From NCBI GenBank assembly GCA_903879705.1, contig CAIRMO010000016.1:1-55334 (forward strand): a DNA stretch of 55,334 nucleotides. The letters are read 5' to 3'. A program made the translations under genes and the position numbers. Below, piece by piece: positions 1 through 55,334 of this stretch. A model generated the notes under the pieces. The model saw only the letters and a list, made by a program, of their open reading frames with translations, made no database searches and had not been told where the DNA came from. This stretch comes from an uncultured Candidatus Competibacteraceae bacterium. Its GTDB lineage: Bacteria > Pseudomonadota > Gammaproteobacteria > Competibacterales > Competibacteraceae. The first letter of the stretch is position 1, and each line of letters starts with the position of its first letter.

Positions 1-147
1 GAATTTTATTAAAATATACCGTATTGCATTGCAGCAAAAAATAACTCAATTAATTGTTTTTATTTAACTATTCTACCCCGGGAACTCCCAAAGAGCCGAC
101 AAGAAGCCGCATTTGCGAACATTGCTGAAACACACACGGAGCCCATT
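1..147 (+). promoter_or_regulatory. AT-rich leader of the first gene
   Basis: The first 75 bases are strongly AT-rich compared with the rest of the window and hold no credible ORF. A GGAG at 137-140 sits 7 bases before the ATG at 148 and is the ribosome binding site. A promoter is expected in the AT-rich part, but no convincing -35/-10 pair can be fixed by eye. Confidence 0.3.
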
Positions 148-1044
148 ATGCGCGTCCTGATTGTGGACGATGTCCCGGACAATATTCGGGTATTAAGCCG
201 GATGCTGGTCGATGACGGACATCAGATCTCCGCCGCCACCAACGGTCGTCAAGCCCTGAAACTGGCGGCCTCCTGCGCTCCGGATCTGATTTTGCTGGAC
301 GTGATGATGCCGGAGATGGGCGGCTATGAGGTGTGCGCGGCGCTCAAGGCCGACCCGCAGCTCGGCTCGATCCCGATCATCTTCGTGACTGCCCTGGCCG
401 ATGTCGAGGATGAAACCCGTGGTCTGGGCCTGGGGGCGGTGGACTACATCACCAAGCCCTTTAAGGAAGCCATCGTCAGGGCGCGGGTCAGAACCCACTT
501 GGAACTCAAGCGCCAGCGTGACCTTCTCCAGCAACTATCCCACGTTGACGGCCTGACCGGCATCCCCAACCGGCGGGCCTTCGACGAACGGTTAGAGCAG
601 GAATGGCGACGGTCGGTCCGCTTCGGTGAACCGTTGGCGGCGGCGATGATCGATGTCGATCATTTCAAGCAGTACAACGATGCCCGCGGTCATCTGGCCG
701 GTGATGACTGTCTCCGCCGGGTGGCTGACGCCTTGGCTGAGGGGCTGATGCGGGCGGGGGATTTCGTGGCCCGGTATGGCGGGGAGGAGTTTATCGGCCT
801 GATCAGCGGAGTAGACGTTGATGGGCTAGCGGGGGTGGTCGAGAAACTCCGGGCGGGGATCGAGGCGCTGCGGATTCCCCACGGCGCTTCGCCGGTTTCC
901 CCTTGGGTGACCGTCAGTGTCGGGGCTGCGATCTGCCGCCCGACGCAGGAGACGCTGCCATCCAATCTGGTTGAGGTGGCCGATGGCCAGTTGTATGCGG
1001 CGAAGCGGCTGGGCCGCAACCGGGTCAGCCTGAGCAACGCCTGA
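148..1044 (+). CDS. Response regulator with GGDEF diguanylate cyclase output (PleD/WspR-like)
   Basis: Two-domain cytoplasmic signalling protein, 298 aa. The receiver domain (about 1-120) has the acidic pair D7/D8, the phospho-acceptor D51 within LILLDVMMPEM, T81 and K103. The GGDEF domain (about 130-295) has an active-site GGEEF at 211-215. An RxxD inhibitory site (RAGD, 202-205) lies five residues upstream. The protein should therefore make cyclic di-GMP from two GTP in a phosphorylation-dependent way and be product-inhibited. No partner histidine kinase is adjacent, so the input signal is unknown. A hairpin terminator follows. The family call is firm; the physiological output is not deducible. 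Confidence 0.93.
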   Translation: MRVLIVDDVPDNIRVLSRMLVDDGHQISAATNGRQALKLAASCAPDLILLDVMMPEMGGYEVCAALKADPQLGSIPIIFVTALADVEDETRGLGLGAVDYITKPFKEAIVRARVRTHLELKRQRDLLQQLSHVDGLTGIPNRRAFDERLEQEWRRSVRFGEPLAAAMIDVDHFKQYNDARGHLAGDDCLRRVADALAEGLMRAGDFVARYGGEEFIGLISGVDVDGLAGVVEKLRAGIEALRIPHGASPVSPWVTVSVGAAICRPTQETLPSNLVEVADGQLYAAKRLGRNRVSLSNA

Positions 1045-1061
1045 CCCTTTTTTTGGGTGCC

Positions 1062-1102
1062 GCAAGCCCCGGCGTTTAGGCCGGGGATAGGCGCTTGTTT
1101 TT
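1062..1102 (+). terminator. Probable rho-independent terminator after the GGDEF gene
   Basis: An inner 7-bp stem (1067-1073 with 1080-1086, CCCCGGC/GCCGGGG) is extended by a bulged outer CAAGC/GCTTG pair (1063-1067 with 1093-1097). A T-rich run to 1102 follows. The bulge makes the call moderate. Confidence 0.5.
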
Positions 1103-1260
1103 AATGGTTGAATTGTTGCAAATAGGGGTTAACATCGTTCGTGGAAGTACTACGGTGGGGCACACCGAATGTTAAGCCTGTGGCGTTTGAGTCAGTCTCC
1201 TGCGGTTAATCCAACGGAGCATCGGACGATGAACCAGGAACCAGGAACCTGGAAGGCGAC

Positions 1261-1302
1261 CACCAGGACCCCCCGTCCTTTAGGGCGGGGAGGATGTCAA
1301 GC
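1261..1302 (+). repeat. Hairpin resembling an IS200/IS605 (TnpB) right end, solo
   Basis: A C-rich/G-rich hairpin (CCCCGTCC, short TTTA loop, GGGCGGGG) is followed by AGGATGTCAAG. Hairpins of this form typically end IS200/IS605-type elements and form the 3' part of TnpB-associated RNA. No tnpA or tnpB reading frame is adjacent, so this would be a solo end or a domesticated fragment. A near-copy in opposite orientation lies at 43621-43670. It sits directly upstream of the start codon at 1334, so it could equally act as a leader hairpin. Confidence 0.35.
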
Positions 1303-1333
1303 CTTGAACCTTAAACCGAATAGGGAGTGCGTG

Positions 1334-3970
1334 ATGGCGGCGATTGATGCACAAGTCAGTACCGGGCTGATCGGGTTGGATCGGGTGTTCCGGGGGGTCA
1401 TGGCCGGCGACAACATCGTTTGGCAGGTTGATAGCATTGAAGATTACCGGCCGCTGGTCGAGCCTTTTTGCCGCTATGCGCGCGAGAAGGGCCGGCGGCT
1501 GGTGTATTTCCATTTCGCCCGCCATGCGGCGCTCGTTCCGGAAGGGCCGGGAGTGGAGATTCATACCCTGGACCCTGGCGAGGGCTTTGAGCCGTTTCTG
1601 ACCGCCATTCACAAGACCATCGAATTGACCGGACGTGGCGCTTATTACGTCTTTGATGGTCTGTCGGATCTGGTGGCCGACTGGTACAGCGATCAGATGC
1701 TCGGCAATTTTTTCATGCTGACCTGTCCATACCTGTATGACCTCGAAACCGTTGCTTATTTCGCCTTGGTGCGTGGCCACCATTCCTTCCATGCGACCGC
1801 GCCCATTCTTGACACCACTCAATTGTTCAACGATGTCTATCGGCATCACGGCGCGTTGTATGTCCGGCCATTGAAAGTGCAGCAGCGTTATTCGCCGACC
1901 ATGCACATGCTGCATATCTGGCGCGGTGAAGAATTTGTGCCGGTCACGGATAGCGTTACGATTTCCGAGATTCTGACCCTGACCCCGTGGACCGGGCTGA
2001 AAACCAATGATCCGCGCCTGGACATCTGGAACCGGACTTTTCTGGAAGTGGAAGAGGTGCTGGAGGCGCAGCGCGATAACGTCCATTGCGCTGAATTAGC
2101 CCACGCGGTGTTGCAGCATACCTTGCGAATGACGGTATCGCGGGATGAACGGGTGATTCGCCTAGCCGAGCAGTATTTGTCGCTGACCGATATTTTAGCG
2201 ATCAAGCGGCGGATGATTGGCACCGGCCTGATCGGTGGCAAGGCGGTCGGGGTGTTGCTGGCGCGGGCGATTTTGAAAAGAACGCTGCCACGCTGGAATG
2301 ATCTGCTGGAAATCCACGATTCGTTTTTCGTCGGTTCGGATGTTTTTTACACTTTCCTGGTGCGGAATGGCTGCTGGTGGGTACGCGACAAGCAGAAGCA
2401 CCCGGCCACCTTCCTGGATGGGGCCGAGACGGCGCGGCGGCGGATTCTACGCGGCGATTTCCCCGATTACACCCTGCAACAATTCTCCGACATGCTGGAT
2501 TACTTCGGCCAGTCACCGGTCATTGTCCGCTCCAGCAGTCTACTGGAGGACAACTTTGGTAATGCCTTTGCCGGCAAGTATGACAGCGTGTTCTGCGTTA
2601 ATCAGGGACCACGCGAGAAACGGCTGGAAGACCTGCTCTCGGCAGTGCGGACCATTTATGCCAGCACCATGAGTGAGCGGGCGCTGATGTACCGGGCGCG
2701 GCGCGGAATTCTGGATCGTGACGAGCAAATGGGACTGCTGGTGCAACGGGTGTCGGGTGTGCAGCAGGGCAACCTGTTCTATCCGCATGTCGCTGGGGTG
2801 GCGTTGTCGTTCAATCCCTATGCCTGGAGCGAGCAGATTGATCCGGCGATGGGCATGATGCGGCTGGTGATGGGACTGGGTACCCGGGCGGTGGATCGAT
2901 CCGATGATGATTACACCCGGGTGGTGTCGCTAAGTGACCCGGAACGACGGCCGGAGAGCAATTTCGACAGTGTCCGCCAATACGCCCAAAAGCGGATCGA
3001 TGTGCTGGATCTGGAAGATAATCAACTGACGACCCGGCAATTTACCGAAGTCGCCAAACTCAGTCCGAATCTGCCACTGGCGATGGTCGCCACCGTGGAT
3101 GATGAGTTGGAGCGGCGGGCGCGGGAGCGCGGGATGAAAGAGGTGTTCCCGTGGGTGCTGACCTTTGAGCAATTGTTGCGGAACACGCCGTTTGTCGCGG
3201 ATATGCGGGAAATGCTCAGGACCCTGCAACACGCCTATGATTACCCCGTCGATGTTGAGTTCACCGCTAATTTTGTTAATGAGACTCATTATAAAATCGA
3301 TCTGGTGCAATGCCGACCGTTCCAGGTCCGCGAGGCGGGCACGATTCCCAATCCGCCAGCGTATATTGATCCGCAGCGGCTGGTGTTGGAGGCGCATGGG
3401 GCCGTGATCGGCCATAGTCGGATCGGCACGGTGGATCGGCTGGTTTATGTGGTTCCAGCGGTGTATGGGCAGTTGCCGCTGAATGACCGGCACCAGATCG
3501 CCCGGTTGATCGGCCAGATTACCCGGCTGCGCAGTCCGGATGCGGCTAAAAACCTGCTGCTGATTGGGCCGGGACGGTGGGGAACTACTTCGCCGGAGTT
3601 AGGCGTACCTGTGCGGTTCGCTGAAATCAGCAGTGCGGCGGTGCTGTGCGAGATCGTGACCATGCATGAAGGGTTGGTGCCGGACGTGTCGCTGGGAACG
3701 CATTTTTTCAGCGATCTGGTCGAGACCGATATTTTATATCTGGCGATTTTCCCGCAGCGGCAGGATAACCAGTTCAATGAAGCGTTTTTCGACCAGCAGC
3801 CCAACCGGCTTGTAGAGTTGTTGCCGAATGCGGCGGCGTGGGCAAACGGGGTACGGGTGATCGATCTGCCCAATGCCGAACATCAGGTGGTATTGCGGCT
3901 GAACGCCAATACGCTCGAACAACGGGTATGCTGTTATCTGGAAGCGGTGGGGGGAGCGGTCGAGTCGTAG
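1334..3970 (+). CDS. Degenerate KaiC-like domain fused to PEP synthase/PPDK ATP-grasp domain
   Basis: 878 aa from the ATG at 1334, chosen because AGGGAG at 1322-1327 is properly spaced and the 55 upstream in-frame codons are low-complexity. Residues 9-34 (TGLIGLDRVF...GDNIVWQVDS) match the opening of KaiC/RecA-like domains, but the Walker A loop is gone. A Walker-B-like strand (YYVFDGLSDL) is near 106. From about 300 comes the PPDK/PEP-synthase nucleotide-binding domain, with GGKAVG near 301 and VIVRSSSLLEDNFGNAFAGK near 396. The phosphohistidine domain and the PEP-binding TIM barrel of true PpsA are absent, so it cannot be a complete PEP synthase. A phosphotransfer or regulatory role is inferred only. 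It stands alone between the GGDEF gene and a CoA-transferase remnant. Confidence 0.75.
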   Translation: MAAIDAQVSTGLIGLDRVFRGVMAGDNIVWQVDSIEDYRPLVEPFCRYAREKGRRLVYFHFARHAALVPEGPGVEIHTLDPGEGFEPFLTAIHKTIELTGRGAYYVFDGLSDLVADWYSDQMLGNFFMLTCPYLYDLETVAYFALVRGHHSFHATAPILDTTQLFNDVYRHHGALYVRPLKVQQRYSPTMHMLHIWRGEEFVPVTDSVTISEILTLTPWTGLKTNDPRLDIWNRTFLEVEEVLEAQRDNVHCAELAHAVLQHTLRMTVSRDERVIRLAEQYLSLTDILAIKRRMIGTGLIGGKAVGVLLARAILKRTLPRWNDLLEIHDSFFVGSDVFYTFLVRNGCWWVRDKQKHPATFLDGAETARRRILRGDFPDYTLQQFSDMLDYFGQSPVIVRSSSLLEDNFGNAFAGKYDSVFCVNQGPREKRLEDLLSAVRTIYASTMSERALMYRARRGILDRDEQMGLLVQRVSGVQQGNLFYPHVAGVALSFNPYAWSEQIDPAMGMMRLVMGLGTRAVDRSDDDYTRVVSLSDPERRPESNFDSVRQYAQKRIDVLDLEDNQLTTRQFTEVAKLSPNLPLAMVATVDDELERRARERGMKEVFPWVLTFEQLLRNTPFVADMREMLRTLQHAYDYPVDVEFTANFVNETHYKIDLVQCRPFQVREAGTIPNPPAYIDPQRLVLEAHGAVIGHSRIGTVDRLVYVVPAVYGQLPLNDRHQIARLIGQITRLRSPDAAKNLLLIGPGRWGTTSPELGVPVRFAEISSAAVLCEIVTMHEGLVPDVSLGTHFFSDLVETDILYLAIFPQRQDNQFNEAFFDQQPNRLVELLPNAAAWANGVRVIDLPNAEHQVVLRLNANTLEQRVCCYLEAVGGAVES

Positions 3971-4028
3971 CTCAGAGCGCAGAAACCACTAACCTAATAT
4001 CTATCACTCCACCCGGAGAACATCCGCG

Positions 4029-4546
4029 ATGCCCTCTGTCCTATATGAATACCAGCAGCGTCTCACTACTCCGGAAGACGCCGTTCAACTCCTCCAAAGC
4101 GATACGAATATTGTGCTAGGCGTCGCGCTGAATCAGCCGCCAGCGCTGATGGGAGCCATTGCACAACGTCTCCGCGAGGGTTCGCTGGACAACCTGCGGC
4201 TGTATTACCAAAATGCGATGCAACACATGGCGGACACGGTGCTGGCTGACGATGTCCTGCATGCTGTTCATCCCCACACTTTTTTTCTGACCGAAGTCGA
4301 TCGTCGGATCGTCAAACAGCAAAGAGCGATCGGCAAGAAAATCCTGAGTTATGCGGATCGTTCCGCGTCTGACCAGTCTGGTTACCGATCCTCGCATGGA
4401 CACTGAATATGTGGTGACGGAATATGGCGTCACTAACCTCTAAAGGCAAATCCACCCGCGAGCGGGCGTTAAGCCTGATCGAATTAGCCGATCCGAAATT
4501 CCGGGAAGAGTTGCTGACAGAAGCGACAAAGATGACGTTGATTTAA
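4029..4546 (+). pseudogene. Acetyl-CoA hydrolase / 4-hydroxybutyrate-type CoA-transferase remnant
   Basis: The first ~107 codons read as the N-terminus of a CoA-transferase (AVQLLQSDTNIVLGVALNQP...), then the frame runs out at 4406. From about 4354, in another frame, the conserved C-terminus appears (MDTEYVVTEYGV). It is broken once more near 4440 by an extra base and then continues as LKGKSTRERALSLIELADP to the stop at 4544-4546. Roughly 250-300 central codons, including the catalytic glutamate region, are missing. RBS CGGAGAA is at 4014-4020. The C-terminal block looks more like the Cat2/AbfT branch than E. coli ScpC, judged by memory. With the next gene it would have formed a propionyl/methylmalonyl-CoA pair. 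Confidence 0.8.
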
Positions 4547-4570
4547 TCACCTTAATCACTTGGGAGAACA

Positions 4571-5353
4571 ATGATGGCTCTTGTTGAAGCTGAAGTCCGC
4601 AACAATATCGGCATTCTGACCCTGAACGATCCCGCCAAGCGCAATTCGCTCAGTGAATCGCTGGTTGATGCACTGCTGGAGGGGCTGGCGCGATTCAATG
4701 CACAGAAAATTCCGGTCATCATTCTGCGCTCGCCAGAAGGCTGTAAAGTCTGGTCTGCCGGGCATAATATCCAGGAATTGCCGCATACCCAGCGCGATCC
4801 GCTCGGTTATGAAGATCCGCTGGAAAAACTGTTGCGGGCTGTTCAGGAATATCCTGGTCCAGTGATTGCGATGGTGCAGGGTAGTGTTTGGGGCGGTGCC
4901 TGTGATTTGGTGATGACCTGCGATTTAATTATCGGCGATGACAGTTCAGCATTCGCCATTACCCCCTCGAAACTCGGTATCCCCTACAATATCACCGGCG
5001 TTCTGCATTTCATGAATCGCATGCCGCTCAACATCGCCAAGGAGATGTTTTTTACTGCCAATCTGGTTCCGGCAGAACGGGCTGAGCAAGTCGGCATTCT
5101 CAATCATCGGGTTCCGGCTGCGGAGTTATTTGACTTCACCTTTAATCTGGCTAAACAGATCGAATCGCGGTCGGTGCTGTCCGTGCAAGTGATTAAGGAA
5201 CAATTCCGCATTCTGGCCGGAGCGCATCCGCTCTCACCCTCGGTGTTTGAGCGGATTCAAGGTTTGCGCCGCAAAGTTTATGACAGCCAGGATTATCAGG
5301 AAGGCATCCGGTCTTTTCTGGAAAAACGTCCACCACAGTTCAAAGGTGAGTGA
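4571..5353 (+). CDS. scpB: Methylmalonyl-CoA decarboxylase (crotonase fold)
   Basis: 260 aa, the length of E. coli ScpB/YgfG, and colinear with it throughout. It has the SAGHNIQELP oxyanion-hole segment (about 57-66), the GSVWGGACDLVMTCDLII segment (about 104-121), LGIPYN (about 136-141), and the C-terminal FERIQGLRRKVYDSQDYQEG. The family decarboxylates methylmalonyl-CoA to propionyl-CoA, part of succinate-propionate interconversion. GGGAG at 562-566 of this kilobase precedes two adjacent ATGs (4571 and 4574), and either may be used. The neighbouring CoA-transferase is decayed, so succinyl/propionyl-CoA exchange must be supplied elsewhere. It is convergent with livF. Confidence 0.88.
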   Translation: MMALVEAEVRNNIGILTLNDPAKRNSLSESLVDALLEGLARFNAQKIPVIILRSPEGCKVWSAGHNIQELPHTQRDPLGYEDPLEKLLRAVQEYPGPVIAMVQGSVWGGACDLVMTCDLIIGDDSSAFAITPSKLGIPYNITGVLHFMNRMPLNIAKEMFFTANLVPAERAEQVGILNHRVPAAELFDFTFNLAKQIESRSVLSVQVIKEQFRILAGAHPLSPSVFERIQGLRRKVYDSQDYQEGIRSFLEKRPPQFKGE

Positions 5354-5456
5354 GTTTTTCCGCTTTTGAAGTGGCTTGCTGTCAGTTCAGCGAGTTTGAT
5401 GATGCTGGAAGCTTAAAGATATAAAAACTGGATCTGAGTTAAAAGGAGGATTCCTG

Positions 5457-6182
5457 CTACGCCCCCAGATACGCCTCCTTAACCCGGGGATTGCCTAATA
5501 ACTCCCGCCCGGTTCCGGCCAAGGTGATTGCCCCGGTTTCCAGCACATAGGCGCGGGCGGCGATATGCAACGCCATATTGGCGTTTTGCTCCACCAACAG
5601 CACGGTGACCCCGGTTTGATTGATATCCACGATAATCCGAAAAATCTCCCGCACCAGCCGTGGAGCCAGCCCCATTGACGGCTCATCCAGCAGCAGTAAC
5701 CGCCCCCGGCTCATTAACGCCCGACCGACCGCCAACATCTGCTGTTCGCCGCCGGACAGTGTGCCGCCAGGCTGATCGCGTCGTTCCCGGAGCCGGGGGA
5801 ATAGAGTAAACACCCGGTCGTAATCAGCGTTAATCTCGCCTTTATCAGAGCGTTGCCAAGTCGCCAGTTGCAGGTTTTCCTGCACAGTCAGATTGCCGAA
5901 AATGCCGCGCCCTTCCGGGACATGGGTGATGCCGCGTCCAACGATTTGATGTGCCGGGACTCGCCGCAAATCCTGGTTCTCGAAGGCGATAAAGCCGGTG
6001 TACGGCGTCAACCCGGAAATGGCCCGCAGAATTGACGTCTTACCCGCACCATTCGCGCCGATCAGGGTCACGATCTCACCCTTCGGCACACTGAACGAAA
6101 CGCCATGCAGCGCCCGGATGCCGTCGTAATGCACTTCCAGATCGCGCACATCCAGTTGAATGGCTGGCGATAGGTTAGTCAT
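5457..6182 (-). CDS. livF: Branched-chain amino-acid ABC transporter, ATPase LivF
   Basis: 241 aa cytoplasmic ABC ATPase with Walker A GANGAGKTS (about 43-51), signature LSGGEQQM and Walker B LLLLDEPSMGLAP. The SMGLAP form and the HVPEGRGIF segment are typical of LivF rather than LivG. It is the last gene of livK-H-M-G-F and overlaps livG by 4 bases. It powers import of leucine, isoleucine, valine or related amides; the exact substrate cannot be read from the sequence. Confidence 0.93.
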   Translation of the reverse strand: MTNLSPAIQLDVRDLEVHYDGIRALHGVSFSVPKGEIVTLIGANGAGKTSILRAISGLTPYTGFIAFENQDLRRVPAHQIVGRGITHVPEGRGIFGNLTVQENLQLATWQRSDKGEINADYDRVFTLFPRLRERRDQPGGTLSGGEQQMLAVGRALMSRGRLLLLDEPSMGLAPRLVREIFRIIVDINQTGVTVLLVEQNANMALHIAARAYVLETGAITLAGTGRELLGNPRVKEAYLGA

Positions 6183-6949
6183 CCCACCGACTCCTGGCCT
6201 AAATAAGCCTCCAGCACTTTGGGATCATTTTGAATGGCCAATGGTGGTCCTTCAGCCAGAGTTTCACCGAAATCCAGTACCTTGATCCGTTCGCAAATAC
6301 CCATCACCAGTTTCATCTGATGCTCAATCAGCAGAATGGTCAATTTGAACTCGGTGCGAATCCATTGAATAAACTCCATCAATTGATCGATCTCATTGGG
6401 ATTCATTCCCGCCGCCGGTTCGTCCAAGAGCAGCAGTTCCGGGTCAATCGCCAGCGCTCGGGCAATTTCAAGTCGCCGTTGCAGGCCATAAGGCAGATTC
6501 TTGGCCGTTTCGCCAGCCAAATGCTCCAGTTTGAAAATCCCCAATAAGCGCCGGGTGTTATCAATGATCCGCTGTTCTTCATGGCGATAGCGGCCAATAT
6601 GCAACAGCGCCTCCAGCGGACTGTAATTGGCTTGGGCGTAATGCGCAATCCGCACGTTATCCAGTACCGATAAATCCCGAAACAGCCGGATATTCTGAAA
6701 AGTGCGGCCAATTCGCAATGCCGTAATTTGATGCGGCGTCAGGCCCACTAACTCGGTACCCTTGAAACGAATGCTGCCTTGGGTGGCCTGATAAACCCCG
6801 GTAATCAGATTAAATATCGTAGTTTTTCCGGCACCGTTGGGACCGATAATCCCCATTAGTTGCCCAGCCTGAAGATCAAGATTGAAATCGGCGACCGCGC
6901 ACAAGCCGCCGAATAAATGCCGAACCTCTGTTGCCGCCAGCAACGTCAT
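6179..6949 (-). CDS. livG: Branched-chain amino-acid ABC transporter, ATPase LivG
   Basis: 256 aa ABC ATPase with Walker A GPNGAGKTT and the long LivG insertion after the Q-loop (FQNIRLFRDLSVLDNVRIAHY). The signature region is degenerate (NLPYGLQRRLEIARAL), as usual in LivG, and Walker B is LLLLDEPAAGMNP. It pairs with LivF as the ATPase heterodimer. The start codon overlaps the livM stop and the stop overlaps the livF start, implying translational coupling. Confidence 0.93.
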   Translation of the reverse strand: MTLLAATEVRHLFGGLCAVADFNLDLQAGQLMGIIGPNGAGKTTIFNLITGVYQATQGSIRFKGTELVGLTPHQITALRIGRTFQNIRLFRDLSVLDNVRIAHYAQANYSPLEALLHIGRYRHEEQRIIDNTRRLLGIFKLEHLAGETAKNLPYGLQRRLEIARALAIDPELLLLDEPAAGMNPNEIDQLMEFIQWIRTEFKLTILLIEHQMKLVMGICERIKVLDFGETLAEGPPLAIQNDPKVLEAYLGQESVG

Positions 6950-8031
6950 AATTTTTCTCCCCGCGTGTTGATTCGACGATGCGCATCCCGATCCCGTCGG
7001 GGAATAAAGCCACGAAACTCACGCTGGCCCATCATTCCGCGTGGCCAGTACAACATCACCAGCACCAGCAATAAGGGCATGATCACCATCCGCCACACGC
7101 CCAGATTCTGGATGATGTACTGATTCAGCGGATCGAAGACAAGATCGGGTAGCCAGTTCAGCAGCGCCACCATCGTCGAAGGCCGCAACAATTCCATTAG
7201 CGCGGTGTAAGCGGTTGCGCCGAGAATGGAACCGCCAATTGAGGCAATTCCGCCCAGATAAACCATGATCAACACATCAGTGGTTTTGATGATGTCGAAG
7301 ACCCGGGGACTGATAAATTGCAGCAAATGAGCAAACAAGGCTCCGGCAATTCCGGCGCAGAACGACGACAGCATGAAGGCCAGAAATTTGACTCGTTTGG
7401 TATTCACGCTCATCAGATCACTGGCGATTTCATCTTCGCGGATCGAGAGAACGCCGCGCCCATATTTGGAATAAACGAAGTTGCGGATCATCCATACCGT
7501 CGCTACTGTCCAGAAAAAGACCCAGGGCAGCGTCGTCAGTCGCTTAATGCCGGGAATGCCCCGTGGCCCGCCAATGTAGTCAATGTTTTCGATCACTGAT
7601 TTGACGATCATCAGAAAAGCCAGGGTAATGATCGCCAGATAATCACCACGAATCTTGAAAGAGGGCACCGCCACGATGAGTCCCATGATGGCCGCTACGA
7701 TGCCGCCGGTCAGCACCGCCAATGGGAACAACACGGGGTAAGCCACGACGGGCAAGACTTTCATGGTCAACAGGGCGGCAGTATAAGCGCCGATCGCCAT
7801 GAATCCGGCATGGGCCAGTGAAAACTCGCCCATATAGCCGTTCACCAGATTCAGGCTGACGGTCAGGATGATATTAATGCCAATGTACATTAGCACTAAC
7901 TGAATATATTTGTTCAACCAGTTATATTCGGGAATGGCAAAGGCCAAGCCGAGACCGATCAGCAGCAGCGTCGGCACTAACCAGGATTGATCCAGTAACC
8001 CGTCCCAAGCGTCTTTCAACAGGGCGCTCAT
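6946..8031 (-). CDS. livM: Branched-chain amino-acid ABC transporter, permease LivM
   Basis: 361 aa inner-membrane permease with about ten hydrophobic segments, the conserved NLVNGYMGEFSLAHAGFMAIGAY stretch (about 60-83) and the EAA-type IRGDYLAIITLAFLMIVKSVIEN. A basic C-terminal tail (RDRDAHRRINTRGEK) faces the cytoplasm. It overlaps livH and livG by 4 bases each. Together with LivH it forms the membrane channel. Confidence 0.92.
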   Translation of the reverse strand: MSALLKDAWDGLLDQSWLVPTLLLIGLGLAFAIPEYNWLNKYIQLVLMYIGINIILTVSLNLVNGYMGEFSLAHAGFMAIGAYTAALLTMKVLPVVAYPVLFPLAVLTGGIVAAIMGLIVAVPSFKIRGDYLAIITLAFLMIVKSVIENIDYIGGPRGIPGIKRLTTLPWVFFWTVATVWMIRNFVYSKYGRGVLSIREDEIASDLMSVNTKRVKFLAFMLSSFCAGIAGALFAHLLQFISPRVFDIIKTTDVLIMVYLGGIASIGGSILGATAYTALMELLRPSTMVALLNWLPDLVFDPLNQYIIQNLGVWRMVIMPLLLVLVMLYWPRGMMGQREFRGFIPRRDRDAHRRINTRGEKL

Positions 8032-8915
8032 ACTTTTTGCGTCCGTGGCTTACCGAGAATTCCGTAAGGCCGCACCACAATCAGCAGTAATAACAGCGTG
8101 AAAGCGACAAAATCGCGGTAGGTTGAGGGAAAGAAAGCGGTGACCATGATTTCCACTCCACCCAGAATGAACGCGCCAATCATTGCCCCGCGAATGTTGC
8201 CAATCCCGCCGACGACCGCCGAAATAAAGGCTTTCCAGCCAACCATGATGCCCATATAGGGATCAATCACTGGATAAGCCAGGGCATACATGGTGCCCGC
8301 AGCGCCCGCCAGACCCGCGCCAATCGCAAAGGTCACGGAGATGATTAAATCTACCGGCACGCCCATGAGTGGCACGAAAGTTTTATCCCAGGAAATGGCC
8401 CGCATCGCCATACCCACCGGCGTGCGATGGACGATATAATCGAGTAGAAACATCAGGCCCAGCGACAGGAAAATAATAATGACCTGTAGCGACGACAGCG
8501 ACACTCCGCCCATATCCCAAGTCACATTTTCCAGCAGGGGCGGGATGTGTTTGGGATAGGGAGCCAGCGCCAAGGTGAAGTTCTCCAGAAACAGGCCCAG
8601 TCCGAGCGCGGTAATGATCGCTGAAACCCGGGGCGCATTCCGCAGTGGCTTATAAGCCAGCCGTTCCAGTAATGCGCCCACCAGCGCCGCGCCAATCATG
8701 GTCAGCAGCAGCGTTGGCACAAACGGCAACCCTAGATAGGTCGCGGCCAGAAAACAGAAAAACGCCCCGACCATAAACACATCGCCGTGGGCAAAGTTAA
8801 TCATGGTCAGAATGCCGTAGACCATCGTATAGCCCAGGGCGATCAGGGCGTAAATACTGCCCAGTTGCAAAGCGTTCAGCATTTGCTGAAGCCAATAAAC
8901 AATGCCTTCGCTCAA
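8028..8915 (-). CDS. livH: Branched-chain amino-acid ABC transporter, permease LivH
   Basis: 295 aa permease. It carries the LivH hallmark near the N-terminus (LNALQLGSIYALIALGYTMVYGI, then MINFAHGDVFMVGAF) and a GGIGNIRGAMIGAF loop near 235. About eight membrane spans are seen. It is separated from livK by 90 bases that carry a terminator-like hairpin, so livHMGF is probably made at lower level than livK. Confidence 0.92.
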   Translation of the reverse strand: MSEGIVYWLQQMLNALQLGSIYALIALGYTMVYGILTMINFAHGDVFMVGAFFCFLAATYLGLPFVPTLLLTMIGAALVGALLERLAYKPLRNAPRVSAIITALGLGLFLENFTLALAPYPKHIPPLLENVTWDMGGVSLSSLQVIIIFLSLGLMFLLDYIVHRTPVGMAMRAISWDKTFVPLMGVPVDLIISVTFAIGAGLAGAAGTMYALAYPVIDPYMGIMVGWKAFISAVVGGIGNIRGAMIGAFILGGVEIMVTAFFPSTYRDFVAFTLLLLLIVVRPYGILGKPRTQKV

Positions 8916-8940
8916 GCCGGTAACCTGTCGTAATTCGGGT

Positions 8941-8975
8941 CAACAAAGAAAAGCGGCCCAATGAATGGGCCGCTT
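8941..8975 (-). terminator. Hairpin with T-tract between livK and livH (attenuating terminator)
   Basis: A perfect 10-bp stem (8951-8960 with 8966-8975, AAGCGGCCCA/TGGGCCGCTT) encloses a 5-base loop. Read on the minus strand it is followed by TTCTTTG. It lies after the livK stop and before the livH start, a position seen in many transporters where the binding protein is made in excess. Confidence 0.7.
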
Positions 8976-9005
8976 CGCGTGAGGTCAAGCCGTACCCTGA
9001 ATGAC

Positions 9006-10166
9006 TCAGGGATTGGCGTTGGTGAAATAGGTGAACTGGCCGTCCTTGATTTGCAGAATCACCGCGCTCTTGATCGGATCGCGGGAATCGGCCCGGAACT
9101 TCATGTCGCCCGTTACGCCCTTGTAACTGGGCAAGGTGGACAGCGCAGCGCGAATCGCTTCACGATCAGCTTTACCGGCAGTCTTGATCGAGTTGAACAG
9201 CAACCCGAACGCATCATAGGTCAGCGCCGCGACGTCATCCGGCTTGGCCCCATAGGCTTTCTCGTAGTCGATAATGAACTTCTTGGCCACCGGCGCGGCG
9301 TTATCAGCGGCGTAGTGGGTGCTGAAGTAATAGCCATTCAGATCGGCACCGCCCAGTTTCAACAATTCTGCGCTGCCCCACGAGTCGCTGCCAATGAACG
9401 GGGTAGTAATGCCCAGCCGCTTGGCCTGTTGCACCTGCAAGGGCACTTCGCTGTAATAGTTGGGCAGAAAAATCACATCCGGTTTGGCAGCCTTGATCTT
9501 GGTGAGCTGGGCCGAGAAGTCCTTGTCATTAGTGGTGTAGGTCTCAAAAGCGACAATCTTGCCGCCGAGCTTTTCGTAGTTGGCCTTAAACACCTCGGCG
9601 ATGCCCTTGTTGTAATCCGAAGCCACGTCATACAGCACGGCGGCCTTCTTGGCTTTCAGCTTTTCCAGTGCGAACTTGGCCAGCACTCCGCCCTGAAACG
9701 GATCGATGAAGCAGGCCCGGAACACATACTTTTTGGGCTGGTTGGTGTTGACATCCAGCGTGGTCTTGGGATTGGTCGACCACGGCGTGATCAGCACCGT
9801 TTCATTACTCTCAGCGATTTCCGAAGCAGGAATCGCGTAGCGGCTGGCATTGGGACCGACAATCGCCAGCACATCATCCTGAGTGATCAGCTTCTGAGCG
9901 GCGGCAGCGGATTGTTCAGCCTTGCCGGCGTTATCCTCGACCACCAGTTCTACTTTCAGCTTTTCCTTGCCGACTTGCAGACCGCCAGCGGCGTTGATTT
10001 CCTTGACCGCCAGTTCCGCAGCATTCTTGCAGGAGGTTCCCACCGCCGGCATGTCGCCGGTCAGTTCGGCGATCACGCCCAGTTTCAGGGTTTTCTCGGC
10101 GCTCCAGGCGGAGACGCCCACGGTAACCAGCACCGAAAACAACAGCAGGGACAGCGTTTTTCTCAT
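9006..10166 (-). CDS. livK: Branched-chain amino-acid periplasmic binding protein
   Basis: 386 aa with a Sec signal peptide (MRKTLSLLLFSVLVTVGVSAWSA, cleavage near 23). A Peripla_BP_6 fold follows: LKLGVIAELTGDMPAVG, INAAGG, VVEDNAGKAEQSAAAA, VLAIVGPNASRYAIPASEIAE, and a FIGSDSWGSAELL segment contacting ligand in homologs. Leu/Ile/Val, amides and urea are all possible substrates for the family. The RBS GGAGAG lies just upstream of the ATG. It is the first gene of the transporter operon, with a 104-base leader. Confidence 0.92.
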   Translation of the reverse strand: MRKTLSLLLFSVLVTVGVSAWSAEKTLKLGVIAELTGDMPAVGTSCKNAAELAVKEINAAGGLQVGKEKLKVELVVEDNAGKAEQSAAAAQKLITQDDVLAIVGPNASRYAIPASEIAESNETVLITPWSTNPKTTLDVNTNQPKKYVFRACFIDPFQGGVLAKFALEKLKAKKAAVLYDVASDYNKGIAEVFKANYEKLGGKIVAFETYTTNDKDFSAQLTKIKAAKPDVIFLPNYYSEVPLQVQQAKRLGITTPFIGSDSWGSAELLKLGGADLNGYYFSTHYAADNAAPVAKKFIIDYEKAYGAKPDDVAALTYDAFGLLFNSIKTAGKADREAIRAALSTLPSYKGVTGDMKFRADSRDPIKSAVILQIKDGQFTYFTNANP

Positions 10167-10270
10167 CAGGATTCTCTCCAGAAGTCGTTGGGAAGGGCCA
10201 GGGCGCGGGTTGACCGTTCAATCGCCCGCCCTGATTATATATTGCTACGGTGGTTTGCACGCACCGCCGC

Positions 10271-11329
10271 CTATCGCGCTAAGCCTCTGGCTTCCCACGA
10301 TGGCGCAATGATCTGGTTGGAGCGCTTGCGGCAAACCTCCTCCAGCTCCTTGATCAGGGTCTCCATGCCAAACAGCTTCTCCACGATGGTCCGGATGTCG
10401 CGCAGAGTGAAAATGACATCCACATCCATTTCCAGATATTTCTCGCGCTCGATCTGTTCGGCCTGTTCGATTGCGGCCTGAATGCTGTCCGACTTTTCCA
10501 CTTGGGTCCCCAGCAAGCGCATGAACACCCGCAGTTTTTGCCGTTGCTGGGACAGCCATTCGTTATAGAGGTAGAGCAGTTCATAGCCGTCCTCGATGGA
10601 ATAAGCCTTGTAACGGAATTTGAGCTTGATATCGTCGAGCGTACTGCGCCGCATGACGTTACCGGCCTTCCAGTCATCAATGGTGTGCTGAAATTCCACC
10701 GGCAGAAAATCCACCCCGGCCTGAATCCGGTTTTTAACGTAGTCCAGTTCCTGAATCTCCTTTTCCACTCCTTCATCCATGGATCGTACTTGCTGATGAA
10801 TGGCCTCAGTGCGGGTATAGGTTGGTTTGTCGGACGGAGCTGGCTTGCCCGGGGTTAGCGGGGAAACCACCGCCAGCCGGCTACCTTCGCGCTCCACCTC
10901 AACCCATTCAGCAATGGCATCCTCTACCGCCCGCAACCGCCCTTCCCGCTCCTCGGCTTCGCGCCGCTCCTCGGTCGCCCGCCGCACCTGTACCCGTTCA
11001 GCTTCGGCTTGCTCCGCCGCCGCCCATTCGGTGATCGCCTGTTCGACTGCCGCCTTTTCCGCTATCGCCCTCTCGGCTACCGATTTTTCCATCGCCGCCC
11101 GTTTCACGGCCATCCGCTCCGCCGCCGCCCGCGCTACCGCCACCTTTTCTGCGATGACCTTGTCCAGCACAGCCTTTTCCGCTGCGACTTTTTCGGCTAC
11201 TGCCCGCTGGATCGTCTCCAACGGTTCCCCAGACCCCTCCTTCCACTGCCGGACATAGCGAACCAGCAGTACGCCAGCCAGCGTTGCAACGATCAAGAAG
11301 ATCCCGCCGGTCAGTTGCCAAGTACTCAT
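10271..11329 (-). CDS. Membrane-anchored long coiled-coil protein, function unknown
   Basis: 352 aa from the ATG at 11329, preferred over an upstream ATG at 11374 because GGAG precedes it and overlap with rdgC is avoided. One N-terminal membrane helix (about 6-24, GGIFLIVATLAGVLLVRYV) is followed by roughly 110 residues built almost only of Ala, Glu, Lys, Arg and Val in AEK/AER/AxE repeats, which must form a long charged helix. The remaining C-terminal ~180 residues are ordinary and helical (MDEGVEKEIQELDYVKNRIQ..., a short YNEWLSQQRQKLR). I recognise no family. It is 28 bases downstream of rdgC on the same strand, so co-transcription is likely, but a shared role is not demonstrated. Confidence 0.7.
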   Translation of the reverse strand: MSTWQLTGGIFLIVATLAGVLLVRYVRQWKEGSGEPLETIQRAVAEKVAAEKAVLDKVIAEKVAVARAAAERMAVKRAAMEKSVAERAIAEKAAVEQAITEWAAAEQAEAERVQVRRATEERREAEEREGRLRAVEDAIAEWVEVEREGSRLAVVSPLTPGKPAPSDKPTYTRTEAIHQQVRSMDEGVEKEIQELDYVKNRIQAGVDFLPVEFQHTIDDWKAGNVMRRSTLDDIKLKFRYKAYSIEDGYELLYLYNEWLSQQRQKLRVFMRLLGTQVEKSDSIQAAIEQAEQIEREKYLEMDVDVIFTLRDIRTIVEKLFGMETLIKELEEVCRKRSNQIIAPSWEARGLAR

Positions 11330-11357
11330 TACGGTGTTTCTCCATCGGTTGAATCGG

Positions 11358-12257
11358 TCAGGCCTCTTCGCCAAACAACTCCAGCAGGCGCGGTAGCAGT
11401 AGCGCCAGTTCCCCGGTCATCAACGCAAATTCAGCATCAAACAACGCTGCCGCCGAATCTGCGCCATCCCGCAGTGATTCGTGGACCACGTCAAGAAACT
11501 GGAGCCGGCGGATCACCAGCATCTCGTCCAGCACAAAGGCGACCCGCGCATTCCAGATCAGGCCCATCCGGGTAACCTGCTTGCCGGCGTCCAGATGGGC
11601 GCGGATCTCATCGCCGGTCAAATCCTGGCCCCGACAGCGCACTACTCCACCGTTCTCGCCACCTTCCTGCAACTCGCAGACATCGCCAAACGCCAAGTCT
11701 GCCGGCGCTTGCCCCGCCACCAGCCAGCCGGTCATCACCATCGCCGGGGACTGTTTGATCCTGGGCGGGGCGATGGGCAGCGAATCCAAGGTCTTGCGCA
11801 AGGTTTCGGTGAGTTCCTCGACAACTCGCGGACTGGCGCTGTCCACGACCAGCCAACCGCCCGCCGTATCCAGATAGGCATAGCTGCGCCGGCTACGGGT
11901 CAAGGCTCGCGGCAACAATTCATGCACCAGTTGTTCGCGCAATTCCTGCTTCTCGCGCCGCCGCACCGATCGCCGCTGGTCGTCTTCAATGACAGCGACC
12001 TGTTCGGCCAGCTCCTGATTGATCACGATGGCGGGCAACACCTTTTCTTCAATGCGAAGACAGAGCAGCCATCGTCCGGCGGTCGCATGGATCAGGTCCC
12101 GCGCTTTGCGGCCCAGCGGCGCAGTCCAGCCGACGGAACTGGGTTGATGGCTGGGGCAGGGTTGAAAAACCCGCTGTTCCAGCCTGGCCGCCAGCGCCTC
12201 GGCGTCCAGCGGCAAGGGTTCAACCAGGCGAAACAGCGTCAGATTTCTAAACCACAT
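11358..12257 (-). CDS. rdgC: Recombination-associated protein RdgC
   Basis: 299 aa, the usual RdgC length. It opens with the family-typical MWFRNLTLFRL, and contains GWTAPLGRKARDLIHA and LVVDSASPRVVEELTETLRKTL. RdgC is a ring-forming, non-specific DNA-binding protein that restrains RecA filament formation. The start is the first ATG and matches family starts. It lies upstream of the coiled-coil gene and downstream of a repeat-rich gap. Confidence 0.92.
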   Translation of the reverse strand: MWFRNLTLFRLVEPLPLDAEALAARLEQRVFQPCPSHQPSSVGWTAPLGRKARDLIHATAGRWLLCLRIEEKVLPAIVINQELAEQVAVIEDDQRRSVRRREKQELREQLVHELLPRALTRSRRSYAYLDTAGGWLVVDSASPRVVEELTETLRKTLDSLPIAPPRIKQSPAMVMTGWLVAGQAPADLAFGDVCELQEGGENGGVVRCRGQDLTGDEIRAHLDAGKQVTRMGLIWNARVAFVLDEMLVIRRLQFLDVVHESLRDGADSAAALFDAEFALMTGELALLLPRLLELFGEEA

Positions 12258-12572
12258 CAGCGAATGTCCATAACGGTGAAAGCGCGGATTATCCGCGAAT
12301 GCCCCGAAGGCGCAAGCCGGCGCGGCGGATGGACCCGGCTAAGGCAAGGCGCAATGAATAGTGTCTGGACGGAAACTTCGGAACCACACCGGGTAGAACC
12401 ACACCGGGTAGGGCGGGTTAGGCGTAGCCGTAACCCGCCTTCAGTGGCACCGGCCAGAACGGCGGATTACGCTTCGCTAATCCGCCCTACTGGGTACCCG
12501 CTGGGCGGTGTTGGAGTCAGGCGTAGTGGGGAATATTTATTGCCCCTTGCCTAAGAAGACTGTGCGCTTTTT
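12258..12572. repeat. Repeat-filled intergenic gap with two REP-like palindromes
   Basis: No gene is seen. The gap holds a 15-bp tandem duplication (12381-12395 and 12396-12410, GAACCACACCGGGTA). Two palindromes follow 21 bases apart: 12412-12439 (arms GGCGGGTTA/TAACCCGCC) and 12461-12486 (arms GGCGGATTA/TAATCCGCC, centre CGCTTCGC). A matching pair, inverted, occurs at 37654-37727. Such paired palindromes behave like REP/BIME elements. Confidence 0.7.
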
Positions 12573-14360
12573 TCACCTGATCATCTGCCCGGACTCGTCG
12601 CTTTTGCCCGGAGCCAGCGACTTCGCCAGTCCGACCAGGCTCAGGAATTCACCCCGGTAGCCGTAGGAATCATCGCCCCGCGCCGTGCGGGCGAGCGTTT
12701 GTACCTGGTCATAGCCGAAAGCACCGGTGTATTTGCCGCCGCGCAGCAGTTGCCCAAAGCCCGCTACTGCGGCGGCGAACCGGAACCGGTTGCTGGTTTC
12801 TTGCCAGTCCTTGAGCGCCTGCTCGCGCCGAATCGGCCATTCCAGCAATTGACTGGTCTCGCTATCAGGCTGTTTGTACCGCAGCCGCAGAAAGGCGATC
12901 TCGGCGTTCTGCGGAGCGGCGACTTCAGCGGGTTTGCCGTAGCGCAACGGTTCGGTCAATGCGCCGCCACTGTCTTTCAGTGCGATTTCATACAGCGCCG
13001 TGACCGTGTGACCGGCACCAATATCACCGGCGTCTACGGCGTCGTTGCTAAAGTCTTCACGCTTCAATACCCGATTTTCGTACCCGATCAGCCGGTATTC
13101 CTCGACCAGCGCCGGGTTGAATTCGATCTGAATTTTCACATCTTTCGCAATCGTCAGCAGAGTGGCGCTCATCTGTTCAACCAGCACCTTGTTGGCTTCT
13201 TGCAAGGTGTCAATGTAGGCGTAGTTGCCGTTGCCGGCATCGGCCAGTTGCTCCATCAGTTGATCGTTGTAATTGCCGCCTCCAAAGCCCAGCGTGGTCA
13301 GAGCAACGCCGCTTTTGCGCTGGGTTTCCACCAGGTTTTTCAGCGCCTCGAAGTTGACCGTGCCCACATTGAAATCACCGTCGGTGGCCAGAATCACCCG
13401 GTTGACGCCGTCTTTCACGAAGCCCTCGCGGGCCAGGTTGTAGGCCAGTTGAATACCGGCCCCGCCGTTGGTGGAACCCCCTGCGCTCAGTCGATCCAGC
13501 GCCACTTCGATTTTCGCTCTCTGGTTGCCGGAGGTCGGCTCCAGCACCACCCCCGCCGCGCCGGCATACACCGCAATCGCCACATGATCTTCAGGTCGCA
13601 ACTGCCGGGTCAACAGTTTCAGCGCCGGTTTGAGCAGACCGAGCTTGTCAGTCGATTCCATCGAGCCGGACACATCCACCAGAAACACCAGATTAGCCGG
13701 CGGAAGCTGCGTCTTGGGCACGTCGTAGCCCTTGATGCCCATCGCCAGCAGCAGGGTTTTCGGGTTCCACGGGGTCGGCGCGAGTTCGGTGCTGACCCGG
13801 AACGGCGGCTGGCGGCTGTCCGGCAGCGGGTAGTCGTAATCGAAATAGTTGATCAGCTCTTCGATTCGCACCGCGTCATGCGGCGGCAACTGGCCCTGAT
13901 TGAGGAAGCGGCGGACATTGGCGTAAGCACCCGTATCGACATCAATGCTGAAAGTCGAAACCGGCTGCTCGGCGGCACGTTTGACCGGATTCTCCTCCTG
14001 ATGGGCGTACTGCTCGCGGTCGGTCGGTTCGCTGGCGGCGCGAATGGCGTCGAGCGAGACCGCTGGCGAGCGGACCGACGGCACCGTTGACAGGTTGCCT
14101 TTGTCCGCCCGGTTCTTCCCTCCTCCGCTGGCCACCGGTGCGGGCGAAGGCGGCGGCGGTACGGCAGCCGGCAAGGCTTCGGCGGGTCTGGCGGGCGGGC
14201 GAGCGGCTTCTTCCCGTTGCGCGGCAAGGGCTGGCGCATTAGCAGTAGCGGCATCGACTTTACTCGATTGCGGCATTGACGGCTGGTCGGTTTTCGGCGA
14301 GCAGGCCGATAACAAGGCGATAGTGACAAGCACACAACAGGACAACAGAGTTCGGTTCAT
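12573..14360 (-). CDS. vWA-domain lipoprotein (YfbK family)
   Basis: 595 aa. The lipoprotein signal ends in LLSAC (lipid-modified Cys at 20), then a ~110-residue Ala/Pro-rich spacer, then the YfbK N-terminal block (VSTFSIDVDTGAYANVRRFL). The von Willebrand A domain has an intact metal site: DVSGS near 232, GGSTNGG near 296 and TDGDFN near 328. A C-terminal DUF3520-like region follows (GHTVTALYEIAL... to LLRGGKYTGAFGYDQV). Anchored in the outer or inner membrane facing the periplasm; likely a metal-dependent protein-interaction module. The partner is unknown. It is monocistronic in appearance. Confidence 0.88.
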   Translation of the reverse strand: MNRTLLSCCVLVTIALLSACSPKTDQPSMPQSSKVDAATANAPALAAQREEAARPPARPAEALPAAVPPPPSPAPVASGGGKNRADKGNLSTVPSVRSPAVSLDAIRAASEPTDREQYAHQEENPVKRAAEQPVSTFSIDVDTGAYANVRRFLNQGQLPPHDAVRIEELINYFDYDYPLPDSRQPPFRVSTELAPTPWNPKTLLLAMGIKGYDVPKTQLPPANLVFLVDVSGSMESTDKLGLLKPALKLLTRQLRPEDHVAIAVYAGAAGVVLEPTSGNQRAKIEVALDRLSAGGSTNGGAGIQLAYNLAREGFVKDGVNRVILATDGDFNVGTVNFEALKNLVETQRKSGVALTTLGFGGGNYNDQLMEQLADAGNGNYAYIDTLQEANKVLVEQMSATLLTIAKDVKIQIEFNPALVEEYRLIGYENRVLKREDFSNDAVDAGDIGAGHTVTALYEIALKDSGGALTEPLRYGKPAEVAAPQNAEIAFLRLRYKQPDSETSQLLEWPIRREQALKDWQETSNRFRFAAAVAGFGQLLRGGKYTGAFGYDQVQTLARTARGDDSYGYRGEFLSLVGLAKSLAPGKSDESGQMIR

Positions 14361-14560
14361 CAGGATTCTCCACTGTGGCTAGGGATTCACTGGCATAAAC
14401 ATCGCGAGTGGGAAATAGGGGTTATTGGCGGACTGTTCGCTGCCGATTCCGGGTCGGATGTTTTGTGACAGGCCGGCAAACGGTTCGGCGCTCCACGGCG
14501 GATAACTTTATAACCCGCCAATGATCCACTCGCAAACCCGGCTTGGTTTTTGTGTAGCTT

Positions 14561-15286
14561 CTAGTGGATCGGCCCATTGAACTGAGTAAGGCGCATCACA
14601 TCCAATACCGTAATATGCCTGCCTTTCACACTAATCAGCCCGGATTCACTCAGGTCGTGCAGCACCCGTGATAGCGTCTCTGGTGTCAGATTCAGTCGCG
14701 AAGCGATAATATGCTTGCTGGCAGGCAATTCAATGTCCATTGGACCCTTGATTGGCGCTCCCGCCAGTTGCAGCAGAAAGCCAATGACCCGCTCGGTGGA
14801 GGAGTACAGGGAGTAATTCTCTACATCCTGAACCAGGCCATGTAAATGCATACTCAATCCTGCCAGCATCCGGCGAGCGAAGGTGGTGTCGTGGTCAATC
14901 GCCGCAAAGATGCCCTGCTTGGCGATAGACAGCAGGCGAGAGTCTTCCAGCGCTTGAGCAAATACCAGGCTAGGCCTTTCCAGGAACATGATCGCTTCAC
15001 CAAAGCTTTCCCACGGTCCAGCGATGGACACGACTTTTTCATTCCCCTGCGGCGAAGAAACCGCCAGTTTGATCTGGCCGCACACGACGACATAGAAACC
15101 GTTTAGTAATGCACCTTTTTGAAACAGGATTCGCCCTTTACTCAGTCCGATTTCGCATGTTCCTACCGCCAAGTGGTTAATTTCGCTCTCACCCAACCGC
15201 TGAAACAGCGGCAGATTAGCAAGTGCCCTGCCAATATCAATTTGTTTGCCCACGCCCGGTCTGCTCCTAACGCATTCAGTTGGCAA
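14561..15286 (-). CDS. dnr: Crp/Fnr-family regulator, Dnr/NnrR-like
   Basis: 241 aa. The cyclic-nucleotide-binding-like sensor fold (about 20-140) includes ILFQKGALLNGFYVVVCGQIKL; a dimerisation helix and a C-terminal winged helix follow. The recognition helix carries the E-x2-S-R pattern (PETLSRVL), the Fnr/Dnr signature for TTGAT-N4-ATCAA sites. The four cysteines of oxygen-sensing Fnr are absent (one Cys near the N-terminus), so an iron-sulfur cluster is unlikely; NO sensing through heme, as in Pseudomonas Dnr, is inferred. It is divergent from nirS with a perfect box between them and probably activates nir, nos and nor. Confidence 0.85.
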   Translation of the reverse strand: MPTECVRSRPGVGKQIDIGRALANLPLFQRLGESEINHLAVGTCEIGLSKGRILFQKGALLNGFYVVVCGQIKLAVSSPQGNEKVVSIAGPWESFGEAIMFLERPSLVFAQALEDSRLLSIAKQGIFAAIDHDTTFARRMLAGLSMHLHGLVQDVENYSLYSSTERVIGFLLQLAGAPIKGPMDIELPASKHIIASRLNLTPETLSRVLHDLSESGLISVKGRHITVLDVMRLTQFNGPIH

Positions 15287-15328
15287 CCCGGAATTTTACC
15301 GCACTCTATTTATTCAGGCTACGGTAGT

Positions 15329-15342
15329 TTGATGTAAATCAA
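15329..15342. promoter_or_regulatory. Perfect Fnr/Dnr box in the dnr-nirS intergenic region
   Basis: TTGAT GTAA ATCAA is a perfect match to the Fnr/Dnr consensus. Its centre is about 101 bases before the nirS ATG and about 50 before the dnr start. Class II activation from -41.5 would put the nirS transcription start near 15377. Confidence 0.85.
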
Positions 15343-15388
15343 GGCGCGCTGGCAACGGTTGCCGTACTTAGCACCGCGGTACAAATAA

Positions 15389-17173
<1,785 letters not shown>

Positions 17174-17191
17174 GAGGATAGGGGATTAATC

Positions 17192-17515
17192 ATGCGTATC
17201 AAGTACCTAAGTGCGCTGGCTCTGGCGCTGTTGATTGCGCCGGCAGCGCAGGCCAGTGAGGAACTGGCTAAGAAGTACAACTGCCTGGCTTGTCATCAGG
17301 TAGACAAGAAGGTAATCGGTCCTGCTTATCAGGACGTAGCCGCCAAGTACAAGGGCCAAGCCGACGCGCCAGCCAAGCTGACCGCCAAGGTGAAGTCCGG
17401 CGGTGTGGGCGTTTGGGGTCAAATCCCGATGCCGCCCAATCCAGCGGTGCCTGATGCCGATCTCACCACACTGGTGGCATGGATTCTGGCGTTGCCGCCC
17501 GCTGCTCCCAAGTAA
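17192..17515 (+). CDS. nirM: Cytochrome c551, electron donor to NirS
   Basis: 107 aa with a signal peptide (cleavage after AQA, about 21), heme motif CLACH (C31-H35), and a distal methionine in QIPMPPNP. This is the compact c8-type fold. Eighteen bases after nirS and followed by a strong hairpin, so it is presumably made at nirS level. Similar class I cytochromes exist, but size and position favour NirM. Confidence 0.9.
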   Translation: MRIKYLSALALALLIAPAAQASEELAKKYNCLACHQVDKKVIGPAYQDVAAKYKGQADAPAKLTAKVKSGGVGVWGQIPMPPNPAVPDADLTTLVAWILALPPAAPK

Positions 17516-17524
17516 AGGCGAAAT

Positions 17525-17566
17525 CTCCTCCCGCCATCCGCCGGCAATCGGCGGCGGCGGAAGGAG
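17525..17566 (+). promoter_or_regulatory. Strong hairpin between nirM and nirC
   Basis: A stem of about 16 bp with one small bulge and one mismatch: CTCCT/AGGAG outside (525-529 with 562-566 of the 17-kb line), CCGCC/GGCGG in the middle, and CCGCCG/CGGCGG around a GCAAT loop. No T-run follows, so it more likely protects the nirSM 3' end or attenuates than terminates. Confidence 0.6.
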
Positions 17567-17711
17567 CGTCGGCTGGAACTCTCGTCTGGTGCGACCGATT
17601 TAATCTCAAAACAATAATATGCAGCACACACTCGCTATGCACCCTCGCCGGCGCTTTTTCAGGTTTTCACCCTTCATCACGAAACCTGGCCGCAAGGGTG
17701 TTTTCTTTTTG

Positions 17712-18053
17712 ATGAGTGTCAGAATCGGACTGGTGATTCTGGCGCTAGGCGTTTCTGGCGTTGACTCGCTGGCGGAAGAACCGTCCCCGCCGTCCCCGGA
17801 ACGGAGCCGGGAACTCATTCGCATGGTGCGGCAGGACTGTGGTTCCTGTCATGGCCTGACTTTGCGTGGCGGTCTGGGTTCGGCGCTGTTGCCGGAAGCC
17901 CTGCGTGACAAGTCGCCCGCCGGTTTGAAATACACCATCCTGCTCGGTCGGCCCGGCACCGCTATGCCGCCCTGGCAGCCTTTTTTGAGTGAAGCCGAAG
18001 CGGACTGGATCGTGATGCAACTGTTGCACGGCTTCCCGGAGGAATCTCGATGA
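17712..18053 (+). CDS. nirC: c-type cytochrome NirC
   Basis: 113 aa from the ATG at 17712, chosen because it opens directly into a signal peptide (MSVRIGLVILALGVSGVDSLA). An in-frame ATG at 17619 would add 31 basic residues and cannot be excluded, as the local RBS is poor. Heme motif CGSCH at C43-H47, with distal Met in GTAMPPWQPF. NirC is a small monoheme cytochrome of nir operons implicated in NirS maturation and electron delivery in heme d1 formation. It overlaps nirF by 4 bases. Confidence 0.82.
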   Translation: MSVRIGLVILALGVSGVDSLAEEPSPPSPERSRELIRMVRQDCGSCHGLTLRGGLGSALLPEALRDKSPAGLKYTILLGRPGTAMPPWQPFLSEAEADWIVMQLLHGFPEESR

Positions 18054-19234
18054 CGATGCTGAGAGCATTAGTGGGTTGGTCGATGTTACTGGTTTTGCCG
18101 CTGCTGGCGTGGGCTGGCGAGCCGGCATTGCGTGGCACCGGTGATTTAGGCGTCATTATTGAACGCAGCGCCGGGCGGATTCTCATCGTCAACACCAGCA
18201 ACAACAGCATGATTAACCGGGTAGACGGGCTGGGCGATCTGTCCCATGCCTCGGTGGTGTTTTCCCGCGATGCGCGTTACGCCTATGTGTTTGGGCGCGA
18301 TGGCGGGTTGAGCAAAGTAGATTTGCTGCGCGGGACGCTGGAGAAGCGCATCGTCCAGGGCGGCAACAGCATCGGCGGGGCGATTTCCCAGGACGGGCGG
18401 TTGGTCGCAGTTGCCAATTATGAGCCGGGCGGTCTCAAGGTGTTCGCCGCCGACACGCTGGAGCCTGTGGCCGATATTCCTGCCGCGTATGGGGATAGCA
18501 AATTATCGAAAGTGGTTGGCATCGCCGATCTACCCGGCCACCGCTTCATCTATTCCCTGTTCGACGCTGATCAAATCTGGATCGCGGATCTAAGCGATCC
18601 CAAAATACCCAAGATCGAGAAATTCGCCACCATTGGCCGGGCACCCTATGACGGGCTGGTGACGCCGGACGGTCGTTATTACCTGGCCGGCTTATTTGGC
18701 GAAGACGGGATCGCGTTGCTGGATACTTGGCAGCCGCAACTGGGGGTGCAACGGATTCTCGCCAACTACGGTCAGGGCGAGCAGAAACTGCCGGTCTACA
18801 AGATGCCCCATCTGCGCGGCTGGGCGGTGGCCGGCCATCACGCCTATCTGCCCGCGATTGGCCGCCATGATGTGCTGGTAGCGGATACTGTGACCTGGAA
18901 GGAAACCGCTCGTATCGCCGTGCGCGGCCAACCGGTGTTCGTGGTCGCCCGGCCGGATGGTCGCCAGGTCTGGGTCAATTTCGCCTTCCCGGACAATGGG
19001 TTTGTGCAGGTAATTGACACATTGAGCGGGCAGATCACCCAAACCTTGGAGCCAGGCAAGGCGGTGTTGCATCTGGAATTTACTCCGCGCGGTGAAGCGG
19101 TCTGGATTTCGGCGCGTGACGATAACAAGGTCGTGGTTTACGACACCGCTAGTTTCGCTAAATTGGCCGAATTGCCTGCGGACAGTCCCAGCGGCATTTT
19201 CTTTACCCCTCGCGCCCATCGTATCGGATTTTGA
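18050..19234 (+). CDS. nirF: Heme d1 biosynthesis protein NirF
   Basis: 394 aa with a signal peptide ending near AWAG (about 24), then a propeller homologous to the d1 domain of NirS but lacking the cytochrome c domain (TGDLGVIIERSAGRILIVNTS...). NirF acts in the periplasm in a late step of heme d1 synthesis. It overlaps nirC by ATGA and the nirDL ATG follows after one base, so the genes are translationally coupled. Confidence 0.92.
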   Translation: MTMLRALVGWSMLLVLPLLAWAGEPALRGTGDLGVIIERSAGRILIVNTSNNSMINRVDGLGDLSHASVVFSRDARYAYVFGRDGGLSKVDLLRGTLEKRIVQGGNSIGGAISQDGRLVAVANYEPGGLKVFAADTLEPVADIPAAYGDSKLSKVVGIADLPGHRFIYSLFDADQIWIADLSDPKIPKIEKFATIGRAPYDGLVTPDGRYYLAGLFGEDGIALLDTWQPQLGVQRILANYGQGEQKLPVYKMPHLRGWAVAGHHAYLPAIGRHDVLVADTVTWKETARIAVRGQPVFVVARPDGRQVWVNFAFPDNGFVQVIDTLSGQITQTLEPGKAVLHLEFTPRGEAVWISARDDNKVVVYDTASFAKLAELPADSPSGIFFTPRAHRIGF

Positions 19235-19235
19235 G

Positions 19236-20333
19236 ATGAGTCCCGCCGACCTCGAACTGCTCAACCGCTTTCAGCGTGATTTTCCTCTGATCAGCGATCC
19301 GTTTCGAGTCATCGCCGAACAGTTGGGATGGAGCGAGACCGAAGTGTTAGCGTCACTGCGCCGGTTGAAGGACGAGGGCAAGGTTAGTCGGGTTGGGGCG
19401 GTGTTCGCCACCCGGCGGTTGGGCGTTAGTACCCTGGCGGCGTTGGCGGTTCCTCCGATGCGACTGGAAGCGGTCGCGCAACGAGTCAATGATTACCCCG
19501 AAGTCAATCACAACTACCAGCGCGAACATGATTTTAATCTCTGGTTCGTGCTGACTGCCGCCACCGCTTCGCGCTTGTGTGCGGTGCTGACCGACATTGA
19601 GGCCAAAACCGGTCTGTCCGTACTCAATCTGCCACTGCTGGAAGAATTTCACGTTGATCTGGGATTTGATTTGCAGTGCGGTGGACATAAAATCCCAGTG
19701 GCGACTCGTGCCCCAATGGCTAATCCAGAACCACACGGATTAAAACCGTTCAGCGCGCCGGATCAAGGAATTCTTGCTGCGCTGCAACCGGGCTTGCCAC
19801 TGGTTAGCCGGCCTTATCACGCCTTGGCGCAAGTGCTGGGTTTATCCGAGCAAACCGTTCTGGAGCGGCTGCAACAGGGATTGCAGCAGGGCATCATCAA
19901 ACGTCTCGGCATTATTGTTCGCCACCGTGAACTTGGCTACCGCGCTAATGCGATGGTGGTCTGGGATATTCCCGATACCGAAGTTAGCGCAGTCGGGCGG
20001 GCGCTGGCGATGGAATCCGGCATCAATCTTTGCTACCGCCGCCCGCGCCGTTTACCGCATTGGCCCTATAACCTGTTTTGCATGATGCACGGTCGCCAGC
20101 GGGAACCGGTGCTGGAGCGAATTGAACAAGTGCGCGCCGCAATCGCTAATCCAACCCAACAAGGATTAAAACCGCAGGGGTTGACGGCGTATCCCTATGC
20201 CGTGTTGTTCAGTGGTCACTGTTTCCGACAGCGTGGCGCGTATTATCTGCCGCTGGCAATGCCGTCGCCGCCCGCGCCTTTCCCGGAGAGCGGGGAAAAC
20301 TGGCCATCGACAAGCGTTGGGGCTTTAGCATGA
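19236..20333 (+). CDS. nirDL: Fused siroheme decarboxylase subunits NirD-NirL
   Basis: 365 aa from the ATG at 19236, the base after the nirF stop plus one; the open frame extends upstream inside nirF but that is coincidental. Two Lrp/AsnC-like units are joined in one chain. The first (about 1-150) has an N-terminal winged helix and NYQREHDFNLWFVL. The second (about 170-340) has the same fold ending in CYRRPRRLPHWPYNLFCMMHG. The family removes two acetate side chains of siroheme to give didecarboxysiroheme. The last ~25 residues (PSPPAPFPESGENW...) are unlike the family and may be read-through of an intergenic repeat. It overlaps the next gene by 4 bases. Confidence 0.88.
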   Translation: MSPADLELLNRFQRDFPLISDPFRVIAEQLGWSETEVLASLRRLKDEGKVSRVGAVFATRRLGVSTLAALAVPPMRLEAVAQRVNDYPEVNHNYQREHDFNLWFVLTAATASRLCAVLTDIEAKTGLSVLNLPLLEEFHVDLGFDLQCGGHKIPVATRAPMANPEPHGLKPFSAPDQGILAALQPGLPLVSRPYHALAQVLGLSEQTVLERLQQGLQQGIIKRLGIIVRHRELGYRANAMVVWDIPDTEVSAVGRALAMESGINLCYRRPRRLPHWPYNLFCMMHGRQREPVLERIEQVRAAIANPTQQGLKPQGLTAYPYAVLFSGHCFRQRGAYYLPLAMPSPPAPFPESGENWPSTSVGALA

Positions 20334-21322
20334 ACGAGCTGAAACGTCGCCTGATCGATGAGTGGCAGGGCGGCTTTCCGCTGTGCGAACAGCCGTTTGC
20401 CGTAGTGGCCGAACGGTTGGAGAGCAATGAAGATGCCGTGTTGCACGCTTTACGCGAGTTGCTGGCCGATGGAGTGCTGACCCGGTTTGGACCGCTGTAT
20501 CAGATCGAACGGCTGGGCGGCGCTTTTTCGCTGGTGGCCTTGCCAGCGCCGGAAGCGGACTTCGAGCGCATCACCGGTATTGTTAATGGCTTCCCGGAAG
20601 TCGCCCATAACTACCGGCGCGATCACGCCTTCAATATGTGGTTCGTGCTGGCAACCGAGACGCCCGCTGGAATCAACGATACGGTTAAGCGCATCGCGGT
20701 AGCAACCGGATTGCCGGTCTTCAACTTTCCCAAGGAACGCGAGTATTTTATTGAGGCGCGGTTTACGGTGGGAGCGGGCAAAATTCGCGGCGCTGCTTCT
20801 ACTCCCCCCTCATCGCCAACCCTTCTTCCGTCAGGAGAGCGGGGTGTTTCGATCCAGGCGCTCAAACCGCTTATTCTGGCTACCCAGGCCGGATTGCCAC
20901 TGACTCCGCAGCCGTATCACACCATCGCCGTACAACTGAATAGCGACGTGAAAACGGTTATTACGGGGTTGCAAGCTTTGCTGGATGCCGGCGCGATTCG
21001 TCGCATTGGAGTGGTGCCCAATCATTACCGCATTGGTTACGTCGCTAACGGCATGACGGTGTGGGATGTGGCCGACGAAGCGGTGGATGAGTGGGGTGCG
21101 CGGGTTGGAGCGCTGGAGTTTGTGACTCATTGCTACCGTCGCCCTCGTCATTTGCCAGACTGGCCCTATAACCTGTTCGCTATGGCGCATGGCGCGAACC
21201 GCGATGAAGTGGCCGCAAAGGCCGATCATATCGCTGAAGTCCTGGGCGATGCCTGCTACGCCCGCGACATTCTGTACAGCACCCGGATTCTCAAAAAGAC
21301 CGGCTTGCGCCTGAACGGCTGA
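20330..21322 (+). CDS. nirGH: Fused siroheme decarboxylase subunits NirG-NirH
   Basis: 330 aa, again two Lrp/AsnC-like units: the first about 1-150 (NYRRDHAFNMWFVLA), the second about 180-320 (CYRRPRHLPDWPYNLFAMAHG). In Pseudomonas NirG and NirH are separate proteins; here they are one chain, like NirDL next door. The linker (about 158-178, TPPSSPTLLPSGERGV) is Pro/Ser-rich, and its DNA at 20806-20847 resembles an intergenic repeat found elsewhere in the window. Assignment of the halves to G and H rests on order and size. It probably associates with NirDL. Confidence 0.85.
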   Translation: MNELKRRLIDEWQGGFPLCEQPFAVVAERLESNEDAVLHALRELLADGVLTRFGPLYQIERLGGAFSLVALPAPEADFERITGIVNGFPEVAHNYRRDHAFNMWFVLATETPAGINDTVKRIAVATGLPVFNFPKEREYFIEARFTVGAGKIRGAASTPPSSPTLLPSGERGVSIQALKPLILATQAGLPLTPQPYHTIAVQLNSDVKTVITGLQALLDAGAIRRIGVVPNHYRIGYVANGMTVWDVADEAVDEWGARVGALEFVTHCYRRPRHLPDWPYNLFAMAHGANRDEVAAKADHIAEVLGDACYARDILYSTRILKKTGLRLNG

Positions 21323-21336
21323 GGAAGACTTTACCT

Positions 21337-22536
21337 ATGTTCCGCATTACCCAATTTATGCAGGAAGTCGCCCGACCCACGCCACTAATGCCCAAGCGTA
21401 ATCCACCCGGCCCGGTGGTGATCTGGAATCTGGTGCGGCGCTGTAATCTGGCCTGCAAGCATTGCTACTCGATTTCCGCCGATACCGATTTCCCCGGTGA
21501 ATTGACCACTGAGGAAGCGTTCACGGTCATGGCTGATTTGCGGCGCTTCCGCGTACCGGTATTGATTCTGTCGGGTGGCGAGCCGCTGCTGCGCCCGGAT
21601 ATTTACACCATTGCCCATCACGCCAAGGCCTTGGGTTTTTACGTCGCCCTGTCGAGCAATGGCACACTGATCGACAGAACCAACATCGCCCGCATTGCCG
21701 AGGTCGGTTTCGATTACGTCGGCATCAGTCTGGATGGCATCGCTGAAACCCACGACCGCTTTCGCCGCCAGTCGGGTGCTTTCGCCGCGTCCATGAACGG
21801 CATCCGGCTCTGTCGGGAACACGCCATCAAGGTCGGGATTCGCTACACCATGACCGAAGACAACGCCCACGATCTGTTGCCCCTGCTGGGATTGCTGGAA
21901 CGAGAGCGAATCGACAAGTTCTACTTTTCCCATCTCAACTACGCCGGACGTGGTAATCGCAACCGCAAGGACGACGCCCAGCATCAGACGACGCGCCGGG
22001 CGATGGATTTGCTGTTTGAAATTGACTGGCAGTTAGTTCAAGAAGGCCGGTCCAAGGAATTTGTGACGGGCAATAACGATGCTGACGGGGTGTATCTGCT
22101 GTTCTGGGTCCGTCGGCGTTTCCCGGAGCTGGAAAATCACCTTCGCGCCAAACTGGCGCAGTGGGGCGGCAACGCTTCTGGAGTCAATGTCGCTAATATC
22201 GATAACCTTGGCAATGTCCATCCCGATACGATGTGGTGGCATCACTCGTTGGGCAATGTTCGCGACCGCCCGTTTTCCGAAATTTGGCCGGATACATCCG
22301 ATCCACTGATGGCGGGCTTGAAAGCCAACCCTCGCCCGGTTAAAGGGCGTTGCGGTCAGTGCCAATACGTTGATATTTGCGGCGGCAATACCCGGGTGCG
22401 CGCCCAGCAACTCACCGGCGATCCGTGGGCCGAAGACCCCGCTTGTTATTTGGATGACGAGGAAATTGGCGTCACGGCGGGCGGCGAGCGGCTGACCGTG
22501 ACGCCGTATCAAACCCTTCGCCGGAGTGCCGCGTGA
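21337..22536 (+). CDS. nirJ: Radical SAM heme d1 biosynthesis protein NirJ
   Basis: 399 aa. The radical SAM cluster motif is C36-x3-C40-x2-C43 in RRCNLACKHCYS. GGEPLL follows (about 80), and a C-terminal SPASM-like cysteine region (KGRCGQCQYVDICGGN). NirJ replaces two propionate groups of didecarboxysiroheme by oxo groups. It sits 14 bases after nirGH with GAGGAAG upstream and overlaps nirN by 4 bases. Confidence 0.94.
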   Translation: MFRITQFMQEVARPTPLMPKRNPPGPVVIWNLVRRCNLACKHCYSISADTDFPGELTTEEAFTVMADLRRFRVPVLILSGGEPLLRPDIYTIAHHAKALGFYVALSSNGTLIDRTNIARIAEVGFDYVGISLDGIAETHDRFRRQSGAFAASMNGIRLCREHAIKVGIRYTMTEDNAHDLLPLLGLLERERIDKFYFSHLNYAGRGNRNRKDDAQHQTTRRAMDLLFEIDWQLVQEGRSKEFVTGNNDADGVYLLFWVRRRFPELENHLRAKLAQWGGNASGVNVANIDNLGNVHPDTMWWHHSLGNVRDRPFSEIWPDTSDPLMAGLKANPRPVKGRCGQCQYVDICGGNTRVRAQQLTGDPWAEDPACYLDDEEIGVTAGGERLTVTPYQTLRRSAA

Positions 22537-24104
22537 TGAGAAAAATCCTGCTGTTTGCCGGCCTGATGCTGCTGCTGGAGGTTGCGGTCAGCGCCGCGCC
22601 AGACCCCGCGCCGTTGTACCAGCAGCACTGTATTGCCTGTCATGGCGTCGACCGGTTAGGTGGGATGGGGCCGGCGCTGTTGCCGCAGAATCTGGAACGA
22701 TTGAAGAAGCCGGAGGCGCTGGCGGTGATCACTGCCGGACGGACAGCAACCCAGATGGCGGGCTTTCAGGACAAGCTCAAGCCGGAGGAAATTCAGGCGC
22801 TGGCCGACTTCATTTACACCCCGCCGGCGGTCATGCCGCAATGGGGCGAAACCGAAATCCGCGCCTCGCGGGTCGAACCGTTCAAATCGGGCACCCTGCC
22901 GGACAAACCGCAATTCAGCGCCGATCCACTCAATCTGTTCGTGGTAGTGGAAGCGGGCGATCATCACGTCACGATTCTCGACGGTGATAAGTTCGAGCCG
23001 ATTCACCGGTTCCCCAGCCGATTCGCGCTGCACGGCGGGCCGAAATTTACTCCGGACGGGCGCTATGTGTTTTTTGCGTCCCGCGACGGCTGGATTAGCA
23101 AATTCGATCTTTACAACCTGAAAACAGTGGCAGAAATCCGCGCCGGTATTAACACCCGCAATATCGCGGTATCGGGTGATGGGCAATGGGTGATGGCGGC
23201 GAATTATTTGCCGCATACCTTGGTGCTGTTAAACGCCGCCGATTTAAGCCTTGACCGAATCATTCCGGTCGTGAATGAGGTCGGCAAGAGTTCGCGGGTG
23301 TCGGCGGTGTATGACGCCGCGCCGCGCAAGAGCTTCGTGGCTGCGCTCAAGGACATCCCCGAAGTCTGGGAACTGAGCTACGACCCCAAGGCCGATCCGG
23401 TGTTTAAGGGCTATGTTCACGATTACAAAATGGGTGAAGCCATGGCGTTACCCGGAATGTGGACGCCACGAGTGACCCAACTCGACGCCATTCTCGACGA
23501 TTTCTTCTTCGACCCCAGCTACGCCTACGTTCTGGGCGCGGCGCGACCCGCCGATGGCAGCGATCAAGCCATCCCCGGCGGCCAAGTAGTTAATCTCGAC
23601 GTGCGGCGCAAGATCGCCGACCTGCCGTTGCCCGGCCTGCCGCACCTCGGTTCTGGAATCTCCTGGCGCTATCAGGATCATCCGGTCATGGCCACGCCCA
23701 ATCTCAAGGAAGGCGTGGTCAGCGTGATCGACATGAAGGACTGGAAGCTCATCAAGGAGATCAGGACCGCCGGCCCGGGGTTCTTCATGCGCAGTCACGA
23801 GAACACGCCCTATGCCTGGGTGGACGCGATGATGAGCAAGGATAAGGACACGATGCAATTGCTGGATAAGCGCACCCTGGAAATCGTTAAGACGTTGCGT
23901 CCAGAACCGGGTAAAACCGCTGCCCATACTGAATTTACCCGTGATGGGAAATACGCGCTGGTTTCCATCTGGGAAAACGACGGGGCGCTGGTGATTTACG
24001 ACGCGGCTACTTTGCAAGAGGTGAAGCGGCTACCCATGAAAAAGCCGGTGGGTAAATATAACGTCTACAATAAGATTACTCGCTCCGAGGGAACGAGTCA
24101 TTGA
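22533..24104 (+). CDS. nirN: NirN, dihydro-heme d1 dehydrogenase
   Basis: 523 aa NirS paralog: signal peptide (about 1-21), cytochrome c domain with CIACH at C33-H37, then a d1-type propeller from about 130. The short linker and divergent propeller distinguish it from NirS. NirN oxidises dihydro-d1 to heme d1 in the periplasm and helps load NirS. It is the last nir gene; nosZ starts 74 bases later with no clear terminator between them. Confidence 0.9.
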   Translation: MMRKILLFAGLMLLLEVAVSAAPDPAPLYQQHCIACHGVDRLGGMGPALLPQNLERLKKPEALAVITAGRTATQMAGFQDKLKPEEIQALADFIYTPPAVMPQWGETEIRASRVEPFKSGTLPDKPQFSADPLNLFVVVEAGDHHVTILDGDKFEPIHRFPSRFALHGGPKFTPDGRYVFFASRDGWISKFDLYNLKTVAEIRAGINTRNIAVSGDGQWVMAANYLPHTLVLLNAADLSLDRIIPVVNEVGKSSRVSAVYDAAPRKSFVAALKDIPEVWELSYDPKADPVFKGYVHDYKMGEAMALPGMWTPRVTQLDAILDDFFFDPSYAYVLGAARPADGSDQAIPGGQVVNLDVRRKIADLPLPGLPHLGSGISWRYQDHPVMATPNLKEGVVSVIDMKDWKLIKEIRTAGPGFFMRSHENTPYAWVDAMMSKDKDTMQLLDKRTLEIVKTLRPEPGKTAAHTEFTRDGKYALVSIWENDGALVIYDAATLQEVKRLPMKKPVGKYNVYNKITRSEGTSH

Positions 24105-24178
24105 GGGCGGATTTCATCCATGAACCCTGATGGATTTGGACTGAAACAGCGGCAAAAACCAACTGTGGAGAATATGTC

Positions 24179-26116
24179 ATGATCGATACCGAACACTCAT
24201 TATCGACCCCCGAAAATCTGCAAAACACTAGCCGGCGCAAATTTCTGGGCGCGGCGGCGTTGACTGGCCTCACGGGTGCCGGACTGGCGGCTGGAATGGC
24301 GACTCTTACCCAAGTCGAGGCTAAGGAAGAAAAGGATGAGCATGAGGAAGACGGAGATTCCTGCAAATTTGACGTGCCGCCAGGGCAATTGGATGACTAC
24401 TACATTTTCTCCAGTGGCGGCCATTCTGGCGAAGTGCGGATTTATGGCTTGCCCTCCGGGCGCACTCTCAAGCGCATTCCGGTATTCAACATGGATCCGA
24501 TGGTGGGTTGGGGCATCACCAACGAATCCAAGAAAGTGATCGGCACCAAGCCAAATGGTTCCCTTAAATACCATACCGGCGATACCCACCACGTTCACGG
24601 TTCCTATACCGATGGGACTTATGATAGTAAATATCTGTGGGTGAATGACAAGATTCATGGCCGGCTGGCGCGCATCCGCATGGACACCATGGAATGCGAC
24701 AAGATCACCGAATTGCCGAATATCCAGGGTTTCCACGGGCTATTTCCCGATAAACGCGATCCGGTGGATGCCAAGATCAATCACACTACCCGGGTGTTCT
24801 GTGGTGGGGAATTTCATATTCCGTTGCCCAATGACGGGCGGGACATGGATGACTCGAAGAAATGGGCGTGCCTGTTTACCTGCGTGGATGCTGAAACCAT
24901 GGAGCCGCGCTGGCAGTGCAAGCTCACCGGTAATATGGATTTGGTCGCGACCTCCTATGATGGCAAGCTGGCAGCGGCCAATCAGTACAATACCGAAGGC
25001 GGGGCGATTTATACCGATATGATGTCGGCGGAACGTGATGCTGTAGTGTTCTTTAATATTGCCCGGATCGAGGAGGCCGTTAAAGCGGGCAAGTTTATTA
25101 CTATCGGCGATTCCAAGGTCCCGGTGGTGAATGGCACTAAGGACGCTAATCAAGACCCCAAGACGGCGCTGGTTCTTTATGTACCAGTCCCCAAAAATCC
25201 GCATGGCGTTAATGTCACGCCTGACGGTAAATACTTCATTTCCTCTGGCAAGTTGTCACCGACGGCCACCGTGACCGCCACCGATCTGGTGTACAAATGG
25301 TTTAACGGCGAACTGAAAGAGCCGCGCGATACCGTAGTGGCGGAGCCGGAAATCGGCCTCGGCCCGTTGCACACCGCTTTCGACAACAGGGGTAATGCTT
25401 ACACCACCCTGTTCCTTGACAGCCAGATCGTCAAATGGAACATTCAAAAAGCTATCGATCAGTTTAAGGGTGACAAAAAGACTCAGCCGGTTCTGGATCG
25501 GATTGACGTGCATTATCAGCCCGGTCACGGCTACACCTCAATGGGCGAAACCCAGGAAGCTGACGGTAAATTCTTTAATTCCGGTAATAAGTTCTCTAAG
25601 GATCGGTTTTTACCGGTTGGCCCGCTGCATGTCGAAACTGAGCAGTTGATCGACATCAGCGGCGACAAGATGAAGCTGATTCACGATCACACCGCATATC
25701 CTGAACCGCACGATGCCATTATTGTTCGCCGTGATCGAGTTAAAACCCGGCAGATTTACAACATGGATGACTTCCCCAATGCGGTGAAAAACTTCACGGA
25801 TAGCCGGGTGGAGCGTAATGGTAACAAGGTCACGGTCTATCTGGCCTCGGTGGCGCCGCAGTACAGCATGACCAATTTCAAGGTCAAGCAGGGCGATGAA
25901 GTCACCATCATCCTGACTAATCACGACAAGGTCGAGGATTTGACCCACGGCTTTGCCATTCCCAAGTACGACATCAACTTCATCGTTAATCCGCAGCAGA
26001 CGGCTTCGGTCACTTTCGTGGCTGACAAGCCGGGAGTCTACTGGTGTTACTGCTCTCACTTCTGCCACGCACTGCACCTTGAAATGCGTAGCACCATGAT
26101 GGTTGAACCCGCCTGA
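24179..26116 (+). CDS. nosZ: Nitrous oxide reductase (clade I, Tat-exported)
   Basis: 645 aa with a Tat signal (SRRKFLGAAALTGLTGAG, about 19-36), which marks clade I. The N-terminal propeller supplies CuZ histidines, including GDTHHVHG. The C-terminal cupredoxin domain carries the CuA site C-x3-C-x3-H-x2-M in YCSHFCHALHLEM. Remembered clade I proteins mostly have Trp where this one has His between the cysteines; only its backbone would bind copper. It reduces N2O to N2 as a periplasmic homodimer. GTGGAG precedes the ATG. It is unusually placed before nosR, and a hairpin follows its stop. Confidence 0.96.
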   Translation: MIDTEHSLSTPENLQNTSRRKFLGAAALTGLTGAGLAAGMATLTQVEAKEEKDEHEEDGDSCKFDVPPGQLDDYYIFSSGGHSGEVRIYGLPSGRTLKRIPVFNMDPMVGWGITNESKKVIGTKPNGSLKYHTGDTHHVHGSYTDGTYDSKYLWVNDKIHGRLARIRMDTMECDKITELPNIQGFHGLFPDKRDPVDAKINHTTRVFCGGEFHIPLPNDGRDMDDSKKWACLFTCVDAETMEPRWQCKLTGNMDLVATSYDGKLAAANQYNTEGGAIYTDMMSAERDAVVFFNIARIEEAVKAGKFITIGDSKVPVVNGTKDANQDPKTALVLYVPVPKNPHGVNVTPDGKYFISSGKLSPTATVTATDLVYKWFNGELKEPRDTVVAEPEIGLGPLHTAFDNRGNAYTTLFLDSQIVKWNIQKAIDQFKGDKKTQPVLDRIDVHYQPGHGYTSMGETQEADGKFFNSGNKFSKDRFLPVGPLHVETEQLIDISGDKMKLIHDHTAYPEPHDAIIVRRDRVKTRQIYNMDDFPNAVKNFTDSRVERNGNKVTVYLASVAPQYSMTNFKVKQGDEVTIILTNHDKVEDLTHGFAIPKYDINFIVNPQQTASVTFVADKPGVYWCYCSHFCHALHLEMRSTMMVEPA

Positions 26117-26132
26117 TCCCTTTAACCGGGCG

Positions 26133-26158
26133 CGGGACGGGGAAAAATCCCCGTCCTG
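26133..26158 (+). promoter_or_regulatory. Hairpin between nosZ and nosR
   Basis: A 9-bp perfect stem (26135-26143 with 26148-26156, GGACGGGGA/TCCCCGTCC) around AAAA, extendable by a G-T and a C-G pair. No T-run follows. It probably protects the nosZ 3' end or partly attenuates transcription into nosR. Confidence 0.6.
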
Positions 26159-26178
26159 TTGCTGATGTGTGATCCTTT

Positions 26179-28350
26179 ATGAACGCTTCATTGTCGGTTT
26201 CCCGGTATTTTATAGCGCTGGTTGTTGTGTTTTTTCTGTTCGCTGCTGGGTTATTCCCACTCATCACCGTGGCTTCTTCCTATGAAACTCCATTACCGGT
26301 GCAACTGTCGACCGACCCTGATTTATGCGCCTATGCGCCCTGCAAGGATGTAATGCCCGATGCTGACAGCTTTTCAACGCGCAAGGGTAAACCAGCGTAT
26401 GTCGAGGCGTACCATAACCGGAAGTTGATCGGCTATGTATTCCTGTCCACCGACATCGTGGATATTCCCGCCTATTCCGGGAAGCCCGTAGTCACGCTGA
26501 TGGGCATGGATGCCGAGGGTAAAATTATTGGAGTGAAGATTCTCAAGCACAGTGAACCTATTCTGCTGGTCGGCATCCCCGAAGGGGAATTGACCAAGTT
26601 TATCAAACAATTCGTTGGGCGCTTCGCTTGGGACAAGGTGGAAATCGGCAGGGCGCGCAGTGGCGATGGTTATATCGGTATTGATGCGATCACTGGAGCT
26701 ACCGTAACCGTGATTGCTCAAAACCAGGTGGTGATGCGCAGCGCCTATGAAATCGCTAAGCAGATTGGCATTGTCAAACCTATTCCCAAACTACAGGCGA
26801 AATTTATCGGCATCCAGGAAAAATTGAGTTGGGAGGACTTAATCAAGGAAGGCAGCGTTCAGCACTTGCGGGTCATGCCCAAGGATTTGGAAATGGGCCA
26901 TGGTAAGGAACCATACATCGACCTGTATTTTGGCTATCTGAATATGCCTAATGTGGGACGTAATGTTTTAGGTGAGTACAATTATCAACGATTGATGACC
27001 GATCTTAAACCTAACGAACACGCTATTTTTATTGTTGCCAATGGCAGCAGTTCATTCAAAGGCTCCGGCTTTGTGCGCGGCGGTATTTATGATCGCATTC
27101 AGGTCTCGCAAGAGATGGATACTTTCACTTTCCGCGACACCGACTACTTCAATCTTTACAGCATCGATGCTGCTGGCGCGCCGCGTTTCCGCGAATCCGG
27201 CATTTTCATCATTCGCAGCCCCAGCTTTAGCGCCGCCTATCCCTGGAGTCTGGTGCTTTTGGCTAATAAGCAGGACAAGGAAACCGGAGTCAAAACTTTC
27301 ATCAATTTCGACCGGGAATACTGGCTGGCGTCGCGTTATCTGGAAGGCGGCCACCCGGAAGTCATAAAGCCTGACCCGACTTGGCTGCGGGTATGGAAGA
27401 CCAAATGGCTGGAAATTGCTTTGTTTGTTGTGCTGCTGGCTGGCGCAACGATGACTCATGTCATGCGCGACCAGCTAAGCCGGTGGGCTGATCGCAAGGA
27501 CAATCGTTGGGTCGCTTATCCTAAATACTTCTTCTGGATCGCCAGTATTGTTTTTGTTGGCTATTACGCCATGGCTCAGCCGAGTATTACCCATATTCTC
27601 ACTTGGCTTCACTCGATGATCGATCAGTGGAAATGGGAGTTATTCCTATCTGATCCGCTGATCTTTATTTTTTGGTGGTTTATTATCATCACCGTATTTA
27701 TCTGGGGCCGAGGGCTATTCTGTGGCTGGTTATGTCCTTATGGCGCATTGACCGAACTGGTTTATAAAATTTCTCGTGTTCTGGGTCTCAAACGCTTTCA
27801 ATTCTTTCTACCCAAGCCATTGCATAACAAGTTGAAGTGGATCAAATATGCAGTGTTTATCGTGTTACTGCTGATGTCCTTCTATTCAATGAGTCTGGCG
27901 GAAAAAATGGCCGAAATTGAGCCATTCAAGACCACCTTCCTGGTCGGCATCTTGAATCGTTCTTGGCCGTTTATCCTGTTTTGGCTCTTATTATTCGGCG
28001 CATCGATGCTGATTGAGCGACCCTTTTGTAAATATCTCTGTCCGTTAGGTGCAGGGTTGGCCATCCCATCGACCTTCCGCTTATTTGGGCTGAAACGAAA
28101 AACGGAATGTCAGACCTGCAAAGCTTGTGCAGTTGGTTGTGGTTCACTGGCAATTGACCCGCAAGGAAAAATTGATCAGCGTGAATGTATGCTTTGTCTG
28201 GATTGCATGATTCTGTATTATGATTCCTATGCTTGTCCGCCCTTGTCCAGGGAACGGAAATATCGTGACAAGCATGATCTGCCGCTAACGCCTATTTCTC
28301 CACGGGGTTATTTCATTCCTATTCAGCCAGCAAATGATGGTAAGTCGTGA
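26179..28350 (+). CDS. nosR: NosR, membrane flavo/iron-sulfur protein for N2O reduction
   Basis: 723 aa. N-terminal membrane helix, then a periplasmic FMN-binding domain with the flavin-attachment Thr in DAITGATVT (about 169-177). Five or so membrane spans follow (from about 410), with CGWLCPYGA and CKYLCPLGA. The cytoplasmic tail has two 4Fe-4S motifs (CQTCKACAVGC and CMLCLDC). NosR feeds electrons from the quinol pool to NosZ and is needed for nos expression. It overlaps nosD by 4 bases. Lower GC than nosZ. Confidence 0.94.
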   Translation: MNASLSVSRYFIALVVVFFLFAAGLFPLITVASSYETPLPVQLSTDPDLCAYAPCKDVMPDADSFSTRKGKPAYVEAYHNRKLIGYVFLSTDIVDIPAYSGKPVVTLMGMDAEGKIIGVKILKHSEPILLVGIPEGELTKFIKQFVGRFAWDKVEIGRARSGDGYIGIDAITGATVTVIAQNQVVMRSAYEIAKQIGIVKPIPKLQAKFIGIQEKLSWEDLIKEGSVQHLRVMPKDLEMGHGKEPYIDLYFGYLNMPNVGRNVLGEYNYQRLMTDLKPNEHAIFIVANGSSSFKGSGFVRGGIYDRIQVSQEMDTFTFRDTDYFNLYSIDAAGAPRFRESGIFIIRSPSFSAAYPWSLVLLANKQDKETGVKTFINFDREYWLASRYLEGGHPEVIKPDPTWLRVWKTKWLEIALFVVLLAGATMTHVMRDQLSRWADRKDNRWVAYPKYFFWIASIVFVGYYAMAQPSITHILTWLHSMIDQWKWELFLSDPLIFIFWWFIIITVFIWGRGLFCGWLCPYGALTELVYKISRVLGLKRFQFFLPKPLHNKLKWIKYAVFIVLLLMSFYSMSLAEKMAEIEPFKTTFLVGILNRSWPFILFWLLLFGASMLIERPFCKYLCPLGAGLAIPSTFRLFGLKRKTECQTCKACAVGCGSLAIDPQGKIDQRECMLCLDCMILYYDSYACPPLSRERKYRDKHDLPLTPISPRGYFIPIQPANDGKS

Positions 28351-29606
28351 AAATGTCTGCCTGGCTGGCGCTAGTGGCTTTACTATGGATAGATGCCGCC
28401 ATTGCGGGGGAGTGGGTCGTTCATTCAGGCGAATCCATCCAGACGGTAGTGCAAGCAGCCGTTGCGGGTGATACGGTTAAAGTGGAACACGGCTATTATG
28501 TTGACCATCTAATAATTGACAAGCCGCTGCAACTGCAAGGCATCAACCGCCCCACGCTTAGTGGCGATAATCAGGGCGATGTAATCCGTATCAAGTCTCC
28601 CAGTGTTGTGATCGAGGGTTTCATCATTCGTGACAGCGGCCCTGATCTCACCGCTCAAAATGCCGGTATTTATGTTGAACCCGGCTCGCACCATGTTGTG
28701 ATCCGCAATAATGATTTGGTCTATAACCTGTTTGGAATGTGGCTGGAAAAAGCGAATGATCTTGAAATTATCAATAATTTGATTACCGGAAAACGGGATT
28801 TTGCTTCTCCACAACGGGGCAATGGCATTCAGCTTTACAACTGCTATCGCGCCCAAGTTATCAATAACCGGATTAGTTTTTCTCGTGATGGCATCTATGT
28901 AGACGTATCATTTAATGCGATATTTCGTGGTAATAAAATGCATAATCTTCGCTATGGCACCCATTATATGAACTCGCACGACAATATTTGGGAAGACAAC
29001 GAAACTTATAATAATCGTGGCGGACTCGCCTTGATGGAAGTACGCCGGCAAATCGTCCGTAATAACCGGGCATGGAACAATTCTGATCACGGTATCATGC
29101 TGCGCACGATTCAGGATTCTGTGGTGGAAAATAATGTGGTTGCTGGCAATAGTAAAGGTTTTTTTATCTACGATGCTGAATATAACGTCTTGAAAGGCAA
29201 TTTAGTCATAGGCAACCGCATCGGGGTTCATTTATGGGCTGGATCAATTCATAATGAGGTGGAAGATAACGATTTTATTCAAAACAAGGACCAGATTCGT
29301 TATGTTGCCAGCCGCAATGAAGAATGGGGGCAACATCGCGGTAATTATTGGAGCAACTATATTGGTTGGGACGCTGACGGCAATGGCGTTGGCGATATTC
29401 CCTATCAGGCGAATGATGTTGTTGATCGCCTGACCTGGAAATACCCCTTGGCTAAATTGTTATTGCATAGTCCGGCGGTGCAAAGTCTCCGATTAATCGC
29501 CCGGCAATTCCCGCTATTGCGCAGTCCCAGCGTGATTGATAACCATCCCCGGATGCGACCCTTTCATCCTGATTGGAGCGACTGGCTTGAGCAACAACGT
29601 CATTAG
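28347..29606 (+). CDS. nosD: NosD, periplasmic copper-site maturation protein
   Basis: 419 aa with an N-terminal signal peptide (cleavage near AIAG, about 20) and a right-handed parallel beta-helix of N-rich coils (IRNNDLVYNLFGMWLEKAND and similar). A conserved GNYWSNYIGWDADGNGVGD segment lies near 330. NosD works with the NosFY ABC transporter to supply sulfur/copper for the CuZ centre. Its last codons lie in a 15-bp tandem duplication that also forms the start of nosF. Confidence 0.93.
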   Translation: MKMSAWLALVALLWIDAAIAGEWVVHSGESIQTVVQAAVAGDTVKVEHGYYVDHLIIDKPLQLQGINRPTLSGDNQGDVIRIKSPSVVIEGFIIRDSGPDLTAQNAGIYVEPGSHHVVIRNNDLVYNLFGMWLEKANDLEIINNLITGKRDFASPQRGNGIQLYNCYRAQVINNRISFSRDGIYVDVSFNAIFRGNKMHNLRYGTHYMNSHDNIWEDNETYNNRGGLALMEVRRQIVRNNRAWNNSDHGIMLRTIQDSVVENNVVAGNSKGFFIYDAEYNVLKGNLVIGNRIGVHLWAGSIHNEVEDNDFIQNKDQIRYVASRNEEWGQHRGNYWSNYIGWDADGNGVGDIPYQANDVVDRLTWKYPLAKLLLHSPAVQSLRLIARQFPLLRSPSVIDNHPRMRPFHPDWSDWLEQQRH

Positions 29607-30522
29607 CAACAACGTCATTGAGATGCGCGATGTCGCTAAATACTTTGGCGACACCCGGGCAGTCGACGGCGTCGATCTGACGGTGCAAACCGGTGAACTG
29701 TTCGGTTTGATCGGCCACAATGGCGCGGGCAAAACGACACTGTTCAAGATGTTGCTGGGTCTGCTGCCGCCGACCCGGGGGGAAATACGCATTGCGGGTC
29801 AACCCGCACATGGCGAAGCGTTCCGTCAGGTGCGGCGCGGTATCGGTTATCTGCCGGAAAGCCTGGCGCTGTATGACAATCTCTCCGGGCTGGAAACTCT
29901 ATGCTTTTTCGCCCGGTTGAAGGGCGCTGATTCCGCGACCTGTAAGCCGCTATTGAACAAGCTGGGATTGGGCGATGCCGCCCATCGCTGGGTGCGCGGC
30001 TATTCCAAGGGGATGCGGCAGCGGCTTGGCTTCGCCCAAGCATTGCTCGGTTCCCCACGCTTGCTGTTTCTGGACGAACCAACGAATGGGCTGGACCCGC
30101 AAGGTATTCGGGAGTTTTACCAAATTCTCCGCGAATTGCAGCAACAGGGCGTCACTGTAGTTCTCAGTTCCCATATTCTCGCGGAAATTCAATTGCGGGT
30201 TGACCGGCTGGCTTTGATGAGAACCGGAAAAATTCAGGCGTTAGGAACAGTCCATGAGTTACGTGAGGCGTTGAATTTACCGCTGGATTTTCAGTTGACG
30301 CTGCGTCCTGGCGCAGCGACGTTATTACAGCAGGCGCTGGCGAAACAACTCAGCGCCACCTTGCAACTGGATGGTGAAATTGCCCATGTCCGTTGTCCAC
30401 GCTTGCATAAAATGGTGATATTGCGGATTTTAACGGCTTTGAATGATGTTATTATGGATTTACACATCAGGGAGCCTTCTTTGGAAGACGTTTTTCTCGG
30501 CTATAGCGATGCTGCCCAATGA
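29587..30522 (+). CDS. nosF: NosF, ABC ATPase for NosZ maturation
   Basis: Cytoplasmic ABC ATPase, 312 aa from a TTG at 29587 that has GGAG 8 bases upstream. Other candidates are a TTG at 29536 and the ATG at 29623, the latter closest to family starts. Walker A GHNGAGKTT, signature YSKGMRQRLGFA, Walker B LLFLDEPTNGLDP, H-loop SSHI. It pairs with NosY. It overlaps nosD by 20 bases under this start and nosY by 4. Confidence 0.88.
   Translation: MSNNVISNNVIEMRDVAKYFGDTRAVDGVDLTVQTGELFGLIGHNGAGKTTLFKMLLGLLPPTRGEIRIAGQPAHGEAFRQVRRGIGYLPESLALYDNLSGLETLCFFARLKGADSATCKPLLNKLGLGDAAHRWVRGYSKGMRQRLGFAQALLGSPRLLFLDEPTNGLDPQGIREFYQILRELQQQGVTVVLSSHILAEIQLRVDRLALMRTGKIQALGTVHELREALNLPLDFQLTLRPGAATLLQQALAKQLSATLQLDGEIAHVRCPRLHKMVILRILTALNDVIMDLHIREPSLEDVFLGYSDAAQ
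29590..29619 (+). repeat. 15-bp tandem duplication across the nosD stop / nosF start
   Basis: AGCAACAACGTCATT occurs twice head to tail (29590-29604 and 29605-29619). The first copy ends nosD, whose TAG stop is at the junction; both copies are translated in the nosF frame as SNNVI SNNVI if the TTG at 29587 is used. Confidence 0.85.
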
Positions 30523-31361
30523 TTATACCTGTTGAATGGACGCCAATTGTCGTTATCGCCGGCAAGGAATTTTGGGACCGTATTCGTAATCGATGGGTGC
30601 TGGCGATAGCATTAGTGTTTGCGGTTTTTGCGCTGGTGATCGCTTATTTTGGCGCGGCTCAACAGGGTACGGTGGGTTTTCGGGGGATGGATGTCACTAT
30701 CGCGAGTCTGGTTAGTTTGGTAATTTATTTGACGCCACTCATTGCGCTCATTCTCGGCTATGACACGATAGTTGGGGAACGGGAACGCGGCTCTTTGGAG
30801 TTGTTGCTGTCCTTGCCGATTACGCCACTGGAATTGTTGCTAGGCAAATACCTGGGCTTGGCCGGCGCACTGACTTGTTCCACCTTGGCCGGTTTTGGTC
30901 TGGCTGGCATTGCGCTGATTTGGAAACTGGGCGGTAAAGCCATCGCGCCCTACGTCGGTTTTATGGGCAGTGCTTTGTTGTTGGGTCTGGTTTTCTTGAG
31001 TATTGCTTTATTGGTATCTACCCTGGCCCGAGACCGGGTTCGCGCTAGCGGAATAGCGATTGCTTTGTGGTTTTTCTATGTGCTGGTGTATGATCTACTG
31101 TTGCTGGGAATTCTGGTGTTGAGCGAAAGCCGCTTTAATCTCAGTTTTTTTCCGATTTTACTGTTTCTGAATCCAGCCGACTTGTTTCGTATTCTCAACA
31201 TCTTTGGCTTGGAAGAAGTCCGCAAATTTTATGGTTTGGCCACTATCATGCCGGCGGGTTTAGCCAGCCCCTGGTTATTGAGTGGCGCAATGGTGTTATG
31301 GATTATCGCTCCGCTGAGTATTGCGGCATGGCGCTTTAAGAGTGGAGTGAAAAGCGAATGA
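30519..31361 (+). CDS. nosY: NosY, ABC permease for NosZ maturation
   Basis: 280 aa ABC-2 type permease with six hydrophobic segments and the family motifs LGYDTIVGERERGSLELLLSLPI (about 84-106) and LVSTLARDRVRASG. It forms the membrane part of NosFY, which with NosD delivers a sulfur species for CuZ assembly. Overlaps at both ends by 4 bases indicate coupling. Confidence 0.93.
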   Translation: MIIPVEWTPIVVIAGKEFWDRIRNRWVLAIALVFAVFALVIAYFGAAQQGTVGFRGMDVTIASLVSLVIYLTPLIALILGYDTIVGERERGSLELLLSLPITPLELLLGKYLGLAGALTCSTLAGFGLAGIALIWKLGGKAIAPYVGFMGSALLLGLVFLSIALLVSTLARDRVRASGIAIALWFFYVLVYDLLLLGILVLSESRFNLSFFPILLFLNPADLFRILNIFGLEEVRKFYGLATIMPAGLASPWLLSGAMVLWIIAPLSIAAWRFKSGVKSE

Positions 31362-31861
31362 AAAAGCCGATTGAAATGTTATTGATCGCCGTGCTATTGG
31401 TTGTAGCGGGTTGCGGCGCTGATAAACCGGTCTCACCCCAAGAAATTACAGTAGAAACTGCGTGTGTGCTGGATGGCATGTTACTGGCGGATTATCCAGG
31501 ACCAAAAGCGCAGATTCACTATGATCAGGGCGATCCGGATTTTTTTTGCGATACGGTAGAAATGTTCTCTATTTATACCCGTCCGGAACAGCAAAAACGG
31601 ATTATTGCGGTTTATACCCAGGATATGGGTAAAGCGGATTGGACTAAACCGCGGGGTCACTGGATCGACGCTAAAACGGCGGTTTATGTGTCCTATAGTC
31701 GCCGGATGGGTTCAATGGGGCCGACGTTGGGTGCTTTTGCCCGTGAGGAAGACGCCCAGAACTTTGTTAAGGAACATGGCGGCGAGGTGTTCCGTTTTGA
31801 TCAGATCACTCCGGAAATGACTACCCTTGATGGCGGCGTGGTGCATGATGAACGAATGTAA
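31358..31861 (+). CDS. nosL: NosL, copper-delivery lipoprotein
   Basis: 167 aa with lipobox VVAGC (Cys 19). Candidate copper ligands are seen: the DGMLL segment, MGSMGPTLGAF and a C-terminal M; the family binds Cu(I) and hands it to apo-NosZ. Last gene of the 16-kb plus-strand nir-nos block. A weak hairpin near 31900-31920 is the only terminator candidate before the convergent gene. Confidence 0.92.
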   Translation: MKKPIEMLLIAVLLVVAGCGADKPVSPQEITVETACVLDGMLLADYPGPKAQIHYDQGDPDFFCDTVEMFSIYTRPEQQKRIIAVYTQDMGKADWTKPRGHWIDAKTAVYVSYSRRMGSMGPTLGAFAREEDAQNFVKEHGGEVFRFDQITPEMTTLDGGVVHDERM

Positions 31862-31920
31862 GGCAATCGACGTGAGTGCCGGGTTCGATTGGATAAACGG
31901 CCCACTCGTCATTCAAGTGG

Positions 31921-32382
31921 TTAGGCTGTATCGGGTTGCGCGGTTGTTAACGGTAGTCGCTTGCGGGGGGAATTGACGCGGAGCCGGTTTTTATACTGGC
32001 CCAGTAGCTTCAGCGTATTCTCAACGTATTCCTGCGAAGAGATTTCATCGACAATATACTGTTGTAGTAGTTTCAACCACAAGTCGTGAATCTCACAATG
32101 CGATAACTGATGTCCTCCAGCCAGTGGGCAATCGGGACAACGCGCCTTAATCAAGGCTTGGACAATCACGTTTTTTTGCCATTGTCGCCGATACTGTTGA
32201 GCGTGTGCTGTGATCCATTCCATGGCATGTGTGTTCCGTTCGTCAGGTGGAAATTTCTCGACATAATGTTCAATCGCGGTGATCTGCCGAAGTAGAAACT
32301 CGGCATCGGGTACGTTCAGAGGTTGGGTGTCTCCCATGAAACGGGTGATCAGCGCCAATATGGGATCGTCTATGATGTACAT
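31921..32382 (-). CDS. Conserved-looking protein with Cys/His cluster, function unknown
   Basis: 153 aa from the ATG at 32382 (an upstream ATG at 32451 adds 23 unlikely residues). No signal or membrane segment. The middle holds ARCPDCPLAGGHQLSHCEIH, four residues of Cys and two or three of His suited to bind a metal or cluster; the rest is helical and a basic tail follows. I do not recognise the family. It is divergent from nnrS and sits between nos and nor, so a role in NO stress or denitrification is only suggested by place. Confidence 0.6.
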   Translation of the reverse strand: MYIIDDPILALITRFMGDTQPLNVPDAEFLLRQITAIEHYVEKFPPDERNTHAMEWITAHAQQYRRQWQKNVIVQALIKARCPDCPLAGGHQLSHCEIHDLWLKLLQQYIVDEISSQEYVENTLKLLGQYKNRLRVNSPRKRLPLTTAQPDTA

Positions 32383-32559
32383 TGTTTTGCTCGTTGGCCA
32401 ACGACGATAGATGCGGATCATAGCAAAAAATTGTGCGCTGCACAAAATCAAGTTTTATCGAAAGCTCTCCGAGGATTCTTTGATGGCATCTTTTTTTTTG
32501 GAAGATTTGACAGACCTCATTGAATCATAAACGGCCCTTTTAACCATTGGAAAAATCGA

Positions 32560-33732
32560 ATGCTACTCGCTAAAACAGCTTTATTAAATTTAGGATTTCG
32601 ACCCTTTTTTCTGGGTGCAGCAGTTTTTTCGATGATTTCCATTGCATTTTGGATGGGGATTTATATCTTTGCATTTCCTTTGCATGTAGGTATTTCTTAT
32701 GTGCAATGGCATGCGCATGAAATGATCTATGGATTTGGCGTAGCGGTCATTGCTGGATTCTTGCTGACCGCGGTTAAAAACTGGACGGGGATACCAACGC
32801 TGCATGGATTCGGACTTCTTGCGTTGTTCACCCTGTGGGCGCTGGCGAGAATCCTGTTTTTGCTTGGAACGCCTTTTATTTTTATCGCGGCAATTTTTGA
32901 CCTCTCTTTCATACTATTTCTGACCGGCGCAGTGGTCTATCCGATAGTCAAAGCCAAACAACTTAAAAAACAGTTTGGAATCCTTGGAAACCTGATTTTT
33001 CTGATGGTCGGGAACATCTTTTTTTACCTGGGAGTTGTCGGCTTCGTTGAACAAGGCATGTACTGGAGCGTCTATGGCGGGCTTTATCTGGTGATCGGTT
33101 TGATCATCATTATGGGCAGAAGAGTCATCCCATTTTTTATCGAAGCCGGTGTTGGGTATCCGGTGAAATCGTTTAATTCCAAATGGCTGGATGCCGCAAT
33201 CCCTTTGCTGTACTTGGCATTTTTTATTGTAGAAGTATTCGTTGGCAACCGTTATGCGTCAGCGTTGCTATCTGCTGGATTATTCATCATGACTTCAGTC
33301 CGACTGATCGGTTGGCATACCATTGGAATCTGGAAAAAACCGCTTTTATGGAGCTTGTTCGTTGCGTTCCTGTTTATCAATCTTGGCTTTTTGTTAATCG
33401 CTTTGAGTATATTTATCGACCTGCCAAGGATTCGGGTGATTCACGCCTTCAGTTTTGGCGGTATTGGCGTTATCACCCTGAGCATGATGGCTCGTGTCAC
33501 ACTGGGTCACACGGGAAGGAATATTCAAAGTCCGCCCAAAGCCACAACTTGGGCTTTTGTGGTGCTCATCATGGGAGCGGTGGTCAGAGTAATTCTGCCA
33601 TTAATAGCTGCCGATCATTACCTGGTCTGGATCGCAGTTTCACAAGTTTTGTGGATCAGCGCATTTCTGATCTTCGTAGTCCTCTATTCACCCATGTTGA
33701 TCAAACCACGCATTGATGGCCAATTTGGCTAG
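32560..33732 (+). CDS. nnrS: NnrS, heme-copper membrane protein of NO response
   Basis: 390 aa, nearly all membrane spans (about twelve), with the family opening LNLGFRPFFLGAAVFS and QWHAHEMIYGFG (about 49-60), and later FSFGGIGVITLSMMARVTLGHTGR (about 297-320). NnrS proteins bind heme and copper and protect cells from NO-derived stress. Base composition is clearly more AT-rich than the nir genes. No perfect Fnr/Dnr box is visible in the 177-base upstream gap. Confidence 0.93.
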   Translation: MLLAKTALLNLGFRPFFLGAAVFSMISIAFWMGIYIFAFPLHVGISYVQWHAHEMIYGFGVAVIAGFLLTAVKNWTGIPTLHGFGLLALFTLWALARILFLLGTPFIFIAAIFDLSFILFLTGAVVYPIVKAKQLKKQFGILGNLIFLMVGNIFFYLGVVGFVEQGMYWSVYGGLYLVIGLIIIMGRRVIPFFIEAGVGYPVKSFNSKWLDAAIPLLYLAFFIVEVFVGNRYASALLSAGLFIMTSVRLIGWHTIGIWKKPLLWSLFVAFLFINLGFLLIALSIFIDLPRIRVIHAFSFGGIGVITLSMMARVTLGHTGRNIQSPPKATTWAFVVLIMGAVVRVILPLIAADHYLVWIAVSQVLWISAFLIFVVLYSPMLIKPRIDGQFG

Positions 33733-33749
33733 TTTTCAACGATTTAGCG

Positions 33750-33785
33750 TTTCTCCTTTTTCAAGGGAGAGTTAGGGGAGATTTT
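33750..33785. repeat. Copy of the GGGAGAG-TTAGGGG intergenic repeat
   Basis: Inverted CTCCTTTTTC / AAGGGAG arms are followed by GTTAGGGGAG. This matches the consensus seen at 41425-41473, in nirGH (20806-20847) and in the NRPS gene (51899-51937). It overlaps the tail of the small broken gene. Confidence 0.5.
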
Positions 33786-33967
33786 GCGGCGACGATAGAA
33801 ACTGCTTGGTGAGAGTCTCTAAATCCAGTTGTTGCAGCGCAGAAATCGCGTATTCCCAGTGGCCCTTCGGCGCATAGACCGAGGACGCCGCCTTCTTCAT
33901 ATGCCTCCAGCGCTGCTTTAATACAGACGGCGCGCACAGTTCCAGCCAATTGTTGTTGATTGGACAT
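33772..33967 (-). pseudogene. Small conserved-type ORF with a frameshift
   Basis: The open frame from 33967 gives MSNQQQLAGTVRAVCIKAALEAYEEGGVLGLCAEG and then low-quality sequence to 33761. If one base is skipped after GLCAEG (near 33867) the frame becomes HWEYAISALQQLDLETLTKQF and stops at 33772. That is amphipathic and looks more natural: about 65 aa in all. I recall similar short proteins in proteobacteria and cyanobacteria but cannot name a function. Either a real frameshift or a sequencing error. Confidence 0.55.
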
Positions 33968-33981
33968 GATCAGAATTTCCT

Positions 33982-36900
33982 CTACACAGGTGGAACGCCG
34001 GATGATGGCGCTAAAGCGGGCAACATCTGAACAATTTTGACGGTCTCCAAACTGATCCGGATTACCTGGCCGATCAGCTTAATGATGGCTTGCGGATATT
34101 CAGAGTTATTGGGATCATTGACAATACCACTCCGGGCATCGGTTTTAAGCTGGTATTGATCGATCACCCATTCGAGAGCTGACCGGTTGCCGAGCCGATA
34201 GTCAAAGACTTCTGAAGGAACACCGTTCAACGTCAGCCAGTTATTGTAAATAATTGCCGTTCTTTCCTTAGTCAGCCGCATTTTTTTGACTTCCCAGTTA
34301 TGCGGCTGGTCAGGAGCATAAATTCTTGTCAGCGGGAATTCCGGTTGCTGTTCGTAGTGAATATGGAGATTGGCCAGTTGCTTTCCGGCTTGGCTATACG
34401 ACCAGAAACCCTGGGCATAAGGAATACGGGGAAGTTCACATTTCAGATTAATCGCGTATTTTCGGCGATATTCTTCGTGGTGCAGCAGGCCATAAACGTA
34501 ATAGAAAATATCCCATTTATTGATGCTGACATCCTGATAATGCTGGCGGAAAGCGTCCCTTGCCCAATCGGTGAGATTTTCGTGGCGATTTTGACCGTCC
34601 TCGGTGTAAATATAGAAAGGGAAGCATTGAGAATGACCGTTTAGATGTAAGTCTGGCAAGAAAGAAGTCATCAAGCACTGAAAAGGTCTATTTTCACCAA
34701 CTGCGCTTACACAAATAACTTTGTTCTCTTTTTCCGATAAACCATTTGGAAAAATAGAAGGAAAAACATAAACTCTTTCATTCATCATCCGGTCAAAATA
34801 CAAATTTGATTTTACAAACGGCCTGTACAAAGAAATCCGGATATTCTTCTGGTTAAATTCAGCTTTTCTCCCGCGCGACAAAAAATTTTTTAGACTTTCA
34901 CCCCAACTAATTTTGGTGTCATCGTAATTAACAAAATTATCAATATCAGGTTTTTCGATTAAGTTATTCCATTTCAAGATATGATCATTATAGACCTCTA
35001 TCGTTTTGCAGATATTTCTGGCGAGTTCACTGGCGCTGAAATTATAAGTCCAAGTATCCCGGTTAGTTTTTACCCCGTTGCTGAAAGTTTTGAAGATGAC
35101 GCCTTCCGCTTCCTGAACGCTGGCTTTTTGTTCCTTATTGCCGAGCGAAATGAAACTTTCAAACTCATTTTGTAATCCTTCAGTCAGCCAAATATGGTTC
35201 TTATTAGTGGCGATTTCATGCCATTCAATGGTTAAGTAATTATTGTGCTTTTCCAAAAAGTTATATTTCTGTTCCTTCCGCAAAGATTCATCGACACGGG
35301 CATAATAAAGACAAGTCGATTCCGCAAGTTGCTTTTTAACTAGAAAAGTGATGCACACACCCACTTGAATCCCGAATACATTATGCGTTGTGCCGGATAG
35401 TTTTGGATTCTTGCGGACATTACCGCCCAAATCAAGCAGGTAAAGGCTGGAAAAATCTTTGGCTAATTGCTGACGCATCCCATCAAACGCAATACCGTCC
35501 AGAAAACCATTGTTGGTGACAAACGCAATAATGCCTTGCGGTTGATTTTTCAACCGCTCGGTCGCCCAAGCAAAGGCTTTGACATACGGATCGCTCAGGG
35601 CGTTTTTGTTGGTTGCTTTAGAATTGGCTGCATAGTGTTCCGCCACCCATCGATCCACCACCCGGTATTTGCGATTCTTGTTATTGTCATTTTCATTAAC
35701 CTGCCCGGCGTTATAGGGCGGATTGCCAATAATCACAAAAATCGGCGCGGCTTTCTGGCGATTGACCCGCTCAGTATTCTCCGGCGTCAGAAAGCCAAAC
35801 GCATGTTGCCGATCCTCGGCCAGTTCAAAGGTATCGACCAGGCAAATCCCGCCAAACGGCTGATAATGGTCAGTCAGTTCAAAAAAAGCGTGTTCGATAT
35901 TCATACTGGCGATGTAATACGGCAACAACATGATTTCATTGCAATGCAATTCACTCGCATATTTCCGCTGAATGGCTTCCGGCGTCAACTCCCGCAGAAT
36001 CCGAACCATAAAATTACCCGTTCCCACAAACGGGTCGAGAATTTGCACCTTTTCCGCTGATAGCGAGCGGCCAAACTCCCGCTGGAGCAGCGCATCGACG
36101 GAGCGCACCATAAAATCGACCAGAGGCTGCGGCGTATAAACAATTCCGTGCGTATCCGCTGTTTTAACCGCGAATCCCTGAAAAAATTGCTCATAAACCG
36201 TATTTAGAAAACTCTGTTTCTCCGCATAGTTGTCAATCGATGCTGCCGTTTTTTCAATCGTGTGGTAAAAATAATCCAGCCGTTTTAAAAACTCTTCGCG
36301 TGAAAACGAGCGGGAAGTCAGCGCCGTAATCACCTGCTCAATTTCATGGGCAATCACGTTCCGGTTGATAAAATCGGCATGATTAAAAACCGTCCGAAAA
36401 ATCCGCTCTGTCAATAAATGCTGAATCAGCATTTCCTCAAGCGCAGCTTCCGATAACTGGGGATTAATCGTGTCTTGGCATACCTGCAAAAATGCCGCAA
36501 ACGCCTCCGTAAACTTCGGGTTCCTGCGCCGTTCTTCAGCAATGATTTTCAACAGCGCCGTCGCCAACTCCTGAACCCGCTCCTTAAAACCGGCAATCGC
36601 CGCCTGCCATTGATCATAGGCCGGTGGCTGATAGCCAAAGAACAGTTGCAGCCCGTCAATCAATAACTCCGGCGTCTGTTCATCGATCCGCGCATCAAAC
36701 ACCGCTTGGCCGTTCTGCCACAATACCAGCCGGTCAGGCGTTTGGAACAAAATGTTGTCCTTGGGATAACCTTCAGCAAATTTCCGGGTGATTTCCTTAT
36801 TCAAATCATCCTGCCGATCCTTAGCCTCCCAAATGCCCAGCCGCAACTCGAAGCCATCCAGAATCGCCCCATCCACCCGAATCGGTCGCCGTCCCTCGCG

Positions 36901-37137
36901 CTGAATGGCGTACTGCTCCACCAGTTTCCAGCCGGGAATCTGATTTGCACAAACGCGCAACAATGCCGCAAACGCCGGAGCGACTGCGCCTTCATGGTGG
37001 GCCTGCGCTTGCCGCAAGGTAGCCAGTTCCCGAAAAAAGCCGCGAATGGTTTTGTGATTCGATTTGAGTCGAAGGGGCGAGATTTCCAGGTTCATCCGAT
37101 TTATCCAGCAGTCTGGTGATTTTTTGAAGGGGTCCAT
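33982..37137 (-). CDS. Single-chain restriction-modification enzyme (nuclease + N6-adenine methyltransferase)
   Basis: 1051 aa (or 1037 from the second Met at 37095). An N-terminal PD-(D/E)xK nuclease is suggested by RVDGAILDG with D89 and WEAKD with E104/K106. A helical connector follows. The gamma-class amino-methyltransferase has the SAM motif ILDPFVGTGNF (about 368) and the catalytic NPPY (about 468). The AT-rich C-terminal third (about 600-900) is the likely target-recognition part. No helicase motifs are present, so it differs from the ~1600-aa type ISP enzymes and resembles type IIG. No separate specificity or restriction gene is adjacent. Recent acquisition is likely from base composition. 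Confidence 0.82.
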   Translation of the reverse strand: MDPFKKSPDCWINRMNLEISPLRLKSNHKTIRGFFRELATLRQAQAHHEGAVAPAFAALLRVCANQIPGWKLVEQYAIQREGRRPIRVDGAILDGFELRLGIWEAKDRQDDLNKEITRKFAEGYPKDNILFQTPDRLVLWQNGQAVFDARIDEQTPELLIDGLQLFFGYQPPAYDQWQAAIAGFKERVQELATALLKIIAEERRRNPKFTEAFAAFLQVCQDTINPQLSEAALEEMLIQHLLTERIFRTVFNHADFINRNVIAHEIEQVITALTSRSFSREEFLKRLDYFYHTIEKTAASIDNYAEKQSFLNTVYEQFFQGFAVKTADTHGIVYTPQPLVDFMVRSVDALLQREFGRSLSAEKVQILDPFVGTGNFMVRILRELTPEAIQRKYASELHCNEIMLLPYYIASMNIEHAFFELTDHYQPFGGICLVDTFELAEDRQHAFGFLTPENTERVNRQKAAPIFVIIGNPPYNAGQVNENDNNKNRKYRVVDRWVAEHYAANSKATNKNALSDPYVKAFAWATERLKNQPQGIIAFVTNNGFLDGIAFDGMRQQLAKDFSSLYLLDLGGNVRKNPKLSGTTHNVFGIQVGVCITFLVKKQLAESTCLYYARVDESLRKEQKYNFLEKHNNYLTIEWHEIATNKNHIWLTEGLQNEFESFISLGNKEQKASVQEAEGVIFKTFSNGVKTNRDTWTYNFSASELARNICKTIEVYNDHILKWNNLIEKPDIDNFVNYDDTKISWGESLKNFLSRGRKAEFNQKNIRISLYRPFVKSNLYFDRMMNERVYVFPSIFPNGLSEKENKVICVSAVGENRPFQCLMTSFLPDLHLNGHSQCFPFYIYTEDGQNRHENLTDWARDAFRQHYQDVSINKWDIFYYVYGLLHHEEYRRKYAINLKCELPRIPYAQGFWSYSQAGKQLANLHIHYEQQPEFPLTRIYAPDQPHNWEVKKMRLTKERTAIIYNNWLTLNGVPSEVFDYRLGNRSALEWVIDQYQLKTDARSGIVNDPNNSEYPQAIIKLIGQVIRISLETVKIVQMLPALAPSSGVPPV

Positions 37138-37383
37138 CTGACTGGCATAGAAGATACAAATCAGGCCCGGTAAAATGAAATAAACGATCTTAACGAAACA
37201 TTTTAACCTCAGTCATTGACAACATTTCGTCTAAAACATAGCATATCCATCGATGGGCGAAAGTACCCATTGCAGTTCCAATCCTGGTAATCCTGGAAAT
37301 GTAGCGTTTCAGTAAGCGCAATACGGATGAATCGCTAACGAATAGGGTTACCCTTAGTCCTTAATCACGAGGAGGTCGTAAAA
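37138..37383 (+). promoter_or_regulatory. Promoter and leader of the Cys-rich peptide gene
   Basis: TTGACA at 37216-37221 and TAGCAT at 37239-37244, spaced 17 bases, form a good sigma-70 promoter. The ~130-base leader contains the palindrome CCATCGATGG (37247-37256), a direct repeat AATCCTGG and a strong AGGAGGT at 37369-37375. Confidence 0.45.
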
Positions 37384-37632
37384 ATGTTTAATAAGTCTTT
37401 ACTATCGGCAGCGATGGTTGTGTCACTGTCTCTGCTTTCGCAAGTATCTTTTGCGGCGGGGGAATGCAAAGACGATAAGGATTGCAAAAATGGCGAAGTT
37501 TGCATATTGGCTTTGACGCCACATATATGTAAAGCGCCACAGGCCGCAGGCGCGGCTTGTAAGCGCGACGCCGTGTGCGCTTCCAACAAATGCGAGATTC
37601 CTGCGGGTAAAGACGTAGGTGCTTGTAAATAG
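37384..37632 (+). CDS. Small secreted Cys-rich protein
   Basis: 82 aa. The signal peptide ends near SFA-AG (about 25); the mature ~57 residues contain eight cysteines (ECKDDKDCKNGEVC, ICK, ACK, VCASNKC, ACK), enough for four disulfides. The pattern recalls short Dickkopf-like or EB-type modules, but the function is unknown. A strong RBS and its own promoter suggest high expression. A pair of REP-like palindromes follows. Confidence 0.75.
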   Translation: MFNKSLLSAAMVVSLSLLSQVSFAAGECKDDKDCKNGEVCILALTPHICKAPQAAGAACKRDAVCASNKCEIPAGKDVGACK

Positions 37633-37653
37633 GGTCTGGCTGAAAAGAGGGTA

Positions 37654-37727
37654 GGGGGTTATCGAAGCGTAACCCACCACCACTTTCATTCAGCCAAAGG
37701 CGGGTTACGGCTAACGCCTAACCCGCC
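37654..37727. repeat. Second pair of REP-like palindromes
   Basis: First palindrome 37656-37675 (GGGTTA/TAACCC around an ATCGAAGCGT-type centre), second 37699-37727 (GGCGGGTTA/TAACCCGCC around CGGCTAACGCC). They are the reverse-complement counterparts, in order, of the two palindromes at 12412-12486. They lie between the convergent Cys-rich gene and norD and may also act as a two-way terminator. Confidence 0.7.
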
Positions 37728-37813
37728 CCACGCGGTACTCATTTAAGGTTTCCGTTCAGAGACTAACTATTTATTGCATTTATTCCATCATCAGGAAAAT
37801 TTGCAATGTTTAA

Positions 37814-39655
37814 TCAGCCTCTCGTCAATCGGGTATATAACAGCAGCAATTGACGCGGCAAGTCTTCGGGGTGACGGATGAGTACGAAGCTGTCCTTGCC
37901 AAACAGGTAGGGCAGATAGTCGTCCGCTTCCTGATCAATCGTCACGCAAAATGGGTGTAAACCCTCGCGACGAGCTTCCAGCAGCGCCATCCGGGTATCT
38001 TCGATTCCATACCGCCCCTCGTAATGGTCGAGGTCGTTCGGCTTGCCGTCAGTCAGCAGCAACAGCAACCGGCGAGTGGCCGTTTGCGGTTGCAGCATGC
38101 CCGCGGCATAACGCACCGCCGCGCCCATCCGCGTGTAATAGCCGGGCTTGATCGCGTTAATCCGCCCGCGCACTACGGCATTATAGCGTTCGCTGAAACT
38201 CTTGATGCGTTGCACCCGGACATGCTGGCGCTTGCGCGACGAGAAGCCGTACAGCGCAAAGCAATCGCCGGTCGCCGTCAGCGCCTCGGCGAACAGAAAT
38301 AGACTGTCGCGAATCATCTCGATCACCCGGCCCCGGTTATTGACCCAGGCATCGGTGGACAGCGACAGATCAGCCAGCAGCAAACAGGCCAGATCGCGTT
38401 CCTGACGGGCCAGTTGCCGGTATAAACCGCGTTCGTAGCTATGACCGCCGCTGGCGCAATCGGCGGCATGGCGTACACAGGCATCCAAATCCAGCTCCTC
38501 GCCGTCCGGCTGGGCGCGTCGCCAGCTACGGCCAGGACGCAGAATTTCAAACTGCCGACGCAGGCGCTGGGCATCACGGCGCAAGGCCGGAGGCAACTCG
38601 CAAGGCTGGGCGCGGCGGGCCAGCATTTCCTGCACCAGACAGTAATCCGGCAACAAGGTCTGTTTGCGGTAATCCCACTCGGGCAGTTTCAGTCCAGCTC
38701 CCAGTGGCAGGTCATCCTCGCTGGCGGACGGCAGATCGAGATCAAACCGCACCCGTGAAGCCGTATTGGAGCCGTCGCGAGTCACGCTCAATACCTCCAT
38801 GTCATCCGCCGCCCGCGCCGCGTTGGGTTCCGGGTCGTCGTCGGTGGGCCGGTTGACCCGCACAAACTCGGCCCAGGACAGCAGACTTTCCGCTCGGAAC
38901 GGGAGCAAAAAACTGTTCTTGCGTTCCGGCAGATCGACCTGTTCAGCGCGGCGGCGCTGCCGGTCACGCTCGGTGGGACTGCTGCCGCCGCCCGGTTGGC
39001 GCTGGCCGGGGTCTTGTCGTTTGGATTTAGCCGCAGTACGGGGAGGCGCGGGATAAAGCCACAAGGACACCGGTTGCAACGGGCGGTGGGCGGCGGGCAT
39101 TTCAACGACGCTGCCGGGTTCACACAGGGCTTGTCGCAGCAGATTTTCCTGCGCCGCTTCATCCGGCGGCAGCCGTTCTGGCGGGATGCGTAATTCCAGG
39201 GTGGCGGATACTAACCGCAGGTAACGGGGTTGCAGTCCGGGCAACCGGTTGAGGGCGATCAGCGTTCCCTGCTGGTTTTGTCGCCACCAGGGCGCATCGG
39301 GATCGACTTCATCATGGGCGGCAGCCAGGGCGATCAGCCAGAGATAGAGATCACGGTTTAACTCGCGTTGCGGCAATAGCGCCAATAGCGCTGGCAATTG
39401 CAGGGTTTCCCCATCCCGACAGGCCGGCGTCACCTTTTCACCCCATCCGGCGACCCGCGCCAGCCAATGCCGCCGTGCCCCATGCTGGATCGCTGCGGCG
39501 GGCGCGATGCGTAATCCCGGATCGCCGCCAAAAGCGCGAAATAACAGCCCGGCGGTTTTCTCGATGTCGGTTAAAGCAACGGCAGCCTCCGGGTAGCCAC
39601 GTTGCGCCGCGCGGGTGATCAGGCGATGCCAGAGTGCGCCGACCCGTTCTTCCAT
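37814..39655 (-). CDS. norD: NorD, vWA protein for NO reductase activation
   Basis: 613 aa. A C-terminal vWA domain carries a MIDAS-like LLLADLSLSTDAW (about 410-422) and LLLLTDGKPND (about 537); the long N-terminal part is helical. With the MoxR-type ATPase NorQ it forms a chaperone that inserts iron (FeB) into NorB. It is the last gene of norC-B-Q-x-D and follows the preceding gene by one base. Confidence 0.92.
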   Translation of the reverse strand: MEERVGALWHRLITRAAQRGYPEAAVALTDIEKTAGLLFRAFGGDPGLRIAPAAAIQHGARRHWLARVAGWGEKVTPACRDGETLQLPALLALLPQRELNRDLYLWLIALAAAHDEVDPDAPWWRQNQQGTLIALNRLPGLQPRYLRLVSATLELRIPPERLPPDEAAQENLLRQALCEPGSVVEMPAAHRPLQPVSLWLYPAPPRTAAKSKRQDPGQRQPGGGSSPTERDRQRRRAEQVDLPERKNSFLLPFRAESLLSWAEFVRVNRPTDDDPEPNAARAADDMEVLSVTRDGSNTASRVRFDLDLPSASEDDLPLGAGLKLPEWDYRKQTLLPDYCLVQEMLARRAQPCELPPALRRDAQRLRRQFEILRPGRSWRRAQPDGEELDLDACVRHAADCASGGHSYERGLYRQLARQERDLACLLLADLSLSTDAWVNNRGRVIEMIRDSLFLFAEALTATGDCFALYGFSSRKRQHVRVQRIKSFSERYNAVVRGRINAIKPGYYTRMGAAVRYAAGMLQPQTATRRLLLLLTDGKPNDLDHYEGRYGIEDTRMALLEARREGLHPFCVTIDQEADDYLPYLFGKDSFVLIRHPEDLPRQLLLLYTRLTRG

Positions 39656-39656
39656 G

Positions 39657-40625
39657 TCAGGACCAGCCCGGCGGGGTCCTGGGCTTCCGCATCGGCTGCT
39701 CGCTCACCAGCAACCCTTGGGAACCATCCGCTTGCAGCGCCTGTTGGCCAGCAATCCAGTTCAGCAGGCTACCGTCGGGATGATGCCGTTGTACGGTTTC
39801 ACAGGCGTCGATGCACTGCCCGCATTGGGTGCAGGCGAACATCAGCCGCTTGATGTTGCGCGGCTTGAGGCGCATCGGGCAAACGTGGTCGCAGAACGAC
39901 TGGCAACTAACACAATCACGGGCGCGCTCGCGCTGATAGCCAACCACCATCGCCCGACGATTCGTCATCCATGCCAGACTCTGAAACAGCCCGACCGCAC
40001 AGGCGTAGCGGCAGAATAAATGCCGGGCGAACGTGAATTCCAAAAACAGCAGGATCGTTGCTACGCCAATAAACAAGGCTTGATTACGGGTAGGGGTCCC
40101 ATGAAACAGGTTGCCGTAGACCTCCGCAGGCGGCAGCAGATAGGTGAGCAACGCCACCGCCCACAGAAGCGCAAAGACCAGCGCGAACGGGATAGCCAAT
40201 AACCAATAGCGGCGGTCGGAAGGAGCGGGCGTTCCATCCGGGTGACACGATGGCCCCGGTTTCTTATCCCAGAGGCTTTGCTTGCCGCTGGCTTTACGCA
40301 CCAGTTGATTGATGGTTTCCACGACCGAAAAATGTGGACACAGCCAGCCGCAGTACAACCGGCCCCAGCGCCAGGCGATGCCCAGAAACACGGTCGCCAG
40401 CAACAGAATCGGCGCGATGACCCGCAGCAGGATATTGAGCGTTATTTGCCGGTTGTCGATCTGCCCGGCCAGGTAATCGTCCAGTCCTAGCGTCCACGGC
40501 TGGCCGAACACGATCAGATGGCTTTGAATCAGATCGAAACGCAGAAGATCAAAAATTGGGGCGAACAGAAACAGGATGAAAAAACTGCCCTGATACCAGA
40601 CTCGCTTGCGTTGAAAAGGCGTCAT
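39657..40625 (-). CDS. Membrane polyferredoxin (CcoG/NapH-like) in the nor cluster
   Basis: 322 aa, about five membrane spans, with CGWLCPHFS (about 92-100) as in CcoG/RdxA/NapH. Two cysteine sets follow: CVSCQSFCDHVCP, whose 2-3-3 spacing is one residue longer than the usual CxxCxxCxxxCP, and CTQCGQCIDACE, which is regular except for the missing final Pro. It probably holds two 4Fe-4S clusters and moves electrons, for copper or iron reduction in oxidase/reductase assembly. Its position between norQ and norD implies a job in NO reductase maturation; that is inference. Confidence 0.8.
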   Translation of the reverse strand: MTPFQRKRVWYQGSFFILFLFAPIFDLLRFDLIQSHLIVFGQPWTLGLDDYLAGQIDNRQITLNILLRVIAPILLLATVFLGIAWRWGRLYCGWLCPHFSVVETINQLVRKASGKQSLWDKKPGPSCHPDGTPAPSDRRYWLLAIPFALVFALLWAVALLTYLLPPAEVYGNLFHGTPTRNQALFIGVATILLFLEFTFARHLFCRYACAVGLFQSLAWMTNRRAMVVGYQRERARDCVSCQSFCDHVCPMRLKPRNIKRLMFACTQCGQCIDACETVQRHHPDGSLLNWIAGQQALQADGSQGLLVSEQPMRKPRTPPGWS

Positions 40626-40631
40626 GACGGT

Positions 40632-41420
40632 TCAGATAAAGCTGGCATTCACCACCTCCAGCAGCGCGGCGGCGGTCGGCTCATCATCGGTCAGCGCCTC
40701 GACCAGGGCGACCCGGCAAGCGGTAACTCGATCCATGCCGCCGTGAATCAGTTGTGCGGCGTAAACCAGCAGCCGGGTACTGGGAACCTCGTCGAGATCG
40801 TGTTCCTTGAGGGCGCGGAAAGCGCCAGCAAGTTTGACCAGAGCGCAGGCAACAACAGCATCACAGCCGGTTTCACCCATGACAATCGCCTGTTCCCGCG
40901 CGGGTGTCGGAAAGTCAAAACGCAGGGCGAGAAATCGCTGGCGGGTCGAAGGTTTCAGGCTTTTGAGCAGATTCTGATAGCCGGGGTTATAGGATACGAC
41001 CAGCATGAACGAGGGCGGCGCGGGCAATACTTCGCCGGTGCGTTCAATGGGCAGTACCCGTCGGTCATCGGCCAGCGGGTGCAGCACCACGGTCGTGTCC
41101 TTGCGCGCCTCTACGACTTCGTCGAGATAGCAGATCCCGCCTTCACGCACTGCCCGGGTCAATGGTCCATCGCACCAGACGGTCGCGCCGCCCTGTAGTA
41201 AATGCCGACCCACCAAATCAGCGGCGGACAGATCGTCATGACAGGCAACGGTGTGCAACGGCAGGCCGAGTCGCGTCGCCATGTGCGCGACGAAGCGGGT
41301 TTTACCGCAACCGGTCGGCCCCTTAATCAACAGTGGCAGGCAGTGGCGCCAAGCGGCTTCAAACACCGCGCATTCACCGCCGGACGGTTCGTAGTAGGGA
41401 ATTTCCAAGGAGATCTTCAA
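40632..41420 (-). CDS. norQ: NorQ, MoxR-type AAA+ ATPase
   Basis: 262 aa with Walker A KGPTGCGKTRF (about 35-45) and Walker B GGICYLDEVVEA (about 92-103). The opening EIPYYEPSGGECAVFE is typical. The only usable start in frame is a TTG at 41420, which lies inside the T-run of a terminator-like hairpin and lacks a Shine-Dalgarno sequence. Works with NorD in NorB activation. Confidence 0.9.
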   Translation of the reverse strand: MKISLEIPYYEPSGGECAVFEAAWRHCLPLLIKGPTGCGKTRFVAHMATRLGLPLHTVACHDDLSAADLVGRHLLQGGATVWCDGPLTRAVREGGICYLDEVVEARKDTTVVLHPLADDRRVLPIERTGEVLPAPPSFMLVVSYNPGYQNLLKSLKPSTRQRFLALRFDFPTPAREQAIVMGETGCDAVVACALVKLAGAFRALKEHDLDEVPSTRLLVYAAQLIHGGMDRVTACRVALVEALTDDEPTAAALLEVVNASFI

Positions 41421-41424
41421 AAAT

Positions 41425-41473
41425 TCCCACCCAGAGGAGGGTGGGAGGAGGTAAGAGAGGGTTGGGGTGAGGA
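41425..41473 (-). terminator. Hairpin and repeat between norB and norQ
   Basis: TCCCACCC/GGGTGGGA (41425-41432 with 41439-41446) forms an 8-bp stem. Read on the minus strand it ends in ATTTTTG, terminator-like, directly after norB. The adjoining GAGAGGGTTGGGGTGAGG is the best copy of the repeat family also seen at 33750 and inside two genes. Confidence 0.65.
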
Positions 41474-43325
<1,852 letters not shown>

Positions 43326-43593
43326 GAAGACCTCTGCTCGGCGATGATACGATCTGCGCTAACAGCGTTCGCTCAGGTGGAAATCGTAGCTGGTGCCTGA
43401 ACGAAAAGGTGGATTTCAGATGATTTCTCACCCAAGACCAGAACCAAAATGTAGTTGAACTTTAAGCCTAACTCTTTGAATAAAAGAGACACTAAAAAGT
43501 TAGTGTTCTACAGTGTGATCCTTCCAGAAAAGCGCTTTGGATGGGTTTCCGTTCAGACACGGGCTATCTTCCAGAAAGGATGGCGTTTCTTCC

Positions 43594-43607
43594 TTGATGA
43601 AGATCAA
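43594..43607. promoter_or_regulatory. Perfect Fnr/Dnr box upstream of norC
   Basis: TTGAT GAAG ATCAA, with symmetry extending outward to TTCC...GGAA over 22 bases. It lies about 270 bases before norC, implying a leader of roughly 230 bases if used in class II fashion. It is 14 bases from the C/G-rich hairpin. Confidence 0.8.
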
Positions 43608-43620
43608 GGAACACTCCGAC

Positions 43621-43676
43621 TTGACACTTTCCCCGCCCTAAAAGGCCTGCCCTCGCGAATGCGGGGGACGGGGATT
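43621..43676 (-). repeat. Second C/G-rich hairpin resembling an IS200/IS605 right end
   Basis: On the minus strand CCCCGTCC pairs with GGGCGGGG around an inner CCCGC/GCGAGGG hairpin and an AGGCCTT palindrome, and the unit ends in AAAGTGTCAAG. The tail TTTAGGGCGGGGA-3N-TGTCAAG is shared with 1273-1296 in the other orientation. No transposase is adjacent. Confidence 0.35.
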
Positions 43677-43715
43677 TCCGACATTACGGGATGCCGGTAT
43701 TAATCATTGATGCGG

Positions 43716-44687
43716 TCACAACTCATTGAGAATGAATCGGATGCGATGCTGATAAGTATGATCAGCTAAAATCCGCCGCCGCCCCGCTCTAGCGATCCGC
43801 ACTCCAAAATCAGGTTCCTGTTGCAATCGGTGAATCAGTTCGTTCAACTCAGCCGCGTCACGGTAAACCAGAATTTCCTGTCCTGGATCGAAACAGCGCG
43901 ACAGGTCAGCTAAATCATCATTTAATACCACTGCGCCGCAGGCTAACGGTTCAAAACTGCGTTGATTCAGTCCATCGTCTACATTCACCTCATTGCGGAC
44001 ATTCAGTACCGCGCCATAGTGTTGATAAAACCGAATCAGCGCAGGGCGGCTGATTTTATGATTTTGCACCCGATGAAACCGGTCATAGGCCAACCCCCGC
44101 CAGTCGGTGCCGATAATCCTGGCCGGCAGGGTCAAACCGCGTACTACACTTTCCCGAAACTCAGTGCGGCTAGCGACAAACAGCAGTTCAGAATGGCGTG
44201 ATCCATGACCAGGCATAAATAATTCCGGGTCGACTGCCAGCGGTAAATAACAGCTCGGAACGGTAAAACCGGCTGCTTCCGCCGCAGCGAAAAACCGGGT
44301 GTCGGTAAAATACAGCCGGTCGCAGCAATTAGCCCGTTCCCGACTATCCGCCGGAAAGCGGTCGCCAATCAATCCCGCGATCACTGGCCGGCGCGGCAAT
44401 CCCCGCAATAACCGGTAATGGTCCAGCGGAACCCCAAAAACTCCCGCCACGATCACTAAATCCGGCTGAAACTCGCGCAAGGTCCGCTCAAACCGGGCCA
44501 ACATCCAGACTGCATTTGTTGCCGAAACATGGCCCTGCCATTTGACTCGCAACCGCGAGGCCAGCGTATCACCGTTAATGGCAAAAAACCGGGCGGGATG
44601 ACCGAGCCGGACACAGGCGCGATGCAGATTTTCCAGCCACAAGACCAAACTGCCCCGTTTGCCTAACAGTAGAATACGCGCCACCAT
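43716..44687 (-). CDS. CgeB-like family glycosyltransferase
   Basis: 323 aa from the ATG at 44687 (AAGG 5 bases upstream; an ATG at 44711 has no RBS). The GT-B fold is suggested by an N-terminal Rossmann-like ILLLGKRGSLVLWLENL and a C-terminal GLNQRSFEPLACGAVVLNDD. The latter is the sugar-nucleotide-binding E-x7 region found in CgeB/DUF3880 proteins (spore or maturation glycosylation in other phyla). Substrate unknown. It lies downstream of the M49-like gene on the same strand (about 50 bases), so the two may be co-transcribed. Confidence 0.7.
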   Translation of the reverse strand: MVARILLLGKRGSLVLWLENLHRACVRLGHPARFFAINGDTLASRLRVKWQGHVSATNAVWMLARFERTLREFQPDLVIVAGVFGVPLDHYRLLRGLPRRPVIAGLIGDRFPADSRERANCCDRLYFTDTRFFAAAEAAGFTVPSCYLPLAVDPELFMPGHGSRHSELLFVASRTEFRESVVRGLTLPARIIGTDWRGLAYDRFHRVQNHKISRPALIRFYQHYGAVLNVRNEVNVDDGLNQRSFEPLACGAVVLNDDLADLSRCFDPGQEILVYRDAAELNELIHRLQQEPDFGVRIARAGRRRILADHTYQHRIRFILNEL

Positions 44688-44736
44688 AATGACCTTTTTC
44701 AACTCATCCATTCAGTCGGATGTAGTGAACAGCGCA

Positions 44737-46410
44737 TTATTTTGGATATACCGGGACAAACTCCAGCGGCACCGTCGTTTCCGCCTGATCCAGCAGCTTT
44801 TTCAGCTCCGGGCGCACCGGTGAATAAGCGGCGATGAAATCCGCCGCCGCTTGGGTGTTGCCTTCGCCCTCAATGGCGATCAACTTCACCAGCAGATTCT
44901 TAACCGCCGCCGTCATTTGATCGACGTCCAGCAGGAACCGTTGCTGATCCGGGTCGTAACGCAAAGCGCCCTGGTCGATGAGGAAATTCCAGGCGGAAGA
45001 TCGGATGACGCCATACGCGGAACCCATGCCAAAGCGAATGGAGCGCAGCGCTTCCGCCAGGTAGCCGACATAGTGGGCAGCCAGCGCGCCAGTAACAACG
45101 CCCCTTTCCATCAAATAGGGAAGGTTATAAAGCCCGCCGATATCGGCCTTCCCTTCCTCAATCGGGGAATAATATTGGCCCATTGCTTCCCTGACCGTCA
45201 GGGTCTGGCCGTTTTTGATCACTTCGCGCGGCCCCAGGGTGTGGGTGATCTCATGCATCAGCACCCAGGTGAAATAGGCGTTCGCCTCCATCTGTTGGGC
45301 GGTGGCAGGGTCCAGAATCGCCTGGGCCAGTGGTTCGAGGACGGTGGTGCGGCGCGCCGACAGGTAATTGCCCATCATGACTTTTTTGGAACCCTTGGCG
45401 GCCAGGACCCGGGGGTCGTTGGGCAGGCTGAAAGCGACCCCTTCCATGATCGACCGTGCTTGGCCAGCGCGGCGGATGTCGTCGGCCAGAATCATCGGCG
45501 TCAGGGTGCCGGTCTGATCCGGCTTGTATTGAGGATCAACAGGCAGATTGGCCTGCAACTGCGGGATCATCGCCTTGTATTGGGCGAATTGTCCGGCGGC
45601 GGATTGATCAACGATCAGCACATTGACCTTGTAAAAGGTTTTTTGCCCGGTCAACTGGTCATCATAGGTTTCATGCGGGCCGATGCTCACATCCAAATTC
45701 CCGTCCAGGTCGAGCCAAGCCAAATCGGCAGCGTAGTAGTCGTCGGTGCGCAGCCCCTGGGCTTCCAGCCGCAGGTAATAAGCCAGCGATGGATTTTGAC
45801 TGAGCGCAGCGGCTTCATCCAGCAACGCAGCGGCGGGCAACACATAGTCGGCATAAGCCTGGTGGTAGGGGACAGCAATCAACTGGTTACCGTTACGGCG
45901 CACCACGGTGTAGGGATTGAGCAGATCGGTCTTTTGATCGGGGTGGGCCACCAGATAGGCGTCCAGCTCGGCTCTGGTCAAATCCGCCGGATAGACATAG
46001 CCGCCAGCGGGGCGCAGTTGCGTGCCAACGAAGGGAGCAAATTCCCGGAACCGGTCCCAGCGCCCGTAATTGGCGTCCATCAGGTGATGCGCCGCCTGTT
46101 TATCCGGAGTGGTTGCGTTGGCGAAGCTTTTGAAAATCTTTTCGCCGTCCGGGTCGACCTGTTGCCAGAATGCTGCATCCAGATAAGCCGCTGCCTGCAC
46201 GAACTTGTTCACGACTGCCTGTTCCTGATCGGTCAGCCTGGCTTGCAATGGACTGTGTGACAAGTCTTTAGGGACGAACTGGGCAGCGCGTTGAATGATA
46301 TCCGGCGCAATCACCGGGTCGTTGTTGCTGGAATGATCATCATTGTCGCAGCCGCTGGCAGTGAGCAGTGCGGCCAGACAAAGAGCAAGGCCCATTGGGG
46401 ATTTTTTCAT
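44737..46410 (-). CDS. M49-like (dipeptidyl-peptidase III-related) metallopeptidase lipoprotein
   Basis: 557 aa. Lipoprotein signal with Cys 21 (LLTASGC) followed by a D/N/S-rich linker. Zinc ligands are H386-E387-x2-H390 (HEITH) and a second motif EEGKAD at 418-423, like the EECRAE of family M49. M49 proper has HExxxH, one residue longer, so this belongs to a related branch with HExxH. It is predicted to act in the periplasm or outer membrane on short peptides; a true hydrolase role is inferred. A good RBS (AAGGAG) precedes the ATG, and the 227-base upstream gap holds an AT-rich stretch with a TATAAA on the minus strand. Confidence 0.75.
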   Translation of the reverse strand: MKKSPMGLALCLAALLTASGCDNDDHSSNNDPVIAPDIIQRAAQFVPKDLSHSPLQARLTDQEQAVVNKFVQAAAYLDAAFWQQVDPDGEKIFKSFANATTPDKQAAHHLMDANYGRWDRFREFAPFVGTQLRPAGGYVYPADLTRAELDAYLVAHPDQKTDLLNPYTVVRRNGNQLIAVPYHQAYADYVLPAAALLDEAAALSQNPSLAYYLRLEAQGLRTDDYYAADLAWLDLDGNLDVSIGPHETYDDQLTGQKTFYKVNVLIVDQSAAGQFAQYKAMIPQLQANLPVDPQYKPDQTGTLTPMILADDIRRAGQARSIMEGVAFSLPNDPRVLAAKGSKKVMMGNYLSARRTTVLEPLAQAILDPATAQQMEANAYFTWVLMHEITHTLGPREVIKNGQTLTVREAMGQYYSPIEEGKADIGGLYNLPYLMERGVVTGALAAHYVGYLAEALRSIRFGMGSAYGVIRSSAWNFLIDQGALRYDPDQQRFLLDVDQMTAAVKNLLVKLIAIEGEGNTQAAADFIAAYSPVRPELKKLLDQAETTVPLEFVPVYPK

Positions 46411-46637
46411 GCAGGTTCTCCTTCGAGCGGGATGGAAAGTGGGTTGGGGCTACCCTTCCTCGGTAGTTTTGCTCATTTTTGTAACAAATTGAATTTTATA
46501 GGTATAAATTTTGCTCCAACACGGATCGCTGCCGAACAACAGATTGAATATCAAAGACTTTTTTGGGGTAGCGAAAGTATAGTTCCTTGGACAAGGAGGG
46601 GAATAAGGAGGTCTGGATAGGATCAGAAAAGGCTATA

Positions 46638-47729
46638 TCATGCCGGTTTCAACCGCATCGTGACCCGGTTGTGGTCGCCAATGCGTTCGTAGGCGATATC
46701 CTGAGCATAGTTGTCGATGATGGTCAGACCCAGCCTATCCGGCGTAGGCGCGTTTTCGAGGGGATGCCCCGGTTCGCCGGCGCTGTCCACGCGCAATTCT
46801 ACCGTCCGCCGCTTCTCCGAAAACGCCACGACAAAATCGATGTCCACCGGCCCAGGCCGGGCGACGTGAATCGCCAGCAGCTCTTCGGCCAGCAATTGCA
46901 CGGTCCGAGCGATTTTCACGATCAAGGCGTGCTTTTCACAGAACCGCTCGATCTGGCCGAAGAGTTCATACAGGTCGAAATCAGCGCTGGCGACATGATA
47001 GCCCAGGCTGCGAACCTTGCCGATAAAGTCCCGGGTCCGTTCGCGGCGCGGCGCATCAAACAGTTCGGCGGGTGGCCCCTCCTCATAGATCACCCCCTGA
47101 TCCATGTAAAACACCCGCGTCGAAACATCCCGTGCGAAATCCATCTCATGCGTCACGATGGCCATGGTCATGCCCTGTCTGGCCAGTCGGCGGATCACTG
47201 CCAGAACCTCGCTGACCATCGTCGGATCCAGCGCAGAAGTGGGTTCATCGAACAGGATGATCTCCGGTTCCATCGACAGACAGCGCGCAATCGCCACCCG
47301 CTGTTTCTGTCCGCCGGAGAGTTCGTCCGGGAAGTGATCGGCCTTCTCCGCCAGTCCCACCATTTTCAGCAACTCAGTTCCAGCCGCCTCCGCCTCCGCC
47401 TGGCGCTTGCCCCGCAATCGAACCGGACCGATGGTCAGGTTTTCGAGAACGGTCAGATGGGCGAACAGATTGAAGGACTGGAACACCATGCCCATCCGCT
47501 GCCGCAGCTTCGGTACGTTGGTGCCGGGGGCCAGAATGTCCTGGCCGTCGATCTCAATCCGCCCGCCCGACGGGGTGTCCAGCAGGTTCAGGCAACGCAG
47601 AAAGGTACTCTTCCCGGTGCCGGAGGGGCCAATGATTGAAATGACTTCCCCCTGGGAGATCTCCGCGTTGATGTCCTTCAGAACCTCTACCGCGCCGTAA
47701 CGCTTGGATAAATGTTCGACCTTGATCAT
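46638..47729 (-). CDS. Polar amino-acid-type ABC ATPase fused to a HATPase-like domain
   Basis: 363 aa. Residues 1-240 are a GlnQ/HisP-type ATPase: Walker [10 protein letters not shown] (34-42), Q-loop MVFQSFNLF, signature LSGGQKQR (138-145), Walker [15 protein letters not shown]-loop THEMDFA. Residues about 250-363 resemble a GHKL/anti-sigma ATPase: N-box-like [11 protein letters not shown] (279-289), VDSAGEP (314-320) and RLGLTIIDN (332-340), ending with NRVTMRLK. The usual N-box Asn is lost, so ATP binding by this tail is doubtful. It overlaps the permease gene by 4 bases. The tail may let the transporter sense or signal; unproven. Confidence 0.8.
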
Positions 47730-49408
47730 GCCGTTGCCCTCGCCGTGCGCCGCGCCTTCGGATTAGTCCGTCGATCGAGATCATCCAGCGCCAGACCGAG
47801 GACCCAGATGATGAGAAAGTAAATCGTCGCCACCATCAGCAACGGGAAAAACGCCTCGAAAGTGCGGCTGCGAATGATGTCGCCAGCCTTGGTCAGATCC
47901 TGGACGCCGATATAGCCGACGATGGAGGTCATCTTGACCAGCGAGATAAATTCCCCCCGATAGACCGGCAGGATGCGCCGGGTTGCCTGGGGCAGGACGA
48001 TGTTCAGAAAAGTCTGCGCCGGGGTAAAGCCTATGGCGATCCCGGCCTCGGTCTGGCCCCGGTCGATGCTCTCAATGCCGGTGCGAAACATCTCGGACAC
48101 ATAGGCCGAGAAGTTGATGCCAAAGGCGATGATCGCCACGATCACCGGATCGATGTTGAACGAGGCGAAGGCGACATAAAAAATCAGCATGAGCAGCAGC
48201 AGCACGGGCAAGCCTCGCACCAGGAAGATGTAGCCGGACCCCAGACGCTGCCACAGAGACTGGCTGGACATGCGCAGATAGCAGATCAGTCCGCCTAGCA
48301 GGGTGCCGAATACCGTGGAAGTCACCGAGATCAGCACCGTCACCCAGAGGCCGTTGAGAATCAGTCGCCAGCGCTGTTCCAGGAAAAAATTGGCTTGGAA
48401 ACTCGCGCGCAGATCGTCGAAAAAGCTGGATGCCGGGATGTTCTCCGGCGACGCCAGCAGGGCTTGCCCTGAAGTCGCAAGCGCTGATAAAGCCAGGTTG
48501 CGTTTCTGGACCAGCGCTGCCGAGCGGTCATAGTCATAAGGTTTGGAGAAATCGACCTTGGCCAGGCGTTCTTCGGTGATGGACAGCGTGGCGACGATCA
48601 TGTCGATTTTGCCCACCGCCAGCGCAGCAATGAGCGCATCGAACTCCATCAGCACGATCTCCAGCCGGAACCCGGCCTGCGCCGCGAAACGCTGCATCAA
48701 CTCCACCTCAAAGCCCTGATACTGCCCATCAATCAGGGCGATGTACGGCAGTCCGGTAAAAATGGACGTGCCGATCCGGAGGGTCTCGCCGGTTTTCAGG
48801 GTAGGAATAACCGGCATGACGGCGATTTGGGGATCATCGCCGAACCAGCGGTTGCGCATCTCCGCCAGGGTTCCATCGGCTTGAATCGTCTCGAGAACAC
48901 GGTCGAAACGCTGCCGACGCTCATCGCCTTTGCGAAACGCTGCGCCAAGCGGGGTGTTATAGAAATCGTCAGCCAGAATCGCCAGGTCCGGATTTTCCTT
49001 GGCGATGGCGCGGATGACCAGGTCATTGTCGATGGCGACGTCCACCTTGCCGGTTTTCAGGGCCAGCACAAAATCGGCCTTGCTGTTAAAGCGGGTGATT
49101 TGGGCCAGGGGGAAGGTGTGGGTGACGTAAAGGTCCGGGGCGGCCCCGGTCATCACCGCAATCCGGCCCCGGGCCAGGTCGTCCAGGGAGCGCCAGCCAT
49201 TCGCCGCATTGCCAGTTCCAGGTTGCCCTGGTTTCATCGGGACGTCTGATTGTGCAGGGGTCTGGGTGTTGCCTTGCGCATCCCCGGTCGGGGACACGCG
49301 GCTCTGCTCGCAGGACCAGAGCGTCAGGCAGGCGGCAATGAGCAACCAGACGGCTAGAACGAACGATTTTTGTCGGGCGTAACTTTGATGGATAGCGGGT
49401 ATGGTCAT
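47726..49408 (-). CDS. Fused solute-binding (permuted lobes) and permease protein of ABC transporter
   Basis: 560 aa from the ATG at 49408 (a TTG at 49420 is also open). Residue numbers below count from that TTG. Lipoprotein-like signal (LTLWSC), Pro/Gly-rich linker, then a C-terminal-half SBP_bac_3 segment ([18 protein letters not shown] at 75 to [12 protein letters not shown] at 183-194). Next comes an N-terminal-half segment ([19 protein letters not shown] at 214 to [18 protein letters not shown] at 288-305). The GlnP-like permease (about 350-545) carries [20 protein letters not shown]. The order second lobe, first lobe, channel is a circular permutation, or the remains of two receptors. 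It presumably imports polar amino acids. No clear RBS. Confidence 0.78.
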
Positions 49409-49410
49409 CG

Positions 49411-49470
49411 TTGGGATCAATGTCGATTCGTTGGGATCAATGTCGATTTGTTGGGATCAATGTCGATTAT
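49411..49470 (+). repeat. Three tandem 20-bp repeats at the transporter start
   Basis: The unit TTGGGATCAATGTCGATT plus two bases occurs at 49411-49430, 49431-49450 and 49451-49470, the first two differing at one base and the third at two. They occupy exactly the leader of the minus-strand transporter gene, where an RBS would be expected. Confidence 0.9.
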
Positions 49471-49564
49471 GGGTTCGGCTAACAGCCTGGATAAAAACTA
49501 ACGCTTTGATCGATACCGGGCGATTTCGGAAGCCGATTGCTCACCGAAACCGCCCCTGTTCCGA

Positions 49565-52500
49565 TCAACTAATGCTAATCACCAGCCTGGCCAAGCGCTG
49601 CAACCGGGTTTCCAGCACTTCGAGCAGATTCAACGCCAGTTGCGGATGCTGCTGAATCGTCGCCCGGAGTACCGCCCCCGGGAATTGCAGAACGACCACG
49701 TCGCCCAACAGCGCCTCAGCGGTCAAAATAGCGCACTTGCCGGGGAACAGACTTTCTTCGCCGACAAAGTCCTTTGCGCTCAGGATGCCCAAGGTGCCGG
49801 TCCAGCCACTGGTCGAGGTGCTGGAAATTTCCAGATGGCCGTCCATGACCAGATAAAGCGCATCAGTCGGGTCACCTTCCCAGAGCAGCGGCCGCTCGTT
49901 GCGAAATGCGGTAAGCGTAGCCTGACCCGCCAGGGTCGCTCGTTGTTCGACCGACAACTGGGCAAACAGCGGCGTTTGCGCCATGAAGGCGATGCGTTCG
50001 GCCAGCGCCTGGCGGATCATCGGCAACAAATTGGGCCGGATCAGTGTCGGCCACCTAAAGCCCAGTCGCTCCAGCAGAAACTCGGTGCGATCCGCCAGTG
50101 AAGTCACCAGGGTTTGCTGTTCCAGCTCGCCGCCCAGCCAGCCCATGTGGGTGAGGATGTTTTCAATGTGGTGGCTGAAGCCCCATTGTTCGAGGTGGTT
50201 GAGCAGGGTATCGACAAAATCCGCAAAGGGGACGGTGCGGACGGCCAGACCCAAGGCGGGATCGGTCAGCACTTGGGACAGCTTCAACCGTCGCGGATTG
50301 GCCAGATGGTACGTTTCATTACGCAATGGCGCGGTGTGCATCAGCCGGAGAATGGCCTGCGCGAGGCTATCGACATAGGTGAAATCGATGTCGTCTTTCA
50401 TCGCCGGGGTGACGCCGAGATTGACGAAGGATTGCACCTGACTGAAGAAGGCGTTGTCTTCGATGTTCTCCTGATAGCGGCCAGTATCCTGGCTGAACAC
50501 GATGTTGCCGACCCGATAAATGCTGGCGTTCAGACCCTGCGCCCGGCGGTCGATCAGCAGTTTCTCCGCCGCCAGCTTGGTGGTGAGGTAATGATTGCTG
50601 CTGACCTGACCTTCATCAGCGGCATCTTCGGTGAACACCACATACTCCCGGTCGGGGAACACGCCGGCTGCCACCGAGAGGGTAGAAATGTGGTGCAGGT
50701 CCTTGGGAATCCCGGTCTGGGCGAAGTCGATCAGATTCACGACCGATTGCACATTGGCCTGATAAAACTCTTGATAGTGGCCATAGTGGCGGACGTTGGC
50801 GGCGGAATTAAGAATCCCGTCGATCTGCTGCGCCCAGTGCTGATAGTCAGCGGTAGTCAGACCGAACTGCGGCTGGCTCAGGTCGCCGCACAAGACCGTG
50901 ATCCGATCTTCAATTCCGAACGCATCCCACGTTGTATCACCGAAGTAATAGGCGAATTTACTCCGCAACCGCGCCGTGGCATCGGCTCGGTCGGTTCCCC
51001 GTATGATGACCACCAACGGGGTATCTTCCGGCTGGCGCAGCAGGTCATAAAGCAGGTACGCGCCCAGGAAGCCGGTTGCACCCGTAAGCAACAGGTGCGA
51101 GTAGCGGCGCTGGGCAGTGAAATCCAGGTCCTGATAACGCGCCCAAGTGGCTCGATACTGCTGTTGTGCGGTCGCCAGTTGCGCCTGATATTCGGGATGC
51201 GCCGCCAGCGGATCGGCCCAAGCCTCCGGGTTCTCCTTCAGATCGTTCAGGAACAGGTTCAGGTAATCCTGCCGAGGTTTGATCTTCGGGGCGAGTTCAG
51301 CAATGGTCTGCCATTGATAGAGATCATTGATGGTCACCACAAAGTGCTTTTGCAGGCGGGCGATGACGGTAATCGCCTGTAGCGAGTTGCCACCGAGGGC
51401 AAAGAAGTTGTCGTGAATGCCGACGTTCTTGATCCTCAGCACGGTAGCCCAAACTGTCGCCAGGGTCTGTTCCAGTTCATTGCGCGGGGCGGTATAGCCG
51501 CGCACGATCTCCTCGGTCGCCGTGCCGGGTTTAGGCAAGGCCCGCGTGTCGATCTTGCCATTGACGGTCAGGGGCAGGTGGTCCAACTGGATGAAATGGG
51601 CGGGAATCAGGTAATCCGGCAGGGTGTTGTGCAGGGTTTGGCGCAGCGTCGGGAAGTCCAGTTCCACGGTCGGCGGTTCGGCGACCAGATAACCGGCCAG
51701 ATATTTATTGCCGCTGTCGTCATCCAGCGCCACCACCACCGTTTCCCGCACTGCGGGCAGACTGAGGATCGCCTGTTCAACTTCGCCCAGTTCTACCCGA
51801 AAGCCGCGAATCTTGACCTGATGATCTTGCCGGGCGGAGAACTCCAGCGTGCCATCGGGACGCCAGCGCACGATGTCGCCGGTCCGGTAGACACGAGACA
51901 CCCCCCTCACCCCCGGCCCCTTTCCCTCCGGGCGATGGGCGTCAAAGGGATTGGCGATGAACTTTTCAGCGGTCAATTCCGGCCGGTTCCAATACCCCCG
52001 CGCCACTTGTGCGCCGCCCAGCCACAGCTCCCCCGGAATGCCAATCGGTTGCAACTGGCCGCGAGCATTGACCACATACGCCTGGGTGTTCGCTACCGGT
52101 CGGCCAATCGGGATGTTGACATCATCAGCCCGCTCAAGGGTGAAGCGGGTCGCCGTCACCGTGCATTCAGTCGGGCCATAGGCATTGATGAGCGTGTAAG
52201 GCTGGGGCGTGGCGGTTTTCAGTCGCTCGCCACCCACGAGCAATAGCCGCAACGACTGATTCCGGGTGAGTTGCATGAACTGCTCACCGAACTGGGTCGG
52301 GAAGTCGGCGATGGTGATGCCCTGATCTTCAAAATAGGCGCTGAGGGTGTCCGGGGCCAAGCGCAACTCATCAGGAACGAGATGGACCACAGCGCCGACC
52401 AACAACGGCGGAAACAGGCAACTGACCGCGGAATCGAAGCTGAAACTGTAATGATTGGCGACCGCGTCCTCCGCAGTCGTCGCATTGGCGGCGTTTTCCC

Positions 52501-55334
52501 CGGCGCAGAGATTGACCAGATTGCGCTGTTCAATCAGCACGCCCTTGGGCTGGCCGGTAGAGCCGGAAGTGTAGATCACATAGGCCAGATGCTCCGGGCG
52601 GGCGAGTGGTTCCCAGGGTGTCGCGGGGCCGGCATAAAGTGCGGGGTCGTGGACCTCCAGCCACGCGCCAGCAAAGACGCCGACCTTCTCGCGCAATGCG
52701 GCCTCGGACAACAACAGCGTCGCGCCACTGTCGGCCAGCATGAAGTCAATGCGGGTCTGTGGATACTCAGGATCGACTGGTAAATACGCGCCGCCAGCCT
52801 TCATGATCGCCAGCGCGGCGATCAGCATTTCAGCGGAACGATGCAGCAGGATGGGCACGATGGCGTCGGGCTGAACGCCTCGATCCCGCAGCGCCCGCGC
52901 CAACGCATTGGTTTTAGCGTCGAGTTGCTGATAGGTATAACGCTCGTCCCGATAAACCAGCGCCAGCCGGTCCGGGGTTTTTGCAGCCTGCTCGGCGAAC
53001 AGTTCCGGGAAGGTGCGATCCGTGGGAACCGGCAGCGCGGTGGCATTAAAATCGACCAGAAGGTGCTGCCGTTCCTCGGCGGACATTAGCTCGATATTGC
53101 CCAGCCGAATCTCTGGATCAGCCGCGATCTGCTGCAACAGCCGAACGAAATGGCCGGCCATGCGTTGAATGGTGGCCGCATCAAACAGGTGGGTCGCGTA
53201 ATTGAAATAACCGTCGATCCGGTCGGTTTGTACGCCAATATCCAGACTCAAATCAAAGTGGGAAGACGTTGAGGCGGTCGGATAGTGGCGGATGGTGAGC
53301 TGAGCGGCTTGCTGGATCGATTCCGCCGCCAGCAGGCCAAACGAGGCGGTGAACAGTGGATTGCGACTGGGATCGCGGGGGAGATGCAGATTTTCGACGA
53401 TCCGCTCAAACGGATAATCCTGATGCTCCAGCGCATCCAGCACCGCCTGGCGGACTTCATGCAGAAAGCGCGAAAAGGGTTTGTCGGCCTGGGGCAAGCC
53501 CCGAATCGGCAGCGTGGTGACAAACATTCCGATCAGGTTTTCCGCATCGGGATGCGTCCGCCCGGACGCGACCGTGCCGATAATCAGGTCTTCCTGCCCG
53601 GCATATTTGCCCAATAAAACCTGATAAGCGGCCAGCATCGTCATAAACAGGGTGCTGCCAGCGCGTTGCGCGATCTCATTCAATTGCGCCATGAGCGCCT
53701 CATCCAGCGCGAACTCGACGCTCGCTCCGGCAAACTGCTGGTGCGCCGGGCGGGGTCGGTCGGTTGGCAATTGCAGCACCGGCAACTCGCCCGCCAGCGT
53801 CGTCAGCCAGTACGCTTCATGGGTCTGCATCGCCGTGGAATCCAGCAACTCATTCTGCCAGGCGGCGAAATCCCGATACTGAATCGGCATGGGTGGCAGT
53901 ACGCCGCCTTCGTACAGCGTGAATAACTCGTCGAACAGAATCAGCGACGAAGCGCCATCGCTGATGCTGTGGTGCATGTCGATGATCAGCAGATGACGCT
54001 CCGGCGCGAGTTTGAACAGCCCCATGCGGAACAGCGGCGCTTCGCTGAGATCAAACGGCTGGCAAAACTCATTGAGCGCTTCGGCCAAATCGGCTTCCGG
54101 GACTTCCTTGAACAGCTTCTTATAGCGCAGGTGCGGCTGAATCTGCTGGACAATATCGCCATCGATCAGGGTGAACCGGGTGCGCAGGATTTCATGGCGG
54201 TCGACCAGTCGATCCAGCGTATCCGCCAGGCGGGCGCTATCCAGCGAGCCTTCCAGCAGCAAGGTCTGGGGAATGTTGTAAGTCGCGCCGATCCCCGGCA
54301 GGCTTTGCAGCACATACATCCGTTTCTGCACCGCCGAGGTCAGGTAATGGTCGCTCTCCGGCACCGGCGCAATCGGCGTATAGCGCTGCCGCCGGGTGCG
54401 CTGCGTGATGTCCGCCGCCAGGTCTTGCAAAATCGGCCGATTGAACAGGTCCGCCAAGGCCAGTTTGACCCCAAAGGCTTTTTCCAGCCGCGCCGCCAGC
54501 GCCATCACCTTGAGCGAGTTGCCGCCCAGGGCGAAGAAGTCATCATCCAGACTGAGACTGCGTTCGGGGTGCAGAATCTCCCGCCAAATCCCGGCGATCT
54601 GTTCTTCGATCTCATTGCGCGGGGCGAGATAGGGCCGTTGGGCACCCTGATGCGGGTCGGGTAAAGCCTTGCGATCCACTTTGCCGTGGGCATTGATCGG
54701 CAAGGCGGGCAGCGGAATCAGGAACGCCGGGATCATGTAACCAGGCAAGTCACGGCCCAGAAACGCCTTGATTTCAGCAGGCTCCACCGGCGGGGCGCTG
54801 ACGTAGTAGCCGCACAGATAATGGCCGCCACTGGGGTCTTCCCGGGCGATGACGATGGCGTCGTGGACGGCGGGATGCTGGATCAGGGCGTGGTCGATTT
54901 CGCCCAGTTCCACCCGGAAGCCGCGAATCTTGATCTGAAAATCGCGCCGGCCAATGAATTCCAGATTGCCATCCGGCAGCCAGCGGACGATATCGCCGGT
55001 CCGATAGACACGAGCGTTGTGGTCGCCGTCGGTAAAGGGATTGGCAATGAACTTTTCTGCGGTCAATTCAGGCCGATTCCAATAGCCCCGCGCCACCTGC
55101 GCCCCGCCCAGCCACAGTTCGCCGGGGACACCCATCGGCTGCAATTGCCCCTGCGGATTGACCACATACGCTTGGGTATTTGCCAGCGGTCGGCCAATCG
55201 GGATGCTGGCGTAGTCGGCTTGGTTAATCGTGAAGCGGGTGGCCGTGACCGTGCATTCGGTCGGGCCATATTCATTGACCACGGTGTAGGACTGGGGCGT
55301 GACCCCTTTCAACGTGTCGCCGCCCACGATCAGC
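49565..55334 (-). CDS. NRPS (partial): A-PCP-C-A-PCP-thioester reductase-cNMP-binding domain
   Basis: C-terminal ~1920 residues; the gene runs off the window at its 5' side. Order (numbered from 55327): adenylation tail (1-225), carrier with Ser 271 in LGGNS, condensation (about 325-745, catalytic HHSISDG at 452-458), adenylation (about 770-1265, YTSGSTGQPKG at 920-930), carrier with Ser 1315, and a reductase (about 1410-1760) with NAD(P)H loop TGATGFLG at 1415-1422 and Tyr1580-x3-Lys1584. A Crp-like cyclic-nucleotide-binding domain closes it (about 1785-1915, VGEESLFPG at 1855). The reductase should release the peptide as aldehyde or alcohol. The final domain lacks the phosphate-binding Arg of CAP (KCAIL where PRAAT is expected), so it may bind another ligand. 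Product unknown. Confidence 0.92.
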   Translation of the reverse strand, partial: LIVGGDTLKGVTPQSYTVVNEYGPTECTVTATRFTINQADYASIPIGRPLANTQAYVVNPQGQLQPMGVPGELWLGGAQVARGYWNRPELTAEKFIANPFTDGDHNARVYRTGDIVRWLPDGNLEFIGRRDFQIKIRGFRVELGEIDHALIQHPAVHDAIVIAREDPSGGHYLCGYYVSAPPVEPAEIKAFLGRDLPGYMIPAFLIPLPALPINAHGKVDRKALPDPHQGAQRPYLAPRNEIEEQIAGIWREILHPERSLSLDDDFFALGGNSLKVMALAARLEKAFGVKLALADLFNRPILQDLAADITQRTRRQRYTPIAPVPESDHYLTSAVQKRMYVLQSLPGIGATYNIPQTLLLEGSLDSARLADTLDRLVDRHEILRTRFTLIDGDIVQQIQPHLRYKKLFKEVPEADLAEALNEFCQPFDLSEAPLFRMGLFKLAPERHLLIIDMHHSISDGASSLILFDELFTLYEGGVLPPMPIQYRDFAAWQNELLDSTAMQTHEAYWLTTLAGELPVLQLPTDRPRPAHQQFAGASVEFALDEALMAQLNEIAQRAGSTLFMTMLAAYQVLLGKYAGQEDLIIGTVASGRTHPDAENLIGMFVTTLPIRGLPQADKPFSRFLHEVRQAVLDALEHQDYPFERIVENLHLPRDPSRNPLFTASFGLLAAESIQQAAQLTIRHYPTASTSSHFDLSLDIGVQTDRIDGYFNYATHLFDAATIQRMAGHFVRLLQQIAADPEIRLGNIELMSAEERQHLLVDFNATALPVPTDRTFPELFAEQAAKTPDRLALVYRDERYTYQQLDAKTNALARALRDRGVQPDAIVPILLHRSAEMLIAALAIMKAGGAYLPVDPEYPQTRIDFMLADSGATLLLSEAALREKVGVFAGAWLEVHDPALYAGPATPWEPLARPEHLAYVIYTSGSTGQPKGVLIEQRNLVNLCAGENAANATTAEDAVANHYSFSFDSAVSCLFPPLLVGAVVHLVPDELRLAPDTLSAYFEDQGITIADFPTQFGEQFMQLTRNQSLRLLLVGGERLKTATPQPYTLINAYGPTECTVTATRFTLERADDVNIPIGRPVANTQAYVVNARGQLQPIGIPGELWLGGAQVARGYWNRPELTAEKFIANPFDAHRPEGKGPGVRGVSRVYRTGDIVRWRPDGTLEFSARQDHQVKIRGFRVELGEVEQAILSLPAVRETVVVALDDDSGNKYLAGYLVAEPPTVELDFPTLRQTLHNTLPDYLIPAHFIQLDHLPLTVNGKIDTRALPKPGTATEEIVRGYTAPRNELEQTLATVWATVLRIKNVGIHDNFFALGGNSLQAITVIARLQKHFVVTINDLYQWQTIAELAPKIKPRQDYLNLFLNDLKENPEAWADPLAAHPEYQAQLATAQQQYRATWARYQDLDFTAQRRYSHLLLTGATGFLGAYLLYDLLRQPEDTPLVVIIRGTDRADATARLRSKFAYYFGDTTWDAFGIEDRITVLCGDLSQPQFGLTTADYQHWAQQIDGILNSAANVRHYGHYQEFYQANVQSVVNLIDFAQTGIPKDLHHISTLSVAAGVFPDREYVVFTEDAADEGQVSSNHYLTTKLAAEKLLIDRRAQGLNASIYRVGNIVFSQDTGRYQENIEDNAFFSQVQSFVNLGVTPAMKDDIDFTYVDSLAQAILRLMHTAPLRNETYHLANPRRLKLSQVLTDPALGLAVRTVPFADFVDTLLNHLEQWGFSHHIENILTHMGWLGGELEQQTLVTSLADRTEFLLERLGFRWPTLIRPNLLPMIRQALAERIAFMAQTPLFAQLSVEQRATLAGQATLTAFRNERPLLWEGDPTDALYLVMDGHLEISSTSTSGWTGTLGILSAKDFVGEESLFPGKCAILTAEALLGDVVVLQFPGAVLRATIQQHPQLALNLLEVLETRLQRLARLVISIS
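51899..51937 (-). repeat. Repeat element captured in frame in an NRPS adenylation domain
   Basis: The DNA matches the GAGAGGG-TTGGGGTGAGG repeat (minus strand GGAGGGAAAGGGGCCGGGGG) and encodes HRPEGKGPGVRGV (1131-1143). The otherwise near-identical first adenylation domain has only GDHNA here; the net gain is nine residues. Confidence 0.6.

Follow-up and report, generated by a model that had tools for sequence, protein, structure and literature searches.

The window, by which we mean the whole stretch of DNA analysed (55,334 bases), is the entire contig C16 of a Candidatus Competibacteraceae genome (G000; 3.62 Mb in 148 contigs, completeness given as 100%). Its NRPS gene is a minus-strand open reading frame at 49565-55333 (1922 codons), which runs open into the contig end. 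The Pfam domains follow the order partial A-T-C-A-T, then NAD_binding_4, then cNMP_binding; the frame holds one Condensation, two AMP-binding, and two PP-binding stretches, NAD_binding_4 at residues 1416-1661, and cNMP_binding at residues 1810-1896. The features of the gene and of the two genes downstream are as follows (evidence in brackets).

54659-55333, minus strand: adenylation (A) domain, of which the contig end leaves the C-terminal part (AMP-binding_C at 145-218; overlap with contig C44)
54413-54604, minus strand: first peptidyl carrier (T) domain, DDFFALGGNSL (Pfam PP-binding at 244-307; motif position)
53057-54355, minus strand: condensation (C) domain, HHSISDG (Pfam PF00668 at 327-759, E = 4.2e-119)
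51536-52999, minus strand: A domain of the last module (Pfam AMP-binding at 779-1115; several NCBIfam adenylation models extend to 1266)
51284-51481 (approximate ends), minus strand: second T domain, DNFFALGGNSL (Pfam PP-binding; motif at 1308-1318)
50015-51148, minus strand: predicted thioester reductase (R) (Pfam NAD_binding_4, E = 4.3e-50; motif alignment)
49568-50008, minus strand: cyclic-nucleotide-binding (CNB) tail, with N-terminal helices, beta-roll, and last helix (Pfam cNMP_binding at 49646-49906; phmmer; AlphaFold2; fold search)
49730-49762, minus strand: phosphate-binding-cassette region of the tail, GEESLFPGKCA, residues 1858-1868 (alignment of eight tails and 27 other CNB domains; codons)
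47726-49420, minus strand: adjacent downstream gene, encoding SBP_bac_3 joined to an ABC permease (Pfam)
46638-47729, minus strand: ABC ATPase fused to HATPase_c_2, overlapping the SBP_bac_3-permease gene (Pfam)

As expected of a terminal-reductase NRPS, the C, A, and T domains are followed by NAD_binding_4, and the R domain has the cofactor motif TGxTGxLG together with YxxxK. The motifs TG[AS]TG[FY]LG, STxS, and YxxxK, which we take to be residues with a known role in such reductases, are present in all seven aligned members. The NCBIfam thioester reductase model (TIGR01746) gives 202.8 bits, slightly below its cut-off of 213.35; despite this score we call the domain a predicted thioester reductase, because the Pfam domain and the motifs are present. 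The gene would encode the end of a multimodular NRPS whose peptide is released by NAD(P)H reduction, as an aldehyde or an alcohol. The best NCBIfam model is that of the aureusimine synthetase AusA (NF047350), with 1190.6 bits on the partial protein. AusA-type NRPSs with a terminal reductase make pyrazinones or peptide aldehydes, and to our knowledge they carry no CNB tail. They share the A-T-C-A-T-R order with the window; unlike AusA, the window protein scores far below the equivalog cut-off of 2500 bits and comes from a longer, probably trimodular synthetase.

The window carries the end of the gene; what precedes it is found on two other contigs of this genome, C33 and C44. C33 encodes a C domain and the beginning of an A domain by Pfam, and C44 is known from its open frame (1578 residues) rather than from a Pfam scan. 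The contig-end overlaps C33-C44 and C44-C16 are exactly 128 bp each and fall within A-domain sequence. Because the end of C33 shares this 128-bp overlap with C16 as well, the order C33-C44-C16 is not proven for this genome and is taken from the sibling genome G001, where the gene is intact. That gene encodes 4264 residues counted from the first start codon; its first 3779 residues contain four Condensation, three AMP-binding, and three PP-binding stretches by Pfam, and the window gene probably belongs to a longer, trimodular NRPS. The assembly breaks at the 128-bp stretch (window 55207-55334), which is the shared end of C33, C44, and C16; these identical ends within A domains suggest that modules have recently recombined or undergone gene conversion.

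The tail matches cNMP_binding (PF00027) with E = 6.4e-13 and 48.9 bits (gathering cut-off 27.5), and it is encoded in one frame with R, with zero stops between them. A phmmer search of the PDB with the last 159 residues retrieves 32 sequences at E <= 0.01; 2pqq ranks first (2.9e-12), and Mtb CRP, GlxR, and PKA regulatory subunits are also among them. AlphaFold2, run on an alignment of seven sequences, gave five models, the best with pLDDT 77.7 and pTM 0.73 (the remaining four, pLDDT 46-63). With this model, the top Foldseek match is Mtb CRP (E = 6.1e-11), and VIA-align gives Z scores of 15.8-18.7 across the 50 rows listed, all of them CNB-domain or Crp/Fnr-family entries by title, with domains of the CRP, PKA, and PKG type. 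HMM and structure prediction thus agree that the tail adopts a CNB fold, and the first-pass annotation, which had described an NRPS ending in a reductase with a Crp-type sensor fold covalently attached behind it, is borne out on both counts. The combined model of R plus tail (527 residues) is poor (pLDDT 51.5), too poor to place the two domains relative to each other.

The protein ends at the last CNB helix, with the stop codon directly after it. No helix-turn-helix follows the CNB domain and Pfam finds no such family in the frame, which sets the protein apart from the Crp/Fnr transcription regulators. The tail has the CNB fold of the sensor half of Crp/Fnr regulators (Mtb CRP, GlxR, and S. 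coelicolor 2pqq) but differs from them in lacking the helix-turn-helix, in being covalently attached to an NRPS, and in its altered cassette. The R matches of tail-less relatives stop at about position 370-381 of the 527-residue R-plus-tail stretch, which is about where the CNB domain begins in tailed proteins. Among the tail-less relatives whose R match reaches at least position 369, six proteins (L036, L038, L039, L041, L042, and L053) end 4-17 residues past the match; the exception, L040, runs 97 residues beyond it.

The same fusion is found in eight genomes from two phyla, which answers the earlier suggestion to look for other proteins with a reductase and a CNB domain: four from Competibacteraceae and four from the Geobacter order, with Candidatus Competibacteraceae, Geobacter, Desulfuromonadales, and Trichlorobacter among the carriers (the family and order labels of relatives rest on record titles and kinship codes). 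Of 59 genomes (the window's own and 58 relatives), four match R plus tail over nearly the entire query: the window genome, G001 (85% identity), G028 (86%), and G020 (41%). Family f1 has 37 members in this search, and these are four of them; two genomes of the same genus (G002 and G003) have no R-plus-tail match. A scan of 84,980 species genomes with two short R peptide patterns, which fusions on divergent reductases would escape, gave 70 pattern stretches and nine confirmed loci. Six loci have R plus tail (L030-L035), three of them being the contigs of G001, G028, and G020; one is cut by the contig end (L037), and in L036 and L038 the match is confined to R.

In the Geobacter order, nine of 141 genomes match at 1e-20, four with R plus tail and five with R only; one of the tailed matches (G406) is split over two contig pieces, with the R-CNB junction on one of them. 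A class sample (369 genomes, 1e-20) has 20 matches, of which the window genome and G001 have the tail and 18 have R only. Two phylum samples at 1e-60 have three matches among 395 genomes (G403 with the tail, two with R only) and one among 398 genomes (the window's own). At most four candidates per genome were scored in the class, 10 in the order, and three in the phylum samples. Among plasmids, 120 records match R and none covers 80% or more of R plus tail, and two viral-contig scans with CNB alignments (40 and 44 pattern stretches) yielded no confirmed relative; a mobile or phage origin was looked for in both sets, and neither proves its absence. The fusion is real, conserved, and rare in the genomes searched, with firm evidence on structure and conservation.

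Set against 27 further CNB domains from the genomes that carry them, the eight tails form one clade (support 99/96), and the tail clade needs a single change in 100% of 200 bootstrap trees. The 27 are those with loci out of 47 non-tail matches, and mostly the best-scoring ones. Two subclades are seen: clade I (the window genome, G001, and G028) and clade II (G020 and G403-G406). On this tree the tail likely has one origin. In the best tree of R domains, the tailed reductases do not form a single clade, and two changes are needed; a tail-less R from Flavobacteriaceae (L036) groups with the Competibacter group (82/83), and tail-less L053 also falls inside the smallest group containing all seven tailed rows. 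A single clade of tailed R domains is not rejected, however (p-AU = 0.274), so that three histories remain: loss of the tail in some lines after one fusion, one fusion with tail-less rows wrongly placed in the tree, or a tail that has moved. Simple NG86 estimates of omega for the three clade I pairs are 0.107, 0.092, and 0.103 in R and 0.139, 0.077, and 0.123 in the CNB domain, and for G403/G406 0.198 and 0.150, respectively. These ratios indicate that the tail is under purifying selection similar to that on R. The simplest view is that a single ancestral fusion would have put the CNB domain directly behind the reductase and that selection kept it there.

Clade II members resemble AusA-type NRPSs in being bimodular (C-A-T-C-A-T-R by Pfam), with one carrier missing in the Trichlorobacter NRPS (L035, 1656-9341). 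Pfam detects a single carrier domain in this protein, and its first A domain looks degenerate (ISEPSGRPAAV vs. TSGSTGxPKGV in the others); for both reasons its first module may be dead.

A change seen in all the tails concerns the phosphate-binding cassette, a name that we take, together with its usual residues, from general knowledge of the family. Positions come from a MAFFT alignment of the eight tails with the 27 other CNB domains and are numbered after the Gly. At +1, Glu is found in 24 of the 27 other CNB domains, and the tails have Lys (five of eight) or Glu (three of eight). Position +2 is Glu or Asp in all eight tails and in none of the other 27, which have Met (14), Ala (five), Ile (four), Arg (two), Leu (one), or Gln (one). 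At +10, Arg is present in 20 of the 27 (counted by eye from the alignment) and in none of the tails. The window cassette keeps Glu1859 and has the acidic Glu1860 at +2 and Cys1867 (TGC) at +9, where G001 and G028 have Arg (CGC). The cassette Arg, reported earlier as missing, is indeed absent from the window, and in strict register it is absent from all eight tails, with two having it one position earlier. The PGK[RC] of clade I and the PGPR of Mtb CRP are alignable given a one-residue gap, so the Arg of G001 and G028 may reach the phosphate. Clade II has the cassette G-K-[DE]-x-L-L-H in five of five members. Judged from the alignment, the cassette is remodelled in all eight tails. Class III cyclase domains occur in all eight fusion genomes, and cyclic nucleotides are therefore probably made in them. 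A separate Crp/Fnr-type regulator in the window (14561-15286; CNB plus helix-turn-helix) likewise has a cassette without the Arg.

SBP_bac_3 genes of the amino-acid type lie within about 5 kb downstream of the NRPS in four of the seven genomes with enough sequence (G405 is left out, as its contig ends too soon): the window and three genomes of the Geobacter order (L033, L087, and L034). The context is of the ABC type in the window, includes an SDF symporter in L033 and L087 (in the latter identified by resemblance), and is a fused amino-acid permease in L034. The NRPS contigs of G001, G028, and G020 have none. With 3-13 SBP_bac_3 matches per fusion genome, this is by estimate more than we would expect by chance, but L033 and L087 are close relatives. 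The SBP_bac_3-permease gene is a possible functional partner of the NRPS. The window's ABC system (46638-49420) has two unusual fusions, SBP_bac_3 with permease and ATPase with HATPase_c_2. An MFS transporter lies directly upstream of the NRPS in L032, L034, and L037 by Pfam and in L035 by resemblance; L033 has no MFS frame there. A phosphopantetheinyl transferase gene is found one or two genes downstream in all four Geobacter-order loci (L033, L034, L035, and L087), which would fit an active NRPS, and the G020 locus has an aconitase at that position. Between the NRPS and the next gene of the window are three tandem copies of a 20-bp unit (49408-49467; TCGTTGGGATCAATGTCGAT), and a 19-base version of it is found nowhere else in the window with up to two mismatches. 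The window also encodes a Type ISP restriction-modification enzyme (33982-37137), and in G001 an MmeI-type enzyme directly follows the NRPS.

We favour, tentatively and at slightly less than an even chance, the reading that the tail is an allosteric regulator of the terminal module; ligand binding, domain contact, and the direction of the effect are inferred. A small intracellular ligand would occupy the cassette, the occupied cassette would shift the C-terminal helices, and via the short linker this shift would make the R domain more or less accessible or active, coupling release to cell state. In its favour count the fusion kept in eight genomes, the single clade of tails, the purifying selection on the tail, the retained R motifs, the acid at +2, the SBP_bac_3 genes downstream in four genomes, and the two precedents described below. 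Against the allosteric reading stand the poor R-plus-tail model, the best R tree, in which tailed reductases are no clade, and the three genomes with no SBP_bac_3 gene downstream (G001, G028, and G020). With an acid gained and the Arg register lost in the cassette, plain cAMP or cGMP is probably not what most members bind, if they bind a ligand, and a nucleoside or an amino-acid-like metabolite is the more likely candidate. In the window's clade cAMP or cGMP is still a possible ligand, because of the cyclases in all eight genomes and the off-register Arg of the two siblings. The fuller proposal, that a CNB domain switches reductive release, has abandoned cyclic nucleotides for another metabolite, and makes peptide output respond to metabolism at the enzyme level, is doubtful.

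In the main rival reading, the tail would serve in dimerisation or assembly: the fold would be retained around an idle pocket, and the last helix would pair two NRPS chains in the manner of Crp dimers. Much of the sequence evidence is also compatible with oligomerisation: AlphaFold2 predicts a long Leu-rich last helix at tail positions 134-158, five Leu residues are invariant in seven members (L506, L508, L512, L519, and L522 of the 527-residue stretch), and the Arg is absent from its consensus register. The cassette does not seem adrift, however, and neither the acid at +2 in every tail nor the motif shared by clade II would be needed in an idle pocket; we regard this explanation as rather unlikely. 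It is more improbable that the tail is an ordinary cAMP or cGMP sensor in the Competibacter clade, with the Cys of the window due to an error in the sequence or to one base having changed recently. The CGC codons of G001 and G028 opposite the TGC of the window, the retained Glu1859, and the cyclases would all agree with such a sensor, but the Arg of the siblings is one position off register unless a gap is allowed, and the acid at +2 would presumably sit near the phosphate. If the tail served in docking or localisation and held the NRPS to a partner, for instance an adjacent transporter, this would account for the MFS genes that immediately precede the NRPS in several clade II loci and for the SBP_bac_3 systems downstream in four of seven testable genomes. 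The transporters come from different families, however, and the contigs of G001, G028, and G020 have no SBP_bac_3 gene, which leaves docking a slim prospect.

The first-pass annotation had also asked whether a stop between the domains had been missed, and none is present in any of the eight genomes. An assembly artefact or missed stop was rejected on the ground that the same R-CNB junction recurs in these genomes. Misassembly, a missed stop, or a decaying fusion might be considered given that the records of the seven other carriers (L030-L035 and L037) are titled MAGs and the window genome is a draft of 148 contigs. Such an origin is largely refuted, and scarcely credible, with the junction shared by eight assemblies, most of them from different projects by title, and a tail omega of about 0.1.

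Two systems described elsewhere offer partial parallels. In the mycobacterial acetyltransferase Pat (a type III GNAT), cAMP on an attached CNB domain relieves autoinhibition (PMC8556138). As in the role proposed for the window, the CNB domain of Pat is attached to a catalytic domain and gates its activity; unlike in the window, it is N-terminal, belongs to another enzyme, and has reported cAMP binding. In the trypanosomatid PKA regulatory subunit, polar residues stand where the cassette Arg would be, a Glu of the cassette substitutes for it, and the subunit binds inosine, guanosine, and adenosine with nanomolar affinity (PMC10959531). This subunit and the window tails have both lost the cassette Arg and gained an acid. 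The parallel can be no more than a loose analogy and is not the same change, because the acid of the tails is one position away from the trypanosome Glu, which lies one position further; in addition, the PKA subunit is a kinase regulator with two CNB domains.

The claim that no characterised NRPS has such a tail holds in the open-access papers searched, where none is described, although one may be described elsewhere; one paper enumerates PF00027 among regulator domains and another concerns CNB proteins in geosmin clusters. The protein is a new arrangement of known parts. Gene expression and substrate supply are usually regarded as what determines NRPS output. A conserved sensor on the release domain, if this reading is true, would be a direct control point on the enzyme itself, and the altered cassette makes the search for its ligand concrete. 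It could be a bacterial example in which a CNB domain has switched its ligand class, and it could serve as a natural part for ligand-dependent NRPS release.
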